Assembly (NCBI GenBank): GCA_019118245.1
Contig: DWZJ01000022.1
Coordinates: forward strand, 1-64,000
Length of the DNA stretch: 64,000 nt
Origin: Candidatus Oscillibacter excrementigallinarum
GTDB taxonomy: Bacteria; Bacillota; Clostridia; Oscillospirales; Oscillospiraceae
Direction of reading: 5' to 3'
Shown: one piece after another, positions 1-64,000 of the stretch
Numbering within the stretch: position 1 is the first letter of the stretch
Layout: every line of letters starts with the position of its first letter
Translations under genes and position numbers: made by a program
Notes under the pieces: model-generated
Databases searched by the model: none
What the model saw: only the letters and a program-made list of their open reading frames with translations
Told to the model about the DNA's origin: nothing

Positions 1-44
1 TAGTACGGACAGTACAGTTTAAGAAAATTTTAAGGATTTATCCA

Positions 45-90
45 TTGACAAACCACAAAATTGTGTTATTGTATTATTTGAATAATACAA
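45..90 (+). promoter_or_regulatory. Promoter with overlapping palindromic operator
   Basis: A consensus -35 TTGACA lies at 45-50 and a possible -10 TTGTAT at 69-74 (18-bp spacer). The -10 region is overlapped by a 22-bp palindrome, TTGTATTATT-TG-AATAATACAA (69-90), with perfect 10-bp arms. Such a placement is typical of a repressor operator. It would drive the glycosyltransferase cassette starting at 278 with a leader of about 195 nt. The bound regulator is not identifiable from this window. Confidence 0.5.
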
Positions 91-277
91 ACAACAAGCT
101 GCAACAAGCACATCACCACCGCGTCTTGTGAATGGGCGTTTTACAGAGATTTGACCAAGACGCCACAAAGTACTCATGTAGACGTGCTATCCTGGGATCG
201 CAAAAAATATTCCGGGAGTTGAAGCAATTGGTGAGGCTGTGTCGTATCAAAGGCAGACGGAAAGAAGGGAGCCTGTT

Positions 278-1459
278 ATGAAGATCCTGATCACCACAGA
301 TTGGTACACGCCGGCCATCAACGGCGTGGTCACCTCTGTGAAAAACCTGCAGCGGGAGCTGGAGCGCAGAGGGCATGAAGTCCGCATCCTGACGCTGTCC
401 CAGAACCTCCGGTCCTGGTCTCGGGACGGCGTCACGGCCGTGGGCTCCATCGATGCGGGGCGGATCTATCCCGGCGCCCGGCTTCGGACCGCCATGGCGG
501 GCCGCTGGGTGCGGGAGCTGCTGGACTGGCATCCGGATGTGATCCACTCTCAGTGCGAGTTCAGCACCTTTTTCTTGGCCCGCCGCATCGCGGAGGAGCT
601 GGACATCCCCCTGATCCACACCTATCACACGGTGTATGAGGACTACACCCACTATTTCTCTCCCAGTATCCGGATGGGCCGGTGCGCGGTGGCGGCCTTC
701 TCCCGGTGGGTGGGCGGCCAGACGGACTGCATGATCGCCCCCACCGGCAAGGTGCGGGGGCTGCTGCAGGGCTACGGTGTCCGGTGCCCGGTATTCGTGG
801 CGCCCACGGGCATTGACCTGCGGCGCTTCCAGCAGGCGGCGGATCCCATGCGCCGGGCCGTGCTCCGGGCCAGCCTGGGCATCCCCGCCGAAAACACCGT
901 GCTGGTGTGCGTGGGACGTCTGGCGGAGGAGAAGAACATCCAGGAGCTGCTGCGCCTCCGGGCCGCTCTGGGCAGCCGCCCCGTGACGCTGCTGCTGGTG
1001 GGGGACGGGCCCGACCGGCCCCGGCTGGAGCAGGTGGCCCGCGATTTGAAATTGGGGGCCCCGGCGGTGATTTTCGCCGGCATGGTGGCGCCGGAGGAGG
1101 TGCCGGACTGGTACCGGCTGGGGGACCTGTTCGTCAGTGCCTCTTCCAGCGAGACCCAGGGCCTGACCTACATCGAGGCCTTGGCCGCCGGCGTACCGGC
1201 CCTGTGCCGGGCGGACCCCTGCCTGGAGGGCGTTATCCAGGACGGCGAGAACGGCTGGCAGTACCGCAGCACCGAGGAGTTCCGGCAGCGGCTGGAGGCG
1301 TTCCTGGCCCATCCGGAGACCCATGAGACCCTTCGCCGCCAGGCGGCGGAGAGCGCGGAGCAGTTCTCCGCCCAGCGGTTCGCCCAACGGGTGGAAAAGA
1401 TCTATCAGATGCAGCTGGCCCGGCGGCCCGCCTGCCAGATCCAGGGGGTGATCGCATGA
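278..1459 (+). CDS. GT4 glycosyltransferase, LafA-like diacylglycerol glucosyltransferase
   Basis: This 393-residue GT4 (GT-B fold) glycosyltransferase opens with the acceptor-side motif MKILITTDWYTPAINGVVTSV. It has a donor-side CVGRLAEEKN and the retaining EX7E motif (E292...E300, ETQGLTYIE). The overall pattern, including HTYHTVYEDYTHYF, resembles LafA-type 1,2-diacylglycerol 3-alpha-glucosyltransferases, which make the first glycolipid step for membrane or lipoteichoic acid anchors at the cytoplasmic membrane face. The ORF track begins at a TTG (239). The ATG at 278 is preferred because GAAGGGA sits about 8 nt upstream. It overlaps the next gene by ATGA. The LafB-like enzyme two genes on supports the glycolipid role; exact sugar specificity is inference. 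Confidence 0.8.
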   Translation: MKILITTDWYTPAINGVVTSVKNLQRELERRGHEVRILTLSQNLRSWSRDGVTAVGSIDAGRIYPGARLRTAMAGRWVRELLDWHPDVIHSQCEFSTFFLARRIAEELDIPLIHTYHTVYEDYTHYFSPSIRMGRCAVAAFSRWVGGQTDCMIAPTGKVRGLLQGYGVRCPVFVAPTGIDLRRFQQAADPMRRAVLRASLGIPAENTVLVCVGRLAEEKNIQELLRLRAALGSRPVTLLLVGDGPDRPRLEQVARDLKLGAPAVIFAGMVAPEEVPDWYRLGDLFVSASSSETQGLTYIEALAAGVPALCRADPCLEGVIQDGENGWQYRSTEEFRQRLEAFLAHPETHETLRRQAAESAEQFSAQRFAQRVEKIYQMQLARRPACQIQGVIA

Positions 1460-2052
1460 CCAGAAGTGTAAATCGGACGGTTTTCCAGGCGGTGTCCCTG
1501 TTCGGCCTGCTGCTGTGTGTCGCGGCTGGCATCTGGGCCTGGAGGGCGGGGCTGCTGACCTCCCAGGAACGGATGCAGGCTTTTGTGACCAGCTGCGGCG
1601 CCGCGGGCGGGCTGCTGTTCGTGGCCTTCCAGGCGGTGCAGGTGGTGGTGCCGGTGCTGCCGGGAGGACTGGGATGCCTTGTGGGCGTGGTGCTGTTCGG
1701 CCCGGTGGTGGGCTTTGTCTACAACTATGTGGGCATCTGCATCGGGTCTCTGATGGCCTTCGCGGTGGCCCGCAACTGCGGGCGGCCCCTGCTGAATCTC
1801 CTGTTTTCTGAAAAGCTCCTGACCAAGTACAGCAGCTGGACGGAGCAGAACAACCGGTTCGCCCGGCTCTTTGCCCTGGCCATCTTTTTCCCGGTGGCGC
1901 CGGATGACTTCCTGTGCTATCTGGCGGGCACCACCTCCATGACGTGGCGGCGGTTCACCGCCATCATCCTGCTGGGCAAGCCCTTTTCCATCGCCCTGTA
2001 CAGCCTGGGGCTGACGGTGCTGTTTCAGCAGATCACGGGGTGGCTGGCATAA
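1456..2052 (+). CDS. TVP38/TMEM64 (DedA-superfamily) membrane protein
   Basis: A 198-residue polytopic membrane protein starts at an ATG overlapping the stop of the preceding glycosyltransferase (ATGA), so translation is probably coupled. It has an N-terminal hydrophobic helix (about 12-32) followed by the TVP38/SNARE-associated core with GGLGCLVGVVLFGPVVGFVYNYVGICIGS and the characteristic FPVAPDDFLCYLAG loop. Members of this family and the related DedA family are linked to lipid scrambling or transbilayer lipid handling. Being sandwiched between two putative diacylglycerol glycosyltransferases, it could flip or otherwise handle the glycolipid product; that is inference from position. Confidence 0.82.
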   Translation: MTRSVNRTVFQAVSLFGLLLCVAAGIWAWRAGLLTSQERMQAFVTSCGAAGGLLFVAFQAVQVVVPVLPGGLGCLVGVVLFGPVVGFVYNYVGICIGSLMAFAVARNCGRPLLNLLFSEKLLTKYSSWTEQNNRFARLFALAIFFPVAPDDFLCYLAGTTSMTWRRFTAIILLGKPFSIALYSLGLTVLFQQITGWLA

Positions 2053-2091
2053 AAACCTCCGCCGGCAGACGGAGAGACAGAGGAGACACTT

Positions 2092-3138
2092 ATGCGCGTT
2101 TTCATTTATAACGGCGGCCTGCGCCTGGTGGGCAAAAGCGGTGTGGGACAGGCCATCTTCCACCAGCGGGAGATGCTGCGCCGGGCCCGCATCGAGACCA
2201 CCCACCACTGGCTCCAGAAGGCGGGAGCCGTCCATATCAATACCGTGCTGCCGGACTCGGTGCTGGCGGCCCTGGCCGCCAGGCTCATGGGACGGAAGGT
2301 CATCTACTACGGCCACTCCACCATGGAGGATTTCCGGAGTTCCTTCCGGGGATCGGATAAGCTGGCCCCTCTCTTCCGGCGGTGGATCACCTTTTGCTAC
2401 GGACTGGGAGATGTGGTGCTGACGCCCACGGAATACTCCCGCCGCCTGCTGGAGAGCTACGGCTTAAAGCCCCCGGTGTACAGCATCTCCAACGGCGTGG
2501 ACACGGACTTCTTTGCCCCGGACCCGGCCCGGCGGGAGGACTTCCGCCGCCGGTGGAACATCCCGGAGGGACAGCGGACCGTCATCTCTGTGGGCCACAC
2601 CATCGCCCGGAAGGGCCTGCCGGAATTCCTGGAGCTGGCCGCCAGGATGCCGGACGTCCGCTTCCTCTGGTTCGGCTGGACGGACCCCTGCCTCATCCCC
2701 CAGGAGGTGCGGCAGGCCATGGAGCAGGCACCGGAGAACGTGACCTTCGCCGGCTTCGTGGACCGGGAGACCCTGCGGGAGGCCTACTGCGGCGCGGACG
2801 TCTTTGCCTTCATGAGCCATGAGGAGACCGAGGGCATCGTGGTGCTGGAGGCCCTGGCCTGCGGCATCCCCACGGTGGTGCGGGACATCCCGGTGTATGC
2901 CGGGTGGCTGCGAGACAGCAAAAACGTCTACAAGGCGGACAGTACGGAGGCGTTCCGGCAGCGGGTCACGGGCCTGCTGGACGGGGCCCTGCCGGATCTG
3001 ACGGAGGCAGGCCGCCGGGTGGCGGAGGAGCGGAGCATGGCGGCCATGGGCGAGCAGCTCCGGGAGATCTACCGGCGCATGGACATCCTGCCGGCGGCAC
3101 GGCCGGCGCATCCGCAGCGGAATCAGGCCCGGGCCTGA
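2092..3138 (+). CDS. GT4 glycosyltransferase, LafB-like glycolipid glycosyltransferase
   Basis: A 348-residue GT4 enzyme. The N terminus has the KSGVGQAIFHQREML pattern. The middle has GHSTMEDFRSSFRGSDK and SISNGVDTDFF, and the catalytic EX7E (E245...E253) lies in HEETEGIVVLEALACG. These blocks are those of LafB-type enzymes that add a second hexose to alpha-glucosyl-diacylglycerol. Together with the LafA-like enzyme it would build a diglycosyl-diacylglycerol, a membrane glycolipid and possible teichoic acid anchor. GAGGAGACACTT precedes the ATG. A strong hairpin terminator follows. The second sugar (galactose or glucose) cannot be told from sequence. Confidence 0.8.
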   Translation: MRVFIYNGGLRLVGKSGVGQAIFHQREMLRRARIETTHHWLQKAGAVHINTVLPDSVLAALAARLMGRKVIYYGHSTMEDFRSSFRGSDKLAPLFRRWITFCYGLGDVVLTPTEYSRRLLESYGLKPPVYSISNGVDTDFFAPDPARREDFRRRWNIPEGQRTVISVGHTIARKGLPEFLELAARMPDVRFLWFGWTDPCLIPQEVRQAMEQAPENVTFAGFVDRETLREAYCGADVFAFMSHEETEGIVVLEALACGIPTVVRDIPVYAGWLRDSKNVYKADSTEAFRQRVTGLLDGALPDLTEAGRRVAEERSMAAMGEQLREIYRRMDILPAARPAHPQRNQARA

Positions 3139-3231
3139 GACGGCTGAACGGGGGGTCACGGACGGCAAAATCCTGGTATTCCCACCGGAAAATATAATCA
3201 TACAAGATCCATGTTCAAAGAAACCGAAGGA

Positions 3232-3271
3232 AAAGACCGGCTCCGGCGCTTATGCGCCGGAGCCGGTCTTT
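3232..3271. terminator. Bidirectional intrinsic terminator
   Basis: A perfect 18-bp stem (AAAGACCGGCTCCGGCGC) with a 4-nt TTAT loop lies between the convergent LafB-like gene and pyk. The stem begins with AAAG and ends with CTTT, so it can end transcripts from both sides. Confidence 0.85.
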
Positions 3272-3290
3272 CATTTGCCGGGGGGATCGA

Positions 3291-5033
3291 TCACTGGGGC
3301 AGCGTCTGGACCACGCCCCGGGCGCAGTCCACGGAAACCATGGTGCCGTCCTTCAGCCGCTGCACCGCGCCGGAGGCTCCCACGATCACCGCCTTGCCCA
3401 GGGTCAGGCCCACGGTGGCGGCGTGGCCGTTGACGCCGCTCTCCTCGCTGATGATGGCGGCGGCCTGCCGGATATAGGGCAGCAGGTCATTGGTGGTGTA
3501 GGGCACCACCAGCACGTCGCCGGGCCGGAACTTGGCGGCCACCTCCTCCGGGGACCGGCAGACGCACAGGGGGCCCGAGGCGTTACTGGTCCCCACGCCA
3601 ACGGCATTGAGCAGAGCCCCGCCCACCAGGTGGACCTTGATCATGTTGGTGGTGCCGGACACACCCACCGGCACGCCGGCGGTGATGACCACCAGGTCGC
3701 CCTGCTTCACCAGCTCCGCCTTCTCCGCCGCCTCGATGGCGAAGTCGATGAGCTGGTCGGTGTTTTGCGCGTAGGGCATCAGCAGGGGCACCACGCCCCA
3801 GTACAGGGCCATCTGCCGCTGGACCCGCTCGCTGAGCAGGCAGGCCACCACCATGGTGCCGGGGCGGAAGCGGCTCACCAGCCGGGCGGTGGCGCCGCTC
3901 TGGCTGACGGTGAGGATGGCGTCGGCGCCGATGTCCATGGCGGTGGTGCAGGCGGCGTGGGCCGTGGCGGCGGCGATGGACAGGCGGCTGGAGCCCAGCA
4001 GGTTGTGCATCCGCTTGGCGTAGTTGATGTCCGCCTCGGTCCGCAGGGCGATGGCGTCCATGGTCCGCACCGCCTCCACCGGGTACTTGCCCGCCGCTGT
4101 CTCGCCGGAGAGCATGATGGCGGAGGTGCCGTCGTAGATGGCGTTGGCCACGTCGGTGATCTCCGCCCGGGTGGGACGGGGGTTTTCCACCATGGAGTCC
4201 AGCATCTGGGTGGCGGTGATCACCGGCTTGCCGACGGCCACGCACTGGGCGATGATGTCCTTCTGGATGATGGGGATCTCCGTAAAGTCGATCTCCACCC
4301 CCATGTCGCCCCGGGCCACCATGATGCCGTCCGCCACCGACAGGATCTCCGCCAGGTTGCTGACACCCTCCTGGTTCTCAATCTTGGCGATGATCTGGAT
4401 GGAGGAGTCCGCCTCATCCAGCAGACGGCGGATCTCCCGCACGTCGTCCGCCGTGCGGACGAAGCTGGCGGCGATGAAGTCAAAGCCCTGCTCCACACCG
4501 AAGAGGATGTCCTCCCGGTCCCGCTGGCTCATATAGGGCATGGACAGGCGGACGCCGGGCACGTTGACGCCCTTGTTGTTCTTCATGACGCCGTCGTTCT
4601 CCACCCGGCAGCGGATGTCGGTGGCGGTGGTCTCCAGCACGGTCAGGCGCACCAGACCGTCGTCCAGCAGGATGGTGCCGCCGGCCTTCACGTCCCCCGG
4701 CAGATCGGCGTAGGTGACGGAGCAAATGCTCTGGTCCCCCACCACATCCCGGGTGGTCAGGGTGAACTCCTGACCGGTCCGCAGGGTGACGCAGCCGCCG
4801 TCAAAGGATCTGAGGCGCACCTCCGGCCCCTTGGTGTCCAGCATGGCGGCCACGGGCAGATCCAGCTCCGCCCGCAGGGACTTCAAAGCGTCCAGCCGCT
4901 GCTTGTGCTCCGGATGGCTGCCGTGGGAGAAGTTGAAGCGGGCCACATTCATCCCGGCTTCCAGCATATCCCGCAGGACGCCCTCCCGGTCCGTGGCGGG
5001 GCCCAGTGTGCATACGATCTTTGTCTTTCTCAT
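3291..5033 (-). CDS. pyk: Pyruvate kinase with extra C-terminal domain
   Basis: At 580 residues this is the long Bacillus-type pyruvate kinase, which converts phosphoenolpyruvate and ADP to pyruvate and ATP in glycolysis. The N terminus MRKTKIVCTLGPATD, the metal/PEP site MVARGDMGVE and the K-containing IIAKIENQEG are classic. After the allosteric C domain there is an appended PEP-utilizer mobile domain (about 480-575) with GVNGHAATVG, as in PEP synthase and enzyme I. The start is the ATG preceded by AAAGGTGG. It is a single gene on the minus strand, downstream of the HIT gene and 159 bp from it. Confidence 0.97.
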   Translation of the reverse strand: MRKTKIVCTLGPATDREGVLRDMLEAGMNVARFNFSHGSHPEHKQRLDALKSLRAELDLPVAAMLDTKGPEVRLRSFDGGCVTLRTGQEFTLTTRDVVGDQSICSVTYADLPGDVKAGGTILLDDGLVRLTVLETTATDIRCRVENDGVMKNNKGVNVPGVRLSMPYMSQRDREDILFGVEQGFDFIAASFVRTADDVREIRRLLDEADSSIQIIAKIENQEGVSNLAEILSVADGIMVARGDMGVEIDFTEIPIIQKDIIAQCVAVGKPVITATQMLDSMVENPRPTRAEITDVANAIYDGTSAIMLSGETAAGKYPVEAVRTMDAIALRTEADINYAKRMHNLLGSSRLSIAAATAHAACTTAMDIGADAILTVSQSGATARLVSRFRPGTMVVACLLSERVQRQMALYWGVVPLLMPYAQNTDQLIDFAIEAAEKAELVKQGDLVVITAGVPVGVSGTTNMIKVHLVGGALLNAVGVGTSNASGPLCVCRSPEEVAAKFRPGDVLVVPYTTNDLLPYIRQAAAIISEESGVNGHAATVGLTLGKAVIVGASGAVQRLKDGTMVSVDCARGVVQTLPQ

Positions 5034-5152
5034 GCTATCACATCCACCTTTCGGTCAGAAGAAATCTGCTTCGCCTTTCAGTCTACCACAAACAGCTTCC
5101 GCAAAAAAGCGGAAAGATGTTAAAAAATCGCGAGATTCCCTCGGACAGACCT

Positions 5153-5188
5153 CCGCCGGAGCGGGCACTGTGCTGCCCGCTCCGGCGG
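5153..5188 (-). terminator. Hairpin terminator after HIT gene
   Basis: A 15-bp perfect stem (CCGCCGGAGCGGGCA with its complement, 6-nt loop) lies immediately 3-prime of the minus-strand HIT gene. No clear U-tract follows, so termination is plausible rather than certain. Confidence 0.5.
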
Positions 5189-5192
5189 CACA

Positions 5193-5615
5193 TTACAGCC
5201 CCAGCTTCTCCCGCAGAGCGGCGATCATCTCCTGATATTCTCCATCGGAGAGCAGCACCGGCTCCGGGTTGGTGATGGCGAAGGACCCGCCGAACTCAAA
5301 GCCGCCCTCGTACTTGGGCACGATGTGGAAGTGCAGGTGGGGATTGGTGTCCCCGAAGGAGCCCAGGTTGATCTTGTCACAGCCCCACAGCTCCTTCACC
5401 GCGCCGGAGGCCCGGGCCAGGTCCCGGGCGAAGGCCGCCAGCTCGTCGGGCGGGCACTCGCACAGCTCCTTCCGGTGGTTTTTCAGCGCCAGGGCGCAGC
5501 GGCCCTTGTGGGCCTGGTCCTTGAAGAGGTAGAGCACGCCGGCCTCCAGCTCCCCCACCTTGTACATGATGGCCTCCCGGCCCTCGTGGTGTTCGTCACA
5601 GTAAAAGCAGCCCAT
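5193..5615 (-). CDS. HIT-family nucleotide hydrolase
   Basis: A 140-residue histidine-triad protein with the catalytic HLHFHIVPK (HxHxHxx) motif and an N-terminal CFYC pair plus later H residues that may bind zinc. Such proteins hydrolyse nucleoside phosphoramidates, AMP-lysine or dinucleoside polyphosphates in the cytoplasm. Two in-frame ATGs exist. The one at 5615 (MGCFYC) is preferred because AAAGGAGAG lies about 7 nt upstream, whereas the ATG at 5621 abuts the Shine-Dalgarno. It has its own promoter. Confidence 0.88.
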   Translation of the reverse strand: MGCFYCDEHHEGREAIMYKVGELEAGVLYLFKDQAHKGRCALALKNHRKELCECPPDELAAFARDLARASGAVKELWGCDKINLGSFGDTNPHLHFHIVPKYEGGFEFGGSFAITNPEPVLLSDGEYQEMIAALREKLGL

Positions 5616-5656
5616 GAACATCTCTCCTTTTGTCAGAATATGGAGTCTCCTCCTCT

Positions 5657-5685
5657 ACCATACAACCCCCGGCCGCCGCCGTCAA
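5657..5685 (-). promoter_or_regulatory. Promoter of HIT gene
   Basis: On the minus strand TTGACG, a 17-bp spacer and TATGGT precede the HIT gene by about 40 bp. Confidence 0.6.
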
Positions 5686-5699
5686 GCGGCAGTTTGGGA

Positions 5700-5728
5700 T
5701 TGCACGGGGATGGGAAATTTGGTATCAT
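5700..5728 (+). promoter_or_regulatory. Promoter of sugar isomerase gene
   Basis: TTGCAC, a 17-bp spacer and TATCAT end 35 bp upstream of the ATG at 5764, back to back with the HIT promoter. Confidence 0.55.
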
Positions 5729-5763
5729 CTGGCTGTGAAGATTTTCCGTGAGGAGGAGCGTGT

Positions 5764-6696
5764 ATGAAACTCGGTTTGGTGACGGACAGCCTGGCGGCTT
5801 ATCCGCTGGAGCAGGCGGCGGCCATCTGCCGCGAGCTGGGGCTGGAGCAGGTGGAGCTGGGCTGTGGAAACTGGTCCCCGGCGCCTCATGTGGATTTGAA
5901 ACAGCTGACGGCGGACAGCGGCGCCCGGCGCCGCCTGCTGGACACCCTGGTGGAAAACGGCCTGACCATCTCCGCCCTGAACTGCTCCGGCAATCCCCTG
6001 TTCCCCGGGGAGAAGGGAGCGCGGGACCGGGCGGTGGCGGCGGACACCTTCCTCCTGGCGGAGCAGCTGGGCCTGGACATCGTGGTGATGATGAGCGGCC
6101 TGCCCGGCGGCTGTCCGGAGGACCGCACCCCCACCTGGATCGTTACCTCCTGGCCGCCGGAGACGGAGGAGATTCTCCGCTACCAGTGGCAGGCGGCCGT
6201 CCCGGTGTGGAAGGACCTGGCCGCCCGGGCCCGGGACCACGGGGTGCGGCACATCGCCCTGGAGTTCCACGGCTGGCAGCTGGTCTACAATGTGGAGACT
6301 CTTCGCCGCCTGCAGAGCGAGGTGGGCGGGGACATCCTGGGGGTGAACCTGGATCCCAGCCACCTCTTCTGGATGGGGGCGGACCCAATAGAGGTGGCGA
6401 AGGCCCTGGCGGACTGCATCTACCATGTGCACATCAAGGACGTGCGGCTGGAGAAGGCCGCCGGGCAGAACACCCTGCTGGACACCAAGGGGGTATTGGA
6501 ATTTGCGGCCCGTTCCTGGAACTTCGTCACCCCCGGCAGCGGCCATGGCGCGGACTGGTGGCGGACCTTTTTGAAGACCCTGCGGGAGAGCGGCTACGAC
6601 GGCGCCCTCAGCATCGAGCAGGAGGACTACACCATCCCCCTGGAGGAGGCCCTGGGAAAAGCCGTGTCCCTGCTGCGGCAGGTCCTGCCCGCCTGA
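5764..6696 (+). CDS. Sugar phosphate isomerase/epimerase, TIM barrel
   Basis: A 310-residue member of the xylose-isomerase-like TIM-barrel (AP_endonuc_2) superfamily. Its metal-ligand pattern includes LEFHGWQLVYNV, GVNLDPSHLFWMG, YHVHIKDVRL and a C-terminal SIEQEDY. Enzymes of this group isomerise or epimerise sugars and inositol derivatives; the substrate here cannot be told. It is a single-gene unit with GAGGAGGAGC before the ATG, its own promoter and its own terminator. No sugar transporter or kinase is adjacent to suggest the pathway. Confidence 0.8.
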   Translation: MKLGLVTDSLAAYPLEQAAAICRELGLEQVELGCGNWSPAPHVDLKQLTADSGARRRLLDTLVENGLTISALNCSGNPLFPGEKGARDRAVAADTFLLAEQLGLDIVVMMSGLPGGCPEDRTPTWIVTSWPPETEEILRYQWQAAVPVWKDLAARARDHGVRHIALEFHGWQLVYNVETLRRLQSEVGGDILGVNLDPSHLFWMGADPIEVAKALADCIYHVHIKDVRLEKAAGQNTLLDTKGVLEFAARSWNFVTPGSGHGADWWRTFLKTLRESGYDGALSIEQEDYTIPLEEALGKAVSLLRQVLPA

Positions 6697-6700
6697 ATGG

Positions 6701-6740
6701 AAAGCAGCGCCCGTCTCTTCAAAGAGACGGGCGCTGCTTT
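6701..6740. terminator. Bidirectional intrinsic terminator
   Basis: A perfect 18-bp stem (AAAGCAGCGCCCGTCTCT) with a 4-nt loop sits between the convergent isomerase and DUF1294 genes and ends in CTTT on both strands. Confidence 0.85.
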
Positions 6741-6741
6741 G

Positions 6742-7098
6742 TCATCGCAGGAAATTCCAGCACAGAAGGGCGGCCAGCAGGAGCTGGACCGCCAGGATCA
6801 CGGGGATGCCGATGCGGAAAGAGCGGTGGAGCGTCTTGTGATGAAAGACCCGCATCCCCAGCAGGGCGCCCACGCTGCCGCCCAGGACCGCCAGCAGGAA
6901 CAGCGTCTTCTCCGGCACCCGGCGGACGGCCTCGTTTCGCATCTTGCGTTTTGCCTTCCACTTGTCCAGGCCGAAGATCAAAAAGGTGATCAGGTTGATG
7001 ACCGCCAGCCAGGCCCACAGCAGCCCCCAGGGGGAGCCGATGAAGGCAACAAGCTGGTCATTGTGCTCTGTGGGCAGATAGAGCGTCTTTTCTTCCAT
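6742..7098 (-). CDS. DUF1294 small membrane protein
   Basis: A 118-residue protein of the DUF1294 family, recognised by the block FGLDKWKAKRKMRNEAVRRVPEKTLFLLAVLGGSVGALLGMRVFHHKT. Three hydrophobic segments (about 25-42, 67-83, 98-115) make it an inner-membrane protein. Function is unknown for the family. AGGAGG lies 7-8 nt before the ATG. It is downstream of psuG but separated by a terminator. Confidence 0.88.
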   Translation of the reverse strand: MEEKTLYLPTEHNDQLVAFIGSPWGLLWAWLAVINLITFLIFGLDKWKAKRKMRNEAVRRVPEKTLFLLAVLGGSVGALLGMRVFHHKTLHRSFRIGIPVILAVQLLLAALLCWNFLR

Positions 7099-7119
7099 GG
7101 GGATCCCTCCTGAAACGGC

Positions 7120-7152
7120 AAAAGGACTGGCCGGGGATCTCCCGGCCAGTCC
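7120..7152 (-). terminator. Intrinsic terminator after psuG
   Basis: On the minus strand GGACTGGCCGGGAGATCCCCGGCCAGTCC is followed directly by TTTT, 16 bp after the psuG stop. Confidence 0.8.
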
Positions 7153-7167
7153 AGTGTAGCAGAACGC

Positions 7168-8097
7168 TCAGTTCTTGGCAAGCTTGCTCAGCTCACAGGC
7201 GGTGGCGGCCGCCAGCTTGGCGTTGTTGTACACCAGCTGGATGTTGGAAGCCAGGGAGTCGCCGCCGGTCAGGTCCTTGATCTTGGCCAGCAGGAAGGGG
7301 GTGGTCTCCTTGCCGTGGATGCCCTGGGCCTTGGCCTCCTCCACGGCCTCGTCGATGGCCTTGTTGATGACGTCCGCGTCCATGGAGTACGCCTCCGGGA
7401 TGGGGTTGGTCACCAGCATGCCGCCGCCCAGGCCCATGTCCTGCTTCACGTAGAAGGCCTTGGCCAGCTCCGCCGGGGTGTCGATCTCATAGTCCACGGC
7501 AAAGCCGCTCTTGCGGGTGTAGAAGGCGGGCAGCTCGCGGGTGCCGTAGCCGATGACGGGCACGCCGTGGGTCTCCAGGTACTCCAGGGTCAGCCCCAGG
7601 TCCAGGATGGACTTGGCACCGGCGCAGACCACCATGACGGGAGTGTGGGCCAGCTCCTCCAGGTCGGCGGAGATGTCGAAGGTCTGCTGGGCGCCGCGAT
7701 GCACACCGCCGATGCCGCCGGTGGCGAACACGGAGATCCCGGCCATATGGGCGATGATCATGGTGGTGGTGACGGTGGTGGCGCCGTCTTTTCCCTCGGC
7801 CACCAGCACCGGCAGATCCCGGCGGCTGGCCTTGGCCACGGCGGGGCCGGTCTTGCCCAGGTAGTCGATCTCCTCGGGAGAGAGGCCGGCCTTCAGCCGC
7901 CCGCCGATGACGGCGATGGTGGCGGGGGTGGCGCCGTTCTCCCGGATGATCTTTTCCACGTTCAGGGCCGTCTCCACGTTCTGGGGATAGGGCATGCCGT
8001 GGGAGATGATGGTGGACTCCAGGGCCACCACCGGGCGGCCCTCATTCAGGGCCTTCTGCACTTCAGGGGCGATGTCGAGATACTTGTTGAGAGACAT
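7168..8097 (-). CDS. psuG: Pseudouridine-5'-phosphate glycosidase
   Basis: A 309-residue PsuG/IndA family enzyme. It reversibly cleaves the C-glycosidic bond of pseudouridine 5'-phosphate to uracil and ribose 5-phosphate, using an active-site lysine. Diagnostic blocks are ALESTIISHGMPYPQN, GGIGGVHRGAQQTFDISADL, VVCAGAKSILDL and GGMLVTNPIPEAYSMD. It covers the full family length. It lies downstream of the psuK-like kinase, which makes its substrate, so the pair forms a pseudouridine salvage route for RNA turnover products. GGAGG precedes the ATG. A MITE-like repeat occupies the intergenic gap. Confidence 0.95.
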   Translation of the reverse strand: MSLNKYLDIAPEVQKALNEGRPVVALESTIISHGMPYPQNVETALNVEKIIRENGATPATIAVIGGRLKAGLSPEEIDYLGKTGPAVAKASRRDLPVLVAEGKDGATTVTTTMIIAHMAGISVFATGGIGGVHRGAQQTFDISADLEELAHTPVMVVCAGAKSILDLGLTLEYLETHGVPVIGYGTRELPAFYTRKSGFAVDYEIDTPAELAKAFYVKQDMGLGGGMLVTNPIPEAYSMDADVINKAIDEAVEEAKAQGIHGKETTPFLLAKIKDLTGGDSLASNIQLVYNNAKLAAATACELSKLAKN

Positions 8098-8103
8098 GAT
8101 AAA

Positions 8104-8220
8104 ACCTCCAAATTTGAATTAGAAATTAGGAATGAGGAATTAGGAATTTCGGAGTCTGACGGAGCCAAATGATTTGAAATCGTTCCGCCAGAGGCGGAAC
8201 ACCTCAATTTCTAAATCCTA
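8104..8220. repeat. MITE-like palindromic repeat between psuK and psuG
   Basis: A 117-bp AT-rich insert in GC-rich surroundings. The left end is a run of related AATTAGGAAT-like units; the right end (CTCAATTTCTAAATCCTA) reads as the imperfect inverted counterpart. Inside is a perfect hairpin GTTCCGCC-AGA-GGCGGAAC (8182-8200). The architecture matches the repeat at 17714-17860 although the terminal units differ. There is no coding capacity. It may act as a mobile miniature element or as an RNA hairpin within the psuK-psuG transcript. Confidence 0.6.
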
Positions 8221-8229
8221 GCTGTGCTC

Positions 8230-9315
8230 TTAGTTCTGCGCCATGCGCTGCCGCAGAGCGCCCTCGCTCATGGCGGGGTTGATGGTCTCCGCCCCCTCCA
8301 TGGCGATGGCGGAGGCGGCCAGGCCCGCTTTCGCGGTGCCCTCCAGGTCCGTGCCCTGGAGATAGGCCCAGGTGATGGCCGCCATGAACGCGTCTCCGCA
8401 GCCGGTGGTGTTCACCATCTCCGCCGGCAGGATGGGCAGATGGAGCCGCGCCCCGGACCGGTCGGCGGCGAACACGCCGTCGCCCCCCAGGGAGATGAAC
8501 ACCCGGTGGAGACCGGTGGCCAGCAGGGCATCGGCGGCAGCGTTCAAACTGGCCTCGTCGGTGATGGCCACGCCGGACAGCAGTTCCGCCTCGATCCGGT
8601 TGGGCTTGAGGGTGTGGAGCTTGCCCAGCACCGGCTGCAGCTTCACCGCCTTGGCGGTGGAGACCGGGTCGGCGAAGATGGGCACGTGGCAGTTCTCCGC
8701 CAGATACGCGATGCTCTCCGCCGGGATGTTGGTGTCGATCACCAGCACCTGGCTGCCGGACAACAGCTTCTGCCGCTGGGACAGCAGCTGGGGCGTCAGA
8801 TGGCGGTAGATGTCCATGTCGCTGACCGCTAGCAGCATATCGCCCTTCTCATCGTTGATGAAGAGGTAGGTGGAGGTGTGTCCCTCCGGGATGACGGGAG
8901 ACTGGGAGATGTCGATGCCCAGCTCCCCGCAGCTGGCGGCGATCTTCTGGGCGTACAGGTCGTCGCCGAAGGCGGTGACCATCCGCACGTCCAGCCCCAG
9001 CAGGCTCATGTTGTGGGCGATGTTCCGCCCCACGCCCCCCAGGCTCATCCGCACCGCGCCGGGGTTGGAGTCATGTCCCACCGGCACCTCCGACGGCCAG
9101 CCGCCGATGTCCATGTTGACGCCGCCCACCACCGTCACATAGGGTGCCGTGTGGACGATGTATCCCTTGCCGGTGATGTACCCCTTTTTCATCAGGTTGG
9201 AGATGTGCACTGCCACGGAGGACCGGGTGATGCCGGCTTTCTCCGCCAGCTCCTGCTGGGAGATCAGGGGATTTTCCTCGATCCAGTTCAGGATCTGCCG
9301 TTCCCGCTGGGTCAT
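8230..9315 (-). CDS. psuK: Pseudouridine kinase with N-terminal HTH domain (PfkB family)
   Basis: A 361-residue protein with a winged helix-turn-helix (about 1-55, ISQQELAEKAGITRSSVAVHISNLMKKGYI) fused to a PfkB/ribokinase domain (about 60-350). The kinase part has the GGVNMDIGG start, GGVGRNIAHNMSLLG and the catalytic TTGCGDAFMAAI, where the usual GAGD is GCGD. Next to psuG this argues for phosphorylation of pseudouridine; the HTH-PfkB fusion is a known layout for such kinases and suggests a regulatory side role. AAGGAGGTG precedes the ATG. A good promoter lies upstream. Confidence 0.88.
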   Translation of the reverse strand: MTQRERQILNWIEENPLISQQELAEKAGITRSSVAVHISNLMKKGYITGKGYIVHTAPYVTVVGGVNMDIGGWPSEVPVGHDSNPGAVRMSLGGVGRNIAHNMSLLGLDVRMVTAFGDDLYAQKIAASCGELGIDISQSPVIPEGHTSTYLFINDEKGDMLLAVSDMDIYRHLTPQLLSQRQKLLSGSQVLVIDTNIPAESIAYLAENCHVPIFADPVSTAKAVKLQPVLGKLHTLKPNRIEAELLSGVAITDEASLNAAADALLATGLHRVFISLGGDGVFAADRSGARLHLPILPAEMVNTTGCGDAFMAAITWAYLQGTDLEGTAKAGLAASAIAMEGAETINPAMSEGALRQRMAQN

Positions 9316-9363
9316 GGGAACACCTCCTTGTAAGCAAAAATTAAGATGACTAATCTAATGCTT

Positions 9364-9391
9364 AGTATACGGGCATTTTTCAAAATGTCAA
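9364..9391 (-). promoter_or_regulatory. Promoter of psuK-psuG
   Basis: On the minus strand TTGACA, a 16-bp spacer and TATACT, about 50 bp upstream of the psuK ATG. The GATTAGTCATCTTAATT stretch between promoter and gene could hold an operator but no clean palindrome is visible. Confidence 0.75.
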
Positions 9392-9443
9392 GCCCCAACT
9401 TTGACCGGCCGTCCGTTCCGGACAGCCGATGGTCGGCGGTCTG

Positions 9444-9472
9444 TGGACAGGACGCCGGAGATCCGCTATACT
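9444..9472 (+). promoter_or_regulatory. Promoter of LytTR operon
   Basis: TGGACA, a 17-bp spacer and TATACT end 23 bp before the ATG at 9496. Confidence 0.65.
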
Positions 9473-9495
9473 AAAGGCAAAGAGGGGGGAGGGCC

Positions 9496-9936
9496 GTGAA
9501 CGTAGAGGTGGTACTGGAGCCGGAGCGGACGGATATCCAGGTGACGATCCACGCCCCGGCGGCTACGCCGGAGGTGGAAGCCCTGGCGGCCCGTCTCCTG
9601 GCGGAGGAGAGCGGGACGGTCCTGGGCTTCCGGGAAGCGGAGGCGGTGCCCTTGGACCCGGCGGACATCCTCCGCTTCTATGGGGAGGACAAGGAGGTCC
9701 GTGCCCAGACGGCAGCGGGGCTCTACACCGTCCGGCAGCGGCTGTATGAGCTGGAGGAGCGTCTGGCGGCCTTGCGGTTCGCCCGGATCTCCCACTCGGA
9801 GATCGTCAATCTGAGGCAGGTGACGGCGCTGGACCTGACCCTCACCGGCACCATCCGCATCACGCTGTCGGATGGGACTGTGTGCTGGGCATCCCGCCGG
9901 TATGTGAAGCGGATCAAGGAGGTGCTGGGACTGTGA
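9496..9936 (+). CDS. LytTR-domain DNA-binding regulator
   Basis: A 146-residue protein with no receiver domain. The second half (about 50-145) is a LytTR DNA-binding domain: LDPADILRFYGEDKEVRAQTAAGLYTVRQRL ... FARISHSEIVNLRQVTALDL ... SRRYVKRIKEVLGL. Stand-alone LytTR proteins of this size commonly pair with a small DUF3021 membrane protein that holds or signals to the regulator. Here the next gene overlaps its stop and carries such a domain. Likely an autoregulated membrane-linked transcription factor; targets are unknown. Confidence 0.85.
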   Translation: MNVEVVLEPERTDIQVTIHAPAATPEVEALAARLLAEESGTVLGFREAEAVPLDPADILRFYGEDKEVRAQTAAGLYTVRQRLYELEERLAALRFARISHSEIVNLRQVTALDLTLTGTIRITLSDGTVCWASRRYVKRIKEVLGL

Positions 9937-10784
9937 AAAGCCGGATGCTCACACCGCTGGGTCGCCAGCGGCTGCTGTGGGCGGCAGTGTGCGGCCTGCT
10001 GGCTGTGGTAGCGGTACTGCTGTTTGTGGCCTGGCGCGGCAGCCTGGCGGTGCCGCCGGAGGAGCCCCTGCTGGTCCGCCGGGCTGTGCTGGACGCCCTG
10101 GGCTGGCCCGTCCCGGCGGTGCTGGCCCTGGAATTGGCCCTGGCGTTTGGCCTTGGGGCCTCTGTTGGGCTGGCGGTGCCGCCCATGGAGGGATCAGGCA
10201 CCGCGGTAGCGGCCCGGACGGCGGTGCATCTGCTGTGCTCCTCGGCCCTGTTCGCCGGGGTGTGCTGGGTGTGCGGCCTGCCGCCGGCAAACTGGCAGGG
10301 GCTGTTCCTGCTGCTGGGACTTTACTGGCTGATGTACCTGGTGATCTGGCTGCTGCGGTATCTCCGCTGGCGGGCGGAGCTGGACGCGATCCGCCGGGCG
10401 CTGGGACTGGCCCGCCCGGCCGCCGGAGGCGTCTGGCAGGCGCGGCCGCTGAGGCCCTATCTGCTGCTGGCCGGGGCGCTGGAGCTGCTGCTGCCGCCGC
10501 TGCTGAGACTGCTGGACCCGCCGGACGTTCCGGCATGGACGGGGCTGTTCTATCCCTTCCTGCTGCTGCCCTTCTTCTGCCTGGCGGTGGGATGGAGCGC
10601 CGGCCATCGGTTCGGCGTCACCCTGCTGCTGCCAGTGGCCTGCGGCGTGCTGACGCTGCCCGGCGTGTTCCTGATTTACAATCACACGGCCCTGTTCCAG
10701 GCCGGCGCGGCGTTCGTGTTCGCCCTGGCGGGAAACCTGCTGGGAGCCCTGGTGAGAAGCCTGCGGCACTCCCGAAAAAGATAA
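9933..10784 (+). CDS. DUF3021-like membrane protein with second four-helix domain
   Basis: A 283-residue polytopic membrane protein. The GTG at 9933 overlaps the LytTR stop (GTGA) and has AAGGAGGTG 7 nt upstream; the ORF-track start inside the LytTR gene is unlikely. Residues about 13-142 form four helices ending in LYWLMYLVIWLLRYLRWRAELDAIRRAL, which looks like DUF3021. After a short linker, residues about 170-272 form four more helices with LFYPFLLLPFF and LPGVFLIYNHTALF, resembling small four-helix proteins found alone elsewhere. DUF3021 proteins are normally near 130 residues, so this appears to be a fusion. Presumably a membrane partner of the LytTR regulator. Confidence 0.68.
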   Translation: MKSRMLTPLGRQRLLWAAVCGLLAVVAVLLFVAWRGSLAVPPEEPLLVRRAVLDALGWPVPAVLALELALAFGLGASVGLAVPPMEGSGTAVAARTAVHLLCSSALFAGVCWVCGLPPANWQGLFLLLGLYWLMYLVIWLLRYLRWRAELDAIRRALGLARPAAGGVWQARPLRPYLLLAGALELLLPPLLRLLDPPDVPAWTGLFYPFLLLPFFCLAVGWSAGHRFGVTLLLPVACGVLTLPGVFLIYNHTALFQAGAAFVFALAGNLLGALVRSLRHSRKR

Positions 10785-10803
10785 CGGATCTTCGGAACCA
10801 AAC

Positions 10804-10838
10804 CGCCTCCTTTGCCGACTATACAGGTAAAGGAGGCG
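10804..10838 (+). promoter_or_regulatory. Hairpin that sequesters the ribosome binding site of the next gene
   Basis: CGCCTCCTTT (10804-10813) is the exact complement of AAAGGAGGCG (10829-10838), with a 15-nt loop. The right arm is the Shine-Dalgarno of the lipoprotein at 10846. With no U-tract it is not a good terminator; it should limit translation of the lipoprotein unless opened. Confidence 0.55.
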
Positions 10839-10845
10839 ATCCCGT

Positions 10846-11736
10846 ATGAAAAAATGGTGCCTGTTTTTGAGCCTGTATTTCTGCCTGTGCCTGCTGGCGG
10901 CCTGCGCCGGGGGAGACATCTCCGCTGCGGGGGCTGACTCCGGCGGTACGCCCTCGGAGGAGACCCAGGCCGGGGGAGAGACAACAGAGCCCGGCCAGGT
11001 GACGGAGACCTTCCGGCTGGTGGATGCCGGAGACAGCGGCCAGCCGGCCATTTTGGCCAAGGCGGACGGCACGTCCGGAGACGTGTACACCCTGGACCTC
11101 TTCGGCGTGGAGAATGTGACGCTGGAGGGATACACCGCCGAGGAGATGGCGGCCATGGACTGGTCCCCTGTGGCCGGCGCCCTGGTGGAGGTCACCTGGA
11201 ACGGCACGGTGCTGGAGTCCTACCCGGCTCAGTTCGGGGAGGTGACGGCGGTCCGTATTTTGGAGGACGGCTTCAACGACCTGTGCCGCCTGTACCGGGA
11301 CGTGCTGAATGATCTGTGGGAAGCGGACCCGGGCCTGAACGATGGTATCACGGAGCTGGGGGTGGACCTGTCGGAGACCTCCCTGCCGGAGAGCGAGCGC
11401 GCGGCAGTGGCCTACGCCTTCGGCATGGACCACGGCCTGATGCCTGTTGAGGGCACCTATCAGGAGCTGGTGGACCAGGGCTACATCGATGGGGAGGAGC
11501 TGTTCTGGGAGGACGGCTGCCTGTTCTCCATCAAAGAGACCCAGGACGAGGACCCGGTGGTGTTCAGCCTGCCCAGCATCGGCCCCGGGGATGAGATACC
11601 GGACTACAGTGGTGTCCGTTTTGACGCAGAGAAGTGGCGCGGCGGCACGGGGGCCTATTCCTTCACCAACTGCACTGCCGCCAGCCTGGACGGTCATTGG
11701 AACGTCTACACCGTGGGGGCGGAGGCCATCTCCTGA
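10846..11736 (+). CDS. Lipoprotein of unknown function
   Basis: A 296-residue exported lipoprotein. The signal peptide MKKWCLFLSLYFCLCLLAAC ends in a lipobox (LLAAC) with Cys20, then an acidic Ser/Gly/Thr-rich linker to about residue 50. The mature domain is soluble and acidic (about 55-296). I do not recognise a family. It follows the LytTR/DUF3021-like pair by 61 bp in the same direction, with its Shine-Dalgarno locked in a hairpin, so it may be a membrane-surface member of that operon. It is not clearly a transporter binding protein. Confidence 0.75.
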   Translation: MKKWCLFLSLYFCLCLLAACAGGDISAAGADSGGTPSEETQAGGETTEPGQVTETFRLVDAGDSGQPAILAKADGTSGDVYTLDLFGVENVTLEGYTAEEMAAMDWSPVAGALVEVTWNGTVLESYPAQFGEVTAVRILEDGFNDLCRLYRDVLNDLWEADPGLNDGITELGVDLSETSLPESERAAVAYAFGMDHGLMPVEGTYQELVDQGYIDGEELFWEDGCLFSIKETQDEDPVVFSLPSIGPGDEIPDYSGVRFDAEKWRGGTGAYSFTNCTAASLDGHWNVYTVGAEAIS

Positions 11737-11786
11737 ACCGAAGGGCCCCGAAAAAGCCTGAAAAACCTGAAAACGCCCGTTCCCTC

Positions 11787-11815
11787 TTGTAAAATCTTCC
11801 GGGATGGAGTACAAT
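11787..11815 (+). promoter_or_regulatory. Promoter of asnS
   Basis: TTGTAA, a 17-bp spacer and TACAAT lie 52 bp upstream of the asnS ATG. The short leader has no room for a T-box. Confidence 0.7.
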
Positions 11816-11867
11816 ACCTAAGAATTGTGCAAAATTCCCACCAAAATCGAGAAAACGGGTGAATGCT

Positions 11868-13262
<1,395 letters not shown>

Positions 13263-13276
13263 GAAAACCGATTCGG

Positions 13277-13320
13277 CCCCGGTGTCCCGCCCCTATTCGG
13301 GCGGGACACCGGGGTGTTTT
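13277..13320 (+). terminator. Intrinsic terminator of asnS
   Basis: Sixteen-base arms CCCCGGTGTCCCGCCC / GGGCGGGACACCGGGG with a short loop, followed by TGTTTT. Confidence 0.88.
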
Positions 13321-13450
13321 CATCCAAAAAATGAAAGCATTTACACGATGGAGATCGACGAATGCGCTTTGATCGGAGATCTTATCTGCTAAAAAACTGC
13401 TTCATATTTTAGACATTTAGCCGAAGATTTTTCGGGCCTGGGCGGGCGTA

Positions 13451-13479
13451 TTGACTTATTTTCCGTGGTGTGGTAAACA
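13451..13479 (+). promoter_or_regulatory. Promoter of MgtC/SapB operon
   Basis: TTGACT, a 17-bp spacer and TAAACA. The roughly 300-bp gap 13321-13620 is otherwise AT-rich, with a 5-prime leader of about 135 nt. I see no recognisable Mg2+ riboswitch in it. Confidence 0.55.
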
Positions 13480-13620
13480 TAAAAGAGACAAATATGCAAT
13501 AATATGATGGCATAAATCTTATAATTGTTTTGAACTGCAGCGTTTTTCCTAATTTTATAATACGAAAGCGTTTTCATAATGAACAGACGGAAGATCAGCC
13601 GGAGAGAGGAGGGCTCGCCC

Positions 13621-14346
13621 ATGTGGGAAGGATTGGACTATCTGCGGGAGATGAATGTGGCCTCGATCCTGATGCGCCTGATCCTGGCCATGATCTTCGG
13701 CGGCTTCATCGGACTGGAGCGGGAGCGGAAGCGCCGGCCCGCCGGCTTCCGGACCTATATGCTGGTGTGCCTGGGCGCGGCGCTGACGATGCTGCTCAGC
13801 CAATATGAGTATTATATGGTGACAAACGCCTGGCATGAGACGGCGGTGGAGATCGGCCTGCGGACGGATGTGTCCCGCTTCGGCGCCCAGGTCATCAACG
13901 GCATCGGCTTTCTGGGCGCGGGCACCATCATCGTCACCGGCAAGCAGGAGGTAAAGGGTCTCACCACGGCGGCGGGGCTGTGGGCCTCCGCCTGTATGGG
14001 CCTGGCCATCGGCGCCGGGTTTTATGAGTGCGTGCTGCTGGGCTTTGCCCTGATCTTCCTGACCAACCGGCTGCTGCCCTTCGTGGAGGACGCCATCATC
14101 GAAAACGCCAGGAACATGAACATCTATGTGGAGTTCCAGACCCTGGACGACCTGGGGGACATCATCGGACGGATCAAGTCCCAGGGGGCCCAGATCTACG
14201 AGGTGGACCTGGACCGGGGCCGGGAAGAGCGGTCCAAAAACCCTAGCGCGGTGTTCTCCATCCGATTGCCCTGCCGAAATTTCCACGTCCGGGTCCTGGC
14301 GGCGATCTCCGAACTGGAGAGCGTCTATACCATCGATGAGATCTGA
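13621..14346 (+). CDS. MgtC/SapB-family membrane protein (copy 1)
   Basis: A 241-residue MgtC/SapB protein: an N-terminal membrane domain with ILAMIFGGFIGLERERKRRPAGFRTYMLVCLGAALTMLLS and INGIGFLGAGTIIV, then a soluble C-terminal ACT-like domain (about 160-241). MgtC relatives affect Mg2+ homeostasis and F-ATPase activity in other bacteria; the role here is unknown. The ATG at 13621 is preferred because AGGAGGG lies 8 nt upstream; the ORF-track extension has none. A paralogue follows after 14 bp. Confidence 0.88.
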   Translation: MWEGLDYLREMNVASILMRLILAMIFGGFIGLERERKRRPAGFRTYMLVCLGAALTMLLSQYEYYMVTNAWHETAVEIGLRTDVSRFGAQVINGIGFLGAGTIIVTGKQEVKGLTTAAGLWASACMGLAIGAGFYECVLLGFALIFLTNRLLPFVEDAIIENARNMNIYVEFQTLDDLGDIIGRIKSQGAQIYEVDLDRGREERSKNPSAVFSIRLPCRNFHVRVLAAISELESVYTIDEI

Positions 14347-14360
14347 GGGAGGTGCGGAGT

Positions 14361-15053
14361 TTGCTGCCGATCTTTGACGGTGTGCGGGATGTGACCATGC
14401 TGTCCACAACGCTGCGGATGTTGCTGGCGGTGGTGTGCGGCGGCCTCATCGGGCTGGAGCGGGAGTACAAGCGCCGGCCGGCGGGGTTCCGCACCCATAT
14501 CCTGATTTGCCTGGGGGCGGCCATGACCACCCTCACCAGCCAGTTTCTGTATCTGAACCTGCACTATTACACGGACATGGCCCGGCTGGGGGCCCAGGTG
14601 GTGGCGGGCATCGGCTTCATCGGCGCCGGCGCCATCATCGTCACCCGGCGCCGCCGGGTGAAGGGGCTCACCACGGCGGCGGGCCTGTGGGCGGCCGCCA
14701 TCGTGGGACTGTGCCTGGGCGGCGGATTCTACGAGGGGGGCATCTTTGCCACGGCGCTGATCCTGGCGGCGGAGCTGTTTTTGTCCAGACTGGAGTACCG
14801 GATGCTGGACAACGCCCCGGAGGTGAACCTCTATATGGAGTACAGCAACAAGACCTGCCTGGATAATGTGCTGCGGCTGTTTCGGGATCTGAACCTCAAG
14901 GTCCTGAACATGGAGATCACCCGCTCCACGGAGACGGAGACTCACAACGCCTGCGCCCTGTTCACCCTGCGGCTGAACAAGCGGTGCCGGGTGGAACAGC
15001 TGATCCCCAAGATGAACGCCACGGAGGGCGTGGTGTCGGTGGAGGAATTGTAA
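14361..15053 (+). CDS. MgtC/SapB-family membrane protein (copy 2)
   Basis: A 230-residue paralogue of the preceding gene with the same blocks (GGLIGLEREYKRRPAGFRTHILICLGAAMTTLTSQ; VAGIGFIGAGAIIV) and a C-terminal ACT-like domain ending TEGVVSVEEL, as copy 1 ends ELESVYTIDEI. A TTG start at 14361 is proposed because GGGAGG sits 8 nt upstream, while the GTG at 14352 overlaps that site. The tandem arrangement suggests a duplication whose products may form a heteromer. The PfkB kinase follows in the same operon. Confidence 0.86.
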   Translation: MLPIFDGVRDVTMLSTTLRMLLAVVCGGLIGLEREYKRRPAGFRTHILICLGAAMTTLTSQFLYLNLHYYTDMARLGAQVVAGIGFIGAGAIIVTRRRRVKGLTTAAGLWAAAIVGLCLGGGFYEGGIFATALILAAELFLSRLEYRMLDNAPEVNLYMEYSNKTCLDNVLRLFRDLNLKVLNMEITRSTETETHNACALFTLRLNKRCRVEQLIPKMNATEGVVSVEEL

Positions 15054-15087
15054 CAGCGGCGAAAGCCGGAAGAATAGGAGAGAGATC

Positions 15088-15969
15088 ATGAAAAAAGCGT
15101 ATGACGTTCTGGTGATCGGCCCGGTGTCCCTGGACCACAACATCGACTATCAGGGCAACGAACGGAAAGAGGTGGGAGGCGCCGTGGTGGCATCCGGCTT
15201 CGCGGCGGCCAAAAGCGGCAACCGCACCGCCGTCTTCACCAAGCTGAATCCCGCCGACGCGGACGTGAAGGAGCGGTTCGCCGGCTCCGGCGCGGATGTG
15301 TACTGGAAGCCCTCCGAGGCCACCTGCTCCATCCGCAACCAGTATTTCACCGCCGACAAGGAGAAGCGGGCCTGCACCTCCATGGGCGTCTGCGACCCCT
15401 TCCGGTTCGATGAGCTGCCGGACATCGAGACGAAGATCTACCACTTCGCCGGTCTGGTGTACGGCGACTTCGACGGCGCCCTGTTTGCCGAGGCAGCCAA
15501 GCACGGCAAGGTGGCGGTGGATGTCCAGTGCCTGCTGCGGCACGTGGAGGCGGACAAGACCATGGCCTTCCACGACTGGGCGGAGAAGAAGCAGTATCTG
15601 CCGGTGATCGACTATCTCAAGACCGACGCGGCGGAGGCGGAGATTTTGACGGGCCTCACGGACCGGGCGGAGGCCGCCAAGCTGCTGCACCAGTGGGGCG
15701 CGAAAGAGGTCCTCATCACCCACAACACGGAGGTGCTGGCCTACGACGGGGAGACGGTCTACACCTGCCCCATCAAGGCCCGGAACCTCTCCGGCCGCAC
15801 CGGCCGGGGGGACACCACCTTCGCCGGCTATATCACCGAACGGCAGAGAGCTGGCGTGGAGGAGGCCCTGCGGTACTGCACGGCGCTGGTCTCCCTGAAG
15901 ATGGAGACGCCGGGCCCCTTCCAGGGCACCCGGCAGGATGTACTGGACTATCTGCAGGAATTTTATTGA
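15088..15969 (+). CDS. PfkB-family carbohydrate kinase
   Basis: A 293-residue ribokinase-fold kinase. It starts KAYDVLVIGPVSLDHN, has the GGAVVASGFAAAKSGN sugar-site block and the C-terminal motif SGRTGRGDTTFAGYI. The anion-hole/base motif is GRGD rather than GAGD; the catalytic Asp is kept. Substrate unknown (sugar, nucleoside or inositol). It is the third gene of the MgtC/SapB operon (34-bp gap, AGGAGAGAG before the ATG), with no obvious pathway link to its neighbours. Confidence 0.82.
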   Translation: MKKAYDVLVIGPVSLDHNIDYQGNERKEVGGAVVASGFAAAKSGNRTAVFTKLNPADADVKERFAGSGADVYWKPSEATCSIRNQYFTADKEKRACTSMGVCDPFRFDELPDIETKIYHFAGLVYGDFDGALFAEAAKHGKVAVDVQCLLRHVEADKTMAFHDWAEKKQYLPVIDYLKTDAAEAEILTGLTDRAEAAKLLHQWGAKEVLITHNTEVLAYDGETVYTCPIKARNLSGRTGRGDTTFAGYITERQRAGVEEALRYCTALVSLKMETPGPFQGTRQDVLDYLQEFY

Positions 15970-15975
15970 GAAGCC

Positions 15976-16010
15976 ACAGGAGGCGTCCGCTGTCTGCGGA
16001 CGCCTCCTGT
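15976..16010 (+). terminator. Hairpin after PfkB gene
   Basis: Fifteen-base arms ACAGGAGGCGTCCGC / GCGGACGCCTCCTGT with a 5-nt loop, 7 bp after the stop. No U-run follows, so termination is likely but not certain. Confidence 0.55.
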
Positions 16011-16022
16011 ACAAAAGCTCCA

Positions 16023-16051
16023 TTGACAACGGGCGCTGTCCGTGGTAAGGT
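16023..16051 (+). promoter_or_regulatory. Promoter of riboswitch-symporter unit
   Basis: TTGACA, a 17-bp spacer and TAAGGT end about 30 bp before the first aptamer. Confidence 0.7.
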
Positions 16052-16083
16052 AACAAGTGTCAATTGCATAAAGGCAAACGAAG

Positions 16084-16245
16084 TCCCTAGAGAAATGGCG
16101 TGAGCCTGCCGAAGGAGTAAAACTCTCAGGCGTCCCGGCACGGGATGAGGACTAGGGATGGATGTGGCTCTGGAGAAGCCCGGCAACGGGGACCGAAGGT
16201 GCAAGGCGGTGTGATCCGCTGAATCTCTCAGGTAAAAGGACAGAG
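16084..16245 (+). ncRNA. Tandem glycine riboswitch
   Basis: Two consecutive glycine aptamers. In the first, P1 arms TCCCTAG (16084-16090) and CTAGGGA (16152-16158) enclose GAGCCTGCCGAAGGAGTAAAACTCTCAGG. The second is closed by CTCTG (16168-16172) and CAGAG (16241-16245) and contains GGACCGAAGG and ATCTCTCAGGTAAAAGGACAG. These are the conserved glycine-binding cores of the gcvT riboswitch. It precedes a Na+:amino-acid symporter instead of the usual cleavage system. A G/C hairpin with a U-rich run (TTTTTATTTTT, about 16303-16323) just before the gene may be the expression platform. Confidence 0.93.
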
Positions 16246-16335
16246 TGAGGTCATGGGGGCGCGAGGGTGCGCCCTGCGGGCTTTCTTTCCAGAGCGGCTG
16301 TGAGGCCGTTTTTATTTTTGGGAGGAGAGACCTAT

Positions 16336-17715
16336 ATGCTGCTGGAGATCGTACAGACCATCAACACATACCTGTCGGACTACATTCTGGTGTTTTTACT
16401 GGTGGGTGTCGGCCTATGGTATACCATCCGGACCCGCTTTGTCCAGATCCGGTTCTTCGGCGAGGGAATGCGGCGGCTGTTCGGCAGCCTGTCCCTCCGG
16501 GGCGGGCGGCAGGAGCGGGGCATGAGCTCCTTCCAGGCCGTGGCCACCGCCATTGCCGCCCAGGTGGGCACCGGCAACATCGTGGGCTCCGCCGGCGCCA
16601 TTTTGACCGGCGGCCCCGGCGCCATCTTCTGGATGTGGATCATCGCCTTTTTCGGCATGGCCACCATCTACGCGGAGGCCACTTTGGCCATCCGCACCAG
16701 GAAGCAGGGAGATGACGGCAGCTATCACGGCGGCCCGGTATACTACATCACCACCGCCTTCCAAGGAAAGCTGGGCAAATTTCTGGCTGGCTTCTTTGCC
16801 GTGGCCATCATCCTGGCCCTGGGCTGCATGGGCTGCATGGTCCAGTCCAACTCCATCGGCTCTACCTTTGAGACGGCCTTCGGCATCCCCTCCTGGATCA
16901 TGGGTGTGATCCTGGTGGTGATCTGCGCCTTTATCTTCCTGGGCGGCGTGCAGCGCCTGGCCGCCGTCACGGAGAAGCTGGTGCCCGTCATGGCTGTCAT
17001 CTTCCTGGCGGGAGCCCTTGTGGTGCTGGCAATGCGGATCCAGTACGTCCCTGCCACCTTTGCCATGATCTTCCGGTATGCGTTCCAGCCCCAGGCCATC
17101 ATCGGCGGCGGCTTCGGCGCGGCACTGAAGATCGCCATCAGTCAGGGTGCCAAGCGGGGGCTGTTTTCCAATGAAGCGGGCATGGGCTCCACCCCCCACG
17201 CCCACGCACAGGCCAATGTGAAGGATCCCCATGAGCAGGGCGTGGTGGCCATGATCAGCGTGTTCATCGACACCTTCGTGGTCCTCACCCTCAACGCGCT
17301 GGTGATCATCTCCACACTCTACACGGACGGCGGCCCCCTGGCGGGCGGCTACACGGGAGCGGTCACGGAGCAGCTCAACAGCGCCAACCTGGCCCAGACC
17401 GCCTTCGGCACGGTGATGGGCGCGGGAGCGGGGAACGCCTTCGTGGCGATCTGCCTGTTCTTCTTCGCTTTCTCCACCATCCTGGGATGGAACCTCTTCG
17501 GCAAGATCAATGTGGTTTATCTCTTCGGCAAAAAGGGTACGATCATCTATACCGTCGTGGCGCTGGTGTTCATCTTCCTGGGCACCATCACGTCCAACGA
17601 CCTGGTGTGGGCCCTGACGGATATGTTCAACTTCCTGATGGTCATCCCCAACGCATTGGCCCTGTTTGCCCTGACGGGCCTGGTGGTGAAGGGGCTGCCC
17701 AAACGGCAGAGATAA
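16336..17715 (+). CDS. Sodium:alanine/glycine symporter (AGCS family)
   Basis: A 459-residue AGCS-family membrane transporter that takes up small neutral amino acids with Na+. Family blocks include GTGNIVGSAGAILTGGPGAIFWMWIIAFFGM, GGPVYYITTAF, SQGAKRGLFSNEAGMGSTPHAHA and FFFAFSTILGWNLFGK. There are about ten membrane segments. The ATG at 16336 follows GGAGGAGA; the upstream ORF extension lies in the riboswitch leader. Control by a glycine riboswitch implies glycine as a main substrate, either uptake for catabolism or homeostasis. Confidence 0.95.
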   Translation: MLLEIVQTINTYLSDYILVFLLVGVGLWYTIRTRFVQIRFFGEGMRRLFGSLSLRGGRQERGMSSFQAVATAIAAQVGTGNIVGSAGAILTGGPGAIFWMWIIAFFGMATIYAEATLAIRTRKQGDDGSYHGGPVYYITTAFQGKLGKFLAGFFAVAIILALGCMGCMVQSNSIGSTFETAFGIPSWIMGVILVVICAFIFLGGVQRLAAVTEKLVPVMAVIFLAGALVVLAMRIQYVPATFAMIFRYAFQPQAIIGGGFGAALKIAISQGAKRGLFSNEAGMGSTPHAHAQANVKDPHEQGVVAMISVFIDTFVVLTLNALVIISTLYTDGGPLAGGYTGAVTEQLNSANLAQTAFGTVMGAGAGNAFVAICLFFFAFSTILGWNLFGKINVVYLFGKKGTIIYTVVALVFIFLGTITSNDLVWALTDMFNFLMVIPNALALFALTGLVVKGLPKRQR

Positions 17716-17860
17716 GAGTGAAGAGTTAAGAGTGAAGATCCAAAAGAGCGGGAGCGGCTATGCCGCTCCCGCTCTTTTACGGCTTTATCGGGGAAAGAGA
17801 CTGTCCGGCTCTGCCGGACACAATATCTCAACTCTCCACTCTTCACTCTCCATACTCTCC
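17714..17860. repeat. MITE-like palindromic repeat after the symporter gene
   Basis: The left end GAGTGAAGAGTTAAGAGTGAAG and right end CTCAACTCTCCACTCTTCACTC are imperfect inverted repeats built from GAGTGAA/GAGTTAA units. The element contains a terminator hairpin (17742-17778) and a second perfect hairpin TGTCCGGC-TCT-GCCGGACA (17802-17820). It shares its layout with the element at 8104-8220. The right end forms the stop codon and last five codons of the neighbouring minus-strand gene. Confidence 0.62.
17742..17778. terminator. Bidirectional terminator inside the repeat element
   Basis: Seventeen-base arms AAAAGAGCGGGAGCGGC / GCCGCTCCCGCTCTTTT with a 3-nt loop, between the convergent symporter and DUF3298 genes. 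Confidence 0.85.
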
Positions 17861-18523
17861 ACGGATGGCTTCCCAAGGCACCAAAAACGTGGGGATGCCC
17901 TCCATGGCCGGGGCGATGGCATACATGGGGTAGAACACCACCAACCCCTCTGCGGTCAGATAGAAGCTCTGGGGGTTAAAGTGCCGCCGCAGCAGACGGC
18001 GGACGCCCTCGTGGTACCGAGAGACGCCGGCCGCCTCCCGCTGCCGCACCTCCGCCTCCACAGTTTCCAGCAGCCGCCGCTTCCAGCCGCTGCGGCGGGG
18101 GAAGAGGGAGGACAGGGCCGCCGGATAGCCGGAGGCCAGATCCCAGGTGTCCCCCCGACGGAGCAGGCTCACCTGGCCGCCGGGGCCCTGCTCTCGGGAT
18201 TGGGTGTACAGGCTCCAAAGGCCGCCCTCGTTATAAGTGACCTGGTAGGTCAGCTCTGCGCGGAGCCGGGGCAGCGGCTGGCTGGCCGCCAGGGCGGCCT
18301 GGTACTCCTCCGCCGCCAGGGGCAGCAGGTAAGTCTCGCAGTAGCGGAGGAAGGAGCGGCACTGGAGCTGATAGTACCGCCGGATACGGCGGGAGGTCCG
18401 GTCCGCCGCCGGCACCGGCTCTGGCAGGGACACGGCGGCGGTGAGCACCGGGATCTCCTCCACGGTCCACTCCCGCTCGGTGGTCATGGCCTCTGTGTGC
18501 AGCTGCGTGAGAGGTTCCTTCAT
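17843..18523 (-). CDS. DUF3298 (RsiV-like) domain protein
   Basis: A 226-residue protein of the DUF3298 class, the domain found C-terminally in the anti-sigma factor RsiV; key blocks are LTYQVTYNEGGLWSLYTQSREQ, NPQSFYLTAEGLVVFYPMYAIAP and LVPWEAI. It has no signal peptide or membrane helix, unlike RsiV. The ATG at 18523 has AGGAAGGAG about 7 nt upstream; the ORF-track start adds 12 unsupported residues. The last residues GEYGE and the stop are encoded by the MITE-like repeat, so the native C terminus may have been replaced. Function unknown. Confidence 0.75.
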   Translation of the reverse strand: MKEPLTQLHTEAMTTEREWTVEEIPVLTAAVSLPEPVPAADRTSRRIRRYYQLQCRSFLRYCETYLLPLAAEEYQAALAASQPLPRLRAELTYQVTYNEGGLWSLYTQSREQGPGGQVSLLRRGDTWDLASGYPAALSSLFPRRSGWKRRLLETVEAEVRQREAAGVSRYHEGVRRLLRRHFNPQSFYLTAEGLVVFYPMYAIAPAMEGIPTFLVPWEAIRGEYGE

Positions 18524-18632
18524 GTCACGGCTCCTTCCTGTAAAGATGGGAAACTGCACCAGCCTATGCTACGGAGGCCGGCGGGGTGACGCGGCACACT
18601 TTAAAGCGTGAAAAATTTTCCGCCGGGAGCTC

Positions 18633-18661
18633 TTTACTTTCACGCGGCAGAGTGCTAAAAT
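18633..18661 (+). promoter_or_regulatory. Promoter of yerC-like operon
   Basis: TTTACT, a 17-bp spacer and TAAAAT end 61 bp before the ATG at 18723. Confidence 0.65.
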
Positions 18662-18722
18662 ACAACATGGCGGCACATGGCCGCCTATTTTGAAACGCCT
18701 CCCGGAGGAAAGGGTGCTGAAT

Positions 18723-19019
18723 ATGGTGAAAATCGGCAAGAAGGAAAAGAACGGCGAGCTGTATAAGGCGATCCTGCTGCTGAGGGACGAAGAGGAGTGT
18801 TATGCGTTCTTCCAGGACCTGTGCACCGTGTCGGAGCTGCGGTCCATGGAACAGCGGTTCGAGGTGGCCTCCCTGCTGGACGACGGCATGATCTACAACG
18901 AGATCCTGGAGCGCACCGGCGCATCCAGCGCCACCATCAGCCGGGTGAACCGGTCCCTCAGCTACGGCACCGGGGCCTATGAGAAGATCTTCGCCCGGTA
19001 CAAGAAGAAGGACAAATGA
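18723..19019 (+). CDS. YerC/YecD family TrpR-like regulator
   Basis: A 98-residue protein of the YerC/YecD family, related to the Trp repressor fold: LRDEEECYAFFQDLCTVSELRSMEQRFEVASLLDDGMIYNEILERTGASSATISRVNRSLSYGTGAY. The C-terminal half holds the helix-turn-helix. The ligand and targets are unknown. The ATG at 18723 gives the usual family length; GGAGGAAAGGG lies upstream with long spacing. It overlaps the methyltransferase start by ATGA, forming an operon with hslO. Confidence 0.87.
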   Translation: MVKIGKKEKNGELYKAILLLRDEEECYAFFQDLCTVSELRSMEQRFEVASLLDDGMIYNEILERTGASSATISRVNRSLSYGTGAYEKIFARYKKKDK

Positions 19020-19771
19020 GCAGTTACGACGCGCTGGCTTCCAGCTATGACGGCCTGATGGTGGATGTGGAGTACCGCCGGCGGGCGGACTACCTGACGC
19101 GGCAGTTCCGCAGGAGCGCTCTCCCGGTGGAGACGGTGCTGGACCTGGCCTGCGGCACGGGGACCATCGCCTGCCTGCTGGCTGAACGGGGATATCAGGT
19201 GGTGGCCACGGATGGGTCGGAGGAGATGCTGACCCAGGCGGCCCAAAAGGCGGCGGCGCTGGAACGGCCGCCGCTGTTCCTGCATCAGTCCATGCCCCGC
19301 CTGCGGCTGGGGATGACGGTGGACGCGGCCATCTCCACCCTGGATGCACTGAACTACCTCACCCGGCGGGCGGACCTGCGGGAGACGCTGGAGCGGGTGT
19401 ACCGCTGGCTCCGGCCCGGCGGCCTGTTCCTCTTTGATGTGAACACCCCCTACAAGCTCCGGCGGATGGACGGCCAGGTGTATCTGGACGAGACGGAGGA
19501 GAGCTTCTGCGTCTGGCGGACCTTCTACGCCCCGGGGCGGAAGACCTGCACCTACCAGGTGGACCTGTTCCAGCTGAATGGGGATGGGACCTGGGACCGG
19601 GCCTTTGAGGAGCACCGGGAACGGGCCTGGGAGCGGGAGGAACTGGAGGCGTATCTGGCGGAGGCGGGCTTCGGGCCGGTCACCGTCACGGGGGACCTGA
19701 CCGGCCGCCCTCCGGCACCGGAGGAGGACCGGTGGATCTTCCACTGTCAAAAACCATTCAATTCAAGATAA
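19016..19771 (+). CDS. Class I SAM-dependent methyltransferase
   Basis: A 251-residue Rossmann-fold methyltransferase. Motif I is VLDLACGTGTIACLLAERGYQVVATDGS and post-motif DAAISTLDALNYLTRRADLRETL. The layout resembles YqeM-like small-molecule methyltransferases of Firmicutes. Start codon overlaps the yerC-like stop, so it is translationally coupled. The acceptor is unknown. Confidence 0.85.
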   Translation: MSSYDALASSYDGLMVDVEYRRRADYLTRQFRRSALPVETVLDLACGTGTIACLLAERGYQVVATDGSEEMLTQAAQKAAALERPPLFLHQSMPRLRLGMTVDAAISTLDALNYLTRRADLRETLERVYRWLRPGGLFLFDVNTPYKLRRMDGQVYLDETEESFCVWRTFYAPGRKTCTYQVDLFQLNGDGTWDRAFEEHRERAWEREELEAYLAEAGFGPVTVTGDLTGRPPAPEEDRWIFHCQKPFNSR

Positions 19772-19787
19772 AACAGGAGTTTCTGCA

Positions 19788-20687
19788 ATGAGCGATCAAC
19801 TGATCCGTGCCATCTCCAAGGATGGCTGTGTAAAAGCCACGGCGGTGTCCACCCGGGACCTGACAGAGCGGGCCCGGCAGATCCACAAGACGCTGCCGGT
19901 GGCCACGGCGGCCCTGGGGCGCACCCTGGCGGCCGCATCCATGATGGGCAATGCCCTGAAGGAGGACGGGGCCAGCGTGACCCTGCAGATCAAGGGCGGC
20001 GGCCCCCTGGGGACGCTGCTGGCAGTGTCCGACAACCAAGGCAACGTCCGGGGAACCGTGGACGACCCGGCGGTGGACCTGCCCCTGCGGCCGGACGGCA
20101 AGCTGGACGTGGGCGCCGCCGTGGGCCGGGACGGCACCCTGACGGTGATCCGGGACCTGAACATGAAGGAGCCCTATGTGGGCAGCGTGGGACTGCTGGG
20201 AGGCGAGATTGCCGAGGATCTGGCGGCCTACTTCGTGGAGTCGGAGCAGATCCCCACGGCCTGCGGCCTGGGGGTGCTGGTGGACCGGGACCAGAGCGTG
20301 CTGGCCGCCGGCGGCTATCTCATCCAGCTGCTGCCCGGCGCCGGTGAGGACACCATCGCCAAGGTGGAGGGCAGCCTGATGGCGGCGGGAGCCGTGACGG
20401 GCCTGCTGCGGGACGATCCTGACCCGGAGGCCATGCTGCGGCGTGCCCTGTCGGATTTCGACCTGGAGATCCTGGAGAAGAGCCCCATCGAATACCGCTG
20501 CTACTGCAGCCGGGACCGGATGGAGCGGGCGCTCATCAGCCTGGGGGCGGAGGAGCTGCAGGCCATGATTGACGAGCAGGGCGGCGCGGACCTGACCTGC
20601 CGCTTCTGCGACAGTGTCCAGCACTTCTCCAAGGAGGATCTGGAGGCCATGGTGCGGGACATTCAGAAAAAAAGGAAAAAAATTTGA
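19788..20687 (+). CDS. hslO: Redox-regulated chaperone Hsp33
   Basis: A 299-residue Hsp33, a cytosolic holdase chaperone activated by oxidative unfolding. The N-terminal domain has GNALKEDGASVTLQIKGGGPLGTLLAVSDNQGNVRG and GGYLIQLLPGAGEDTI. The C-terminal redox switch has CYC and CRFC, the four zinc-binding cysteines. It is the last gene of the yerC-like/methyltransferase operon with a 16-bp gap and a modest AGGAG site. Confidence 0.96.
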   Translation: MSDQLIRAISKDGCVKATAVSTRDLTERARQIHKTLPVATAALGRTLAAASMMGNALKEDGASVTLQIKGGGPLGTLLAVSDNQGNVRGTVDDPAVDLPLRPDGKLDVGAAVGRDGTLTVIRDLNMKEPYVGSVGLLGGEIAEDLAAYFVESEQIPTACGLGVLVDRDQSVLAAGGYLIQLLPGAGEDTIAKVEGSLMAAGAVTGLLRDDPDPEAMLRRALSDFDLEILEKSPIEYRCYCSRDRMERALISLGAEELQAMIDEQGGADLTCRFCDSVQHFSKEDLEAMVRDIQKKRKKI

Positions 20688-20695
20688 ATTTCCAG

Positions 20696-20724
20696 TTGAC
20701 AGACCGGGGTTCTTTGAGTATAAT
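20696..20724 (+). promoter_or_regulatory. Strong promoter of tRNA cluster
   Basis: Consensus TTGACA, 17-bp spacer, consensus TATAAT, ending 31 bp before tRNA-Val. Confidence 0.88.
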
Positions 20725-20755
20725 AACTTTTGCCGTCTGACAAGAGCGGCAATCG

Positions 20756-20832
20756 GGGAGCATAGCTCAGCTGGTTAGAGCACCTGCCTTACAAGCAGGG
20801 GGTCACTGGTTCGAGTCCAGTTGTTCCCACCA
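20756..20832 (+). tRNA. tRNA-Val (TAC)
   Basis: Acceptor GGGAGCA pairs with TGTTCCC. The anticodon loop CTTACAA gives TAC, the T arm GGTTCGAGTCC is present, and CCA is encoded. Confidence 0.96.
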
Positions 20833-20844
20833 GAGTTTATACAT

Positions 20845-20921
20845 GGCCCGGTAGTTCAGTTGGTTAGAACGCTAGCCTGTCACGCTAGAGGTCGACGGTT
20901 CGAGCCCGTTCCGGGTCGCCA
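20845..20921 (+). tRNA. tRNA-Asp (GTC)
   Basis: Acceptor GGCCCGG pairs with CCGGGTC (one G-T). The anticodon stem CTAGC/GCTAG holds loop CTGTCAC, giving GTC. CCA is encoded. Confidence 0.96.
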
Positions 20922-21006
20922 TCTCCCGCGAGATGGAGTTCCATCTCGTGGGTCCCTTTTGGGGTTGAGATTCCCCGCCCGCGCCCGGCGGCGCGGAAAA
21001 AGATTT

Positions 21007-21082
21007 GCCCAGATAGCTCAGTTGGTAGAGCAGGGGACTGAAAATCCCCGTGTCGCTGGTTCGATTCCGGCTCTGGGCACCA
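21007..21082 (+). tRNA. tRNA-Phe (GAA)
   Basis: Acceptor GCCCAGA pairs with TCTGGGC. Anticodon loop CTGAAAA gives GAA; CCA is encoded. Confidence 0.96.
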
Positions 21083-21085
21083 CCT

Positions 21086-21161
21086 GCGGGCATAGCTCAT
21101 CTGGTAGAGCGCCACCTTGCCAAGGTGGAGGTAGCGAGTTCGAGCCTCGTTGCCCGCTCCA
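21086..21161 (+). tRNA. tRNA-Gly (GCC)
   Basis: Acceptor GCGGGCA pairs with TGCCCGC. Anticodon loop TTGCCAA gives GCC; CCA is encoded. Only 3 bp separate it from tRNA-Phe. Confidence 0.96.
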
Positions 21162-21163
21162 GA

Positions 21164-21196
21164 TGAAGTGCTCACACAGCGCGTGTGAGCACTTCA
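21164..21196 (+). terminator. Terminator of four-tRNA transcript
   Basis: Arms TGAAGTGCTCACA / TGTGAGCACTTCA with a 7-nt loop directly after tRNA-Gly. The T-content after it (TATTTC) is modest. Confidence 0.7.
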
Positions 21197-21213
21197 TATT
21201 TCAAAAATAAATG

Positions 21214-21242
21214 TGGACTTTTTTGGAAAGTTCGCATATAAT
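21214..21242 (+). promoter_or_regulatory. Separate promoter of tRNA-Cys
   Basis: TGGACT, 17-bp spacer, TATAAT, 16 bp before tRNA-Cys. Confidence 0.75.
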
Positions 21243-21258
21243 ATAAAGGAACCCCCAT

Positions 21259-21333
21259 GGTGACATAGCCAAGTGGTAAGGCAAGGGTCTGCAAAACCCT
21301 GATTCCCCGGTTCAAATCCGGGTGTCACCTCCA
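21259..21333 (+). tRNA. tRNA-Cys (GCA)
   Basis: Acceptor GGTGACA pairs with TGTCACC. Anticodon loop CTGCAAA gives GCA; CCA is encoded. It is transcribed apart from the preceding four tRNAs. Confidence 0.96.
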
Positions 21334-21337
21334 GAGA

Positions 21338-21373
21338 AATTCCCAGAGCGACCGCTCTGGGAATTTTATTTTT
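21338..21373 (+). terminator. Terminator of tRNA-Cys
   Basis: Arms AATTCCCAGAGC / GCTCTGGGAATT followed by TTATTTTT. Confidence 0.85.
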
Positions 21374-21541
21374 GGCGCCGATGAGATCTGGCTCTATATA
21401 TTAAGCGAAGTGGATGGAGCCATAGGAAATCCGCTCACCATTCACAAGAAATCTGCGAAATTTGGACAAAAATTCATATAGATCGATGAGAAAATTGGCA
21501 AAATCTTTACAAAAACTATACAGGAAACTGAAAAGGAGCTG

Positions 21542-21550
21542 TGCTATAAT
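21542..21550 (+). promoter_or_regulatory. Extended -10 promoter of activase gene
   Basis: TGCTATAAT is an extended -10 with no good -35 (AGGAAA at 17 bp). The 285-bp gap 21334-21618 otherwise holds the tRNA-Cys terminator and a leader with an AGGCCT...AGGCCT hairpin (about 21576-21603). Confidence 0.5.
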
Positions 21551-21618
21551 AACTCTGAATTAATATTTTTGGGGAGGCCTTCTGCCTTTGGCTGGAGGCC
21601 TTTCTAGAAGGAGCGTAT

Positions 21619-24600
21619 ATGGCACAGACTGTTTCAGATACCTTGCGGCTGGGGGTCGATGTGGGCTCCACCACGGTCAAGACGGTGGTCTTGAATCCTG
21701 CCGACAACAGCGTATTGTTCACCCGGTACCAGCGGCACAACGCCCATCAGGCAGACACCGTCCGGCAGCTTCTGGAGGAAGCGGCCGGACGGTTTCCCCG
21801 TGCGCGCTTCCGGATCGGCGTGTGCGGGTCCGGCGGGCGGCCCATCGCCGCAGCTCTGGGGGCCAACTATGTCCAGGAGGTGGTGGCCAACGCCGCCGCC
21901 GTCCGGGCCCTGTACCCGGAGGTCCGCACCGCCGTGGAGCTGGGCGGTCAGGACGCCAAGGTGATCTTCTTCCACTATGACGAGGCCACTGGGAAGCTCC
22001 AGACCTCTGATATGCGGATGAACGGCAGCTGTGCCGGCGGCACCGGCGCGTTCATCGACGAGATCGCCGCTCTGCTGAACGTGCCGGCGGACGAGTTCGA
22101 GCAGCTGGCCGCCCAGGGAAAGACCGTCTACAGCATTTCCGGCCGCTGCGGCGTGTTCGCCAAGACGGACATCCAGCCTCTGCTGATCCAGGGGGCGGAG
22201 CGGGCCGACATCGCCCTGTCCACCTTCCACGCCATCGCCAAGCAAACCATCGGCGGTCTGTCCCAGGGGCTGGAGCTGACGGCCCCCATCATCTTTGAGG
22301 GCGGCCCCCTGACCTTCAACCCCACGCTGGTGCGGGTGTTCGCGGAGCGGCTGGACCTGAAAGAGGCCGACATCGTCCGGCCGGAGCACCCGGAGACCAT
22401 TGTGGCCAGGGGCACCGCCATCGCCTTGGATGAGCTGTTCCCCGGCCAGCAGGACGCCGTGACGCTGGCCCGGGCCCTGGAGCGGCTGGACGCGGCGCCG
22501 GGCCCGGCGGAGGATACCGCCGGATCCGGAAAGCCCTATTTTGTCGGCGACGCAGAGCGGGATGCCTTCCTCCGCCGCCACCGGGCGGAGCTGCGCCAGC
22601 CGGTGGACGCCACGGATCGGAAGGTGCTGCGGGGATACCTGGGCATCGACTCCGGCTCCACCACGTCCAAGTTCGTCTTCATGGACGAGGACGAGCAGGT
22701 GACGGATACCTTCTATGCCAACAACCAGGGCGAGCCGCTGAAGGTGGTCCGGGAAGGGCTGCTGGCCCTGGCGGAGAAGTATGCGAAGCTGGGCATTCAG
22801 ATCGAGGTGCTGGGCCTGGGCACCACCGGCTACGGCGAGCAGATGCTCTCCGCCGCCTTCCACGCCGACTACCACACGGTGGAGACCGTGGCCCACGCCC
22901 GGGGCTGCCGCCGCTTCTTCCCGGACGCCACGTTCCTGCTGGACATCGGCGGCCAGGACATGAAGGCCATCTGGCTGAAGGACGGCGTGGTCACCAACAT
23001 CATGCTGAACGAGGCCTGCTCCTCTGGCTGCGGCTCCTTCCTGGAGAACTTCGCCTCCACTCTGGGGATGCCGGTGGATCAGGTGGCGGAGGCCGCCTTC
23101 CGGTCCCAGTCCCCGGCGGAGCTGGGCAGCCGGTGCACCGTGTTCATGAACAGCACCATCATCAATGAGCAGCGCAACGGCAAGAAGCCGGATGATCTGG
23201 TGGCGGGGCTGTGCCGGTCTATTATTGAAAATGTATTTACCAAGGTGGTGCGGATCGCCAACGTCTCGGAGCTGGGGGACCGGGTGGTGGTCCAGGGCGG
23301 CACCTTCCGGAACTTCGCCGTCCTCCGGGCCCTGGAGGAGTACCTGGGCCGGGGGGTGACGCTGGCGCCCTATCCCGGCGAGATGGGCGCCCTGGGCGCA
23401 GCTCTCGCGGTGAAGCAGGAGGTGGAGGCCCACGGGTACGCCAACGGCCGCTGCTCCTCCTTCATCGGGTTCGACGCAGTCAAGGACTTTCACTACACCC
23501 GGGAGAGCGGCGTGCTCTGCCCCCACTGCGCCAACCACTGCAGCCGGACGGTCCTGCGGTTCCCGGACGGGGGCTGCTATGTCACCGGCAACCGGTGCGA
23601 CCGGGGCACCGTGGTGACGGAGGGACCTGCTGTCCAGGAGAAAAAGGGCCAGGAAGTGCCGGACCTGTTCCGCCTGCGGCAGGAGCTGCTGTTCAAGACC
23701 TGGCCCGCCGCCCCGGTGCGGGAGGCGCAGAGCGAGACCGTGGGCCTGCCCCGGGTGCTGGAGTTCTGGGACAGTATGCCCTTCTGGAGCACCTTCTTCC
23801 GGGCTCTGGGGTATCCGGTGAAGTTCTCCCACCCCAGTAGCCGCAAGCAGTACGAGAGCGGACTGCAGTATGTGGCTTCGGACACCATCTGCTTTCCGGC
23901 CAAGCTGGTCCACGGCCATGTGCTGGATCTGTCCAAACAGGGCGTGGAGCGGATCTTCCTGCCCTACATCTTACATATGCCGCCGGAGAACAAGCAGGAG
24001 AAGAGTCCCTATGTCTGCCCGGTCATCATGGGCTACTCCATGGTGGTGCGGAACTTCCAGTCCCCGGAGCAGCACTTTCCCGTGCGCTTTGAGACACCGG
24101 TGTTCCACTGGTTCAGCGAGCAGGACCGGAAGCGGCAGATCTGCCAGTACGCCATGGACCACTGCGGCGCCACGAAGCAGCAGGCGGAGGCTGCCTACCG
24201 CCAGGCGGAGACGGCCATCCTCTCCTTCCGCCGTCAGCTGGTGGAGGCGGGGAAGCGGGTCATCGCGGACACCGAGAGAGCAGGCGGCTTCGCGGTGGTG
24301 CTGGCGGGACGGCCCTACCACACGGACCCCCTCATCAACCACGATTTGGCCCGGATGTTCACCCGACGGGGCATCCCGGTGCTGACGGTGGACAGCCTAC
24401 CGGGGCTGGAGAACGCCAATTTGCGGAAGTCCCGGGTGGAGATTACCAACGACTTCCACGCCCGGATGCTCTCCGGCGCCATGGCGGTGGCGGAGCAGGC
24501 CTGCCTGGAGTACGTGCAGATCGTCAGCTTCGGCTGCGGCCACGACGCCATTTTGTCCGATGAGATCATCCGCCTGCTGGGGGAGGGCAGCGGCAAGCCG

Positions 24601-26043
24601 CCTCTGATCCTGAAGGTGGACGAGAGCGAGGCCGCTGGGTCCCTGGGCATCCGGGTCCAGTCTTTCATTGAGACGGTGCAGCTGCGCCGCTCCGCCCAGG
24701 TGGAGTGGACAGCCCTGTCCCGCCCCCTGCCGGAGCCCTACGAGGTGAAGTACCGCAAGGCGGACAAACAGCTGCGGACCGTGCTGGTGCCCAACATCTC
24801 CGCGCCGGTGTCCACCCTGCTGACAGCTCTGATGGACCGGGAGGGCATCCGGGCGGTGAGCCTGCCGGTGGGCGGGCCGGAGCAGATCCGGGTGGGGAAG
24901 AAGTACACCCACAACGACATCTGCTTCCCCTGTCAGATGGTCATCGGCGAGCTGATCGACGCTTTGCAGAAGGGGAACTATCCGGAGGACTCCGTGGCCG
25001 TGGGCATGGCCAAGCTCAGCTGCGACTGCCGGATGGCCAACTATACCGCCATCCTCCGCAAGGCGCTGGACAGCGCCGGATTTGAGACCGTCCCCATCCT
25101 CACCACCGACCCCGGCGACACCAAGGGCATCCACCCCGGCGTGTCCATGCTGGGGGCCCGGTCCGTGCTGATGGCGGCGTGGGCCTTTTCCATGCTGGAC
25201 ATCCTGGAGGAGCTCACCCGGAAGATCCGCCCCTATGAGACGGCGGCCGGTGAGACGGACCGGGTGTTCAACGAATGCGTGGAGAGCCTGGCCGAGGCCT
25301 CCAAGCAGGGGCTTGGAAAGCTGATCGGCGCCTTCCGGCGGTCCATCGAGGCATTCCAGGGGCTCCACTGGGATCGCTCCTGCCGCAAGCCCCGGGTGCT
25401 GGTCACCGGCGAGCTGCTGGTGAACTTCCACCCCGGCACCAACTTCCATGTGGAGGAGTACCTGGAGAAAAACGGCATGGAGGTCATCCTGCCCCGTATC
25501 ACCTACCAGTTCCGCAAGGACTTCCAGGCGTCCATCAGTGAGATCCGGGATTTCGGCGCCCATTTGGCGCCCTATCCCTTTGCCCTGGACGCCGCCGTGG
25601 AGGGCATCCAGCGGTTTTTGGAGCAGATCGCCAAGGCCCATCCCCTGTACCACCGGGCGGCCCGGCCCCAGGAGCTCCACGACGGGGTGAAGGAGATCAT
25701 CCCCAAGACCCTCACCTGCGGCGAGGGCTGGCTGATGGCGGGCGAGATCGCCCACTACGCCAAGCAGGGCGTCCGGTCTTTCATCATCCTCCAGCCCTTC
25801 GGGTGCCTGCCCAACCATGTGTGCGGGCGGGGCGTCACCAAGCGGCTCAAGGAGGAGTTCCCCGGCGTGCAGATCCTGCCCCTGGACCTGGACCCGGACA
25901 CCAGCTATGCCAATGTGGAGAACCGGCTCCAAATGCTCATCATGAACCAGGCCGCGGAGGCGGAAGATCCTGCGGCCAGCGCAGGACCGGCACTGAAAAA
26001 GACCCGGGGTGGCTCTCCCCGTCCGGCGCTGTCTTCTACATAA
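21619..26043 (+). CDS. Giant acyl-CoA dehydratase activase (tandem BcrAD/BadFG ATPase, DUF2229)
   Basis: A 1474-residue single-chain protein. Two ASKHA ATPase domains of the BcrA/BadF/HgdC type lie in tandem. The first (about 10-270) has LGVDVGSTTVK and NGSCAGGTGAF; the second (about 338-590) has YLGIDSGSTTSK and EACSSGCGSF. Cysteines in these loops would ligate a 4Fe-4S cluster as in HgdC. A CPHCANHC cluster follows (about 633), then DUF2229 (about 690-1000, with YVASDTICFPAKLVHGH) and a C-terminal HgdB-like region with CFPCQMVIGE. HgdC-type proteins use ATP to inject an electron into 2-hydroxyacyl-CoA dehydratases. No dehydratase subunits lie nearby, so the partner is unknown. AAGGAGC precedes the ATG. 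Confidence 0.88.
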   Translation: MAQTVSDTLRLGVDVGSTTVKTVVLNPADNSVLFTRYQRHNAHQADTVRQLLEEAAGRFPRARFRIGVCGSGGRPIAAALGANYVQEVVANAAAVRALYPEVRTAVELGGQDAKVIFFHYDEATGKLQTSDMRMNGSCAGGTGAFIDEIAALLNVPADEFEQLAAQGKTVYSISGRCGVFAKTDIQPLLIQGAERADIALSTFHAIAKQTIGGLSQGLELTAPIIFEGGPLTFNPTLVRVFAERLDLKEADIVRPEHPETIVARGTAIALDELFPGQQDAVTLARALERLDAAPGPAEDTAGSGKPYFVGDAERDAFLRRHRAELRQPVDATDRKVLRGYLGIDSGSTTSKFVFMDEDEQVTDTFYANNQGEPLKVVREGLLALAEKYAKLGIQIEVLGLGTTGYGEQMLSAAFHADYHTVETVAHARGCRRFFPDATFLLDIGGQDMKAIWLKDGVVTNIMLNEACSSGCGSFLENFASTLGMPVDQVAEAAFRSQSPAELGSRCTVFMNSTIINEQRNGKKPDDLVAGLCRSIIENVFTKVVRIANVSELGDRVVVQGGTFRNFAVLRALEEYLGRGVTLAPYPGEMGALGAALAVKQEVEAHGYANGRCSSFIGFDAVKDFHYTRESGVLCPHCANHCSRTVLRFPDGGCYVTGNRCDRGTVVTEGPAVQEKKGQEVPDLFRLRQELLFKTWPAAPVREAQSETVGLPRVLEFWDSMPFWSTFFRALGYPVKFSHPSSRKQYESGLQYVASDTICFPAKLVHGHVLDLSKQGVERIFLPYILHMPPENKQEKSPYVCPVIMGYSMVVRNFQSPEQHFPVRFETPVFHWFSEQDRKRQICQYAMDHCGATKQQAEAAYRQAETAILSFRRQLVEAGKRVIADTERAGGFAVVLAGRPYHTDPLINHDLARMFTRRGIPVLTVDSLPGLENANLRKSRVEITNDFHARMLSGAMAVAEQACLEYVQIVSFGCGHDAILSDEIIRLLGEGSGKPPLILKVDESEAAGSLGIRVQSFIETVQLRRSAQVEWTALSRPLPEPYEVKYRKADKQLRTVLVPNISAPVSTLLTALMDREGIRAVSLPVGGPEQIRVGKKYTHNDICFPCQMVIGELIDALQKGNYPEDSVAVGMAKLSCDCRMANYTAILRKALDSAGFETVPILTTDPGDTKGIHPGVSMLGARSVLMAAWAFSMLDILEELTRKIRPYETAAGETDRVFNECVESLAEASKQGLGKLIGAFRRSIEAFQGLHWDRSCRKPRVLVTGELLVNFHPGTNFHVEEYLEKNGMEVILPRITYQFRKDFQASISEIRDFGAHLAPYPFALDAAVEGIQRFLEQIAKAHPLYHRAARPQELHDGVKEIIPKTLTCGEGWLMAGEIAHYAKQGVRSFIILQPFGCLPNHVCGRGVTKRLKEEFPGVQILPLDLDPDTSYANVENRLQMLIMNQAAEAEDPAASAGPALKKTRGGSPRPALSST

Positions 26044-26112
26044 GCGCGGGTGTCGGCCGCATTTCCGGACTCCGGGTAGGAACGCCCGGTGCCAAGGTTC
26101 TGCTTGGATGCG

Positions 26113-26155
26113 AAGAGGGCGGCCGTTCATACAAACGGCCGCCCTCTTGAATTTT
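26113..26155. terminator. Terminator between activase and DUF4129 genes
   Basis: Arms AAGAGGGCGGCCGTT / AACGGCCGCCCTCTT with a short loop, followed by GAATTTTT. Useful for both convergent genes. Confidence 0.85.
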
Positions 26156-26204
26156 TGCTTGTCTGGAATCTCCGGCATTTCCGGAGGCGCGGCCCGGCCA
26201 GCGG

Positions 26205-27512
26205 TCACTCCGCGCGTGCGGGAGGCGTGAGGGCGCTCCTGTGGAGGGCAGAGAGCAGTTCCCGCACCTGCTCCCGGGAGAGGCGGGGCGGCAGCGCACC
26301 GTATAGGCTCCGCTCTACATCGTCCACCAGGATGGCGTATCTGGCCTGCATGGGCGCATCCAGCGCGTCCCGGAGGGGACCCTCTGCCAGACGCTCCAGA
26401 TACTCCCGGGGGGTCTCCTGGCTCTGGCGGCGGCAGCGGCGGCGGGCGCCCCAGCGTTCCAGCTGCAGCAGAGCGGCACGGGGGGTTCCGGCATACCGCA
26501 GCAGAAAGGCCCTGACCCGCAGGCGCTGACCGAGCCGGGAGAGCAGGCCGCGGCGGTCCAGACGCTGCCGGACGAGCCCGTCGTCATCTTCCTCCGGCAA
26601 TCTGATGCGGCTGCGGCTGCGCCAGAGCCAGCGCGCCAGGACAGCTATTCCGGCCAGGACCAGCGCGGCCAGGAACAGGAGCAGCAGCCCTGCCACAAGC
26701 TGAGGGGCGATGGCGGGGCCGGAGACACTCTCTACAGGCAGAACGGCCTCACTGCCGCCTCCGGCGTCGGAGGACATTCCTGCGGACCCGGCGGAGCGGC
26801 CCTGGAAGAGGGACGTCAGGAACCGGAACACAGCGATCAGGGCACCCTGCAAAAAGCTGCCGATGGCCTGGAAGATGGGGATCAGCTCTCCCCTGGCGGC
26901 CAGCAGCAGGGCACAGGCGGCCACAGCCAGCGCGGCCAGGACCGCCGGGATCAGCAGGGCTGGAAGCCGTCCAAATGGAGAGCCGGCGCGGATAGTGTTC
27001 CGGCCGGAGGTGCGCATCCCCACCACCGCTAGCAGATCCAGCAGCAGCAGCGCCAGCAGCACCGGCACCCGGTCCAGCAGCTGTGGGGTGAAGGAGGCCA
27101 CGATCAGATAGAACAGCCCGTACAGGCCCATGTACTCCCCGGCACTGTGGAGGTGGAGGACCGTGACAGGCGTGACGCCCCAATGGTATCCCCGGCACAG
27201 GGGGAAGAGGTACAGGGGCGCCTGAATCACCAGAAGGGGCGGGTAGGTCAGGTCCAGCGTGCGGCTGAGCAGGGGGATCCAGACAGCGCAGAGCAGGGCG
27301 TTCAGCAGCAAAATCTGCCAAAAGCGGCGGGGCTTTCGAAGAAAGAGGGTGTTTCCCGCGGCCATCAGCCCGCCGGAGAACAGAAAACCAAACATGGAGA
27401 AGGGCGGCCGGCCGCACAGAAGCTGCCACAGAATGTCGGCCGTCAGGAAGACGATCAGCAGCTCAGTGGCCAGCGGCAGACACCTGAGGGCAGCGGTCTT
27501 TCCGTGTCTCAT
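26205..27512 (-). CDS. DUF4129 membrane protein of MoxR/DUF58 operon
   Basis: A 435-residue integral membrane protein. The N-terminal half has about six helices (16-35, 40-55, 65-85, 90-110, 125-180). Another hydrophobic pair flanks a loop (about 185-310). The cytosolic C terminus carries the DUF4129 signature TPREYLERLAEGPLRDALDAPMQARYAILVDDVERSLYG. In related operons this slot is a transglutaminase-like/DUF4129 protein; here the transglutaminase domain is absent. The ATG overlaps the DUF58 stop (ATGA). Role unknown, presumably with the MoxR chaperone. Confidence 0.78.
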   Translation of the reverse strand: MRHGKTAALRCLPLATELLIVFLTADILWQLLCGRPPFSMFGFLFSGGLMAAGNTLFLRKPRRFWQILLLNALLCAVWIPLLSRTLDLTYPPLLVIQAPLYLFPLCRGYHWGVTPVTVLHLHSAGEYMGLYGLFYLIVASFTPQLLDRVPVLLALLLLDLLAVVGMRTSGRNTIRAGSPFGRLPALLIPAVLAALAVAACALLLAARGELIPIFQAIGSFLQGALIAVFRFLTSLFQGRSAGSAGMSSDAGGGSEAVLPVESVSGPAIAPQLVAGLLLLFLAALVLAGIAVLARWLWRSRSRIRLPEEDDDGLVRQRLDRRGLLSRLGQRLRVRAFLLRYAGTPRAALLQLERWGARRRCRRQSQETPREYLERLAEGPLRDALDAPMQARYAILVDDVERSLYGALPPRLSREQVRELLSALHRSALTPPARAE

Positions 27513-28732
27513 AGGCCGCCTCCCGCCCGAAAGGCGTTCAGGTCCAGGACCTGCAGGAGGGGGTGAGACTGCGCTCCCCAGGCCAGCAGGGGGACGCGGT
27601 GCCGCTCCAGCAGCGCGCAGGTGCTGGGGTCCAGGCGGCGGACGTCCCCGCAGATCAGAAAGGCGCCGGAGAGGCTGCGGAGACGCGGCAGGATCTCGTC
27701 CGCCGTGATGGAGGCAGCGGTGTCCGCAGCGGCCAGCAGCATCAGGACCGCGGGCAGCTGCCGCCGGTCCCGGCAGACGGCGAACTGCTCCAGCCGCCCG
27801 GCTGGGCGGGAGATCAGCAGAGACACGGCAACCTCCTCTTCCGTCAGCTGTGCTGCCAGAGAGCCCAGGATTTCCAGGGCGGATTCAAAATTCTCCGGCG
27901 GCAGGCCCGCGAAGGAGGCACCGTCCAGCAGGAATACGGCCCGGCGGGGAGAGATTTTTTCGTAGATGTTCACCATGGCGCCCTGTCCCCGGGCCATCAG
28001 GCGGAAGTTCAGAGACCTGGCGTTGTCCCCCGGCTGGTAGGCGCGGACGTTCCGGATCACGGTCCGGTCGTCCTGAAAGCCACGGGCGCCGGCCTCCAGC
28101 TCCCAGCTGTTGCGCAGGAACCAGCGGGTGGACACGGGGACCAGCCGGGGAAACACCGCCAGCGTCACGGGCCTGGGCAGCGGGATTTCCTTCTCCCGGA
28201 CGCACAGGCACAGGCCGTCGCCGGAGAGCAGCCGGATTCGGTCAAAGGACAGCAGGCCCCGGTGCTCCGCCTGGAGGCGGCCGGTGTAGGACATCCGCTG
28301 ATGTCCCAGCAGGAAGGAGACGTTCTTTTCATAATAAGGCTTCTGCACGGGCCCCTCCGGCAGCTCCACGACCTCCCAGCGGTGCTCCGGCCGGAGGGCA
28401 CCGCCCAGCTCCAGGGGGAAGCGCACTGTCAGCCAGACCAGAGGCAGCCACTTGGGGTTGTCCAGCGTCACCCGCAGGGGACAGGACTCCCCGGGGAAGA
28501 CGCAGCTCCGCTCTGCCTGGAGGGCGGCGGTCACGCCGTCTAACACATAGCGGGCCCAGAGGCGGGCCGCGGCGGCCACGGCGGCGGCCGCCAGAGAGAA
28601 GATGGCGGCGGGCAGCCGCCCGCTCAGGCTGAAGCCCACCCCGCAGGCCGCCAGGGCCAGGATGGAGAGGCGTCCCGTGAACAGGCTGGACTCGGCGAAG
28701 TCCTCTGCGGCGGACTCAGGCGTTCTGACCAT
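27509..28732 (-). CDS. DUF58 domain protein
   Basis: A 407-residue DUF58 protein: two N-terminal helices (about 20-60), then a beta-rich domain and a C-terminal von Willebrand-like region with DRTVIRNVRAYQPGDNARSLNFRLMARG and AVFLLDGA. DUF58 partners of MoxR ATPases are thought to be clients or metal-ion-binding adaptors. The true start is the ATG at 28732 with GGGGAGGT 8 nt upstream, overlapping the MoxR stop; the ORF track extends into moxR. Confidence 0.86.
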   Translation of the reverse strand: MVRTPESAAEDFAESSLFTGRLSILALAACGVGFSLSGRLPAAIFSLAAAAVAAAARLWARYVLDGVTAALQAERSCVFPGESCPLRVTLDNPKWLPLVWLTVRFPLELGGALRPEHRWEVVELPEGPVQKPYYEKNVSFLLGHQRMSYTGRLQAEHRGLLSFDRIRLLSGDGLCLCVREKEIPLPRPVTLAVFPRLVPVSTRWFLRNSWELEAGARGFQDDRTVIRNVRAYQPGDNARSLNFRLMARGQGAMVNIYEKISPRRAVFLLDGASFAGLPPENFESALEILGSLAAQLTEEEVAVSLLISRPAGRLEQFAVCRDRRQLPAVLMLLAAADTAASITADEILPRLRSLSGAFLICGDVRRLDPSTCALLERHRVPLLAWGAQSHPLLQVLDLNAFRAGGGL

Positions 28733-29690
28733 GGGTAAGGACCTCCCCGGTCTCCCGGCAGGGCACCTGGGACAGCACGGCCTCCACCACGCTGGCCGCC
28801 TCCAGGCCGGAGAGCGCCGCCTGATGGGACAACAGCACCCGGTGGGGCAGGACATAGCGGGCCAGATACTTCACATCGTCCGGGGTGACATAGTCCCGGC
28901 CGGAGAGAGCGGCGTAGGCCTTGGAGGCCCGGAACAGGTCCCGGGACACCCGGGGGCTGGCGCCGCAGGCCAGCTCCGGCTGCTCCCGGGTGGCCTGGAC
29001 CAGCTCCACGATGTACGCTACCACCAGATCGGACAGGCGGACCTGCCGGATCTCCCGGGTGATCCGGTTGATCTCCTCCGGGGAGAGCAGGGGGCGGAGG
29101 TCCGCAAAGACGGCCCCATCTCCCATGGCCCGGAGCATGGCGGCCTCTTCCCTGGGGGAGGGGTAGCCCATGGAGAGCTTGAAGAGGAAGCGGTCCAACT
29201 GGGCGGCGGGCAGGGCGAAGGTGGTCTCCGTCTCCACCGGGTTTTGGGTAGCCAGGACCATGAAGGGCGGGGCCAGAGGATAAGTGACGCCGTCCACGGA
29301 CACCTGCCGCTCCTCCATGGCCTCCAGCAGGGCGGACTGGGTGCGGGGGATGGCCCGGTTGATCTCATCCGCCAGCAGGATGTTGGTCATGACGGGGCCG
29401 GGGGTGAAGATCATTTCCCCGGTCTTCTGGCTGTAAATGTTCATGCCCACGATGTCCGATGGCAGCAGGTCCGGGGTGAACTGCACCCGTACCATGCCGC
29501 AGCCCAGCACTGCAGAGAGGGCCTTTACCAGCGTGGTCTTGCCCACGCCGGGGATGTCGTCAATCAGCACGTGCCCGCCGGCGAACAGACTGGTGAGCAC
29601 CAGGCGGATCTGCTCACCTTTGCCGATGATGGCCTTGCCGCACTCCGCCTCGATCTGCTCCGCCAGATGGCGGAGCTCTGTGAAGTCCAT
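28716..29690 (-). CDS. MoxR-family AAA+ ATPase
   Basis: A 324-residue AAA+ chaperone-like ATPase. Walker A is DDIPGVGKTTLVKA, Walker B LLADEINRA, sensor 1 ATQNPVE, with a C-terminal lid (ASPRVSRDLFRASKAYAALSGRDYVTPDDVK). First gene of a three-gene operon with DUF58 and DUF4129 proteins. The ATG at 29690 is favoured over the upstream GTG because GGAGG lies 8 nt before it. MoxR proteins assist maturation of protein complexes, often at the cell envelope. Confidence 0.93.
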   Translation of the reverse strand: MDFTELRHLAEQIEAECGKAIIGKGEQIRLVLTSLFAGGHVLIDDIPGVGKTTLVKALSAVLGCGMVRVQFTPDLLPSDIVGMNIYSQKTGEMIFTPGPVMTNILLADEINRAIPRTQSALLEAMEERQVSVDGVTYPLAPPFMVLATQNPVETETTFALPAAQLDRFLFKLSMGYPSPREEAAMLRAMGDGAVFADLRPLLSPEEINRITREIRQVRLSDLVVAYIVELVQATREQPELACGASPRVSRDLFRASKAYAALSGRDYVTPDDVKYLARYVLPHRVLLSHQAALSGLEAASVVEAVLSQVPCRETGEVLTHGQNA

Positions 29691-29725
29691 AGTCACGCCT
29701 CCTCGGTTCCATAAAGTACCTCTCT

Positions 29726-29754
29726 ATTATATCTGACCCGAAAGCGGACCGCAA
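29726..29754 (-). promoter_or_regulatory. Promoter of moxR operon
   Basis: On the minus strand TTGCGG, a 17-bp spacer and perfect TATAAT, 35 bp before the moxR ATG. Confidence 0.78.
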
Positions 29755-29810
29755 GAGCGGATGCCCGCCCCGGGAAGGCCTGAAAAACTGCGGAAAAAGA
29801 GGGGATACGC

Positions 29811-29839
29811 TGGAAAAGCGGAAACGCCTGTGCTATGAT
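29811..29839 (+). promoter_or_regulatory. Promoter of phosphatase-LysM gene
   Basis: TGGAAA, a 17-bp spacer and TATGAT with a TGC extended -10, 51 bp before the start. Confidence 0.6.
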
Positions 29840-29890
29840 ACGAAGCAGAAGGTCCCGCAACAGGACCGATGAGATTTGGGAGGAATGCGT

Positions 29891-31312
29891 ATGAAAAAGA
29901 CCTTGTCTCTGCTGTTGTCCCTGGCGCTGATGCTCAGCCTGGCGCTGCCCGCATCCGCCGCAGAGACCGAGTATCCCGCCCTGGAGGGCGGGGTGACCGA
30001 GATCCAGAAGTACGGCAACATCGTTCTGGACATCGACCCGGCGGATCTGGAGGCGGGCGGCTACACCTATGGCGACCTGCTGACTGTCACGGTCAACGGC
30101 ACGGCGTATGAGATGCCTCTGTGCACCAACTACTCCGACGTGGACACCGGCGCCCTGGTGCTGCGGGACAGCGAGGGCGTTCTGATCGCCGCCATCAACA
30201 TGGGGGACTTTGCCACTACCAACGGCCTTGCCACCAAGGTCACCGCAGAGGACGGCTCCTATACCTGGGAGTTCCCGGAGGGGCAGTCCCTGGAGACCAT
30301 CACGGTCTCCATCTCCATGAAGGAGGCGGGCGGCTACTATGACCAGTATCTGATCCACCAGCTGACCCGTACCAATGAGCGGGCGGACTACGCCTCTGAC
30401 GCGGTGTTTGCCAACTTCCGCAACGTGGCGGTGGGAGACCTGGGTGAAAACGCCCTCTTCCGCAGCAGCAGCCCCGTGAACAACGAGCTGAACCGGGCTG
30501 CCTATGCCGACGATCTGGCGGAGGCCAGCGGCGTCCAGACCGTGATGAATCTGGCGGACTCCAGCGCCGCTATCGAGGGCTACATGGCCGCCGAGGGCTT
30601 TGACTCCCCCTACTATCAGTCCCTGTACGAGGCGAGCCAGGTCATTGCCCTGAATCTGGGCGTGGATTTCACCGCCGCGGACTTCAAAACCGGCCTGGCG
30701 GAGGGCCTGCGCTTCTTCGCGGAGAACGAGGGACCCTATCTGGTCCACTGCAACGAGGGCAAGGACCGGGCTGGCTTTGTCTCCGCCCTGCTGGAGTGCC
30801 TGATGGGCGCCACCTATGACGAGGTGGTGGCGGACTACATGACCACCTATGTGAACTACTACCACCTGGAAGAGGGCAGCGAGCAGTATGAGGCGGTGAA
30901 GAACAGCAACATCGTCTCCATCCTCGCCAACATCACCGGCGCCGCGGAGGGCGCGGACCTGACCACTGTGGACCTGGCCGCGGCGGCGGAGGACTATATG
31001 CTGGACGCCGGTCTGACCGCGGATGAGATTTCCGCCCTGAAGGCCAACCTGGCCCAGGACTACACGGCGGAGGTGGAGACCCCTGTGGAGGAACCCGCAG
31101 AGGAGACGCCGGAGGAGGAGACTCCGGCCGAGGAGCCCGCTTCCCAGGCCCGGACCTACACGGTGGAGGCGGGAGACTGCCTGTGGAACATCGCCTATGA
31201 GGTGTACGGCACCGGCACCCGCTGGACCGTGATCTACGAGGCAAACCGGGACACCATCCGCGACCCCGGCATGATCTACATCGGGCAGGTGCTGACCATC
31301 CCCGCCGCCTGA
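29891..31312 (+). CDS. Secreted tyrosine phosphatase with C-terminal LysM domain
   Basis: A 473-residue exported protein. The Sec signal peptide MKKTLSLLLSLALMLSLALPASA is cleaved before AETEY. The central region (about 170-340) is a Y_phosphatase3-type domain: NALFRSSSPVNNE, TVMNLADSS and the catalytic P-loop HCNEGKDRAGF. A Glu/Pro-rich linker (TPVEEPAEETPEEE) joins it to a LysM domain (about 424-472, YTVEAGDCLWNIAYEVYG) for peptidoglycan binding. It should be a cell-wall-anchored phosphatase acting outside the cell on phosphoprotein, phosphoinositide or small phosphate esters. The ATG at 29891 follows GGGAGG with proper spacing; two earlier in-frame starts crowd that site. Confidence 0.85.
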   Translation: MKKTLSLLLSLALMLSLALPASAAETEYPALEGGVTEIQKYGNIVLDIDPADLEAGGYTYGDLLTVTVNGTAYEMPLCTNYSDVDTGALVLRDSEGVLIAAINMGDFATTNGLATKVTAEDGSYTWEFPEGQSLETITVSISMKEAGGYYDQYLIHQLTRTNERADYASDAVFANFRNVAVGDLGENALFRSSSPVNNELNRAAYADDLAEASGVQTVMNLADSSAAIEGYMAAEGFDSPYYQSLYEASQVIALNLGVDFTAADFKTGLAEGLRFFAENEGPYLVHCNEGKDRAGFVSALLECLMGATYDEVVADYMTTYVNYYHLEEGSEQYEAVKNSNIVSILANITGAAEGADLTTVDLAAAAEDYMLDAGLTADEISALKANLAQDYTAEVETPVEEPAEETPEEETPAEEPASQARTYTVEAGDCLWNIAYEVYGTGTRWTVIYEANRDTIRDPGMIYIGQVLTIPAA

Positions 31313-31341
31313 CGGCACCGAAAGTTGCACAAATCGACAGA

Positions 31342-31371
31342 GCGCCCCCGGACTTTCCGGGGGTGCTTTTT
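31342..31371 (+). terminator. Terminator of phosphatase-LysM gene
   Basis: Arms GCGCCCCCGGA / TCCGGGGGTGC with a 3-nt loop, followed by TTTTT. Confidence 0.87.
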
Positions 31372-31405
31372 GCACCATTGACAAAGAACCGGAGGACGGC
31401 GGGAT

Positions 31406-31461
31406 TTTACACAGACTTTACATAGAATTGGTGTCGGATTTTACTTGGGGCTGTTTATACT
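31406..31461 (+). promoter_or_regulatory. Pho-box promoter of pst operon
   Basis: TTTACA (31406-31411) and TTTACA (31417-31422) are direct repeats 11 bp apart, with a third TTTACT at 31440. This matches the TT(A/C/T)A(C/T)A tandem PhoP boxes of Firmicutes. A -10 TATACT is at 31456-31461 without a good -35, as expected of an activator-dependent promoter. It would be controlled by the PhoP/PhoR pair at the operon end. Confidence 0.75.
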
Positions 31462-31510
31462 AAGACCGTCCCTTGAGCAACAGACATAGGAAAAAGGAGT
31501 AATCTTCAAC

Positions 31511-32398
31511 ATGAAAAAAGTATTTTCTCTCTTGCTGTCCCTGACCATGGTCATGGCTCTGCTGGCTGGCTGCGGCGGCGGAGACACCTCTTCTGACACC
31601 ACTGCCACGGACGATACCGCCGCCGGCGATACCACCCAGGAGGAGACCACCGCGCTGAGCGGCACCGTCGCCACCGACGGCTCCACCTCCATGGAGGAGG
31701 TCATCGGCGCCCTGGGCGAGCAGTTCATGGCTGACAACTCCGGCGTGACCGTTACCTACAACCCCACCGGCTCCGGCTCCGGCATCGAGGCCGTGTCCAA
31801 CGGCAGCTGCGACATCGGCCTGGCCTCCCGCGCTCTGACCGATGACGAGAAGGCGGGCGGCCTGACCGAGACCATCGTGGCCCTGGACGGCATCGCCGTG
31901 ATCGTCAACGCTGAGAACTCCGTCACCGACCTGTCCCTGGAGCAGATCGCCCAGATCTACACCGGCGCGGTCACCGACTGGTCTGAGCTCGGCAGCGACG
32001 CTGGCGCCATCGCCGTGATCGGCCGTGAGTCCGGCTCCGGCACCCGGGACGGCTTCGAGTCCATCACCGGCACTGAGGACCAGTGCGTGCTGGCCCAGGA
32101 GCTGAGCTCCACCGGCGCCGTCATCGAGGCGGTCCGCACCACCCCCGGCGCCATCGGCTACGCCTCCCTCTCCGCTGTGCAGGATCAGGAGGGCATCACC
32201 GTTCTGACGGTCGGCGGCGTGGCTCCCTCTGAGGCCACGGTTCTGGACGGCAGCTATGCCATTCAGCGTCCCTTCGTGTTCGCCACCCGCACCGACGAGG
32301 CCCTGTCCGAGGCTGCCCAGGCCTTTTTCGACTTCGCCACCTCCACCGCCGCCAACGATCTGATCGCCAACGCCGGTGCCGTGCCCGTGGCCCAGTAA
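31511..32398 (+). CDS. pstS: Phosphate ABC transporter substrate-binding lipoprotein
   Basis: A 295-residue PstS: lipoprotein signal with lipobox LLAGC, an acidic Thr-rich linker, then the phosphate-binding fold with GSTSMEEVIGALGEQFM, YNPTGSGSGIEAVSNGSCDIGLASR and GRESGSGTRDGFESI. It captures inorganic phosphate at the outer membrane face of the cell and hands it to PstCA. First gene of the Pho operon; AAAGGAGTAATC precedes the ATG. Confidence 0.96.
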   Translation: MKKVFSLLLSLTMVMALLAGCGGGDTSSDTTATDDTAAGDTTQEETTALSGTVATDGSTSMEEVIGALGEQFMADNSGVTVTYNPTGSGSGIEAVSNGSCDIGLASRALTDDEKAGGLTETIVALDGIAVIVNAENSVTDLSLEQIAQIYTGAVTDWSELGSDAGAIAVIGRESGSGTRDGFESITGTEDQCVLAQELSSTGAVIEAVRTTPGAIGYASLSAVQDQEGITVLTVGGVAPSEATVLDGSYAIQRPFVFATRTDEALSEAAQAFFDFATSTAANDLIANAGAVPVAQ

Positions 32399-32515
32399 GA
32401 CAACGCTTGTTTTGCCACCTTCATATTGCGGTCAGCCGCCGTGCCCAGACATGGGGCGGCGGCCGTTCCGCTGAAATCGGGACGGGCGCCCCGTCCGGAA
32501 ACAAAGGAGAACCTT

Positions 32516-33475
32516 ATGGAACATGAAATCGTGGGGCAAGCCGTTGAGGCCGCTGTGGACGGCGCGCTGGCAGGCGCCGTCGGCAAGAAAAAAGAGCCCA
32601 TGACTGGGAAAAAGACACTGAAGGCCATGGAGCAGGTGATGAACGCCATCTTCTTCGTCTGCGGCATGGTGGCGGTGGCCTTTGTGCTCCTCATCAGCAT
32701 CTACCTCATCATCTCCGGCCTGCCGGCCATCATTGAGATCGGGCCCATCAACTTCCTGTTCGGCACCCGCTGGTACGCCTCCACCGGGGACTTCGGCATC
32801 CTGGCCATCATCCTCACCTCCTTCGCGGGCACAGCGGGCGCCATCCTCATCGGTGTGCCCATCGGGCTGCTGACGGCCGTCTTTCTCTCCAAGGTGGCGC
32901 CGCCCAGGTTCGCCGCCGTGGTCCACGCGGCGGTGGAGCTGCTGGCGGGCATCCCTTCAGTGGTGTATGGCCTGGTGGGCATGATCCTGCTGGTGCCTGC
33001 CATCCGGGTGGCCTTTGACCTGCCCTCCGGCGCAACGCTCCTGGCGGCCATCATCGTGCTGGCCGTGATGATCCTGCCCTCCATCATCTCCGTCTCGGAG
33101 ACGGCGCTCCACGCCGTGCCCCGGGAGTATGAGGAGGCATCCCTGGCCCTGGGAGCCACCCACATCGAGACGGTGTTTCGGGTCAGCGTGCCCGCCGCCC
33201 GCAGCGGCATCGCCACCGCCATCGTGCTGGGCATCGGCCGGGCCATCGGCGAGGCCATGGCCATCATCATGGTGGCCGGCAACGTGGCCAATATGCCGGG
33301 CCTGCTGACGCCGGTGCGGTTTTTGACCACCGCCATCGCCTCGGAGATGTCCTACGCCTCCGTGGGCTCTCTCCACCGCAATGCCCTGTTCTCCATCGGC
33401 CTGGTGCTGTTCCTCTTCATCATGCTGATCAATGTGTTCCTCAATGTCTTCATCAAACGGAAAAAGGAGGACTGA
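32516..33475 (+). CDS. pstC: Phosphate ABC transporter permease PstC
   Basis: A 319-residue permease with a cytosolic N terminus of about 45 residues and six helices. The EAA loop contains YEEASLALGATHIETVFRVSVPAARSGI. The ATG at 32516 follows AAGGAGAACC; the ORF-track extension is unsupported. It pairs with PstA six bases downstream. Confidence 0.95.
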   Translation: MEHEIVGQAVEAAVDGALAGAVGKKKEPMTGKKTLKAMEQVMNAIFFVCGMVAVAFVLLISIYLIISGLPAIIEIGPINFLFGTRWYASTGDFGILAIILTSFAGTAGAILIGVPIGLLTAVFLSKVAPPRFAAVVHAAVELLAGIPSVVYGLVGMILLVPAIRVAFDLPSGATLLAAIIVLAVMILPSIISVSETALHAVPREYEEASLALGATHIETVFRVSVPAARSGIATAIVLGIGRAIGEAMAIIMVAGNVANMPGLLTPVRFLTTAIASEMSYASVGSLHRNALFSIGLVLFLFIMLINVFLNVFIKRKKED

Positions 33476-33480
33476 CCGCC

Positions 33481-34338
33481 ATGGGATCCCATACCCTGTC
33501 TCCCCGGCGCCGGCTGTATGACAAGGGCCTGCGGGCGCTGCTGTACTTCTGCGGCTTCCTCACCTGCGCCCTGCTGGTGCTGATCATCGGCTATATCTTC
33601 TACCGGGGCATCCCCTTCATCAGCTGGGAGCTGCTGTCCACCCAGTCCAGCTATATCAACGATACCATCGGCATCCTGCCCAATATCCTAAACACCCTCT
33701 ATATCATCCTGCTGTCCATGGTGATCGTGCTGCCCCTGGGGGTGGGCGCCGCCATCTACCTGACGGAGTATGCCACCAACCGGCGTCTGGTGGCCGTCAT
33801 CGAGTTCGCCACCGAAACTCTGACCGGCATCCCCTCCATCATCTTCGGCCTGGTGGGTATGCTGTTCTTCATCCAGATGATGGGCCTGAAGACCGGCGTG
33901 CTGGCCGGCGGCCTGACCCTGGTGGTGATGATCCTGCCCACCATCGTCCGCACCACCCAGGAGAGCCTGAAGACCGTGCCGGACTCCTACCGGGAGGGCG
34001 CCCTGGCTCTGGGCGCCGGCAAGTGGCACATGGTCCGCACCGTGGTGCTGCCCAACGCGGTGGACGGCATCGTCACCGGCTGCATCCTGGCGGTGGGCCG
34101 CATCGTGGGCGAGAGCGCGGCACTGCTGTACACCGCCGGCTTCGGCCTGGTGCTCAACGACTTCGTCACCGCGCTGGAGTCCTCCTCCGCCACGCTGACC
34201 GTGGCCCTGTATGTCTATGCCAGCGAGCGGGGCGAGACCGACGTCGCCTTTGCCATCGCCACCATCCTCATGCTGCTGACCCTGGTGATCAACCTGTCTG
34301 CCAACCTGGTGGGCCGGAAACTGAAGAAAAATAAGTAG
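33481..34338 (+). CDS. pstA: Phosphate ABC transporter permease PstA
   Basis: A 285-residue permease with six helices. Typical blocks are [38 protein letters not shown] and [31 protein letters not shown] (EAA loop). AAAGGAGGA from the end of pstC serves as its ribosome binding site. Confidence 0.96.
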
Positions 34339-34349
34339 GAGAGAGATCC

Positions 34350-35105
34350 ATGTCCACTATCCTTGAAGTGAAAGACCTGAACCTGTGGTACGGGGCCCAT
34401 CACGCCCTCCACAGCGTCAATATCGACATTCCCGAGCATGAGATCACCGCCCTGATCGGGCCCTCCGGCTGCGGCAAGTCCACCTTTTTGAAGACGCTGA
34501 ACCGGATGAACGACCTGGTGCCGGGCATCCGCATTGAGGGCGAGGTGAACTACGCCGGGGAGAACATCTATGCCCCCAGCGTGGACACCACTTGGCTGCG
34601 CAAGCAGATCGGCATGGTGTTCCAGAAGGCCAATCCCTTCCCCATGAGCATCTATGACAACGTGGCCTACGGCCCCCGGACCCACGGCATCCGCTCCCGG
34701 GCCAAGCTGGACGAGATCGTGGAGAACTCCCTCCGCGCCGCCGCCATCTGGGACGAGGTGAAGGACCGGCTGAAGAAGAGCGCCCTGGGCCTCTCCGGCG
34801 GACAGCAGCAGCGGCTGTGCATCGCCCGGGCCCTTGCGGTGGAGCCGGAGATCCTGCTGATGGACGAGTCCACCAGCGCTCTGGACCCCATCTCCACCTC
34901 CAAGATCGAAGACCTTGCAGTGGAGCTGAAAAGCAAGTATACTGTGATCATGGTGACCCACAATATGCAGCAGGCCGCCCGTGTTTCCGACAACACCGCG
35001 TTCTTCCTGCTGGGGGACCTGGTGGAGTTCGGCAAGACGGAGACGCTGTTCTCCACACCCACGGACAAGCGCACCGAAGATTACATTACCGGCCGGTTCG
35101 GCTAA
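34350..35105 (+). CDS. pstB: Phosphate ABC transporter ATP-binding protein
   Basis: A 251-residue ABC ATPase: Walker [21 protein letters not shown], signature [19 protein letters not shown], Walker [15 protein letters not shown]-loop MVTHNMQQA. The NRMNDLVPG block is PstB-specific. Energises phosphate import through PstCA. Confidence 0.97.
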
Positions 35106-35117
35106 GGAGGACGCAAG

Positions 35118-35765
35118 GTGAGAAACAAGTTTGGAGAGCAGCTGGAGAAGCTGCACGTGGAAATGATCCAGATGGGCGCCCTGTGTGAGGACGCCATCTC
35201 CGCCGCGGCAAAGGCCCTGATGAACGGGGACGAGGACCTGGCTCAGGCCGCCCAGGAGGCGGAGCGGGAGATCGACCAGAAGGAGCGGGAGGTGGAGAAT
35301 CTCTGCCTGAAGCTGCTGCTGCAGCAGCAGCCCGTGGCCAAGGACCTGCGGGAGATCTCCTCTGCCCTGAAGATGATCTCCGATCTGGAGCGCATCGGCG
35401 ACCAGGCGGCGGACATCGCGGAGCTGACCCGCTTCGTGCGCATCCCCGAGGGCCCCGGCCGCCAGCGGATCCAGGAGATGGCGAACGCCGTCATCCGCAT
35501 GGTGACCGACAGCGTGGACTCCTTCGTGAAGCGGGATCTGGACCTGGCCCGGGAGGTCTGCCGGGAGGACGATCAGGTGGACGAGCTGTTCAACCAGGTG
35601 AAGAAGGAGCTGATCGGGCTGATCGCCGCGGAAGCCGACTCCGGTGAGCTGTGGCTGGACCTGATCATGGTGGCCAAGTATCTGGAGCGCATCGGCGACC
35701 ATGCCACCAATGTGGCGGAGTGGGTGGAGTACTCCATTACGGGCACCCATCCCTCCAACAACTGA
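35118..35765 (+). CDS. phoU: Phosphate signalling regulator PhoU
   Basis: A 215-residue all-helical protein with two PhoU repeats (about 10-95, 110-205), each with metal-ligating DLERIGDQAADIAE or YLERIGDHATNVAE motifs. PhoU couples transporter state to PhoR kinase activity. GTG start with AAGGAGGACGC upstream. Confidence 0.96.
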   Translation: MRNKFGEQLEKLHVEMIQMGALCEDAISAAAKALMNGDEDLAQAAQEAEREIDQKEREVENLCLKLLLQQQPVAKDLREISSALKMISDLERIGDQAADIAELTRFVRIPEGPGRQRIQEMANAVIRMVTDSVDSFVKRDLDLAREVCREDDQVDELFNQVKKELIGLIAAEADSGELWLDLIMVAKYLERIGDHATNVAEWVEYSITGTHPSNN

Positions 35766-35861
35766 GGCAGAACGCCTGCCGCCGACAGCACCGCCGCTCC
35801 GCGGCGGTCGCATCCTATCCGGCGCCGTGGCACCGGCACGTTTTGGAAGGAGAGGATCGCC

Positions 35862-36521
35862 ATGCTCACCTATGAGGATGTGAAGAACGACCCGGCAGTC
35901 CGGACCTATATCCAGCGGGCCGACGAGTCCCTGATCGCCCTGGGTTATACCGAGCACAGCTTCGCCCATGTGACGGCGGTGGCGGAGAACGCCGCCTACA
36001 TCCTCTCCACCCTGGGGTACCCGGAGCGGACGGTGGAGGTGGCGAAGATCGCCGGGTTCCTCCACGACATCGGAAACCTGGTGAACCGCATCGACCACTC
36101 CCAGTCCGGGGCGGTGATGGCCTTCCGCATCCTGGACAACATGGACTGCGACCCGGAGGAGATCGCCACCATCGTCACCGCCATCGGCAACCACGACGAG
36201 GGCACCGGCGTACCGGTGAACGCCGTGGCGGCGGCGCTGATCCTGGCGGACAAGTCCGACGTGCGCCGCAGCCGGGTCCGGAACCAGGACCCGGCCAGCT
36301 TCGATATCCACGACCGGGTCAACTACTCGGTGAAAAAGTCCAAGCTGAAGATCAATGAGGAGCATACGCTCATCAAGCTGAAGCTGTCCGTGGATACGAA
36401 GTACGGCTCCGTTATGGAGTATTTTGAGATCTTCATGGGCCGGATGATCCTCTGCCGGAAGGCGGCGGAGCGGCTGGGCCTGCAGTTCAAGCTGATGATC
36501 AACGAGCAGCAGCTGATCTGA
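35862..36521 (+). CDS. HD-domain phosphohydrolase in pho operon
   Basis: A 219-residue HD-domain protein. Metal-site residues are seen at HSFAHVTAVAENA, FLHDIGNL (H68, D69), IDHSQSGAVMAF and NHDEG, then ILADKSDVRRSRVRN. These are metal-dependent phosphohydrolases, often on nucleotides. It lies between phoU and the response regulator, in the same direction, after a 96-bp gap and behind GAAGGAGAG. Its place suggests a nucleotide or phosphate-linked signalling role; the substrate is unknown. Confidence 0.85.
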   Translation: MLTYEDVKNDPAVRTYIQRADESLIALGYTEHSFAHVTAVAENAAYILSTLGYPERTVEVAKIAGFLHDIGNLVNRIDHSQSGAVMAFRILDNMDCDPEEIATIVTAIGNHDEGTGVPVNAVAAALILADKSDVRRSRVRNQDPASFDIHDRVNYSVKKSKLKINEEHTLIKLKLSVDTKYGSVMEYFEIFMGRMILCRKAAERLGLQFKLMINEQQLI

Positions 36522-36587
36522 GCGGCCGGAGCGGCCGCCCCTCCGCCCTTCCAGTGGGGCGGAGAGACTGAACTTGGAGGGATGACT

Positions 36588-37256
36588 GTGATCTATCTGC
36601 TGGAGGATGACGACAGTATCCGGGATTTTGTGATCTACACCCTGAACAGCCAGGGCATGGAGGCCAAGGGCTTCCCGCTGCCCTCCCTGTTCTGGCAGGC
36701 CGTGGGGGAGCAGCTGCCCTCCCTGGTGCTGCTGGACATCATGCTGCCGGAGGAGGACGGCCTCGCCGTGCTGAAAAAGCTCCGCGCCACGCCCCGCACC
36801 GCCAAGCTGCCGGTGATCATGCTGACGGCCAAGAGCACGGAGTACGACAAGGTGGTGGGCCTGGACGGCGGCGCCGACGACTATGTGGCCAAGCCCTTCG
36901 GCATGATGGAGCTGCTCTCCCGCATCCGGGCGCTGCTGCGGCGGACGGAGACGGAGAACGGCATCCTCCGCTGCGGTATCCTGGAGGTGGATCCGGGCCA
37001 GCACATCGTCCGGGTCCGGGGCCAGGAGACCACCCTGACCCAGAAGGAGTTTGAGGTGCTGTGCCTGCTGCTGCGGAATCCGGGCCAGGTGCTCTCCCGG
37101 GAGCAGCTGATCGAAAACGTCTGGGGCTACGCCTTCACCGGCGAGAGCCGGACCGTGGACGTCCATGTGCGGACCCTCCGCCAGAAGCTGGGGGAGGCCG
37201 GGGCGTACATCGAGACGGTCCGGGGCTACGGCTATAAAATCAGCCCTGTGAGCTGA
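36588..37256 (+). CDS. phoP: OmpR-family response regulator PhoP/PhoB
   Basis: A 222-residue response regulator. The receiver has LLEDDDSIRDF, phospho-acceptor D50 in VLLDIMLPEEDG and K in DYVAKPFG. The C-terminal winged helix ends RTVDVHVRTLRQKLGEAGAYIETVRGYGYKI. The GTG at 36588 (MIYLLEDDD) is preferred to the ATG at 36582 because GGAGG lies 7 nt before it. Adjacent phoR and the upstream pst genes identify it as the phosphate regulator, likely binding the TTTACA repeats before pstS. Confidence 0.93.
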   Translation: MIYLLEDDDSIRDFVIYTLNSQGMEAKGFPLPSLFWQAVGEQLPSLVLLDIMLPEEDGLAVLKKLRATPRTAKLPVIMLTAKSTEYDKVVGLDGGADDYVAKPFGMMELLSRIRALLRRTETENGILRCGILEVDPGQHIVRVRGQETTLTQKEFEVLCLLLRNPGQVLSREQLIENVWGYAFTGESRTVDVHVRTLRQKLGEAGAYIETVRGYGYKISPVS

Positions 37257-37274
37257 CCGGAGGGCTGGGGATAC

Positions 37275-38936
37275 ATGACAAAACGGATTTTTCGCTCAAT
37301 CCTGGCGGTCTCCCTGGCGGTGCTGCTGGCCAGCCTGGTGTTGATCGTGGGGGTGCTCCACGGCTATTTCCAGGACCGGGTGGCGGAGGAGCTGGAGAGC
37401 CTGACGGAGTACATCGCCCACGGCGTGGAGGAGACCGGCGCGGCCTATCTGTCAGAGGATCTGCCCAGCAGCTACCGGGTGACCTGGGTGGATGCGGACG
37501 GGACCGTGCTCTACGACAACCGGGAGGACCCGGCGAAGATGGAGAACCACGCCCAGCGGGAGGAGATCCATGAGGCGCTGGTGCTGGGGAAGGGCCAGGC
37601 GCTTCGCTATTCCGAGACCCTCTCCCAGCAGACGCTGTATGCTGCCCAGCGGCTTGACGACGGGACGGTGCTGCGGGTATCCAGCACCCAGTACTCTGTC
37701 TGGATGCTGGTGCTGCAGGCACTGCAGCCTGTGGCCCTGATGATGCTGCTGGCCTTCATCCTGGCGATGGTGCTGGCCTCCCGGGTGTCCCGGCAGCTGG
37801 TGGAGCCCATCAACAACATCGACCTGAACGATCCAGCCGGCAGCGAGACGTATGAGGAGCTGACGCCGCTGCTGTCCAAGCTCCGCAGCCAGCAGCGGCA
37901 GATCCAGCGGCAGATGCGAGATCTGAAGCGCCGGCAGGAGGAGTTCATCGCTATCACGGAGAACATGAGCGAGGGTTTCCTGGTGATTGACCAAGAGACC
38001 CGTGTGCTGACCTACAACTCCGCGGTGCTGCGGCTGCTCTACGCCGAGACGCCCACCGAGGAGGGGGAGAGCGTCTATGCCCTGAACCGGGAGGCGGGCT
38101 TCCGCCGCTGCGTGGAGGAGGCATTGGCCGGCCGGCGGTGTGAACAGCTGCTGGAAAAGGACGACGACTGCCGTCAGATCATTGCCAGCCCGGTGGAGCA
38201 GGACGGGCAGATCGCCGGCGCGGTGCTGGTGATTCTGGATGTGACGGAGAAGGAGCAGCGGGAGCGGCTGCGGCGGGAGTTCACCGCCAACGTCTCCCAC
38301 GAGCTGAAGACGCCCCTGACCTCCATCCTGGGCACGGCGGAGATCCTGCGCAACGGCCTGGTGAAGCCGGAGGACATCCCCCACTTCGCCGGGAACATCC
38401 ACCGGGAGACCGAGCGGCTCATCGGGCTGGTGAACGACATCATCAAGCTCTCCCGTCTGGACGAGGGCGGCGGCCTGGGCCAGTGGGAGACCGTGGACTT
38501 GTACGGGGAGGCACGGGCCGTGCTGGAGCAGCTGGCCCCGGCGGCCCAGCGGAAGCAGGTGACCACCCAGCTGCGGGGCGACAGGGCCCTGGTGCGGGGC
38601 GTGCCCCAGATCGTGGAGGAGATCGTCTATAACCTCTGCGACAACGCCATCGCCTACAACCGGCCAAACGGCAGCGTCACCGTCACGGTGGAGAACACCG
38701 CCTTCGGTCCCCGGATCACGGTGGCGGACACCGGCATCGGCATTCCCCGGGAGGCCCAGGGACGGGTGTTCGAGCGGTTCTACCGGGTGGACAAGAGCCA
38801 TTCCGCCGGCGGCACGGGGCTGGGGCTCTCCATTGTCAAGCACGGGGCCGCCTATCTGGGTGCTCAGGTGGAACTCCACAGCGAGGCGGGCCATGGCAGC
38901 ACCTTCATCCTCACCTTTCCCAAAATCGAGGCATGA
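37275..38936 (+). CDS. phoR: Sensor histidine kinase PhoR
   Basis: A 553-residue membrane kinase: helix 1 (about 9-28), extracytoplasmic segment (about 29-150), helix 2 (about 150-172), a PAS domain (about 235-320), HisKA with H342 in FTANVSHELKTPLTS, and an ATPase with NLCDNAIAYN, DTGIGIPREAQGRVFERFYRVDKSHSAGGTGLGLSIV. It phosphorylates the adjacent regulator under phosphate limitation. It is the last gene of the Pho operon; no terminator is visible before the ABC-F leader. Confidence 0.94.
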   Translation: MTKRIFRSILAVSLAVLLASLVLIVGVLHGYFQDRVAEELESLTEYIAHGVEETGAAYLSEDLPSSYRVTWVDADGTVLYDNREDPAKMENHAQREEIHEALVLGKGQALRYSETLSQQTLYAAQRLDDGTVLRVSSTQYSVWMLVLQALQPVALMMLLAFILAMVLASRVSRQLVEPINNIDLNDPAGSETYEELTPLLSKLRSQQRQIQRQMRDLKRRQEEFIAITENMSEGFLVIDQETRVLTYNSAVLRLLYAETPTEEGESVYALNREAGFRRCVEEALAGRRCEQLLEKDDDCRQIIASPVEQDGQIAGAVLVILDVTEKEQRERLRREFTANVSHELKTPLTSILGTAEILRNGLVKPEDIPHFAGNIHRETERLIGLVNDIIKLSRLDEGGGLGQWETVDLYGEARAVLEQLAPAAQRKQVTTQLRGDRALVRGVPQIVEEIVYNLCDNAIAYNRPNGSVTVTVENTAFGPRITVADTGIGIPREAQGRVFERFYRVDKSHSAGGTGLGLSIVKHGAAYLGAQVELHSEAGHGSTFILTFPKIEA

Positions 38937-38941
38937 AGGGG

Positions 38942-38970
38942 TTGCAATCCCGACGGAAGTGTGCTAGGAT
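38942..38970 (+). promoter_or_regulatory. Promoter of ABC-F gene
   Basis: TTGCAA, a 17-bp spacer and TAGGAT. The transcript would start near 38977, giving a leader of about 240 nt. Confidence 0.7.
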
Positions 38971-39006
38971 AGCCAGGAATCAAGAAATGAACGGAGGGGT
39001 GTGAGG

Positions 39007-39018
39007 ATGCGGATCTGA
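39007..39018 (+). CDS. Three-codon leader uORF (MRI)
   Basis: ATG CGG ATC TGA with GGAGGGG ending 7 nt before the ATG. It lies about 30 nt into the leader of the ABC-F transcript and well before the attenuator hairpin. It is too short for ORF finders. Tiny leader peptides at which drug-bound ribosomes stall are a known device for inducible resistance genes. Confidence 0.6.
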   Translation: MRI

Positions 39019-39155
39019 GCTTTCATGTTTTGGCAGAATAGAAGGACGCTGCGGCGGAAACGCCGCCGGCTTCTCCATGCCATCACAGGGAAGGCAGACC
39101 GCTGATCTCACCCCGGTATCGCACGGCCCCGGACACGGGGCGGATGCTGTATGCC

Positions 39156-39194
39156 CGGCTGCGGGAGAGGTTTGCTCTCCCGCAGCCGTTTTTT
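39156..39194 (+). promoter_or_regulatory. Attenuator (intrinsic terminator) upstream of ABC-F gene
   Basis: A perfect 14-bp stem CGGCTGCGGGAGAG / CTCTCCCGCAGCCG with a 5-nt loop and TTTTTT tail ends 7 nt before the Shine-Dalgarno of the ABC-F gene. It lies downstream of that gene's own promoter and uORF, so it should act as a conditional terminator. Other leader hairpins are GCGGCG-GAAA-CGCCGC (39051-39066) and GCCCCG-GACA-CGGGGC (39126-39141). Confidence 0.8.
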
Positions 39195-39217
39195 GTTCTG
39201 CAAAGGAGGAATGCAAT

Positions 39218-40711
39218 ATGTCGATGATCGACGTCTCTGACCTGACATTTGGATATGAGGGCAGCCCGGAGCTGATCTTTGACCATGTGAGCTTTCAGAT
39301 CGACACCAGCTGGAAGCTGGGCTTCACCGGGCGGAACGGCCGGGGAAAGACCACCTTCCTGCGGCTGCTTCAGGGGAAGTACCCCTACAGCGGCACCGTC
39401 TCCGCCTCCGTGGCGTTCGAGTACTTCCCCTACGAGGTGACGGACCTGTCCCGGACAGGGCTGGAGGTGGTGCGGGAGATCGCGCCGGAGGCGGAGGACT
39501 GGGAGATCCAGCGGGAGCTGGGGCTGCTGGACCTGGCGGAGGAGGCCCTGGAACAGCCCTTCTCCGTCCTCTCCAACGGGGAGCGGACGAAGGTGCTGCT
39601 GGCGGCCATGTTTTTGAAGGAGAATGCCTTTCTGCTGATCGACGAGCCCACCAACCACCTGGACCTGGAGGGGCGGCGGAAGCTGGGGCGGTATTTAGCC
39701 CGGAAGCGGGGGTTCCTGCTGGTGTCCCATGACCGGGCGTTCCTGGACCAGTGCGTTGACCACATCCTGGCCATCAACCGGACCAACATTGAGGTCCAGC
39801 GGGGGAACTTCTCCTCCTGGTGGGAGAACCGCCAGCGGCGGGACGCCTTTGAGCTGGCCCGGCAGGAGAAGCTGCAGAGGGACATCGGCCGGCTGACGGA
39901 GTCCGCCCGGCGGGCCTCCGGCTGGTCGGACCGGACGGAGAAGAGCAAGTTCGGCGTGGACAAGACCGGCGCCAAGGCCGCGGACCGGGGCTTTGTGGGC
40001 CACAAGGCCGCCAAGCTGATGCAGCGGTCCAAATCCATCCAGCGCCGCCGGGAAGAGGCGGTGGAGGAGAAGAAACAGCTCCTGCAGGATCTGGAGCGGC
40101 AGGAGACGCTGACGGTCACGACTCTGCCCTGCCGGGCGGGAGTCCGGTTGGCGGAATTTCGGGATGTGGCCGTTCACTATGGCGGCCGCACCATCTGCCA
40201 GGGGGTGACCTTTGAAGTGCTGGCAGGGGAGCGGATCGCCCTTCAAGGCACCAACGGCAGCGGCAAGTCCAGCCTGCTGAAGCTGCTGCTGGGGGAGGAC
40301 ATCCCCCACAGCGGCACCGTGGAGACCATGAGCGGCCTGGTGATCTCCTATGTGAGCCAGAGCACGGACCACCTGCGGGGCAGCCTGACGGACTTTGTCC
40401 GGGACCAGGGCCTGGACGGCAGCCGGTTCCGGACCATCCTGCGGAAGCTGGACTTCCCCCGGGAGCAGTTTGAGCGGGACCTGGCGGACTACAGCAGCGG
40501 CCAGAAGAAAAAGGTGCTGCTGGCCGCCAGCCTCTGCACCCAGGCCCATCTGTACGTGTGGGATGAGCCGCTGAATTTCATCGATGTCATCTCCCGGATG
40601 CAGGTGGAGGACCTGCTGCTGGCCTGCCGGCCCACCCTGCTGTTCGTGGAGCACGACGCCCGCTTCTGCCAGGAGATCGCCACCCGGCACATCCAGGTGG
40701 CCCGGGCGTGA
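39218..40711 (+). CDS. Lsa-type ABC-F ribosomal protection protein
   Basis: A 497-residue protein with two ABC ATPase domains and no membrane segment. Site one: GRNGRGKTTFLRLLQGK, LSNGERTKVLL, LLIDEPTNHLDL. Site two: GTNGSGKSSLLKLLLG, YSSGQKKKVLL, YVWDEPLNFIDV. The linker (about 195-300) carries GNFSSWWENRQRRDAFELARQEKLQRDI. The pattern follows Lsa(A)-like factors that displace lincosamides, pleuromutilins and streptogramin A from the ribosome. The ATG at 39218 is set by AAAGGAGG 8 nt upstream. The attenuator leader supports antibiotic-inducible expression. Confidence 0.9.
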   Translation: MSMIDVSDLTFGYEGSPELIFDHVSFQIDTSWKLGFTGRNGRGKTTFLRLLQGKYPYSGTVSASVAFEYFPYEVTDLSRTGLEVVREIAPEAEDWEIQRELGLLDLAEEALEQPFSVLSNGERTKVLLAAMFLKENAFLLIDEPTNHLDLEGRRKLGRYLARKRGFLLVSHDRAFLDQCVDHILAINRTNIEVQRGNFSSWWENRQRRDAFELARQEKLQRDIGRLTESARRASGWSDRTEKSKFGVDKTGAKAADRGFVGHKAAKLMQRSKSIQRRREEAVEEKKQLLQDLERQETLTVTTLPCRAGVRLAEFRDVAVHYGGRTICQGVTFEVLAGERIALQGTNGSGKSSLLKLLLGEDIPHSGTVETMSGLVISYVSQSTDHLRGSLTDFVRDQGLDGSRFRTILRKLDFPREQFERDLADYSSGQKKKVLLAASLCTQAHLYVWDEPLNFIDVISRMQVEDLLLACRPTLLFVEHDARFCQEIATRHIQVARA

Positions 40712-40720
40712 GCGTATGAA

Positions 40721-40757
40721 ACAAGGGCGCATCCCGTCTGGCGGGATGCGCCCTTGT
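40721..40757. terminator. Hairpin between convergent ABC-F and rlmA genes
   Basis: Sixteen-base arms ACAAGGGCGCATCCCG / CGGGATGCGCCCTTGT with a 5-nt loop. No U-tract, so efficiency is uncertain. Confidence 0.6.
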
Positions 40758-40813
40758 ACGGATGAAAAGAGAAGCCTGGCGGAAAAGGGATATGGCTTGT
40801 CAGCGTCGTGATA

Positions 40814-41638
40814 TCAAGCCTTTTGGAAGATATGGATGCGGAAGGAGATGCGGGTGGTAAGGGCGTCCAGAGCCGCCAGCCGCTCCGCTCCCGCCTTGGG
40901 GGTCTTCCAGTAGTAGGGCGTCATCTGGAACAGGGCGTGGATGTCCGCCTGACAGGGGAGAGTGATGGTGCCCTCCACCGGCACGATGGCCTGATAGACA
41001 AAGCCCTCGTAGGGCGTCTCCTTCTCCTGATTGGGGTAGGGCTGGTCATAGAGCACCTGCTTCAGTTCCCACAGGTGGTCCGGGCCGGGGACCACATAGA
41101 GGAAATATCCGCCCGGTTTCAGCACCCGGCGGAACTCCTCCAGTGCCAGGGGAGAGAAGCAGTCCAGCAGGAGGTCCACCGTTTCGTTCGCCACCGGCAG
41201 ATGATAGGAGGAGGCCACTGCCCACTCGATGCCGGACTCCCGCTTGGCGGCGGACCGAAGGATGGCCTTGGAGATATCCGTCCCCGCCATCCGGGGAGAT
41301 CTCCCGGCGGCGGTCAGGGCCTGGAAGATGCCGGCGGTGTAGTACCCCTCTCCGCAGCCCACATCCAAAATCACCGGAGAATCGCCGGAGAGAGACAAAA
41401 TCTGACAACAGAGCGTATTCAGAAGGGAATGATAATACCCCTTGGAGAGGAATTCCCGCCGGGCGGCGGCCATCCCCTTGTCGTCTCCCGGCGCGGCGGA
41501 GTGCTTTTGATTGGGCGGCAGCAGATAGGTGTAGCCCTCCCGGGCGATATCATAGCCGTGGCGATTCGGACAGCGGTAGACATGCGTCTCCCGCAGCAGG
41601 GGCGCGCCGCAGACCGGGCAGCGAAAGAGGCTCTCCAT
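40814..41638 (-). CDS. rlmA: RlmA-type 23S rRNA (guanine-N1) methyltransferase
   Basis: A 274-residue methyltransferase with an N-terminal zinc ribbon (FRCPVCGAPLLRETHVYRCPNRHGYD) and SAM motif VILDVGCGEGYYTAGIF. RlmA enzymes methylate N1 of G745 or G748 in helix 35 of 23S rRNA; the G748 type modulates macrolide/ketolide binding. Which position applies here cannot be told. The ATG at 41638 overlaps the stop of the MATE gene (ATGA), so it is coupled to an exporter. The ORF-track start inside the MATE gene is rejected. Confidence 0.87.
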   Translation of the reverse strand: MESLFRCPVCGAPLLRETHVYRCPNRHGYDIAREGYTYLLPPNQKHSAAPGDDKGMAAARREFLSKGYYHSLLNTLCCQILSLSGDSPVILDVGCGEGYYTAGIFQALTAAGRSPRMAGTDISKAILRSAAKRESGIEWAVASSYHLPVANETVDLLLDCFSPLALEEFRRVLKPGGYFLYVVPGPDHLWELKQVLYDQPYPNQEKETPYEGFVYQAIVPVEGTITLPCQADIHALFQMTPYYWKTPKAGAERLAALDALTTRISFRIHIFQKA

Positions 41639-43023
41639 CACAGTCCCTCTTCCGTCACGTTGTTGATCCACTTCCGGCTCCGCAGCCGCAGGATGCCCCA
41701 GGGGCACTTGCACACGTTCTCCGACTGGATGCACAGGCATACCACTGCCACCGGCGCATTGAACACCAGAGCCGTCAGGAAGGTCAGGGGCACGGCGATG
41801 ACCCACTGGCAGCTGAGATCGATGATGGAGGCCATGCGGGAATCGCCGCCGGCACGGAGCAAGCCGGTGATGTTGGTGATGTCAAAGGCCTTCAGAGGCA
41901 GCATAAAGAGATAGATCACGCACATGGTAACGGCAATTTCAAATGCCAGCCCCTCCAGATGGAACAGGGGATAGAGGTAGGGAATGAACACGGTGGGCAG
42001 CAGCACCGCCAGGCACGCGGACACCAACAGGCCCACCCCGAAGGAGACTGCCAGCAGGCAGCAGCCCAAGGAGTAAACCTCCTCCCGGTCGGCTCCCTCA
42101 CCAATTCGCTTGCCCACGATGACAGCAGTAGCTCCCGCCACGCCGAAGCAGGCCACGGTGGAGAACTTGTCGATGTTGCCCATGATGGCATAGGCCGCAA
42201 GCATATCAGTGCTGATGACCATGTGGCCCATGATGGCGGTCATGACGCTGACGCCCAGGCCCCACAGGATCTCATTGACCAAAACAGGGGTGGCATACTT
42301 CAAAAAGCTGCGGACCATGGCCCGGCCTGGCCGCAGCAGCAGGCGGAGCATCAGCGGTACTCGGCGGTAGTGAGGGGCATAGAGGGCCACGATGAGGAAC
42401 TCCAGCACGCGGGAGATCAGCGTGGCGATGGCCGCACCGGTGATGCCCATGGCCGGGGCGCCGAACTTGCCGAAAATCAGGACATAGTTCAGGCAGGTGT
42501 TGGTCAGCATGGAGATGCCGAATACGATCATGCCCATGGCGGGGTTCTCCGTGCTGCGCTGCATCCCGATGTAGACGGAGCTGATGGTGTTGAAGATGTA
42601 GCTGAGGCCCACGATCCGGAGATAGGGGGCGCCCAGCTCGATGAGCAGATCGTTGTTTGTCACCAGGGCCATGACCTGGAGGGGGAAGCAGAACAGCACC
42701 ACGGCCGCTGTCACCGCGATGATCAGGCCGGCGTAAAGGCTGACGCCCATACAGCGGTTGATGTTCTCCGTGTCCCCCTTGCCCCAGTACTGGCTGGCCA
42801 GGACGGAGAGGCCGCTGAGCAGCCCCAGAATGATGATCTGCAGCAGGTAGATGGGCGTGTTGGCGGCGGTGACGGCGGAGAGCTCGTTCTGCCCCAGCAT
42901 GCCCACCATAAAGGTGTCCACAAAGCCCAGGGATGTGGTGATCAGATTCTGTAGGATCAGCGGCAGGGCCAGGCGGAACAGCCGCTTGTAGAAGCCGGGC
43001 TTCCGGTGAAGATGACGGAACAT
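41638..43023 (-). CDS. MATE-family multidrug exporter
   Basis: A 461-residue, twelve-helix MATE transporter. The first half has RLALPLILQNLITTSLGFVDTFMVGMLGQNELSAVTAANTP; the second half repeats the fold with ATPVLVNEILWGLGVSVMTAIMGHM. It exports cationic drugs or metabolites using Na+ or H+ gradients. Middle gene of a minus-strand unit: cysteine desulfurase, MATE, rlmA. Confidence 0.92.
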   Translation of the reverse strand: MFRHLHRKPGFYKRLFRLALPLILQNLITTSLGFVDTFMVGMLGQNELSAVTAANTPIYLLQIIILGLLSGLSVLASQYWGKGDTENINRCMGVSLYAGLIIAVTAAVVLFCFPLQVMALVTNNDLLIELGAPYLRIVGLSYIFNTISSVYIGMQRSTENPAMGMIVFGISMLTNTCLNYVLIFGKFGAPAMGITGAAIATLISRVLEFLIVALYAPHYRRVPLMLRLLLRPGRAMVRSFLKYATPVLVNEILWGLGVSVMTAIMGHMVISTDMLAAYAIMGNIDKFSTVACFGVAGATAVIVGKRIGEGADREEVYSLGCCLLAVSFGVGLLVSACLAVLLPTVFIPYLYPLFHLEGLAFEIAVTMCVIYLFMLPLKAFDITNITGLLRAGGDSRMASIIDLSCQWVIAVPLTFLTALVFNAPVAVVCLCIQSENVCKCPWGILRLRSRKWINNVTEEGL

Positions 43024-43061
43024 GATAGAAACCTCTTGAAGATGTGAAAAGTCAATGTGCC

Positions 43062-44198
43062 TTACAGCATCGGCATCCGGGTGTCGTGGTGGCGCCGCAG
43101 GGCGTCCGCGCAGGCATCGATATCGGCGGCGGTGGTCTCCGGGCCGAAGCTGAGGCGGATGACGCCGCCGGAGACCTTCTTCGGCAGCTTCAGGGCGGCG
43201 ATGACGTGGCTGGGCTTGCCCTGGTGGCAGGCGGAGCCGGCGGAGATGCAGATGCCCTGCCGCCCCAGGTCGTTGACGATGTTCTGGCTGGGCCAGCCCA
43301 CCAGGGAGACGGAGAGCACATGGGGCGCCCCGCCCGGCGCGGAGAGCACTTTCAGATCCGGGATGGCGGAGAGCCGCTCCACGGCATAGTCCCGGATCTG
43401 GGCCATGTGGCGGAGCTTCTCGTCCAGGTTTTCCAGCCGCAGTTCCACGGCCTTGGCGAAGCCGGCGATCTGGGCCGTGGCCTCGGTGCCGGCCCGGAGG
43501 CCGCTCTCCTGCTCGCCGCCGGCCAGCAGGGGCTTGGGATTCCGGACCCGGGGGCCGATGTACAGGGCCCCGATGCCCTTGGGCCCGCCGATCTTATGGG
43601 CGGAGATGGTGATGAAGTCCGCCCCCAGGGATCTGGCGGTGAAGGGGACTTTCAAGAAGCCCTGGACCGCGTCGGTGTGGAGCAGGGTCTGGGGATTCCT
43701 CGCGGCCAGGCCCTTGGCGATCTCCGCGAGGGGATAGAGGTTCCCCAGCTCGTTGTTCACCAGCATGACGGAGACCAGCGCCGTGTCCGGCCGGACGGTG
43801 GAGAGCACCTGCTCGGCGGAGATGGAGCCGTCCTGGGCCGGGGCCAGATAGGTGACCTCGTACCCCTGGCGTTCCATCCAGCGGCAGGACTCCAGCACGG
43901 CGCTGTGCTCCACGGCGGTGGTGACGATGTGTTTCCCCACATGGCGGTTCTGCCAGCAGGCGGCGGTGACGGCCCAGTTGTCCGCCTCCGTGCCGCAGGA
44001 GGTGAAGAACAGCTGCTTGGCGTCACAGCCCAGGGCACCGGCGACGGTGCGGCGCCAGGACTCCACCCGGCGCTTCATCTCCAGCCCCATGGGATACTGG
44101 GAGCTGGGGTTGCCGAACTGTCCGGTGAGCACCTCGTACATGACATCCGCCACTGCCCGGGGGACGGGCGTGGTGGCGGCGTGGTCCAGATAGATCAT
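43062..44198 (-). CDS. Cysteine desulfurase (NifS/IscS family)
   Basis: A 378-residue PLP enzyme that releases sulfur from cysteine for iron-sulfur clusters or tRNA thiolation. It has YLDHAATTP at the start, the PLP lysine in ISAHKIGGPKGIGALYI and the catalytic cysteine in ISAGSACHQGKPSHV. It is divergent from mtaB, a tRNA methylthiotransferase that needs Fe-S clusters and sulfur, which fits a shared function. No iscU lies beside it. Confidence 0.94.
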   Translation of the reverse strand: MIYLDHAATTPVPRAVADVMYEVLTGQFGNPSSQYPMGLEMKRRVESWRRTVAGALGCDAKQLFFTSCGTEADNWAVTAACWQNRHVGKHIVTTAVEHSAVLESCRWMERQGYEVTYLAPAQDGSISAEQVLSTVRPDTALVSVMLVNNELGNLYPLAEIAKGLAARNPQTLLHTDAVQGFLKVPFTARSLGADFITISAHKIGGPKGIGALYIGPRVRNPKPLLAGGEQESGLRAGTEATAQIAGFAKAVELRLENLDEKLRHMAQIRDYAVERLSAIPDLKVLSAPGGAPHVLSVSLVGWPSQNIVNDLGRQGICISAGSACHQGKPSHVIAALKLPKKVSGGVIRLSFGPETTAADIDACADALRRHHDTRMPML

Positions 44199-44225
44199 GA
44201 AAGAATATCTCCTTACAGTTGGGCC

Positions 44226-44254
44226 TTGCCCAACGATGAAAATTACAGTATAAT
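44226..44254 (+). promoter_or_regulatory. Promoter of mtaB
   Basis: TTGCCC, a 17-bp spacer and perfect TATAAT, 54 bp before the mtaB ATG. Confidence 0.72.
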
Positions 44255-44308
44255 CAAAGCGCGTCTAAACATTATATAAAGATTTTGCGGAAAGTGCAAG
44301 GAGATTCC

Positions 44309-45598
44309 ATGAAAGTTGCCATCTACACCTTGGGCTGCAAGGTGAACCAATACGAGACCCAGGCCATGGAGCAGGCGCTGCGGGCCCGGGGGCACGCCAT
44401 CGTGCCCTTCGGGGAGGAGGCGGATGCCTACATCGTGAACACCTGCTCTGTCACGGCGGTCAGTGACCAAAAATCCCGTCAGGTGATCCACGGCGTCCAG
44501 CGGAGGCACCCCGGCGCGGTGGTGGCGGTGTGCGGCTGCTACTCCCAGACCCACGCCGACGATGTGCGGAAGCTGGGGGTGGACCTGATCGCCGGCACCG
44601 GCGACCGGACGGGCTTCCTCCATCTGCTGGAGGAGGCCGCGGCGGAAAAGCGTCAGATCGAGGCCATCGACCAGCCCTTTGAGCGGCGGGTGTTCGAGGT
44701 CCTGCCTGCCGGCGGGCTGGAGGGCCGCACCCGGGCCATGCTGAAGGTGGAGGACGGGTGCGTCAACTTCTGCACCTACTGCATCATCCCCTACGCCCGG
44801 GGCAGGGTCCGGTCCCTGCCCATCCCCACCGCCGTGGAGCAGACCCGGAAGCTTGCGGCGGAGGGCTACCGGGAGATCGTGGTGACGGGCATCGAGATCT
44901 CCTCCTGGGGCCAGGATCTGAAGACCGGCGAGACGCTCATCGACCTGCTGGAGGCCGTCTGCGATGCCGCGCCCGGGGTCCGGGTCCGACTTGGGAGCCT
45001 GGAGCCCCGGACCATCACCGAGGACTTCTGCCGCCGTGCGGCGGCCCTGGCCAACCTCTGCCCCCAGTTCCACCTGTCCATGCAGTCCGGGTGCGACGCC
45101 ACCCTGAAGCGGATGAACCGGAAGTACGACACCGCCCGGTATCTGGAATCCGTTGCACTGCTGAACCAGTATTTTGACCACCCCGCCGTCACCACGGACC
45201 TGATCACCGGGTTTCCGGAGGAGACGGAGGAGGAGTTTGCCCAGACCCTGGACTTCCTCCGCCGGTGCGGCTTTGCCCAGATGCACATCTTCCCCTACTC
45301 CGTCCGGCCCGGCACCCCGGCGGCAAAAATGCGCCAGGTGCCGAAAGCCGTGAAGGAGGAGCGGGCCCACCGGGCGGCAGAGGCGGCGGCGGAGCTCCAC
45401 CGGAAGTATCTGGAGGACTGCGTGGGGGCGGTGTACCCCGTCCTCTTCGAGCAGCCCAGGGACGGCAGGTATGTTGGCCACGCCCCCAACTACATGGAGG
45501 TGCTGGCAGAGGGCGCGGACCTGCACAACCAGATCCGGAACGTGAAGATCACCGGCACCGACGGAGAGTCCCTGCTGGGGGAGGTTTTGGAGGACTGA
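44309..45598 (+). CDS. mtaB: tRNA (t6A37) methylthiotransferase MtaB
   Basis: A 429-residue radical-SAM methylthiotransferase making ms2t6A at position 37 of tRNAs. It has an N-terminal UPF0004 domain with LGCKVNQYETQ, NTCSVT and CGCYSQ cysteines, the radical-SAM CVNFCTYCIIPYARG (CxxxCxxC), and a C-terminal TRAM domain. The pattern is MtaB rather than MiaB. The ATG at 44309 follows AAGGAGATT; the ORF-track start is earlier by eight residues. Confidence 0.95.
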   Translation: MKVAIYTLGCKVNQYETQAMEQALRARGHAIVPFGEEADAYIVNTCSVTAVSDQKSRQVIHGVQRRHPGAVVAVCGCYSQTHADDVRKLGVDLIAGTGDRTGFLHLLEEAAAEKRQIEAIDQPFERRVFEVLPAGGLEGRTRAMLKVEDGCVNFCTYCIIPYARGRVRSLPIPTAVEQTRKLAAEGYREIVVTGIEISSWGQDLKTGETLIDLLEAVCDAAPGVRVRLGSLEPRTITEDFCRRAAALANLCPQFHLSMQSGCDATLKRMNRKYDTARYLESVALLNQYFDHPAVTTDLITGFPEETEEEFAQTLDFLRRCGFAQMHIFPYSVRPGTPAAKMRQVPKAVKEERAHRAAEAAAELHRKYLEDCVGAVYPVLFEQPRDGRYVGHAPNYMEVLAEGADLHNQIRNVKITGTDGESLLGEVLED

Positions 45599-45599
45599 C

Positions 45600-46175
45600 A
45601 TGAAGAGCCACTTTTTCGCCTACATCTCCCGGATGCGGTTCATCCAGCGGTGGGCCCTGATGCGCAACACCGCCCCAGAGAATGTCCAGGAGCACAGCCA
45701 CCAGGTGGCGGTGCTGGCCCACGCCCTGGCGGTGATCCGCAACGAACAGTTCGGCGGGCATCTGGACCCCGGCGCCGTGGCGGTGGCGGCGCTGTACCAC
45801 GACGCCAGCGAGATCCTGACCGGCGATATGCCCACCCCCATCAAGTACGACAACCCCGCCATCCGCAGTGCCTACCGGGACGTGGAGGCGGTGGCGGAGA
45901 AGAAGCTGCTCCAGATGCTGCCGCCGGAGCTCCAGGGGGTGTACGAACCCATCCTGACGGAGGCGGACCCGGAGATCCGGCAGGTGGTGAAGGCGGCGGA
46001 CAAGCTCTCCGCCTACATCAAATGCGTGGAGGAGCTGAAAGCCGGCAACAACGAGTTCCGGCAGGCCGCCGCCCAGACCCGCCATGCGCTGGAGGGATAT
46101 GGACTGCCAGAGGTGGCCTATTTCCTGGAGACCTTTCTGGACAGCTTCTCCCTCACCCTGGACGAGCTGCAATGA
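45600..46175 (+). CDS. YfbR-like 5'-deoxynucleotidase (HD domain)
   Basis: A 191-residue HD-domain protein of the YfbR type: MRFIQRWALMRNTAPENVQEHSHQVAVLAHAL, ALYHDASEILTGDMPTPIKYDNP and VKAADKLSAYIKC. These dephosphorylate deoxyribonucleoside 5'-monophosphates and help control dNTP pools. It starts 1 bp after the mtaB stop, so the two are co-transcribed. Confidence 0.93.
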   Translation: MKSHFFAYISRMRFIQRWALMRNTAPENVQEHSHQVAVLAHALAVIRNEQFGGHLDPGAVAVAALYHDASEILTGDMPTPIKYDNPAIRSAYRDVEAVAEKKLLQMLPPELQGVYEPILTEADPEIRQVVKAADKLSAYIKCVEELKAGNNEFRQAAAQTRHALEGYGLPEVAYFLETFLDSFSLTLDELQ

Positions 46176-46182
46176 TGTGAAA

Positions 46183-46216
46183 ACATCCCCGGCGCTGTGC
46201 GCCGGGGATGCTTTTT
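46183..46216 (+). terminator. Terminator of mtaB operon
   Basis: Arms CATCCCCGGCGC / GCGCCGGGGATG with a 3-nt loop, then TTTTTT. Confidence 0.9.
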
Positions 46217-46226
46217 TACCAGTTCC

Positions 46227-47438
46227 TTATTGGCCCAGCTTGGAGCAGATCAGTCCGCCCAGGCGGCGGACGCCCTCTTCGATCAGATCCTCCGGCGTGC
46301 TGCCGAAGCTCATGCGCATACAGTTCTTTCCCCGGCCGTCATGGTCGGAGAAGAAGCCCTCGCCCTCCACAAAGGCCACGCCCACGGCCGGGTCCGCGGT
46401 GGACTCCCGCAGCAGGGCGGTGGTGTCGATGCCGCCGGGCAGCTCCACCCAGGTGAAGAGGCCGCCGTCCGGATAGCTGTGCTTGGTGCCCGCGGGGAAG
46501 TACCGGTCGATGCTCTGGAGCATCACGTCCCGGCGCTTGCGGTACAGGTCGCAGATCATCTTGTGGTGGGCGGGGTAGTAGCCCCGCTTGAAGAACTCCG
46601 CGCAGAGGATCTGGGGCAGCATGGAGGTGTGGGAGTTGGTGGCGGCCTTCACGTCCACCAAATGCCCAATGGTCTCCGCGTCCGCCACCACATAGCCCAG
46701 GCGGGAGCCGGGGGAGAAGATCTTGGAGAAGCTGCCCGCCATCACCACATGGTCCGTGGCGTCAAAGTGCTTGATGGGGAACAGGTCCTCGCCGCTGTAG
46801 CGGATATCCCGGTAGGGGTCGTCCTCCAGCACCAGCACGTCGTATTTTGCGGCCAGCTCCGCCACGGCCTTCCGCCGCTCCAGGCTGAGGGTGCGGCCGC
46901 TGGGATTCTGGAAGGTGGGGTTGGTGTAGATCATCTTGGGATGGAACTGCCGGATCTTCCGCTCCAGGTCCTCCGGCAGCAGGCCGTCGTCGTCCATGTC
47001 CACGCTGACGCATTTAGCCTGGAACAGGTCGAAGATCTCCACGGACTGGACGAAGGTGGGGGCCTCCAGCAAGATCACGTCGCCGGGGTCGATGTACGCC
47101 TGGCAGGTCAGGTTGATGCCCTCCAGGCCGCCGGCGACGATCATGACGTTTTCCACGCCGCAGTCGATGCCCTTGGGGGCCAGCAGGTCCCGGACCACCA
47201 CTTCCCGCAGGTCCCGCACCCCGATGAGGGGGCCGTACTGCAGGGCCTCCACGCCCCGGCCGTCTGTCTGCAGGATCTCGTCCGCCAGAAGGCGGATGGT
47301 GTCCACCGGCAGGGCTTCTCTGGCGGGAGAGCCGCCGCCGAAGGAGATGACGTTCGGATCGATCATGGACCCGAACAGCCCTCTGACCACATTGGCCGTG
47401 AAGGCCATATTTTCCATGCGCTTGGCGTAAGGTACCAT
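46227..47438 (-). CDS. PLP-dependent aminotransferase (class I/II, 2-aminoadipate type)
   Basis: A 403-residue fold-type I aminotransferase resembling LysN/2-aminoadipate transaminases without the GntR domain: ISFGGGSPAREALP, LQYGPLIGVRDLREVV, YTNPTFQNPSGRTLS, LEDDPYRDIRYSG and the PLP lysine in AGSFSKIFSPGSRLGY. Substrate likely an aromatic, branched or aminoadipate-like amino acid. The ATG at 47438 follows GGAGG with a 10-nt gap; the longer ORF runs through the promoter. Confidence 0.88.
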   Translation of the reverse strand: MVPYAKRMENMAFTANVVRGLFGSMIDPNVISFGGGSPAREALPVDTIRLLADEILQTDGRGVEALQYGPLIGVRDLREVVVRDLLAPKGIDCGVENVMIVAGGLEGINLTCQAYIDPGDVILLEAPTFVQSVEIFDLFQAKCVSVDMDDDGLLPEDLERKIRQFHPKMIYTNPTFQNPSGRTLSLERRKAVAELAAKYDVLVLEDDPYRDIRYSGEDLFPIKHFDATDHVVMAGSFSKIFSPGSRLGYVVADAETIGHLVDVKAATNSHTSMLPQILCAEFFKRGYYPAHHKMICDLYRKRRDVMLQSIDRYFPAGTKHSYPDGGLFTWVELPGGIDTTALLRESTADPAVGVAFVEGEGFFSDHDGRGKNCMRMSFGSTPEDLIEEGVRRLGGLICSKLGQ

Positions 47439-47498
47439 CCTGTCTTGTCCTCCCTTTTTCCGGCGCGCACCGGCGCCGCTGTGTGATAAGATGTTCCT

Positions 47499-47527
47499 AC
47501 TATACCACAGAAGGGACGGAAACTCAA
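47499..47527 (-). promoter_or_regulatory. Promoter of aminotransferase gene
   Basis: On the minus strand TTGAGT, a 17-bp spacer and TATAGT, about 60 bp before the start. Confidence 0.65.
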
Positions 47528-47533
47528 TTCCCG

Positions 47534-47569
47534 AAAAAGGGACCGTCCCGGGGCAGCGCCCCGGGACGG
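47534..47569 (-). terminator. Terminator after first DUF4179 gene
   Basis: On the minus strand a 12-bp stem (CCGTCCCGGGGC and complement) is followed by TCCCTTTTTC, 12 bp after the stop. Confidence 0.72.
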
Positions 47570-47580
47570 GAGAGAAGACG

Positions 47581-48732
47581 CTATTCCAGGGGGATCTCCA
47601 CATCCCCCACCCGGACGGCGGCCACCTGGCCCACGTCCAGCAGGTCCTGGAACTGGCTGGTGAAGCTGGCGGAGGTATAGGTGCCGCCTTCTCCGCCGCG
47701 GCTGCCGCCGCCGGTCAGGCCGGAGGTCGGCGCGGACACCGGCTGGACGGTGCCGTCCCGGAACACCAGGGCGGTGTCCGCCCGAAGTTCACCGATCTTC
47801 CGATACGGGGTACCGCCGGAGGCCTCCACGCTGAGAGAGAAGGGGGACACCGAGACTTGGATAGCGCGGCCGTCCTCCTGCCAGGAGCCGGTCAAAGTCT
47901 GGGAGATGGCCTCCGGCTGGAAGGTGAGGATGGCTGGGTGGTCTGTCACCGCCGTGTCCACGCCGTTCACCCGCAGAACGGGCGGCAGAACTAGCAGAGT
48001 CAGGGGCTGGGCGGTGAAGTCCAGGTCACCGTCCTTCGCCGTGATGCTGCAAAGGTAGGTGAGGGTGTGGCTCTCTGGTGCATAGCCCTGACTGGCTACC
48101 TCGCCGGAACTCCCGGAGGTGTAGTGAGAGATACAGTCCTCCGCTAGGGCGTTGCCGGTGATCCCGGTGTAATGGCAGTAGGAGAGAAAGTCTGCCCAGT
48201 CAATATCCGCCCATTTGTCCTGATCTGCGGCTTTTAGATCCTCCCAGGAGAAGTCCCCGGTGAGATAGTAGTCGACGGGCACCGGAACAATCATATGGTC
48301 GGATGAGGGGCTGCTGTCCGCCTGCTGGACTGCCGCCCGGTCCACCGTGTCCGGCAGATGGTAGTCCAGGATCAGATAGAGGCTTTTCTCACTGACCAGG
48401 GCCTGCCGCACTGTCAGGGTCACATCGTCGCAAACCGAAGTGACATGCACCTCCTGAAACGCCGCCTGCCCCATGGGGGTGGAGGCGGCCCACGCCCCAA
48501 ATCGGCTGGCGAGAATGGCGTCCCAGTTGGCGACGACCACCGCCCCGGCGGAGACCGTCAGAAGGACGATCAGCACCGCCGCCAGCGCCGCCTTGCGGAC
48601 AAAGCCCTTGGGCCGAAAGACGGCGGGCCGCGCCTGTGGCGTCGGCTCTGCCGACAAAACGGCCTCCCGCAGCCGGGACTCCAGCTCCGGCGGGGGCGCG
48701 CAGTGTTCCATTGCGTCGCGATAGCGATTCAT
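47581..48732 (-). CDS. DUF4179 anti-sigma factor (pair 1)
   Basis: A 383-residue membrane protein. The cytosolic N terminus (1-45) has MNRYRDAMEHCAPPPELESRLREAVL, a single helix lies at about 47-70 (AALAAVLIVLLTVSAGAVVVA), and the large extracytoplasmic part contains DUF4179 and ends VAAVRVGDVEIPLE. It should hold the ECF sigma factor at the membrane. ATG overlaps the sigma stop (ATGA) with GGGAGGG upstream. It is a paralogue of the protein at 52069, sharing the C-terminal (I/V)GDVxIPL motif. Confidence 0.82.
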   Translation of the reverse strand: MNRYRDAMEHCAPPPELESRLREAVLSAEPTPQARPAVFRPKGFVRKAALAAVLIVLLTVSAGAVVVANWDAILASRFGAWAASTPMGQAAFQEVHVTSVCDDVTLTVRQALVSEKSLYLILDYHLPDTVDRAAVQQADSSPSSDHMIVPVPVDYYLTGDFSWEDLKAADQDKWADIDWADFLSYCHYTGITGNALAEDCISHYTSGSSGEVASQGYAPESHTLTYLCSITAKDGDLDFTAQPLTLLVLPPVLRVNGVDTAVTDHPAILTFQPEAISQTLTGSWQEDGRAIQVSVSPFSLSVEASGGTPYRKIGELRADTALVFRDGTVQPVSAPTSGLTGGGSRGGEGGTYTSASFTSQFQDLLDVGQVAAVRVGDVEIPLE

Positions 48733-49196
48733 AAGTGTCCCTCCCATGCTGTCCGCAGGGCGTCCCGGCCCCGCTTCAGCCGCATTTTCACCGTGGGCAC
48801 CGTCACCCCCAGGAGCCGCGCGATCTCCCGGAGGGAGTACCCCTCATAGTAGCGGAGGTGGATGGCCGTCCGCTGGGGCTCCGGCAGGGCGGCCACATGG
48901 TCCAGCAGGCCCAGCTCCTCCGGTGTGACGGCGGCGGATGCGGCCTCCAGCGGCAGGTCTGACCGGCTGGAGCGTTTCCAGGCGTCCCGGCACTGGTTCA
49001 GGGCCACCCGGAACAGCCACCGCCGTTCGTGCTCCGGCGAGGCAAAGGCCGGCGCCCGGTACAGCCGCTTGCAGAACACCTCCTGCAAGACGTCCTCCGC
49101 GTCTGCCGGGTCCTTCATCTGGAGAAGGCAGAAGCGGTACAGAGAGGGCCCATAGGTCCGGTACACCTGCTCAAAGAGCCGCTCCGATTCGGTCAC
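48729..49196 (-). CDS. ECF sigma factor (pair 1)
   Basis: A 155-residue sigma-70 family ECF factor. Region 2: FEQVYRTYGPSLYRFCLLQMKDPADAEDVLQEVFCKRLY. Region 4: LPEPQRTAIHLRYYEGYSLREIARLLGVTVPTVKMRLKRGRDAL. The GTG at 49196 is preferred because GGGAGG lies 8 nt upstream; the GTG of the ORF track overlaps that site. It is co-transcribed with its anti-sigma gene and probably autoregulated from the motif at 49219-49245. Confidence 0.9.
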   Translation of the reverse strand: MTESERLFEQVYRTYGPSLYRFCLLQMKDPADAEDVLQEVFCKRLYRAPAFASPEHERRWLFRVALNQCRDAWKRSSRSDLPLEAASAAVTPEELGLLDHVAALPEPQRTAIHLRYYEGYSLREIARLLGVTVPTVKMRLKRGRDALRTAWEGHL

Positions 49197-49218
49197 TGGC
49201 CTCACCTCCCTCTGCTTT

Positions 49219-49245
49219 GATTACGAATGAGCAGGGCAAAAAGTC
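49219..49245 (-). promoter_or_regulatory. Putative ECF autoregulatory promoter (pair 1)
   Basis: On the minus strand GACTTTTT, 13 bp and GTAATC (within TCGTAATC) precede the sigma gene. The same GACTTTTT-N13-GTA arrangement lies before the second sigma gene. Confidence 0.6.
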
Positions 49246-49260
49246 ACAGGGAGTTGCGAA

Positions 49261-49290
49261 AAAACGCCCGGCTTTTGCCGGGCGTTTTCA
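49261..49290 (-). terminator. Terminator of recG
   Basis: Arms AAAACGCCCGGC / GCCGGGCGTTTT with a TTTT loop, overlapping the recG stop region and ending in TTTT on the minus strand. Confidence 0.85.
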
Positions 49291-51336
49291 GTTCAGGGTA
49301 TCCGCCGCCTGGGTGAACAGGGCCTGGATGCGCTCCGCCGTGGCGGGGCAGGAGGTGAGCTCCGGATCCTCCGCCAGCAGCTGCTCCGCCGCCTGGCGGG
49401 CCTCCTGCAGCAGCAGGGTGTCGCAGCCCAGATCCGCCACCTTCAGGCCCGGCAGGCCGTGCTGCCGCTGGCCGAAGAAGTCGCCGGGGCCCCGGAGCCG
49501 CAGGTCCTCCTCCGCGATCTTGAAGCCGTCGGTGGTCTTGGTCATGACCTTTAGCCGCGCCCGGGTCTCCTCGTTCTGGTTGTCGGAGATCAGGATGCAG
49601 TAGGACTGATGCTTCCCCCGGCCCACCCGGCCCCGCAGCTGGTGGAGCTGGGAGAGGCCGAACCGCTCCGCGTTTTCAATCACCATGACGGCGGCGTTGG
49701 GCACGTCCACTCCCACCTCGATGACGGTGGTGGACACCAGGATGTCCGTCTCGTGGGCGGCGAAGGCGGTCATGACTGCGTCCTTCTCCTTGGGCTTCAT
49801 CTTGCCGTGGACGAAGGCCACCTTCAGGTCGGGGAACACCTCGGCCTGGAGCTTTTTGGCATACTCCGTCACCGCCTTCCGCTCGTCGGGGAGCTCGTCA
49901 TTTTCCTCGACCATGGGGCAGACGATGTAGGCCTGGCGGCCCTCGCCCACCAGCTTGCGGATAAAGTTATACACCCGCTGGTGGTAGCCGCCGCTGACGG
50001 CGAAGGTCTGCACCGGCTGGCGGCCGGGGGGCAGCTGGTCGATGACGGACACGTCCAGGTCACCGTACAAAATCAAGGCCAGCGTCCGGGGGATGGGCGT
50101 GGCGGACATGACCAGGATGTGGGGGTGGTCCCCCTTGGCGGCCAGGTCCGCCCGCTGGGCCACGCCGAAGCGGTGCTGCTCGTCCGTTACCACCAGCCCC
50201 AGGTCGCGGTAGGCCACGCTGCCGGTGATGAGGGCGTGGGTGCCGATGGCGAAGTCGATCTCCCCGCTCTCCAGCTGCTGGGCGATGGAGCGCTTCGTCT
50301 TGGCGGTGGTGGAGCCGGTCAGCAGGGCACACCGGATGCCCAAATTTTCCAGCAGGGGGGCCAGGCCTTGGTAGTGCTGCTGGGCCAGGATCTCCGTGGG
50401 GGCCATCAGGGCCGCCTGACGGCCGTTCTTCACGCAGAAGTACACACAGGCGGCGGCCACCATGGTCTTGCCGGAGCCCACGTCCCCCTGGACCAGACGG
50501 TTCATGGGCGTGCCGGAGCGCATGTCCGCCAGGGCCTCCTCCACGCAGCGGCGCTGGGCGTCTGTCAGGGTAAAGGGGAGGGCGGAATAGAAGGGCTCCA
50601 TGTCCACATCGCCGCAGGGGGGCACATGGACCACCTCACGGCGTTGGCGGAGCCGCTCCAGCCCGATGGTGAAGAGAAACAGCTCCTCAAAGGCCAGCCG
50701 CCGCCGGGCCAGGTCCAGGGCCTCCGCGCTCTCCGGGAAGTGGATGTTCTCGTAGGCGTACTCGATGCGGCAGAGCTGGTACTCCCGCCGCACCCGGTCC
50801 GGCAGCACATCCGGCAGGATGTCGGCGCAGGCGTCCAGCCCCTGGCGGATGGACCGGGACAAAATCAGCTGGCTGACCCCGGCGGTGAGGGGATAGATGG
50901 GCACGATGCGGCCGGTGACCTCCCGGCGTCCCTCCGGCTCCACCACGGGATTCGTCATCTGGCGGCGGAAGAGGGAGCCCTCCGCCCGGCCGTAGAAGAT
51001 ATACGTCTCCCCCTGGCGCAGGTTGTTTTTCAGCCACGCCTGGTTGAAGAAGGTCACGTTTAATTCCCCGGTGTCGTCCACCGCCCGGAGCTTCACCAGG
51101 TCCAGTCCACGGCGGACATGGGAGATGGTGGGAGGTGACGATACCATGGCGGCCACGCCGGCGGCCTCGCCGGGCGCCAGGTCGGCGAGGCGGCGGAGCT
51201 GGGTGCGGTCGTCATAGGCCCGGGGGAAGTAGGAGATCAGGTCCCGCAGGGTGGCGATGCCCAGTTTGCCCAGGGCCTTGGCCCGCTGCTCCCCGATGCC
51301 CTTGATGTAGCGCACGTCTGTATTCAGGTCCGCCAT
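49288..51336 (-). CDS. recG: ATP-dependent DNA helicase RecG
   Basis: A 682-residue RecG that remodels stalled forks and Holliday junctions. The N-terminal wedge/OB domain has DVRYIKGIGEQRAKALGKLGI. Walker A is GDVGSGKTMVA, motif II DEQHRFG, then MSATPIPRTLALILYGDLDVSVID and helicase C motif VIENAERFGLSQLHQLRGRVGRG. The C terminus has LRLRGPGDFFGQRQHGLPGLK. The ATG at 51336 follows GGGAGGTGA; the ORF track adds nine residues. It lies between two ECF sigma modules. Confidence 0.97.
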   Translation of the reverse strand: MADLNTDVRYIKGIGEQRAKALGKLGIATLRDLISYFPRAYDDRTQLRRLADLAPGEAAGVAAMVSSPPTISHVRRGLDLVKLRAVDDTGELNVTFFNQAWLKNNLRQGETYIFYGRAEGSLFRRQMTNPVVEPEGRREVTGRIVPIYPLTAGVSQLILSRSIRQGLDACADILPDVLPDRVRREYQLCRIEYAYENIHFPESAEALDLARRRLAFEELFLFTIGLERLRQRREVVHVPPCGDVDMEPFYSALPFTLTDAQRRCVEEALADMRSGTPMNRLVQGDVGSGKTMVAAACVYFCVKNGRQAALMAPTEILAQQHYQGLAPLLENLGIRCALLTGSTTAKTKRSIAQQLESGEIDFAIGTHALITGSVAYRDLGLVVTDEQHRFGVAQRADLAAKGDHPHILVMSATPIPRTLALILYGDLDVSVIDQLPPGRQPVQTFAVSGGYHQRVYNFIRKLVGEGRQAYIVCPMVEENDELPDERKAVTEYAKKLQAEVFPDLKVAFVHGKMKPKEKDAVMTAFAAHETDILVSTTVIEVGVDVPNAAVMVIENAERFGLSQLHQLRGRVGRGKHQSYCILISDNQNEETRARLKVMTKTTDGFKIAEEDLRLRGPGDFFGQRQHGLPGLKVADLGCDTLLLQEARQAAEQLLAEDPELTSCPATAERIQALFTQAADTLN

Positions 51337-51371
51337 TGGATCACCTCCCACTCTGTAAATCATTGCTCCCC

Positions 51372-51400
51372 ATTATATAATGACACCAGAGAAAAAACAA
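51372..51400 (-). promoter_or_regulatory. Promoter of recG
   Basis: On the minus strand TTGTTT, a 17-bp spacer and TATAAT, about 36 bp before the recG ATG. Confidence 0.7.
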
Positions 51401-51412
51401 GGAGACGGCCTT

Positions 51413-51475
51413 ATGCAGCAGCGTTTGTGTGCCTTGCCTGTGAAAATCTGGATGCAGAAAATCACCAAGGGATGA
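51413..51475 (+). CDS. Possible 20-residue ORF of unknown status
   Basis: ATG to TGA with AAGGAGA about 7 nt before the start, encoding MQQRLCALPVKIWMQKITKG. It lies in the 255-bp gap between recG and the second sigma gene. The composition is not distinctive and nothing shows that it is expressed. Recorded because of its good ribosome binding site. Confidence 0.2.
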   Translation: MQQRLCALPVKIWMQKITKG

Positions 51476-51518
51476 CATTTGGAGGAAATCAGCAAAATAG
51501 AAAAACAATTTTGTATGG

Positions 51519-51545
51519 GACTTTTTCAAATCATTGGCAGTATTA
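51519..51545 (+). promoter_or_regulatory. Putative ECF autoregulatory promoter (pair 2)
   Basis: GACTTTTT (51519-51526), 13 bp, then GTATTA (51540-51545), 46 bp before the sigma ATG. Motif and spacing match the site before the first ECF gene. Confidence 0.6.
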
Positions 51546-51591
51546 TAGGTGAAAAGCTTTTCAAAGAAATCCACATGGGAGACGGGCAATT

Positions 51592-52065
51592 ATGCGGGGA
51601 GAACAAGAATTCAACACGGCTGTGGAACAATACTTGAATATGGTCTATCGCATTGCACTGAACTGGTTCGGCAATGTCCATGATGCGGAGGACGCAGCAC
51701 AGGAGGTGATGCTCCGTCTGTGGAAAAGCGCGTCCGTACCCGAGGATGAGAGCCATCTGCGACACTGGCTAGTGCGGGTGACGATCAATGTCTGCAAAGA
51801 TCTATCCCGGTCGCCGTGGCGGCAGCACGTGATCCCTCTTGGGGAAACTCAGACGGAATCCTACGTTGCGGAACCAGAGTCCCAGGAGGTGCTGGAAGAG
51901 GTCATGCGACTGCCCAAAAAGTACCGCATCCCGCTGTATCTCTTCCATTATGAGGGCTATTCCATCAAAGAAATCGGAGAGTTGCTGAAAATCAATCCGT
52001 CAACCATACGCACAAGACTTTCCAGAGCGAGAGAACTGCTGAAAAATCAGCTGGAGGAGGCGTGA
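51592..52065 (+). CDS. ECF sigma factor (pair 2)
   Basis: A 157-residue ECF sigma factor. Region 2: YLNMVYRIALNWFGNVHDAEDAAQEVMLRLWKS. Region 4: LPKKYRIPLYLFHYEGYSIKEIGELLKINPSTIRTRLSRARELL. Its ribosome binding site (GGGAGA) is weak. Base composition is clearly less GC-rich than the surrounding genes. The anti-sigma gene follows after 3 bp. Confidence 0.9.
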   Translation: MRGEQEFNTAVEQYLNMVYRIALNWFGNVHDAEDAAQEVMLRLWKSASVPEDESHLRHWLVRVTINVCKDLSRSPWRQHVIPLGETQTESYVAEPESQEVLEEVMRLPKKYRIPLYLFHYEGYSIKEIGELLKINPSTIRTRLSRARELLKNQLEEA

Positions 52066-52068
52066 CAG

Positions 52069-53229
52069 ATGCAAACGAAATATCAGAAAGCTTTCGACCA
52101 TGTCACCGCCTCTGACCGATTGAAAGAGGAGGTGCTGAACATGACAAAACAGGAGAAAGAGACGCTGCGCAGGCAGATTCCCAAGGCTGCCCTAGTTGCT
52201 GCCATCATCATTTTGATCTTGGCCGGAACGGCCGTGGCGGTGAGTATACCAGGCATCCAGGACTGGTTCCAGCAGTATTGGCAGGAGGCCGGCGGAGGCG
52301 CTCCCATGACAGCGGAGCAGGAGACAGCCATCGGACAAATGACCCAATCCGTCGGAACTTCTGCTCAATCGGAGAAAGCAGAGGCAGAAGAGGACGAAAA
52401 CCTGGCTGCTGGGGAAAACCTGCCGCCTGAAGGGGAGTCCCCTGCGGAGAAAACGTCAGGGGGAGAAACGGTGGAAGCGCCCGGCAGGAACCAGGCATCC
52501 GAATCCGCTACAAACGGAGACAAGCCGGTTGCAGAAACAGTGGGCACTACAGTTAGCTTAGACTCTGTGACGGTTGGGGAAAAACATCTCTGGATGCTAC
52601 TTCACGTTAGTGGAACATTTGAGCCTGGAAAGTCATATAGTTTTGAGAGATCTGAACTTATAGGGGCGCCAGAAAAAGTCTACGAAGATCTTGGAATTAA
52701 GGTGGGGAAGGGACTTACTTGCAGCAGCAACGTTTTAGAAGATGGAAGCCTGCAAATTTTGGCCCAATATCAAAGCCCTGATCCAAATGCCGATTTAACG
52801 GAAGGCGGGAATCTCTGCCTGCATTTGGAAAATCTCCTGATGGATCGAGAGCCGCTTCTGGAAGGACAATGGGATATCCCCTTTACCCTGGAGCAAGCGT
52901 CGGCGATGCCTGCAATCAAGCTGGAAAATATAAGCATCCCGGTACCTGAATCGGAAGACGCAGGTGACATAAACTTCCAGGAAATCCGCATAACGTCCAC
53001 AGGAATGGAGCTGATTTGCGATGCGCAATATGCCGGATCTACACTTTGGCCGGACGTGGCCCTGATTCTGACAGATGGAAGCGAAATTGAAGCTGGCGCG
53101 GCTCATGCATCCTGGGAAGGAGAGGCAGATACAAGCCTCTGGATTACCGATTACACCTGGAAAGTGCCCATCGCCTTGGAGCAGGCGTCTTCCGTCCGGA
53201 TCGGGGACGTGTTGATTCCGCTGAAATAA
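52069..53229 (+). CDS. DUF4179 anti-sigma factor (pair 2)
   Basis: A 386-residue membrane protein laid out like the pair-1 anti-sigma: a short cytosolic N terminus (1-45), one helix (about 44-65, VAAIIILILAGTAVAVSI), an acidic Ser/Glu/Gly-rich stalk (about 85-155), and an extracytoplasmic domain ending ASSVRIGDVLIPLK. It should sequester the adjacent ECF sigma. GC content is near 50 percent, well below the window average, and codon use is different, suggesting recent acquisition. AGGAGGCG precedes the ATG. Confidence 0.8.
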   Translation: MQTKYQKAFDHVTASDRLKEEVLNMTKQEKETLRRQIPKAALVAAIIILILAGTAVAVSIPGIQDWFQQYWQEAGGGAPMTAEQETAIGQMTQSVGTSAQSEKAEAEEDENLAAGENLPPEGESPAEKTSGGETVEAPGRNQASESATNGDKPVAETVGTTVSLDSVTVGEKHLWMLLHVSGTFEPGKSYSFERSELIGAPEKVYEDLGIKVGKGLTCSSNVLEDGSLQILAQYQSPDPNADLTEGGNLCLHLENLLMDREPLLEGQWDIPFTLEQASAMPAIKLENISIPVPESEDAGDINFQEIRITSTGMELICDAQYAGSTLWPDVALILTDGSEIEAGAAHASWEGEADTSLWITDYTWKVPIALEQASSVRIGDVLIPLK

Positions 53230-53280
53230 TGGTGAAATCTACTGTGCCATATTCTCAGAATTTACCAAGGCACTCAGTTT

Positions 53281-53316
53281 TAAAGTGCAGTAACCATACG
53301 CGGTTACTGCACTTTA
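53281..53316 (+). terminator. Hairpin terminator after second sigma operon
   Basis: Arms TAAAGTGCAGTAACC / GGTTACTGCACTTTA with a short loop. The T-tail is poor. Confidence 0.65.
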
Positions 53317-53391
53317 ACTATACGCCAAGCGGCAATTTGCTTGTTGTTCTTGTATGGGATAGGACGACGGCGAGCGCACCGCCTTTTCCTT

Positions 53392-53889
53392 TTACAGGTT
53401 CGTGTTCACATAGTCATAGAACCGGTAGGTGAGGCCGTTTTCCGCCACCGGGTCGCTGATGGACGCCACCGTCCAGCCGGGCAGCTTGTCCAGGTTGGGG
53501 AAGAAGGAGTCCGCCCCCTCCGCGGCGGCGTCCACCCGGGTCACATACGCCCGCCGGCACTTGGAGAGCAGGGCGGCGTAGATGCTGCCGCCGCCGATGA
53601 CCCAGAGGTGGTCCTGGGGGGTGTCCGCCGCAGCCTCCATGGCGGCCTGCAGGCTGGAGACCACCACGGCCCCCTCCCGGTGAAAGTCCGCGCAGCGGGT
53701 GATGACGATGTTCTTCCGCCTGGGCAGGGGCTTCCCGCCGGGGAAGGAGTCCAGGGTCCGGCGGCCCAGGATGACGGTGCCCTCCAGAGTGAGGGAGCGG
53801 AAGCGCTTCATGTCCGTGGGCAGGGAAAAGAGCAGATCGTTGTCCCGGCCAATGGCCCAGTTTCGATCCACGACGACAATGGCATTCAC
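53392..53889 (-). CDS. folA: Dihydrofolate reductase
   Basis: A 165-residue DHFR that reduces dihydrofolate with NADPH. MNAIVVVDRNWAIGRDNDLLFSLPTDMKRF holds the substrate loop, with VILGRRTLDSFP and VIGGGSIYAALL for NADPH. The usual acidic active-site residue is D in LPTDMKRF. It starts 13 bp after thyA, forming the classic thyA-folA unit. Confidence 0.96.
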   Translation of the reverse strand: MNAIVVVDRNWAIGRDNDLLFSLPTDMKRFRSLTLEGTVILGRRTLDSFPGGKPLPRRKNIVITRCADFHREGAVVVSSLQAAMEAAADTPQDHLWVIGGGSIYAALLSKCRRAYVTRVDAAAEGADSFFPNLDKLPGWTVASISDPVAENGLTYRFYDYVNTNL

Positions 53890-53902
53890 AGGGCAGGCCT
53901 CC

Positions 53903-54733
53903 TCAAATGGCGATGGGGATCTTGTCCTCGAAGGGGGCGGGGGTGTAGCCCTCCAGGGAGAAGCTGTCCCGGGTAAAGGCGTAGAAATCCGTCACGGACG
54001 GGTCCATGCGGAACACCGGCGCCGGGGTGGGCGTCTGGGTCAGCATCCTTTCGATGATGGGCACGTGGCGGTCGTAGATGTGGGCGTCCGCGATGACGTG
54101 GACCAGCTCGCCGGGCACCAGGCCGCTGACCTGGGACAGCATGTGGACCAGTACGGCATACTGCACCACGTTCCAGTTGTTGGCCGCCAGCATATCCTGG
54201 CTCCGCTGGTTCAAAATGGCGTTGAGCACGTTGCCGGACACGTTGAAGGTCATGGACCACGCGCAGGGGTACAGGTTCATCTCGTGGAGGTCCTGGTGGT
54301 TGTAGAGGCTGGTGAGGATGCGGCGGGAGGCGGGGTTGTGCTTCAGATCGTACAGCACCCGGTCCACCTGGTCCATCTCCCCCTCGGGGTATTGGTGCTT
54401 GATGCCCAGCTGATAGCCGTAGGCCTTGCCGATGGAGCCGTCCGCGTCCGCCCACTCGTCCCAGATGTGGCCGTTCAGATCGTGGATGTTGTTGGACTTC
54501 TTCTGCCAGATCCACAGCAGCTCGTCCACCGCCGTCTTCCAGTAGGTCCGGCGGAGGGTCAGGATGGGGAACTCCTCCTGGAGATCATAGCGGTTGACGA
54601 TCCCGAATTTTTTGACCGTGTGGGCGGGGGTCCCGTCCTCCCAATGGGGGCGGACGGCCTGGTCGGTGTCCCAGACCCCGTGGTCCAGGATGTCCCGGCA
54701 GTTCTGGATGAAGAGCGCGTCAGCGCGGCTCAT
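53903..54733 (-). CDS. thyA: Thymidylate synthase
   Basis: A 276-residue ThyA converting dUMP to dTMP with methylene-tetrahydrofolate. The nucleophile is in LYPCAWSMTFNV; other blocks are RRTYWKTAVDELLWIWQKKSN, NQRSQDMLAANNWNVVQYAVLVHMLSQ and HVIADAHIYDRHV. The ATG at 54733 has GAGGAGGGACC upstream. The ORF track joins it to a long unrelated extension across the AraC gene, which is a shadow. Confidence 0.95.
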   Translation of the reverse strand: MSRADALFIQNCRDILDHGVWDTDQAVRPHWEDGTPAHTVKKFGIVNRYDLQEEFPILTLRRTYWKTAVDELLWIWQKKSNNIHDLNGHIWDEWADADGSIGKAYGYQLGIKHQYPEGEMDQVDRVLYDLKHNPASRRILTSLYNHQDLHEMNLYPCAWSMTFNVSGNVLNAILNQRSQDMLAANNWNVVQYAVLVHMLSQVSGLVPGELVHVIADAHIYDRHVPIIERMLTQTPTPAPVFRMDPSVTDFYAFTRDSFSLEGYTPAPFEDKIPIAI

Positions 54734-54767
54734 GGCGGTCCCTCCTCGGCATTTTATCGTTCCCTCC

Positions 54768-54796
54768 AGTATAGCAGAGCCCGGCGGAAAAGACAA
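54768..54796 (-). promoter_or_regulatory. Promoter of thyA-folA
   Basis: On the minus strand TTGTCT, a 17-bp spacer and TATACT, 35 bp before the thyA ATG. Confidence 0.7.
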
Positions 54797-54848
54797 TCCG
54801 CAGTTGAGGACCGCCCTGCCAAATCGGGGACCGCTTTTGCGGTTTTGG

Positions 54849-54877
54849 TTGTGAAAACCGGCAAGATGCGGTACAAT
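54849..54877 (+). promoter_or_regulatory. Promoter of araC-family gene
   Basis: TTGTGA, a 17-bp spacer and TACAAT, 63 bp before the ATG at 54941. Confidence 0.65.
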
Positions 54878-54940
54878 ACCCCATGACGACAGAGCCGCCG
54901 GGAGCGGCCGGAGACCTTTGCGGAGGAGAGGAGGCGGAAG

Positions 54941-55789
54941 ATGCTGGACCGGAATGAGATCAGCAAGCGGGGCTATCTGAAGGAGGATTTCCGCCTGTTC
55001 CATCTGAAGGACAGCCGGGCCCAGGAGGTGGACTACCACTACCACGCCTTTGACAAGCTGATCCTCCTGCTGGGGGGGAAGGTCACCTATGTGGTGGAGG
55101 GCGTCACCTACTTCCTCCAGCCCTGGGATATGCTGCTGGTGGGCCACGACCTGATCCACCGGCCCATCATCGACCCGGCGGAGCCCTATGAGCGGGTGGT
55201 GGTCTGGCTGGGCCGGGAGTGGCTGGAGCGGCGCAGCGACCCCGGCGAGGCGCTGGCCACCTGCTTCGACACCACCCGGGAGCGGGGCTTCCACCTGCTG
55301 CGCTTCGACGCGGAGCGGCGGCTCCACTACATGCAGCGCATCCAGCAGATGGAGGAGGCCCAGCGGGACAAGGGCTTCGGCGCCGCCCGGATGGCGGACA
55401 CCCTCTGCCAGCAGCTGCTGATCGACGTGAACCGGGATGTGCTGCGCTCCCGCACCGCCCAGGAGGAGCGGGACAGCTACCGGGTGGACCCCAAGATGGA
55501 GGAGATCCTCCGGTACATCCTGAACCACCTGGAAGAGGAGCTGACCGTGGACGCCCTGGCCAAGCGGTTCTTCATTAGCCGGTACTATCTCATGCACCGG
55601 TTCAAGGCCGTCACCGGCTACACGGTCCACCAGTACATCAGCCAGAAGCGGCTGCTGCGGGCCGGGGAGCTGATCCGCTCCGGCGTGCCGGTGATGAAGG
55701 CGGCGGAGCAGGCGGGGTTCGAGGAGTATTCCACCTTCCTGCGGGCCTTCCGCAGCACCTTCCACATGAGTCCCCGGGAGTTCCGGTGA
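54941..55789 (+). CDS. AraC-family transcriptional regulator
   Basis: A 282-residue regulator with an N-terminal cupin sensor (VDYHYHAFDKLILLLGGKVTYVVEGVTYFLQPWDMLLV) and two C-terminal helix-turn-helix motifs (LTVDALAKRFFISRYYLMHRFKAVTGYTVHQYI; AAEQAGFEEYSTFLRAFRSTFHMSPREFR). It is likely a sugar- or metabolite-responsive activator; the convergent Fe-dehydrogenase gene is not an obvious target. GAGGAGGCGG precedes the ATG. Confidence 0.93.
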   Translation: MLDRNEISKRGYLKEDFRLFHLKDSRAQEVDYHYHAFDKLILLLGGKVTYVVEGVTYFLQPWDMLLVGHDLIHRPIIDPAEPYERVVVWLGREWLERRSDPGEALATCFDTTRERGFHLLRFDAERRLHYMQRIQQMEEAQRDKGFGAARMADTLCQQLLIDVNRDVLRSRTAQEERDSYRVDPKMEEILRYILNHLEEELTVDALAKRFFISRYYLMHRFKAVTGYTVHQYISQKRLLRAGELIRSGVPVMKAAEQAGFEEYSTFLRAFRSTFHMSPREFR

Positions 55790-55807
55790 AAAGAGATGAG
55801 ACCAGAG

Positions 55808-55840
55808 AAAGGCGGGAGCGCGCAGCGCTCCCGCCTTTTC
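55808..55840. terminator. Bidirectional terminator
   Basis: Arms AAAGGCGGGAGCG / CGCTCCCGCCTTT with a short loop between convergent genes, ending in TTTT on the plus strand. Confidence 0.87.
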
Positions 55841-55845
55841 ACGAT

Positions 55846-57039
55846 TTATTCCAGCACATCGCCCGCGGCCAGACGGAGGATGGCCTCCATGTCGGCGGGC
55901 TGGATCTTCACGAAGCCGCCGAAGGGGAAGGCGTTCGGCTTCTCCGCCCGGTGGGCAACCATGTCCGGGATGTCCTTGGCCTTGGCCCCCAGCTCCTCAA
56001 AGGTGATGGGCATCCCCAGGGAGTGGAAGAACAGGCACAGCTTCTCGATGCCCTGGCGGGCGGTGGCCTCCGGGTCCGCGAAGTTCATCTCGCAGCCAAA
56101 GACCCGCACGGCGAACTGGGCCAGCCGGACGGGATCGTGGGGCAGCACATACTCCATCCAGGCGGGCAGCACCACCGCCAGGCCCGCGCCGTGGGCGCAG
56201 TCGTAGAAGGCGGAGAGCTCATGCTCGATCTGGTGGCTGGCCCAGTCCTGCTCCCGGCCCACGCCGCAGGAGTTGTTGTGGGCCAGCATCCCCGCCCACA
56301 TCAGGTCTGCCCGGGCCGCGTAGTCGTTGGGGTCGGCGATGGCCTTGGGGGCCGCGTCCAGCACGGTTTTCATCAGGGCCTCGCACAGCCGGTCCGTCAG
56401 GGCCACGTCCGGCGTGTTGGTGAAGTACCGTTCCATGATATGGGCCATCATGTCCACCGCGCCGCTGGCGGTCTGGTAGGCGGGCAGGGAGCAGGTGAAC
56501 CGGGGATTCAGCACCGCGAACTTGGGGCGGATGACGTCCGTCTTGGGGCAGCCCCACTTGAGGTTGCCCTGCTCCTGGGTGATGACGCAGCTGTCGGAGC
56601 CCTCGCTGCCGGCGGCGGAGATGGTCAGCACCACGCCCACGGGCAGGGTCTTTTCGATTTTGGCCTTTCCGGTGAAGAAGTCCCAGAAATCCCCGTCGTA
56701 CAGCGCGCCGAAGCCGATGGCCTTGGCGGTGTCGATGACGCTGCCGCCGCCCACGGCCAGCAGGAAGTCCGCCCCGGTCTGCCGGACCAGGTCGATGCCC
56801 TCGTAGACCTTGCCGCTGCGGGGGTTGGCCTGGACGCCGGAGAGCTCGGTGAAGGGGATGCCGGCCTCGTTCAGGGAGGCGGCGACGGCGTCATAGGCGC
56901 CGTTGCGGCGGACGGAGCCGCCGCCGGTGACCAGCAGCACCCGGGTGCCGCCGAACCGGCGCACCAGGGCGCCGGTATTTTTCTCCTCCCCGTCGCCGAA
57001 GGCGAACAGGGTGGGGGAGTAGAAGGTGAAGTTGTTCAT
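55846..57039 (-). CDS. Iron-containing alcohol dehydrogenase
   Basis: A 397-residue type III alcohol dehydrogenase, BdhA/YqhD-like, that interconverts aldehydes or ketones and alcohols with NAD(P)H. It has LLAVGGGSVIDTAKAIG, TISAAGSEGSDSCV and iron ligands in GAVDMMAHIMERY and SHQIEHELSAFYDCAHGAGLA. It is the last gene of a minus-strand run (FAD dehydrogenase, hydroxyacid dehydrogenase, lipoprotein, alcohol dehydrogenase). Confidence 0.94.
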   Translation of the reverse strand: MNNFTFYSPTLFAFGDGEEKNTGALVRRFGGTRVLLVTGGGSVRRNGAYDAVAASLNEAGIPFTELSGVQANPRSGKVYEGIDLVRQTGADFLLAVGGGSVIDTAKAIGFGALYDGDFWDFFTGKAKIEKTLPVGVVLTISAAGSEGSDSCVITQEQGNLKWGCPKTDVIRPKFAVLNPRFTCSLPAYQTASGAVDMMAHIMERYFTNTPDVALTDRLCEALMKTVLDAAPKAIADPNDYAARADLMWAGMLAHNNSCGVGREQDWASHQIEHELSAFYDCAHGAGLAVVLPAWMEYVLPHDPVRLAQFAVRVFGCEMNFADPEATARQGIEKLCLFFHSLGMPITFEELGAKAKDIPDMVAHRAEKPNAFPFGGFVKIQPADMEAILRLAAGDVLE

Positions 57040-57085
57040 GGGAGTGTGCTCCTTTCAGAATCGTTTGTCAGAGGCGTTCCGCACG

Positions 57086-57667
57086 TCAGTCAATCGGTGT
57101 ATCGGAGAAGGTCACAGTCACCGCCAGACCCGCCGTGCAGTCGATGCTGCGGAAATCCTCCAGGGAGCCGGCGATAGAGCCGCTGGCGGAACCGGCCTTC
57201 AGCAACAGGGGGATCTCCTCGCCGCAGACGATCTCCTGGGAATCGCCCAGCTGGGTGCTGAAGGTGGCGGCACAGCCGTCGAGATCCACGCTGTCCTGAT
57301 ATGTATAGGTGTTGTGCCCAGTGTCGGAGATGTCGAAAATTTCGTAGCCGGAGGGGGTAAAGCGGAAGCCCATGCTGTATTCGCCGGGTTCAATGTTCCC
57401 AAAGACATGGCCGGATTGGTTCCAAGTGCCGTCCTCGTATTTCCAGACCTCTGTGGAGACGGACTGGATGGGTGCCTCCACGGTGTAGTCGAAAAAAACC
57501 AGTGCCTCCTCTTTGCCGTTCAACAACTCCAGCAGTGCCTGCGCATCCTCGGAAAAGACGGCGGGGCGGATGGTGGGCGTGGGTTCCGAAGGGGCTTCTT
57601 GGGCACCGCAGGCGGCCAGCGGGAAGAGAAACAGCAGGCAGAGAAGCGCTGCAAATCTCTTCTTCAT
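57086..57667 (-). CDS. Lipoprotein of unknown function
   Basis: A 193-residue lipoprotein with signal MKKRFAALLCLLFLFPLAAC (lipobox LAAC, Cys20), a Pro/Glu/Thr-rich linker and a compact beta-rich domain (about 40-193). I recognise no family. It starts 3 bp after the hydroxyacid dehydrogenase gene, so it is probably co-transcribed with two redox enzymes. Confidence 0.8.
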   Translation of the reverse strand: MKKRFAALLCLLFLFPLAACGAQEAPSEPTPTIRPAVFSEDAQALLELLNGKEEALVFFDYTVEAPIQSVSTEVWKYEDGTWNQSGHVFGNIEPGEYSMGFRFTPSGYEIFDISDTGHNTYTYQDSVDLDGCAATFSTQLGDSQEIVCGEEIPLLLKAGSASGSIAGSLEDFRSIDCTAGLAVTVTFSDTPID

Positions 57668-57670
57668 GGC

Positions 57671-58642
57671 TCAATACCCCCGGGTCCGGTCCACCAGCCC
57701 CGCCAGGGGCCGGCCGGCGGCGTAGTTTTTCAGGTCCTCGCAGAACAGCTCCACGTTCCGGTCGCAGGTGTACCCCAGGGTCATGTTGCCGGAGACATGG
57801 GGGGTGAGGATCAGGTTCCGGGCGTCCCACAGGGGGTCCTCCCTGGGCAGGGGCTCAGGGTCCATCACATCCAGGGCGGCGCCCGCCAGCTTTCCGGTGT
57901 TCAGGGCCTCCGCCAGGGCCGCCTGGTCCAGGGCGGTGCCCCGGCCCACGTTGATGACATAGGCGTCGGCGGGCAGCAGGGCGATCCGCTCCCGGTTCAG
58001 GATGTGGATGGTCTCCGGCGTGCTGGGCAGGGCCATCACCAGGATCTTCGTCTGGGGCAGCATCTGGTCCAGGGCGGAGATGGGATACACCGCGTCAAAG
58101 GCGGGGTGGAGCCTGCCGCTGCGGCTGAGGCCCACGATCTTCGCGGCCCCCATGCCCCGCATCCGCTCCGCCACGTGGCGGCCGATGTCCCCGGTGCCCA
58201 GGATGGTGAATTCATTGTCCCGGATGGAGCGGATGGACAGCTGGTTGGACCAGCTGTGGTTCCGAACCACCTCGATGTATTCCGGCATCCGCCGCAGCAG
58301 CATCAGCGTCACCATCACCACGTGCTCCGCGATGGTGACGCCATAGACGTTGGAGTTGGTCAGCAGACAGTCCGGGTTGGCAAAGAACTCCGGATGCTTG
58401 CAGTAGAGGTCCACCCCGGCGAAGGAGCAGCAATACCATTGCAGACCGGCCGGGGCCTCCCGCAGCAGGTCGGCGGAGTGGGCGTACAGCACCTCGCAGT
58501 GCTGGAGGCAGGCCTTGGCCTCCTCGAACTGGTCCAGGGTGAAGAAGTGGGGGGTGAAGCCCGTCTCCTGGCAGGCGGCTTGGATCTGGCCCTTGTGGGC
58601 CTCGGTGAGGAACTCCTGATAGATGCAGATGTCACGGCTCAT
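57671..58642 (-). CDS. D-2-hydroxyacid dehydrogenase
   Basis: A 323-residue NAD-dependent dehydrogenase of the D-isomer 2-hydroxyacid family. The Rossmann motif is FTILGTGDIGRHVAERMRGMGA, the catalytic Arg lies in INVGRGTALDQAAL, and the Glu and His are in VMDPEPLPREDPLWDARNLILTPHVSGN. Substrate (2-ketoacid) unknown. Start choice: ATG at 58642 has AAAGGAG 10 nt upstream, while ATG at 58651 overlaps the previous stop (ATGA); both are plausible. Confidence 0.88.
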   Translation of the reverse strand: MSRDICIYQEFLTEAHKGQIQAACQETGFTPHFFTLDQFEEAKACLQHCEVLYAHSADLLREAPAGLQWYCCSFAGVDLYCKHPEFFANPDCLLTNSNVYGVTIAEHVVMVTLMLLRRMPEYIEVVRNHSWSNQLSIRSIRDNEFTILGTGDIGRHVAERMRGMGAAKIVGLSRSGRLHPAFDAVYPISALDQMLPQTKILVMALPSTPETIHILNRERIALLPADAYVINVGRGTALDQAALAEALNTGKLAGAALDVMDPEPLPREDPLWDARNLILTPHVSGNMTLGYTCDRNVELFCEDLKNYAAGRPLAGLVDRTRGY

Positions 58643-58647
58643 ATAGA

Positions 58648-60249
58648 TCATACTCCTTTTTGGATGGATTGACAGAGTTGTTCAGCGCACCGCATCCCGT
58701 CCGCGGCGGCGGAGAGGATGCCTCCGGCGTAGCCCGCGCCCTCGCCGCAGGGGTACAGTCCCCGGAGGGAGGACTGGTACGTCCCGTCCCGGGGGATGCG
58801 CACCGGGGAGGAGGAGCGGCTCTCCACCGCCGTCAGCACCGCGTCCGGGTCATCATAGCCCCGGAGCTTCTGCCCCAGGAGGGGGAGCGCCCCCGCGATG
58901 GTGTCCGCCACGAAATCCGGCAGGCACAGGCGCAGGTCCGTCCAGGTGACGCCGGGGCGGTAGCTGGGCGTCACCCGGCCGGGGCCTGTGGAGGGCCTGC
59001 CCGCCAGAAAGTCCCCCACCCGCTGGGCCGGGGCCTGGTAGCCGCCCCCGCCCAAGTCATAGGCTGCGGCTTCCAGCCTCCGCTGGAAAGCGATGCCCGC
59101 CAGCACGTCCCGGCCGCCGCCGTAGTCCTCCGGCGTCACGTTCACCAGCAGGCCGCCGTTGATGTTCTCCTGGTCCCGGGCAAATTCGCTCATGCCGTTG
59201 GTGACCACCCGGTCTTTCTCCGACGCGGCGGCCACCACCTGCCCGCCGGGGCAGACGCAGAAGGAGTAGGCCGCCCGCCCATTGGGGAGATGGCAGGAGA
59301 GCTTGTAGGTGGAGGCGGGGAGCCCCGGATGTCCGGCGTACTGCCGGTACTGGGCGGCGTCGCAGTCCGCCTGCCGGTGCTCGATCCGCACGCCCACGGC
59401 GAAGGGCTTGGCCTCCATGGCCACGCCCCGGGCGTGGAGCATAGCAAAGGTGTCCCGGGCGGAGTGGCCGGGGCACAGCACCAGCTGGGAGCAGGGGAGC
59501 GTGTAAGGCCCCTCCGGCCCCTCCACGGTGATGCCGGCCAGGGCGCCGTCCCGGATGTCCAGGTCCGCCAGGCGGCTCTCGAACCGGATGTCCGCGCCCA
59601 GAGTCAGCAGTTTTTTCCGAAGCTCCACCAGGGCGATGTGGAGATAGTCCGTGCCCACGTGGGGCTTGGCGTCGATGAGAATATCCTCTGGCGCGCCGCA
59701 GGAGACCAGCGTCTCCAGGATGAAGCGGTGGCGGGGGTCCCTGGTGCCGGTGTTCAGCTTGCCGTCGGAGAAGGCGCCGGCGCCGCCCTCGCCAAACTGG
59801 ACGTTGGAGGTCAGATCCAGCTCCCCGGTGGCCCAGAACCGCTCCACGTCCGCCTTCCGCCGCTCCACCGGGCGGCCCCGCTCCAGCAGGATGGGCCGCA
59901 GGCCCGCCCGGGCCAGCACCAGGGCGGCAAAGAGACCGGCGGGCCCGGCACCCACCACCACGGGAGGCGTCTCCGTCACCGGCAGGGGAGACGGCGGGAC
60001 ATAGGCGGGCGCCGGCTGGGCCCGGCTGATCTTCCGGCTGCGGCAGCGGCGGAGGACGGCGGCCTCCTCCTTCAGGGAGACCTCCACCGTATAGACCAGG
60101 CGGACCTCCTCCCGGGCGTCCACGCTGCGGCGGAGCAAGCGCAGGGAGAGAATGTCCTTCTCCCGCACCCGGAGCAGGCGAGCGGCCTCGGCGGCCAGCT
60201 CAGCCATGCCTGCCTCCGGCGGGAGCTTGATGGAATCGATTCTTAACAC
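58648..60249 (-). CDS. FAD-dependent dehydrogenase (NAD(P)/FAD oxidoreductase)
   Basis: A 533-residue flavoprotein of the uncharacterised FAD-dependent dehydrogenase type. An N-terminal domain of about 95 residues (RIDSIKLPPEAGMAELAAEAARLL) precedes the FAD fold with VVVGAGPAGLFAALVLARAG. Middle blocks are VQFGEGGAGAFSDGKLNTGTRDPRH and FCVCPGGQVVAAASE; the C terminus has GLYPCGEGAGYAGGILSAAADGM. The reaction is unknown. A GTG at 60249 (LRIDSIKLP) fits the family start better than the ORF-track TTG at 60258; the Shine-Dalgarno AAAGGA does not decide clearly. First gene of the four-gene redox operon. Confidence 0.87.
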   Translation of the reverse strand: MLRIDSIKLPPEAGMAELAAEAARLLRVREKDILSLRLLRRSVDAREEVRLVYTVEVSLKEEAAVLRRCRSRKISRAQPAPAYVPPSPLPVTETPPVVVGAGPAGLFAALVLARAGLRPILLERGRPVERRKADVERFWATGELDLTSNVQFGEGGAGAFSDGKLNTGTRDPRHRFILETLVSCGAPEDILIDAKPHVGTDYLHIALVELRKKLLTLGADIRFESRLADLDIRDGALAGITVEGPEGPYTLPCSQLVLCPGHSARDTFAMLHARGVAMEAKPFAVGVRIEHRQADCDAAQYRQYAGHPGLPASTYKLSCHLPNGRAAYSFCVCPGGQVVAAASEKDRVVTNGMSEFARDQENINGGLLVNVTPEDYGGGRDVLAGIAFQRRLEAAAYDLGGGGYQAPAQRVGDFLAGRPSTGPGRVTPSYRPGVTWTDLRLCLPDFVADTIAGALPLLGQKLRGYDDPDAVLTAVESRSSSPVRIPRDGTYQSSLRGLYPCGEGAGYAGGILSAAADGMRCAEQLCQSIQKGV

Positions 60250-60467
60250 CTTGTTCAAAGTTCCTTTCAGATGCGTTTAAGATAAGAATACTATACTTCA
60301 GGCAAAGGTTCAAGGAAGAGACCTTGAAAAGATCTCTGAATTTCGCCAAGGTGCATCTGGAGAAATTCAAAAAACATGGAAACAAAATTCACACTTTCGA
60401 CACGATCCCATGTTATCATCTGTTCTAAACGATGGATGAACGGGATACATAATAGGAGGAATCGATT

Positions 60468-61838
60468 ATGTATAACGATGAACACAACCTGTACCATTAC
60501 ACCTACCGGAAGGACGGCAGCGAGACGGACGCACACTCCGCCCCGCAGGGTGAGCCGCTGCAACCCCAATCCAGCGGGCCCCAGCAGCCCGTGCAGGAGA
60601 TGAAGCCTGTGAAGAAGAATCGCATCGGACTGAAGGTAACGGCCCTGGCGCTGTGCTGTGCCCTGCTGGGCGGCGCCGTGGGCGGCGGAGTCGCCTGGGG
60701 CGTGAGCAACAGCTCCGGCGGGACGTCGGTCAATGTCAGCGGCCGCACCGTCAGCCAGGTGTCCCTGAAGACCGTGGATGGCAAGACGGAGATGAGCGAC
60801 GCGGAGGTCTATGCGGCCAACGTCAACAGTGTGGTCTCCATCAACGTCACCGGCACCAGCGGCTACAACTTCTTCGGCCAGCCGGTGCAGTCGGCCTCCT
60901 CCGGATCCGGATTCGTGCTGACCAGCGACGGCTACATCGTCACCAACTACCACGTGGTGGAGAACGCGGAGACGGTAAAGGTCACCATGTACAACGGCGA
61001 CGAGTATGACGCACAGTACGTGGGCGGCGATGAGGACTACGACATCGCCGTCATCAAGATCGAGGCCACGGACCTGCCCGCCGTCACCCTGGGCAACAGC
61101 GAGAATCTGAACGTGGGCGACCATGTGCTGGCCATCGGCAACCCCCTGGGCGATCTGACGTTTTCCATGAGCGGCGGCATGGTCTCCAGCGTGAACCGCA
61201 CCATCAATGTGGACGGCACTCCCTTCAACATGATCCAGACCGATACCTCCATCAACCCCGGCAACTCCGGCGGCCCGCTGCTGAACAGCTACGGCGAAGT
61301 GGTGGGCATCGTGTCCGCCAAGTACTCCAGCTACGGTACCTCCGGCGAAAGCGTGGAGGGCTTGGGCTTCGCCATCCCCATCAATGACGTGATCAGCATG
61401 ATCCAGGATATCATGACCAACGGCTATGTGAGCAACAAGGCCTATCTGGGCGCCACCATCGGCACCCTGACCTCCAGCATGGCCCAGCAGTACCGCTATG
61501 ACATCAGCCAGGGCGCCTTCGTCTATTCTGTGGAGGACGGCAGCCCGGCGGCCCAGGCGGGGTTGCAGCTGGGTGACGTGATCACCGCCATCGACGGCAC
61601 GGAGATCGCCTCCCTGGACGATCTGACCGCCGCCAAGAAGTCCTATTCCGCCGGCGATACCTCCACGCTGACCGTCTATCGCCAGGGTGAGACCGTCACG
61701 CTGGAGTTGACCTGGGGCACGGCGCCCGCTGAGACCACCCAGACCGATGCACAGCAGGATACGCAGAGCAGCGGCGGCCAGAACGGCGGCAACGGATACA
61801 CCAACCCCTACGATCTCTTTGAGTACTTCTTCGGCTGA
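60468..61838 (+). CDS. HtrA/DegP-like membrane-anchored serine protease
   Basis: A 456-residue trypsin-like protease with a cytosolic N terminus (1-52), one helix (about 54-75, VTALALCCALLGGAVGGGVAWGV), the protease domain with catalytic His in NYHVVEN, Asp in DYDIAVIK and Ser in NPGNSGGPL, and a PDZ domain (about 330-420, GAFVYSVEDGSPAAQAGLQLGDVI). The Gln-rich tail ends YDLFEYFFG. It degrades or refolds damaged exported proteins, as HtrA/HtrB of Bacillus do. AGGAGGAATCG precedes the ATG. The 209-bp upstream gap has no convincing promoter hexamers. Confidence 0.95.
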   Translation: MYNDEHNLYHYTYRKDGSETDAHSAPQGEPLQPQSSGPQQPVQEMKPVKKNRIGLKVTALALCCALLGGAVGGGVAWGVSNSSGGTSVNVSGRTVSQVSLKTVDGKTEMSDAEVYAANVNSVVSINVTGTSGYNFFGQPVQSASSGSGFVLTSDGYIVTNYHVVENAETVKVTMYNGDEYDAQYVGGDEDYDIAVIKIEATDLPAVTLGNSENLNVGDHVLAIGNPLGDLTFSMSGGMVSSVNRTINVDGTPFNMIQTDTSINPGNSGGPLLNSYGEVVGIVSAKYSSYGTSGESVEGLGFAIPINDVISMIQDIMTNGYVSNKAYLGATIGTLTSSMAQQYRYDISQGAFVYSVEDGSPAAQAGLQLGDVITAIDGTEIASLDDLTAAKKSYSAGDTSTLTVYRQGETVTLELTWGTAPAETTQTDAQQDTQSSGGQNGGNGYTNPYDLFEYFFG

Positions 61839-61959
61839 GACCCTGCCTGAACAGGGCTCCGAGAACTCCTTCACAGCCCGGGGACGGCTCTGCGGCAGAC
61901 GCTGCGGGAAGACAACAGCCGTCGGATGCGGCGGGCAGTGGAGTTTCAGCATATACGGC

Positions 61960-62040
61960 AAAGGCGCACCGCGGTCAGCGGTGCGCCTTTTCAGCACAGA
62001 AGCGGCATCCATTCGATTGGATGCCGCTTCTGTGCTGAAA
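61960..62040. terminator. Double hairpin after htrA
   Basis: First hairpin: arms AAAGGCGCACCGC / GCGGTGCGCCTTT (61960-61990), followed by TTTC. Second: a 23-bp perfect inverted repeat, TTTCAGCACAGAAGCGGCATCCA and complement (61989-62011, 62018-62040), sharing its first bases with the tail of the first. The pair separates htrA from the convergent small gene and can terminate both ways. The gap 61839-61959 holds no other signal I recognise. Confidence 0.72.
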
Positions 62041-62066
62041 TAAAAATGAAGGGAGAGATGGAATAC

Positions 62067-62192
62067 TTATTTGGTGGAGGACTCCTCCTGATGATCTTTC
62101 TGCTTCTCCTTGCGGGCCTTGATGGAACTGTTGATGCAGCCCAGGGCCAGGACAACGATGATCGCAAGCATGACATAGCCGCCGGTTTCCAT
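62067..62192 (-). CDS. 41-residue single-pass membrane protein
   Basis: A short ORF missed by the ORF track. ATG at 62192 is preceded by a strong AAAAAAGGAGGT about 10 nt upstream. The product METGGYVMLAIIVVLALGCINSSIKARK... has one helix (about 6-24) and a highly charged C-terminal tail (KARKEKQKDHQEESSTK), so it is a small membrane protein with a probable cytosolic tail. Function unknown. Four 11-bp direct repeats lie about 70 bp upstream. The opposite-strand ORF here also has a weak ribosome site, but composition and Shine-Dalgarno favour the minus strand. Confidence 0.68.
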   Translation of the reverse strand: METGGYVMLAIIVVLALGCINSSIKARKEKQKDHQEESSTK

Positions 62193-62259
62193 GGATCTGA
62201 GACCTCCTTTTTTATAAAGCATAATAAATTTATGAGTTGTTAATAAAGAAGATTGATTA

Positions 62260-62303
62260 TTAACGACTTCTTAGCGATATCTTAACGATATCTTAACGCC
62301 AAC
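62260..62303. repeat. Four 11-bp direct repeats, putative response-regulator sites
   Basis: Four consecutive units: TTAACGACTTC, TTAGCGATATC, TTAACGATATC, TTAACGCCAAC. The core TTARCG recurs every 11 bp, about one helical turn, as in tandem half-sites of OmpR/PhoB-family regulators. They lie upstream of the 41-residue membrane protein on the minus strand and downstream of the Crp/Fnr gene terminator. Confidence 0.65.
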
Positions 62304-62328
62304 TGGCAAAAAAAGCAAGCCCATTCGG

Positions 62329-62363
62329 AAAAAAGAGAGGGAAAAAATTCCCCCTCTTTTTTG
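62329..62363 (-). terminator. Terminator of crp/fnr-family gene
   Basis: On the minus strand AAAAAAGAGGGGGAA pairs with TTCCCTCTCTTTTTT (imperfect) and ends in a T-run, 11 bp after the stop. Confidence 0.7.
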
Positions 62364-62373
62364 GTGAAAAGGC

Positions 62374-63024
62374 TCAATCCAGGAAGTAGCCCAGAAAATC
62401 AAAGACCTCCATCAGGCGCTGTTCGTCCAGGATCTCGATCCTGCGGTACGACTGGCGGAGGATGCCTGCCTCCCGAAACTGCTTGAGGATCCGGGTGACG
62501 GAGACCCGGCTCATGCTGGTGATGGCGGCGATCTGCTCATGGGTGTACGGAATGGAGGGACCGGAGCTGGCGCAGCAGATATGCAGGAAATAGGCCACCC
62601 GTTTGTCATCCTCCAGGAAGCGGGAGCAGCAGATGTAGTCAGAGAGCAGGGTGATTCGCCGCACGAAATGGGCCATCAGGTCTTGGGGCGGAAAGCCATA
62701 TTCCTGCCAGTGGGACCAGAACCGGTCCGCAGACAGCAGATATACTTCCGCCGGGGAGATGGCGGCCACGCTCACCATCACCTTCGGATGGTCGATTAGG
62801 GCGTTGCTGCCGAACAGTTCACCGGGGCCCAGATAGAACAGGGAGATCTCATCGCCGCCGGGCCCCAGGCAGAAGGTGCGCAGTTGCCCCTTTACCAGAA
62901 AGCCAGCCTGGGTGGACGGGGCGCCTTTCTCTTGCAGGACCTCTCCGGTATGATATTGACGCTTGACGCCATACTTCAAAAAAATCTCACGGGCATGAGG
63001 GCTGAGCTGAATGTCATCCGGCAT
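62374..63024 (-). CDS. Crp/Fnr-family transcriptional regulator
   Basis: A 216-residue regulator with an N-terminal cNMP-binding-like beta roll (HTGEVLQEKGAPSTQAGFLVKGQLRTFCLGPGGDEISLFYLGPGELFGSNAL) and C-terminal winged helix (THEQIAAITSMSRVSVTRILKQFREAGIL). A CC pair and other cysteines are present but no FNR-type N-terminal cluster. The ATG at 63024 is chosen; GAGAGGAG lies 12 nt upstream, a little far. It is divergent from the dehydrogenase at 63225 with a shared palindrome between them. Confidence 0.9.
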   Translation of the reverse strand: MPDDIQLSPHAREIFLKYGVKRQYHTGEVLQEKGAPSTQAGFLVKGQLRTFCLGPGGDEISLFYLGPGELFGSNALIDHPKVMVSVAAISPAEVYLLSADRFWSHWQEYGFPPQDLMAHFVRRITLLSDYICCSRFLEDDKRVAYFLHICCASSGPSIPYTHEQIAAITSMSRVSVTRILKQFREAGILRQSYRRIEILDEQRLMEVFDFLGYFLD

Positions 63025-63071
63025 AAATCCAAGACGCTCCTCTCCCAATAGAAGAATCAATATCCACAAAA

Positions 63072-63100
63072 ATACTAGCAGATTTTCTCCCAATCCGCAA
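63072..63100 (-). promoter_or_regulatory. Promoter of crp/fnr-family gene
   Basis: On the minus strand TTGCGG, a 17-bp spacer and TAGTAT, 48 bp before the ATG. Confidence 0.65.
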
Positions 63101-63106
63101 GAGAAC

Positions 63107-63126
63107 ATTGTAACAGCTGATACAAT
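63107..63126. promoter_or_regulatory. Crp/Fnr-type palindromic operator
   Basis: ATTGTAACAGCTGATACAAT: outer arms ATTGTA/TACAAT are perfect and the centre CAGCTG is palindromic. The TTGTAAC-N4-GATACAA pattern fits sites of Crp/Fnr-family factors such as HcpR. It lies between the regulator gene and the dehydrogenase it faces. Confidence 0.6.
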
Positions 63127-63146
63127 TTAGCAGCTAAAACTTCTTT

Positions 63147-63152
63147 TACAAT
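63147..63152 (+). promoter_or_regulatory. -10 element of dehydrogenase promoter
   Basis: TACAAT with no good -35 (AATTTA at 17 bp). If transcription starts near 63159 the palindrome is centred near -42, the class II activator position. Confidence 0.5.
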
Positions 63153-63224
63153 AATTAGTGAAGACAAGGGGGCATCACCCTGTCCATCATTTCAAATTGC
63201 ATCAATCAAAAGGAGGATCTATCC

Positions 63225-64000
63225 ATGAAGGACACCATGTGTGGTCTCGTCAAGGAAGAGAACGGCCCAAGCGGTCTGGTCTATCATACCGACCTGCCGA
63301 TTCCCCAGATCAACGACGACGAAGTGCTGATCAAGGTCCACTGCACCGCCATCTGCGGCACGGACCTGCACATCATCGAGTGGGACGACTGGTCTCAGAA
63401 GCGGATCAAGGCTCCGGTCACCCTGGGCCATGAGACGGCCGGTGAGATCGTGGCCGTCGGCAAGAATGTCACCGAGCGCAAGGTGGGCGACCGGGTGTCC
63501 TGTGAGTCTCACGTCCCCTGCGGCGAGTGCTATTTCTGCAAGAACGGGATGCCACACATCTGCAAGAACGTGAAGCTGTTCGGCTGCACCCAGAACGGCG
63601 CTTTCGCCGAATACGCCAAGATCCGCTGGGACTGCACCTTCCTGCTGGAAGATGACGTCACCGACGAGGCGGCCTGTATGTTCGAGCCCATGGGCGCCGG
63701 CGTCCACGGCGTGGAGGCCGCGGAGGTCAACGGCAAGACCGTGCTGATTAGCGGCTGCGGTCCCATCGGCCTGACGGCCATCGCCGCCAGCAAGACCTTC
63801 GGTGCCACAAAGGTCATCGCCTGCGATCTGATCGATGAAAAACTGGAGGTCGCCAAGAAGATGGGCGCCGATGTGGTTCTTAACAGCGGCAAGTGTGATC
63901 TGCCGGCAGAGGTCAAGGCTCTGACCGACGGCGTGGGCGTGGATGCCGCCATCGACATCACCGGCGCGGAACCCGCCCTCAACAGCGCCCTGAAATGTCT
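63225..64000 (+). CDS. tdh: Zinc-dependent threonine 3-dehydrogenase-like enzyme (partial)
   Basis: The gene runs off the window and is absent from the ORF track. About 258 residues are visible, of a usual 340-350. It is a medium-chain zinc dehydrogenase. The catalytic-zinc block is TAICGTDLHIIEWDDWSQKRI with GHETAGEIVAVG. The structural-zinc cysteines are in CGECYFCKNGMPHIC. The cofactor fold is VLISGCGPIGLTAIAASKTFGATKVIACD. HIIEWDDWSQK resembles L-threonine 3-dehydrogenase, which oxidises threonine to 2-amino-3-ketobutyrate; sorbitol- or butanediol-dehydrogenase relatives cannot be excluded. AAAGGAGGATCT precedes the ATG. Probably regulated by the divergent Crp/Fnr protein. Confidence 0.87.
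   Translation, partial: MKDTMCGLVKEENGPSGLVYHTDLPIPQINDDEVLIKVHCTAICGTDLHIIEWDDWSQKRIKAPVTLGHETAGEIVAVGKNVTERKVGDRVSCESHVPCGECYFCKNGMPHICKNVKLFGCTQNGAFAEYAKIRWDCTFLLEDDVTDEAACMFEPMGAGVHGVEAAEVNGKTVLISGCGPIGLTAIAASKTFGATKVIACDLIDEKLEVAKKMGADVVLNSGKCDLPAEVKALTDGVGVDAAIDITGAEPALNSALKC

Follow-up and report, generated by a model that had tools for sequence, protein, structure and literature searches.

Two ECF sigma factor operons flank recG

The window, i.e. the 64,000-nucleotide stretch analysed here (contig DWZJ01000022.1 of Candidatus Oscillibacter excrementigallinarum, assembly GCA_019118245.1), carries two sigma factor genes on opposite strands with recG (49288..51363, minus strand) between them. 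The first, s1 (48729..49196, minus strand), likely starts with a GTG at 49196, and the second, s2 (51592..52065, plus strand), with an ATG at 51592. Both proteins (157-158 aa) score above the cut-off for Pfam Sigma70_r2 and Sigma70_r4_2 and for no other sigma region, and are ECF (group IV) sigma factors by the defining set of regions 2 and 4 only in about 160 aa. Sigma region 2 is encoded by 29 genes in the whole genome (2.41 Mb in 108 contigs), and 19 of these were treated as ECF; in the paralogue comparison, s1 and s2 do not pair up as nearest relatives, as s1 shares 65% identity with a paralogue on contig 97 and s2 57% with one on contig 98. Downstream of each lies a gene for a protein with one hydrophobic (membrane) segment, at 47581..48747 (minus strand) for s1 and at 52069..53229 (plus strand) for s2, with a weak (E 9e-4) and a very weak (E 0.0076) DUF4179 match, respectively, both below the Pfam curated cut-off. 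DUF4179 is found in the RsiV and RsiP anti-sigma factors (PMC6066255, PMC8844934), and the two membrane proteins are candidate anti-sigma factors. No experimental work on the s1 or s2 genes was found in open-licence papers.

Upstream of both sigma genes, the preliminary description had pointed out the string GACTTTTT, followed after exactly 13 bp by GTA, and this pair is present just as described: at 49222-49245 on the minus strand, 26 bases ahead of the s1 start (full site GACTTTTTGCCCTGCTCATTCGTA), and at 51519-51542 on the plus strand, 50 bases ahead of the s2 start (full site GACTTTTTCAAATCATTGGCAGTA). The s1 site comprises a −35 element TGTGAC (49243..49248, minus strand), which recurs as TGTGACC in same-genus s1 orthologues, and a −10 element CGTAAT (49220..49225, minus strand), assigned from the sequence, a cross-genome model and the orthologues; the s2 site comprises TGGGAC (51516..51521, plus strand) and AGTATT (51539..51544, plus strand). 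Based on the numbering of Tt-RpoE1, in which GTA is counted from −12 (PMC3397946), transcription is predicted to start near 49212 for s1 and near 51552 for s2. At s1 the promoter start region is fused to the Shine-Dalgarno sequence GGGAGGTGA (49202..49210, minus strand), as in s1-type promoters in general, which lead straight into a Shine-Dalgarno (GGTGAAAGGAGG-like) and have no palindrome; at s2 a perfect palindrome, TGAAAAGCTTTTCA (51550..51563, plus strand), lies across the predicted start, from about −2 to +12, the same numbering being used to place it.

Just upstream of the s1 promoter sits a terminator-like hairpin of recG (CCCGGC AAAA GCCGGG, then a T run; 49259..49288, minus strand), read from the sequence. 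An upstream gene's terminator-like hairpin also adjoins the ECF promoter at L035/L036, its T run there merging with the −35 (CTTTTTTGTGACC). An Rfam scan of 48000-53500 returned only two sub-threshold chance matches and no known RNA family. A third ECF gene is encoded nearby (contig 9, 66585, L027), just past the window, with AAC-N17-CGTGTATAGGG and a 16-bp palindrome, TGAAAAGCGCTTTTCA. A conserved s1-recG-s2 order was rejected, as genome G135 has no recG between its ECF pair and in G082 recG is not near s1; the G135 pair (L093, contig 139, 12761-15992) is divergent, ordered like s1/s2 and about 2.3 kb apart, and probably arose independently of the s1/s2 arrangement.

The shared string lies within a generic ECF promoter

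With at most one mismatch, GACTTTTT-N13-GTA is expected 0.15 times in the window, and two sites were obtained in 0 of 100 shuffles. In the whole genome, three exact sites were counted versus two for a reversed control pattern, so that the string as such is not enriched genome-wide, and the joint motif was not found enriched before several genes. The third exact site, some 0.6 kb upstream of ilvC, is probably a chance occurrence. The probability that two of the three exact sites would lie no more than 150 bp ahead of any of the roughly 19 ECF genes is ~1e-6 (calculated after the fact); the string is rare, but its placement ahead of two ECF genes is not chance.

A two-block model was trained on 47 upstream regions of s1- and s2-like genes, all taken from other members of the family, so that the own genome stayed out of the training set. 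Its consensus consists of TTG-[TA]-[GA]-A-C-A and [CGT]GTATT-N3-GGTGAAAG, and about 45 of the 47 regions have a gap of 16 between the two blocks. The model located the held-out sites of s1 (21.6 bits; maximum of 60 shuffles, 14.5) and s2 (22.8 bits; maximum of 60 shuffles, 20.3) on the same bases as the motif first noticed. Among the 19 ECF upstream regions of the own genome, 11 scored above all 60 shuffles and five had no clear site under the model. A pattern scan of 301 genomes of the family yielded about 108 sites versus 24 for the reversed control, and, of 110 family-wide sites examined, 80 immediately preceded an ECF gene and the remaining 30 came close to the number expected by chance; therefore, the extended promoter is essentially that of ECF operons, and no wider regulon with it was seen among these 110 sites. 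Since the own genome was searched by pattern, a regulon of few genes could have escaped detection if its promoter is degenerate.

The same architecture, i.e. a GAC/AAC-type −35, rigid spacing and a GTA-type −10, stands ahead of most of the family's ECF genes. The 185 ECF promoters collected have GAC and GTA as their common cores, and 150 of them have an A/T-rich spacer start, while the exact letters GACTTTTT occur only at s1 and s2. Same-genus s1 orthologues (89-94% identity) read TGTGACCTTTTTGCCC..CGTAAT, CGTGACCTTTCTGCCC..CGTAAT or TGTGACCTTTTGCCCC..CGTAAT; the T after GAC is thus not kept, as these close orthologues have GACC, and GTGAC-N17-CGTAAT or CGTTAT is what they retain. When this latter pattern was scanned in 51 genomes, nine of ten matches were at s1-type ECF genes, with one control match. 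Hence the shared GACTTTTT-N13-GTA is an overlap of three generic features (the GAC core of the −35, the T/A-rich beginning of the spacer and, at a fixed distance, the −10 with its GTA) and not a joint regulon motif. The proposal of an ECF-type promoter is borne out by a model from other genomes that finds both sites, whereas that of a special motif shared by s1 and s2 gave way once the letters were compared across loci. The suggestion that the string could be used to find the regulon is not supported either: a generic self-activation promoter means that a GACTTTTT-N13-GTA scan would yield noise, and even its extended form occurs almost only at ECF genes.

That two unrelated strings had simply been selected by eye is highly improbable. 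The missing genome enrichment and the missing conservation of the exact string would fit such a coincidence, but a model built from other genomes picks the same positions and the architecture is kept in orthologues.

The −35 helix co-varies with the −35 of its own promoter

Across the 185 ECF loci, a clear residue-to-base code was observed in Clostridia between the region 4.2 helix and the sigma factor's own −35. In the sample used for co-variation, 105 loci dereplicated at 70% protein identity, helix residue 4 and the C position of the −35 shared 1.17 bits of mutual information (maximum of 1000 shuffles, 0.42), an association that is partly shared ancestry, which shuffling leaves in place. 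VTT helices pair with GTGACA in 9 of 11 cases and VKV helices with GTAACC in 5 of 5; further pairs are VKM with GTGACC/T, VQT with GAGAT or GTGAT, and IRT with GRGAC-like elements. Such co-variation is what self-recognition predicts, and self-recognition is thereby indirectly supported. The helix of s1 (PTVKMRLKRGR) is of the VKM type and its −35 is TGTGAC, and that of s2 (STIRTRLSRAR) is of the IRT type and its −35 is TGGGAC, placing the two in separate −35 recognition classes; the bases that separate these classes lie just outside the motif first described and fit the own sigma factor in both cases. This supports self-regulation and not cross-regulation.

Each site is thus very probably the promoter by which one ECF sigma-anti-sigma operon activates itself, the activation by its own sigma factor being deduced from sequence. 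In this mechanism, the sigma factor, once freed from its membrane anti-sigma, would bind RNA polymerase and read its own −35 (TGTGAC for s1, TGGGAC for s2) and its own −10 (CGTAAT and AGTATT), by which its own expression would be raised.

The alternative that s1 and s2 read each other's promoter and form a small network is unlikely. The GAC core, the T run and the GTA spacing are the same in both promoters, and, since both sigma factors read a GAC core, cross-talk of lower affinity is possible. However, the −35 helices (VKM versus IRT) and the outer −35 bases differ, each true to its own class; the −10 elements differ too; same-genus s1 orthologues carry GACC; and in G082, a genome of the same genus, s1 has an orthologue but s2 no match at E ≤ 1e-30. 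Of the auto- or cross-regulation proposed in the preliminary description, the former is therefore likely, by the model sites, the ECF-adjacent sites and the helix/−35 co-variation, and the latter is disfavoured by the different −35 classes. Taken together, the evidence supports ECF promoters and self-regulation well, but not a shared motif, cross-regulation or the use of the string in finding a regulon.

The C. difficile ECF consensus sequences were stated to be still unknown (PMC7438776). A promoter model is now at hand for ECF genes in Oscillospiraceae, the regulation of which has received little study, and the helix/−35 code could serve to predict targets of ECFs that are not autoregulated.

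A palindrome spans the predicted start of half of the promoters

The genome has two exact copies of the 14-mer TGAAAAGCTTTTCA, one at s2 and one at the s2 paralogue on contig 98, both at ECF promoters. Arms of at least 5 pairs were found in 52 of the 105 dereplicated ECF promoters versus about 5 expected when the downstream part was shuffled and the 5′ arm kept, and swapping in the 3′ arm of another locus lowered the mean arm from 6.5 to 4.0. Twelve loci deviate from GAAA in the 5′ arm, nearly all with the matching change in the 3′ arm, giving co-changing arms such as GAAAG/CTTTC, GAACG/CGTTC, GAATG/CATTC and TATAATG/CATTATA. The span is about 10-16 bp and varies even inside one genome; the centre is GC in s2 and AGCT, GGCC, TGCA, CATG or GATC elsewhere; and self-complementarity extends to the four or five innermost bases in 40 of 46, which the test did not require. 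Besides the s2 site in the window, palindromes behind ECF promoters were recorded at L013, L027, L030, L211, L233, L163 and L136, and TGAAAAGCTTTTCA, TGAAACGCGTTTCA, TGAAATGCATTTCA, TGAATGCATTCA and GAACGCGTTC are examples with co-varying arms. In three genomes of the order (L296, L299, L300), GTATT plus TGAAAAGCTTTTCA was also seen in similar sequence that is not followed by an ECF gene.

Carriers include Papillibacter cinnamivorans DSM 12816, Oscillibacter valericigenes An411 and Acutalibacter sp. 1XD8-36, and the palindrome is present in Lachnospiraceae genomes as well but absent from the Paenibacillus loci examined. On the sigma-protein tree, the trait needs 18 changes versus 35 for shuffled labels; it was scored in 45 of 58 rows of the clade (99/87) holding s2 and in 0 of 8 rows around s1. 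No relevant description of palindromes at ECF start sites was found in open-licence papers. In the s2 subtype, the promoter is probably subject to a further level of control through the self-complementary element at its start. As to whether autoregulated ECF operons of Clostridia have in this element an undescribed, conserved layer of control, with a drifting sequence, a retained symmetry and s2 as one example, we consider the chances about even.

Two functions were weighed for it. An operator, at which a dimeric repressor or activator would bind over the start and limit the positive feedback, is a real possibility, if somewhat short of even. Its position over the start site, the presence of the exact 14-mer in this genome at two ECF promoters only and the perfect dyads that continue through the self-complementary centre are consistent with such a site, whereas the varying span and arm letters are unlike the site of one protein, and no regulator gene adjoins s2. 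Base pairing in the mRNA, i.e. a small 5′ structure acting on stability, translation or promoter escape, is a more tentative proposal. It is favoured by the co-varying arms and by the single mismatches, of which nine are G·T, none A·C and two G·A, G·T being G·U in the mRNA sense, although the promoter constraint on the 5′ arm could skew the mismatch type. When the order was scanned with the centre left free, all 14 ECF matches paired with G·U allowed, and the centres of the 11 non-ECF matches were mostly unrelated. Against pairing, predicted leader folds are no stabler than shuffles (median z −0.05), and the innermost pairs are complementary too, though unable to form in a hairpin. The remainder falls to some other role or to no function.

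Several more specific roles were rejected, i.e. a stable RNA hairpin (fold energy the same as in shuffles); a single fixed operator (spacing too variable); masking of the Shine-Dalgarno by the 3′ arm, which pairs with it in some leaders but whose changes track the 5′ arm and not the Shine-Dalgarno (by eye); an additional −35-like site for the same sigma factor (no correlation with the own −35 visible by eye); and, behind the palindrome, an ECF promoter on the antisense strand (no fitting −10 found by eye). If functional, the palindrome would offer a new handle on how ECF positive feedback is restrained, testable in the cultured carriers O. valericigenes An411 and P. cinnamivorans DSM 12816.

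Comparison with known systems

CcpA cre and other LacI-type operators have a fixed span and a central CG. Variants of the start-site palindrome such as TGAAAGCGCTTTCA resemble cre, but the centre is GC, AT or TA in s2 and most others and the span ranges over ~10-16 bp, by which a cre or LacI-type operator was rejected. As in the ECF30 group with sigmaV-RsiV and sigmaP-RsiP (PMC6066255, PMC8844934, PMC8791391), the ECF gene is followed by that of a single-pass membrane protein with a weak DUF4179, which here stays under the Pfam cut-off; unlike the −35 AACA reported for sigmaP, those of s1 and s2 are TGTGAC and TGGGAC.

ECF factors are typified by AAC/CGT promoters and by positive autoregulation (PMC8103513). 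Like the autoregulated ECF promoters described there, both sites show an AAC-like −35 (AAC/GAC core), a CGT-like −10 of the GTA type and rigid spacing, and adjoin a sigma gene with an anti-sigma candidate in its operon; the promoters analysed here differ from those in the extended conserved GGTGAAAG after the −10 and, at half of the loci, in a start-site palindrome. A sigma-promoter recognition code was derived from autoregulated ECFs by Todor et al. 2020, as recounted in PMC8103513, and, as far as that account goes, the helix residues there likewise predict the −35 of the own promoter, a relation observed here independently in Clostridia.

Follow-up and report, generated by a model that had tools for sequence, protein, structure and literature searches.

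A conserved small membrane protein gene

The window analyzed here is a 64,000-nucleotide stretch of a Candidatus Oscillibacter excrementigallinarum contig, and its minus strand carries a short ORF preceded by a Shine-Dalgarno sequence, a promoter, and an array of direct repeats (Table 1). The ORF (ATG at 62190-62192, stop codon at 62067-62069) codes for METGGYVMLAIIVVLALGCINSSIKARKEKQKDHQEESSTK, which has a single hydrophobic stretch (residues 4 to 20, mean KD 2.5) with a basic stretch behind it, in keeping with the one helix and charged tail described in an earlier note on this DNA.

Table 1. Features of the small-gene locus and its neighbors (window coordinates)
Feature	Position	Strand	Sequence, basis, or remark
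htrA/degP-type serine protease, convergent neighbor	60468..61838	plus	Pfam/NCBIfam searches
Gene for 41-aa single-helix membrane protein, stop codon included	62067..62192	minus	coding conservation in the genus
Shine-Dalgarno sequence	62201..62210	minus	AAAGGAGGTC; GGAGG or GGAAGG at the same place in 14/14 orthologs
Weak second half-site pair, C-D	62229..62245	minus	TATTAA-N5-CATAAA; position conserved; missed by the earlier note
Four 11-bp half-sites, putative KdpE-like operator	62255..62298	minus	CGTTAAGATAT/CGTTAAGATAT/CGCTAAGAAGT/CGTTAATAATC (TTARCG on the plus strand)
Repeat unit 1	62260	plus	TTAACGACTTC
Repeat unit 2	62271	plus	TTAGCGATATC
Repeat unit 3	62282	plus	TTAACGATATC
Repeat unit 4	62293	plus	TTAACGCCAAC
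-10 box	62290..62295	minus	TAAGAT; overlaps the repeat unit that comes first in gene direction
-35 box	62313..62318	minus	TTGCTT; 17-bp spacing to the -10 box
Crp/Fnr-family regulator, upstream neighbor, not conserved	62374..63108	minus	Pfam/NCBIfam searches

A search of 60 related genomes yielded orthologs with 73, 67, and 41% identity to the window protein, and a profile search found the gene in 14 of 86 genomes of the genus at 24 to 93% identity; Candidatus Oscillibacter excrementavium and Ca. O. pullicola are among the relatives that carry it (five-row profile). The 14 proteins are 32 to 41 amino acids long and have in common M-x-x-G-G, a single hydrophobic stretch, and then a basic stretch. 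Synonymous divergence between family members (dS 0.16 to 1.2) well exceeds nonsynonymous divergence (dN 0.01 to 0.27) in all 10 pairs. The start codon, Shine-Dalgarno sequence, and single helix are all kept among orthologs, as is the order of promoter, operator, Shine-Dalgarno sequence, and ORF. Judged by its occurrence across the genus, by dN below dS, and by the conserved start and ribosome binding signal, the ORF is a real, unannotated gene. The repeats singled out together with it in the earlier note are likewise conserved in relatives, with half-sites in the leader at all 14 loci.

When the profile was run against 300 genomes of the family, it returned the gene itself and two same-genus matches that we read as orthologs; outside the genus, the best match had an E value of 4.5e-4, and matches lay mostly within longer unrelated frames. 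The protein family appears so far to be confined to this genus. No Pfam or NCBIfam family scores above its cut-off for the small protein, and the FeoB-associated Cys-rich membrane proteins (PF12669) were considered and set aside, with one ortholog reaching 17.1 bits against a cut-off of 27 and the window protein unmatched. The convergent htrA gene adjoins the small gene in 12 of the 14 loci, but convergent order alone says little about HtrA as a functional partner. The Crp/Fnr-family regulator was rejected as a partner, as it adjoins the gene in only 5 of the 14.

Promoter and repeat array

All 14 leaders have TTG(C/T/A)(T/A)T and TA(A/T)NNT boxes separated by exactly 17 bp. The earlier note had placed four units of TTARCGAYWTC upstream of the gene; the first three fit this pattern, whereas the fourth agrees with it over six bases only, the first six. 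Nor do the repeats lie upstream of the promoter, as that description would have it: the fourth unit falls largely on the -10 box and the others lie downstream, in the probable 5' leader, all antiparallel to the gene. The three-unit repeat pattern has 0.00 copies expected in the window, and the 11-bp periodicity score was equalled in none of 1,000 dinucleotide shuffles. No second copy of the repeat occurs in the 2.4-Mb genome when up to two mismatches are allowed in the 16 specified bases. Strict patterns of this kind, which in the genome of the window find this locus only, had suggested that there is no regulon, a conclusion overturned by the promoter matrix and the spaced operator model described below. 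No Rfam family matches at the locus.

Ortholog leaders usually carry YGTWAA-type half-sites at positions 0/11/32/43, the middle step being 20 rather than 21 in three sequences, and the clade of the window has at least one extra 11-bp unit in front of these with helical phase kept. In the ortholog alignment the C-D pair follows at 20 to 21 bp from the half-site before it, with D poor in G022 and G141. Since the steps are 11 and 21 bp, all of the half-sites are expected on one face of the DNA.

A kinase operon with the same half-sites

Contig C108 of the same genome carries a DUF4118 kinase gene (C108:1122-2270), a gene for a KdpE-like regulator (C108:418-1149), and the start of cstA. The kinase is about 365 amino acids long, the only Pfam domains found in it are DUF4118, HisKA, and HATPase, and NCBIfam matches it best to the C-terminal part of KdpD; the regulator matches KdpE best, at 222 bits. 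We do not regard this as a true Kdp system, as the regulator is under the KdpE equivalog cut-off of 325 bits and the kinase is without the KdpD/Usp sensor domains. The kinase gene is preceded by TTAACG-N4-TTAGTG-N5-TTAACA-N10-TATAAT, and an equivalent half-site pair, typically TTAGCG-N5-TTAACG-N10/11-TATAAT, is present in the kinase promoters of 25 other genomes. Among the 30 kinase loci examined, the motif was not seen in four (G358, G348, G030, and G014).

A matrix was derived from the kinase/KdpE-like regulator operon promoters of these 25 genomes, leaving out that of the window, and was scanned over a small part of the genome of the window, the window included. Of 127,956 window positions, it ranks 62268-62290 first (22.3 bits) and 62279-62301 second (20.2 bits). 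The third-ranked position (10.9 bits) is at chance level (3.7 to 10.9 bits in five shuffled windows), and the fourth (9.5 bits) belongs to the small-gene array again, at its remaining unit. Elsewhere in this genome the matrix scores 28.3 bits at the kinase, 24.1 bits at a BcrAD/BadFG-type gene, and 17.3 bits at cstA. With its 17-bp core at a threshold of at least 11 bits, sites are found in all 14 of the small-gene loci (about 3 kb each), all of them within the leader and antiparallel to the gene; the operators of G380, G381, G141, and G022 score weakly with the kinase matrix (12.8 to 14.1 bits).

That a matrix made from kinase-operon promoters finds the operator points to the KdpE-like regulator encoded beside the DUF4118 kinase and cstA. 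The 6-bp direct half-sites at steps of about 11 bp, together with the same half-sites at the operon of the regulator itself, also favor the proposal that these are tandem OmpR/PhoB-family sites. The suspicion that the responsible two-component system differs from that acting at pstS gains support as well, in that the matrix picks out the operator and does not pick the pstS boxes. The latter (TTTACA-N5-TTTACA at 31409-31425) resemble a PHO box and are distinct from TTARCG, and the window also encodes a PhoB-like regulator (36582-37256). The PHO box of PhoB was rejected as an identity for the small-gene half-sites, which are unlike the boxes before pstS in this window.

The kinase is present in all 14 genomes with the small gene and in 54 of the 72 others (hypergeometric P of 0.027, uncorrected for relatedness). 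Its presence in those 54 genomes indicates that the system can do without the small protein, whose gene looks accessory.

Other sites of the motif

When an operator model was run over the 86 genomes, the only two matches in G402 (E<=0.5) besides the small-gene leaders lay upstream of two cstA paralogs, both of which adjoin a histidine kinase-response regulator pair. G023, G004, and G358 each have one further match, upstream of a cstA, a match in G031 is also upstream of a cstA, and those in G383 and G035 lie by coordinates just upstream of the kinase. In the genome of the window, cstA is preceded by TTAGCA-11-TTAATT-21-TTAACG; the codirectional reading was matched in none of 300 shuffles, and the opposite reading gave no signal. 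Codirectional sites occur in eight of nine cstA intergenic regions from genomes with the small gene and in two from genomes without it. In the cstA regions carrying sites, the best spacing was reached in 0 of 300 shuffles and the opposite orientation was without signal; G141 departs from the codirectional pattern. Both the kinase operon and cstA have their half-sites upstream of the -10 box and pointing at it.

The BcrAD/BadFG-type gene (acyl-CoA dehydratase activase) is divergent from queH, and half-sites in the region between them point towards it. The form TTAACG/TTAACA-N5-TTAACA/TTTACA is present in this intergenic region in most of 24 genomes, that of the window included. This gene, whose product we take to be akin to plasmalogen synthase-type proteins, is possibly a further target of the regulator.

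In other genera the operator model gave weak matches only (E values of 1.6e-4 to 0.02). One genome of another genus has repeated CGTTAAGAT-like half-sites before a gene resembling TrkA-type potassium uptake genes (G137:C1:1715273-1715331), a hint of KdpE-like ancestry. In G377, a tandem second small gene, MVSSGTVLVVLLVFLVLAEIFDAKRGDQQESRQP, has a similar promoter and operator (G377:C82:5675-5722); it was missed by the protein search, and the operator can thus reveal small proteins that homology misses. An operator-like pair in G380 (G380:C43:8110-8135) precedes a short gene that has a long-form cstA behind it, and the same operator-like site is found near a contig end in G031 (G031:C256:187-214). 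Outside the window, a 20.7-bit matrix match, TTAACAGAAATTTAATA, falls just after a TATACT box (G000:C9:79127), about 150 bp before a gene resembling the small subunit of a TRAP transporter.

Predicted regulation of the small gene

Taking together the coding conservation, the promoter, the operator architecture, and the identity of the half-sites with those of the kinase operon and cstA, we propose that the small gene is probably switched off by this relative of KdpE, a potassium-response regulator; it is encoded beside the carbon transporter gene cstA, which it seemingly controls. The gene would be transcribed from its own sigma-A-type promoter, and the KdpE-like regulator is predicted to bind the tandem TTARCG half-sites, which cover the -10 box plus ~45 bp at the start of the leader and share one helix face. 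Sites that overlap or follow the -10 box and run antiparallel to the gene predict repression where activation would be usual; for PhoP, repression is expected from boxes that overlap the -10 box or lie past the start (PMC3335776), and by analogy the bound, active regulator would block transcription here. In the opposite orientation and upstream of the -10 box, the same regulator would activate its own operon and cstA, and it would probably act at the BcrAD/BadFG-type gene too. The small protein would be made while the two-component system is off, and by the positive-inside rule it should have a short N terminus outside, one helix, and a basic C-terminal tail inside. We consider this proposal as a whole, with the active regulator repressing the small gene and activating its own operon and cstA, to be likely.

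The earlier note had linked such proteins to modulation of a kinase or transporter, and our guess is that, when the system is uninduced, this one modulates either the kinase or CstA. In a more specific version, which we offer tentatively and at low confidence, it would hold the DUF4118 kinase or CstA inactive and be itself repressed by the activated regulator, a double-negative switch. If true, the output of this two-component system would repress its membrane inhibitor instead of inducing it, in a lineage in which CstA-type transport is served by a KdpDE-type system.

The regulator could instead activate the small gene, acting through downstream sites or at a promoter after the repeats, so that the protein is induced with cstA and either feeds back negatively in the manner of MgrB or serves as a subunit of CstA. 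As a small membrane protein of the PhoQ/PhoP regulon, MgrB does take part in a feedback loop (PMC8404706), and some species have space for a second promoter between the repeats and the start. We nonetheless find activation doubtful, as the last half-site in G031 and G380 ends a few bases before the Shine-Dalgarno sequence and leaves no room for a promoter, the 17-bp spacer of the upstream promoter is exact throughout the family, and the sites face the other way from those at which the regulator apparently activates.

Repression by the KdpE-like protein also competes with binding of another OmpR-family regulator, such as the PhoB-like protein of the pst operon, a WalR-like protein, or one like RR_1586. 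Half-sites resemble one another across the OmpR family, in some orthologs the A half-site is TTTACA, as in the pstS boxes, and the Clostridioides difficile RR_1586 consensus, DRTTAAGNWWW (PMC6222199), nearly fits the minus-strand repeats. It is nevertheless improbable: the kinase-operon matrix prefers this operator over the whole window, pstS included, G rather than A is the final base of half-sites B and D in nearly all orthologs, and the cstA gene beside the KdpE-like regulator has the same 11/21 spacing.

The promoter position puts the repeats inside the transcribed leader, where they might work as RNA, recognized by an RNA-binding protein, and not as DNA sites. This is very unlikely given that the kinase operon and cstA carry the same half-sites upstream of the -10 box, that the spacing tracks the DNA helical repeat, and that the Rfam search was without a match. 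That the ORF and the AT-rich repeats are both accidents is barely credible: the ORF is short and lies in an AT-rich intergenic stretch, but the 14 members, the excess of dS in every pair, the conserved order of elements, and a periodicity that shuffling did not reproduce all argue against it.

Repression by the KdpE-like regulator, if borne out, would link, on sequence evidence alone, an unannotated family of small membrane proteins to one particular two-component system. It would also give gut Oscillospiraceae a regulon comprising the kinase operon, cstA, the BcrAD/BadFG-type gene, and the small protein, in which one regulator and one motif are predicted to have opposite signs in opposite orientations. 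We found no report of KdpE- or DUF4118-type control of cstA in the open-access literature, nor a described cstA regulator for gut Oscillospiraceae, which is weak evidence of novelty.

Comparison with known systems

One close parallel is with KdpDE of Escherichia coli, whose KdpE binds the 6-bp direct repeats TTTATA and TTTACA, 5 bp apart (PMC3264566). Half-site spacing is alike, and the regulator and kinase have KdpE and the C-terminal part of KdpD as their best NCBIfam matches; in contrast to E. coli KdpDE and kdpFABC, the half-sites here are TTARCG and the adjacent target is cstA. The PHO boxes of PhoB and PhoP share the 11-bp tandem direct repeats and an OmpR/PhoB-type DNA-binding domain, but differ in half-site, and the matrix skips the boxes before pstS in the window. 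As with the MgrB-PhoQ type of modulator, a small single-helix membrane protein is predicted to belong to a two-component regulon, although this protein is not known to be related to them in sequence and would be repressed by the regulator and not induced. Finally, the E. coli BtsSR two-component system controls the CstA-family pyruvate transporter BtsT (PMC10653868), and a two-component system is likewise predicted to control a CstA-family transporter here; the E. coli system is of the LytS/LytTR type, whereas the one described here is of the OmpR family and KdpE-like.
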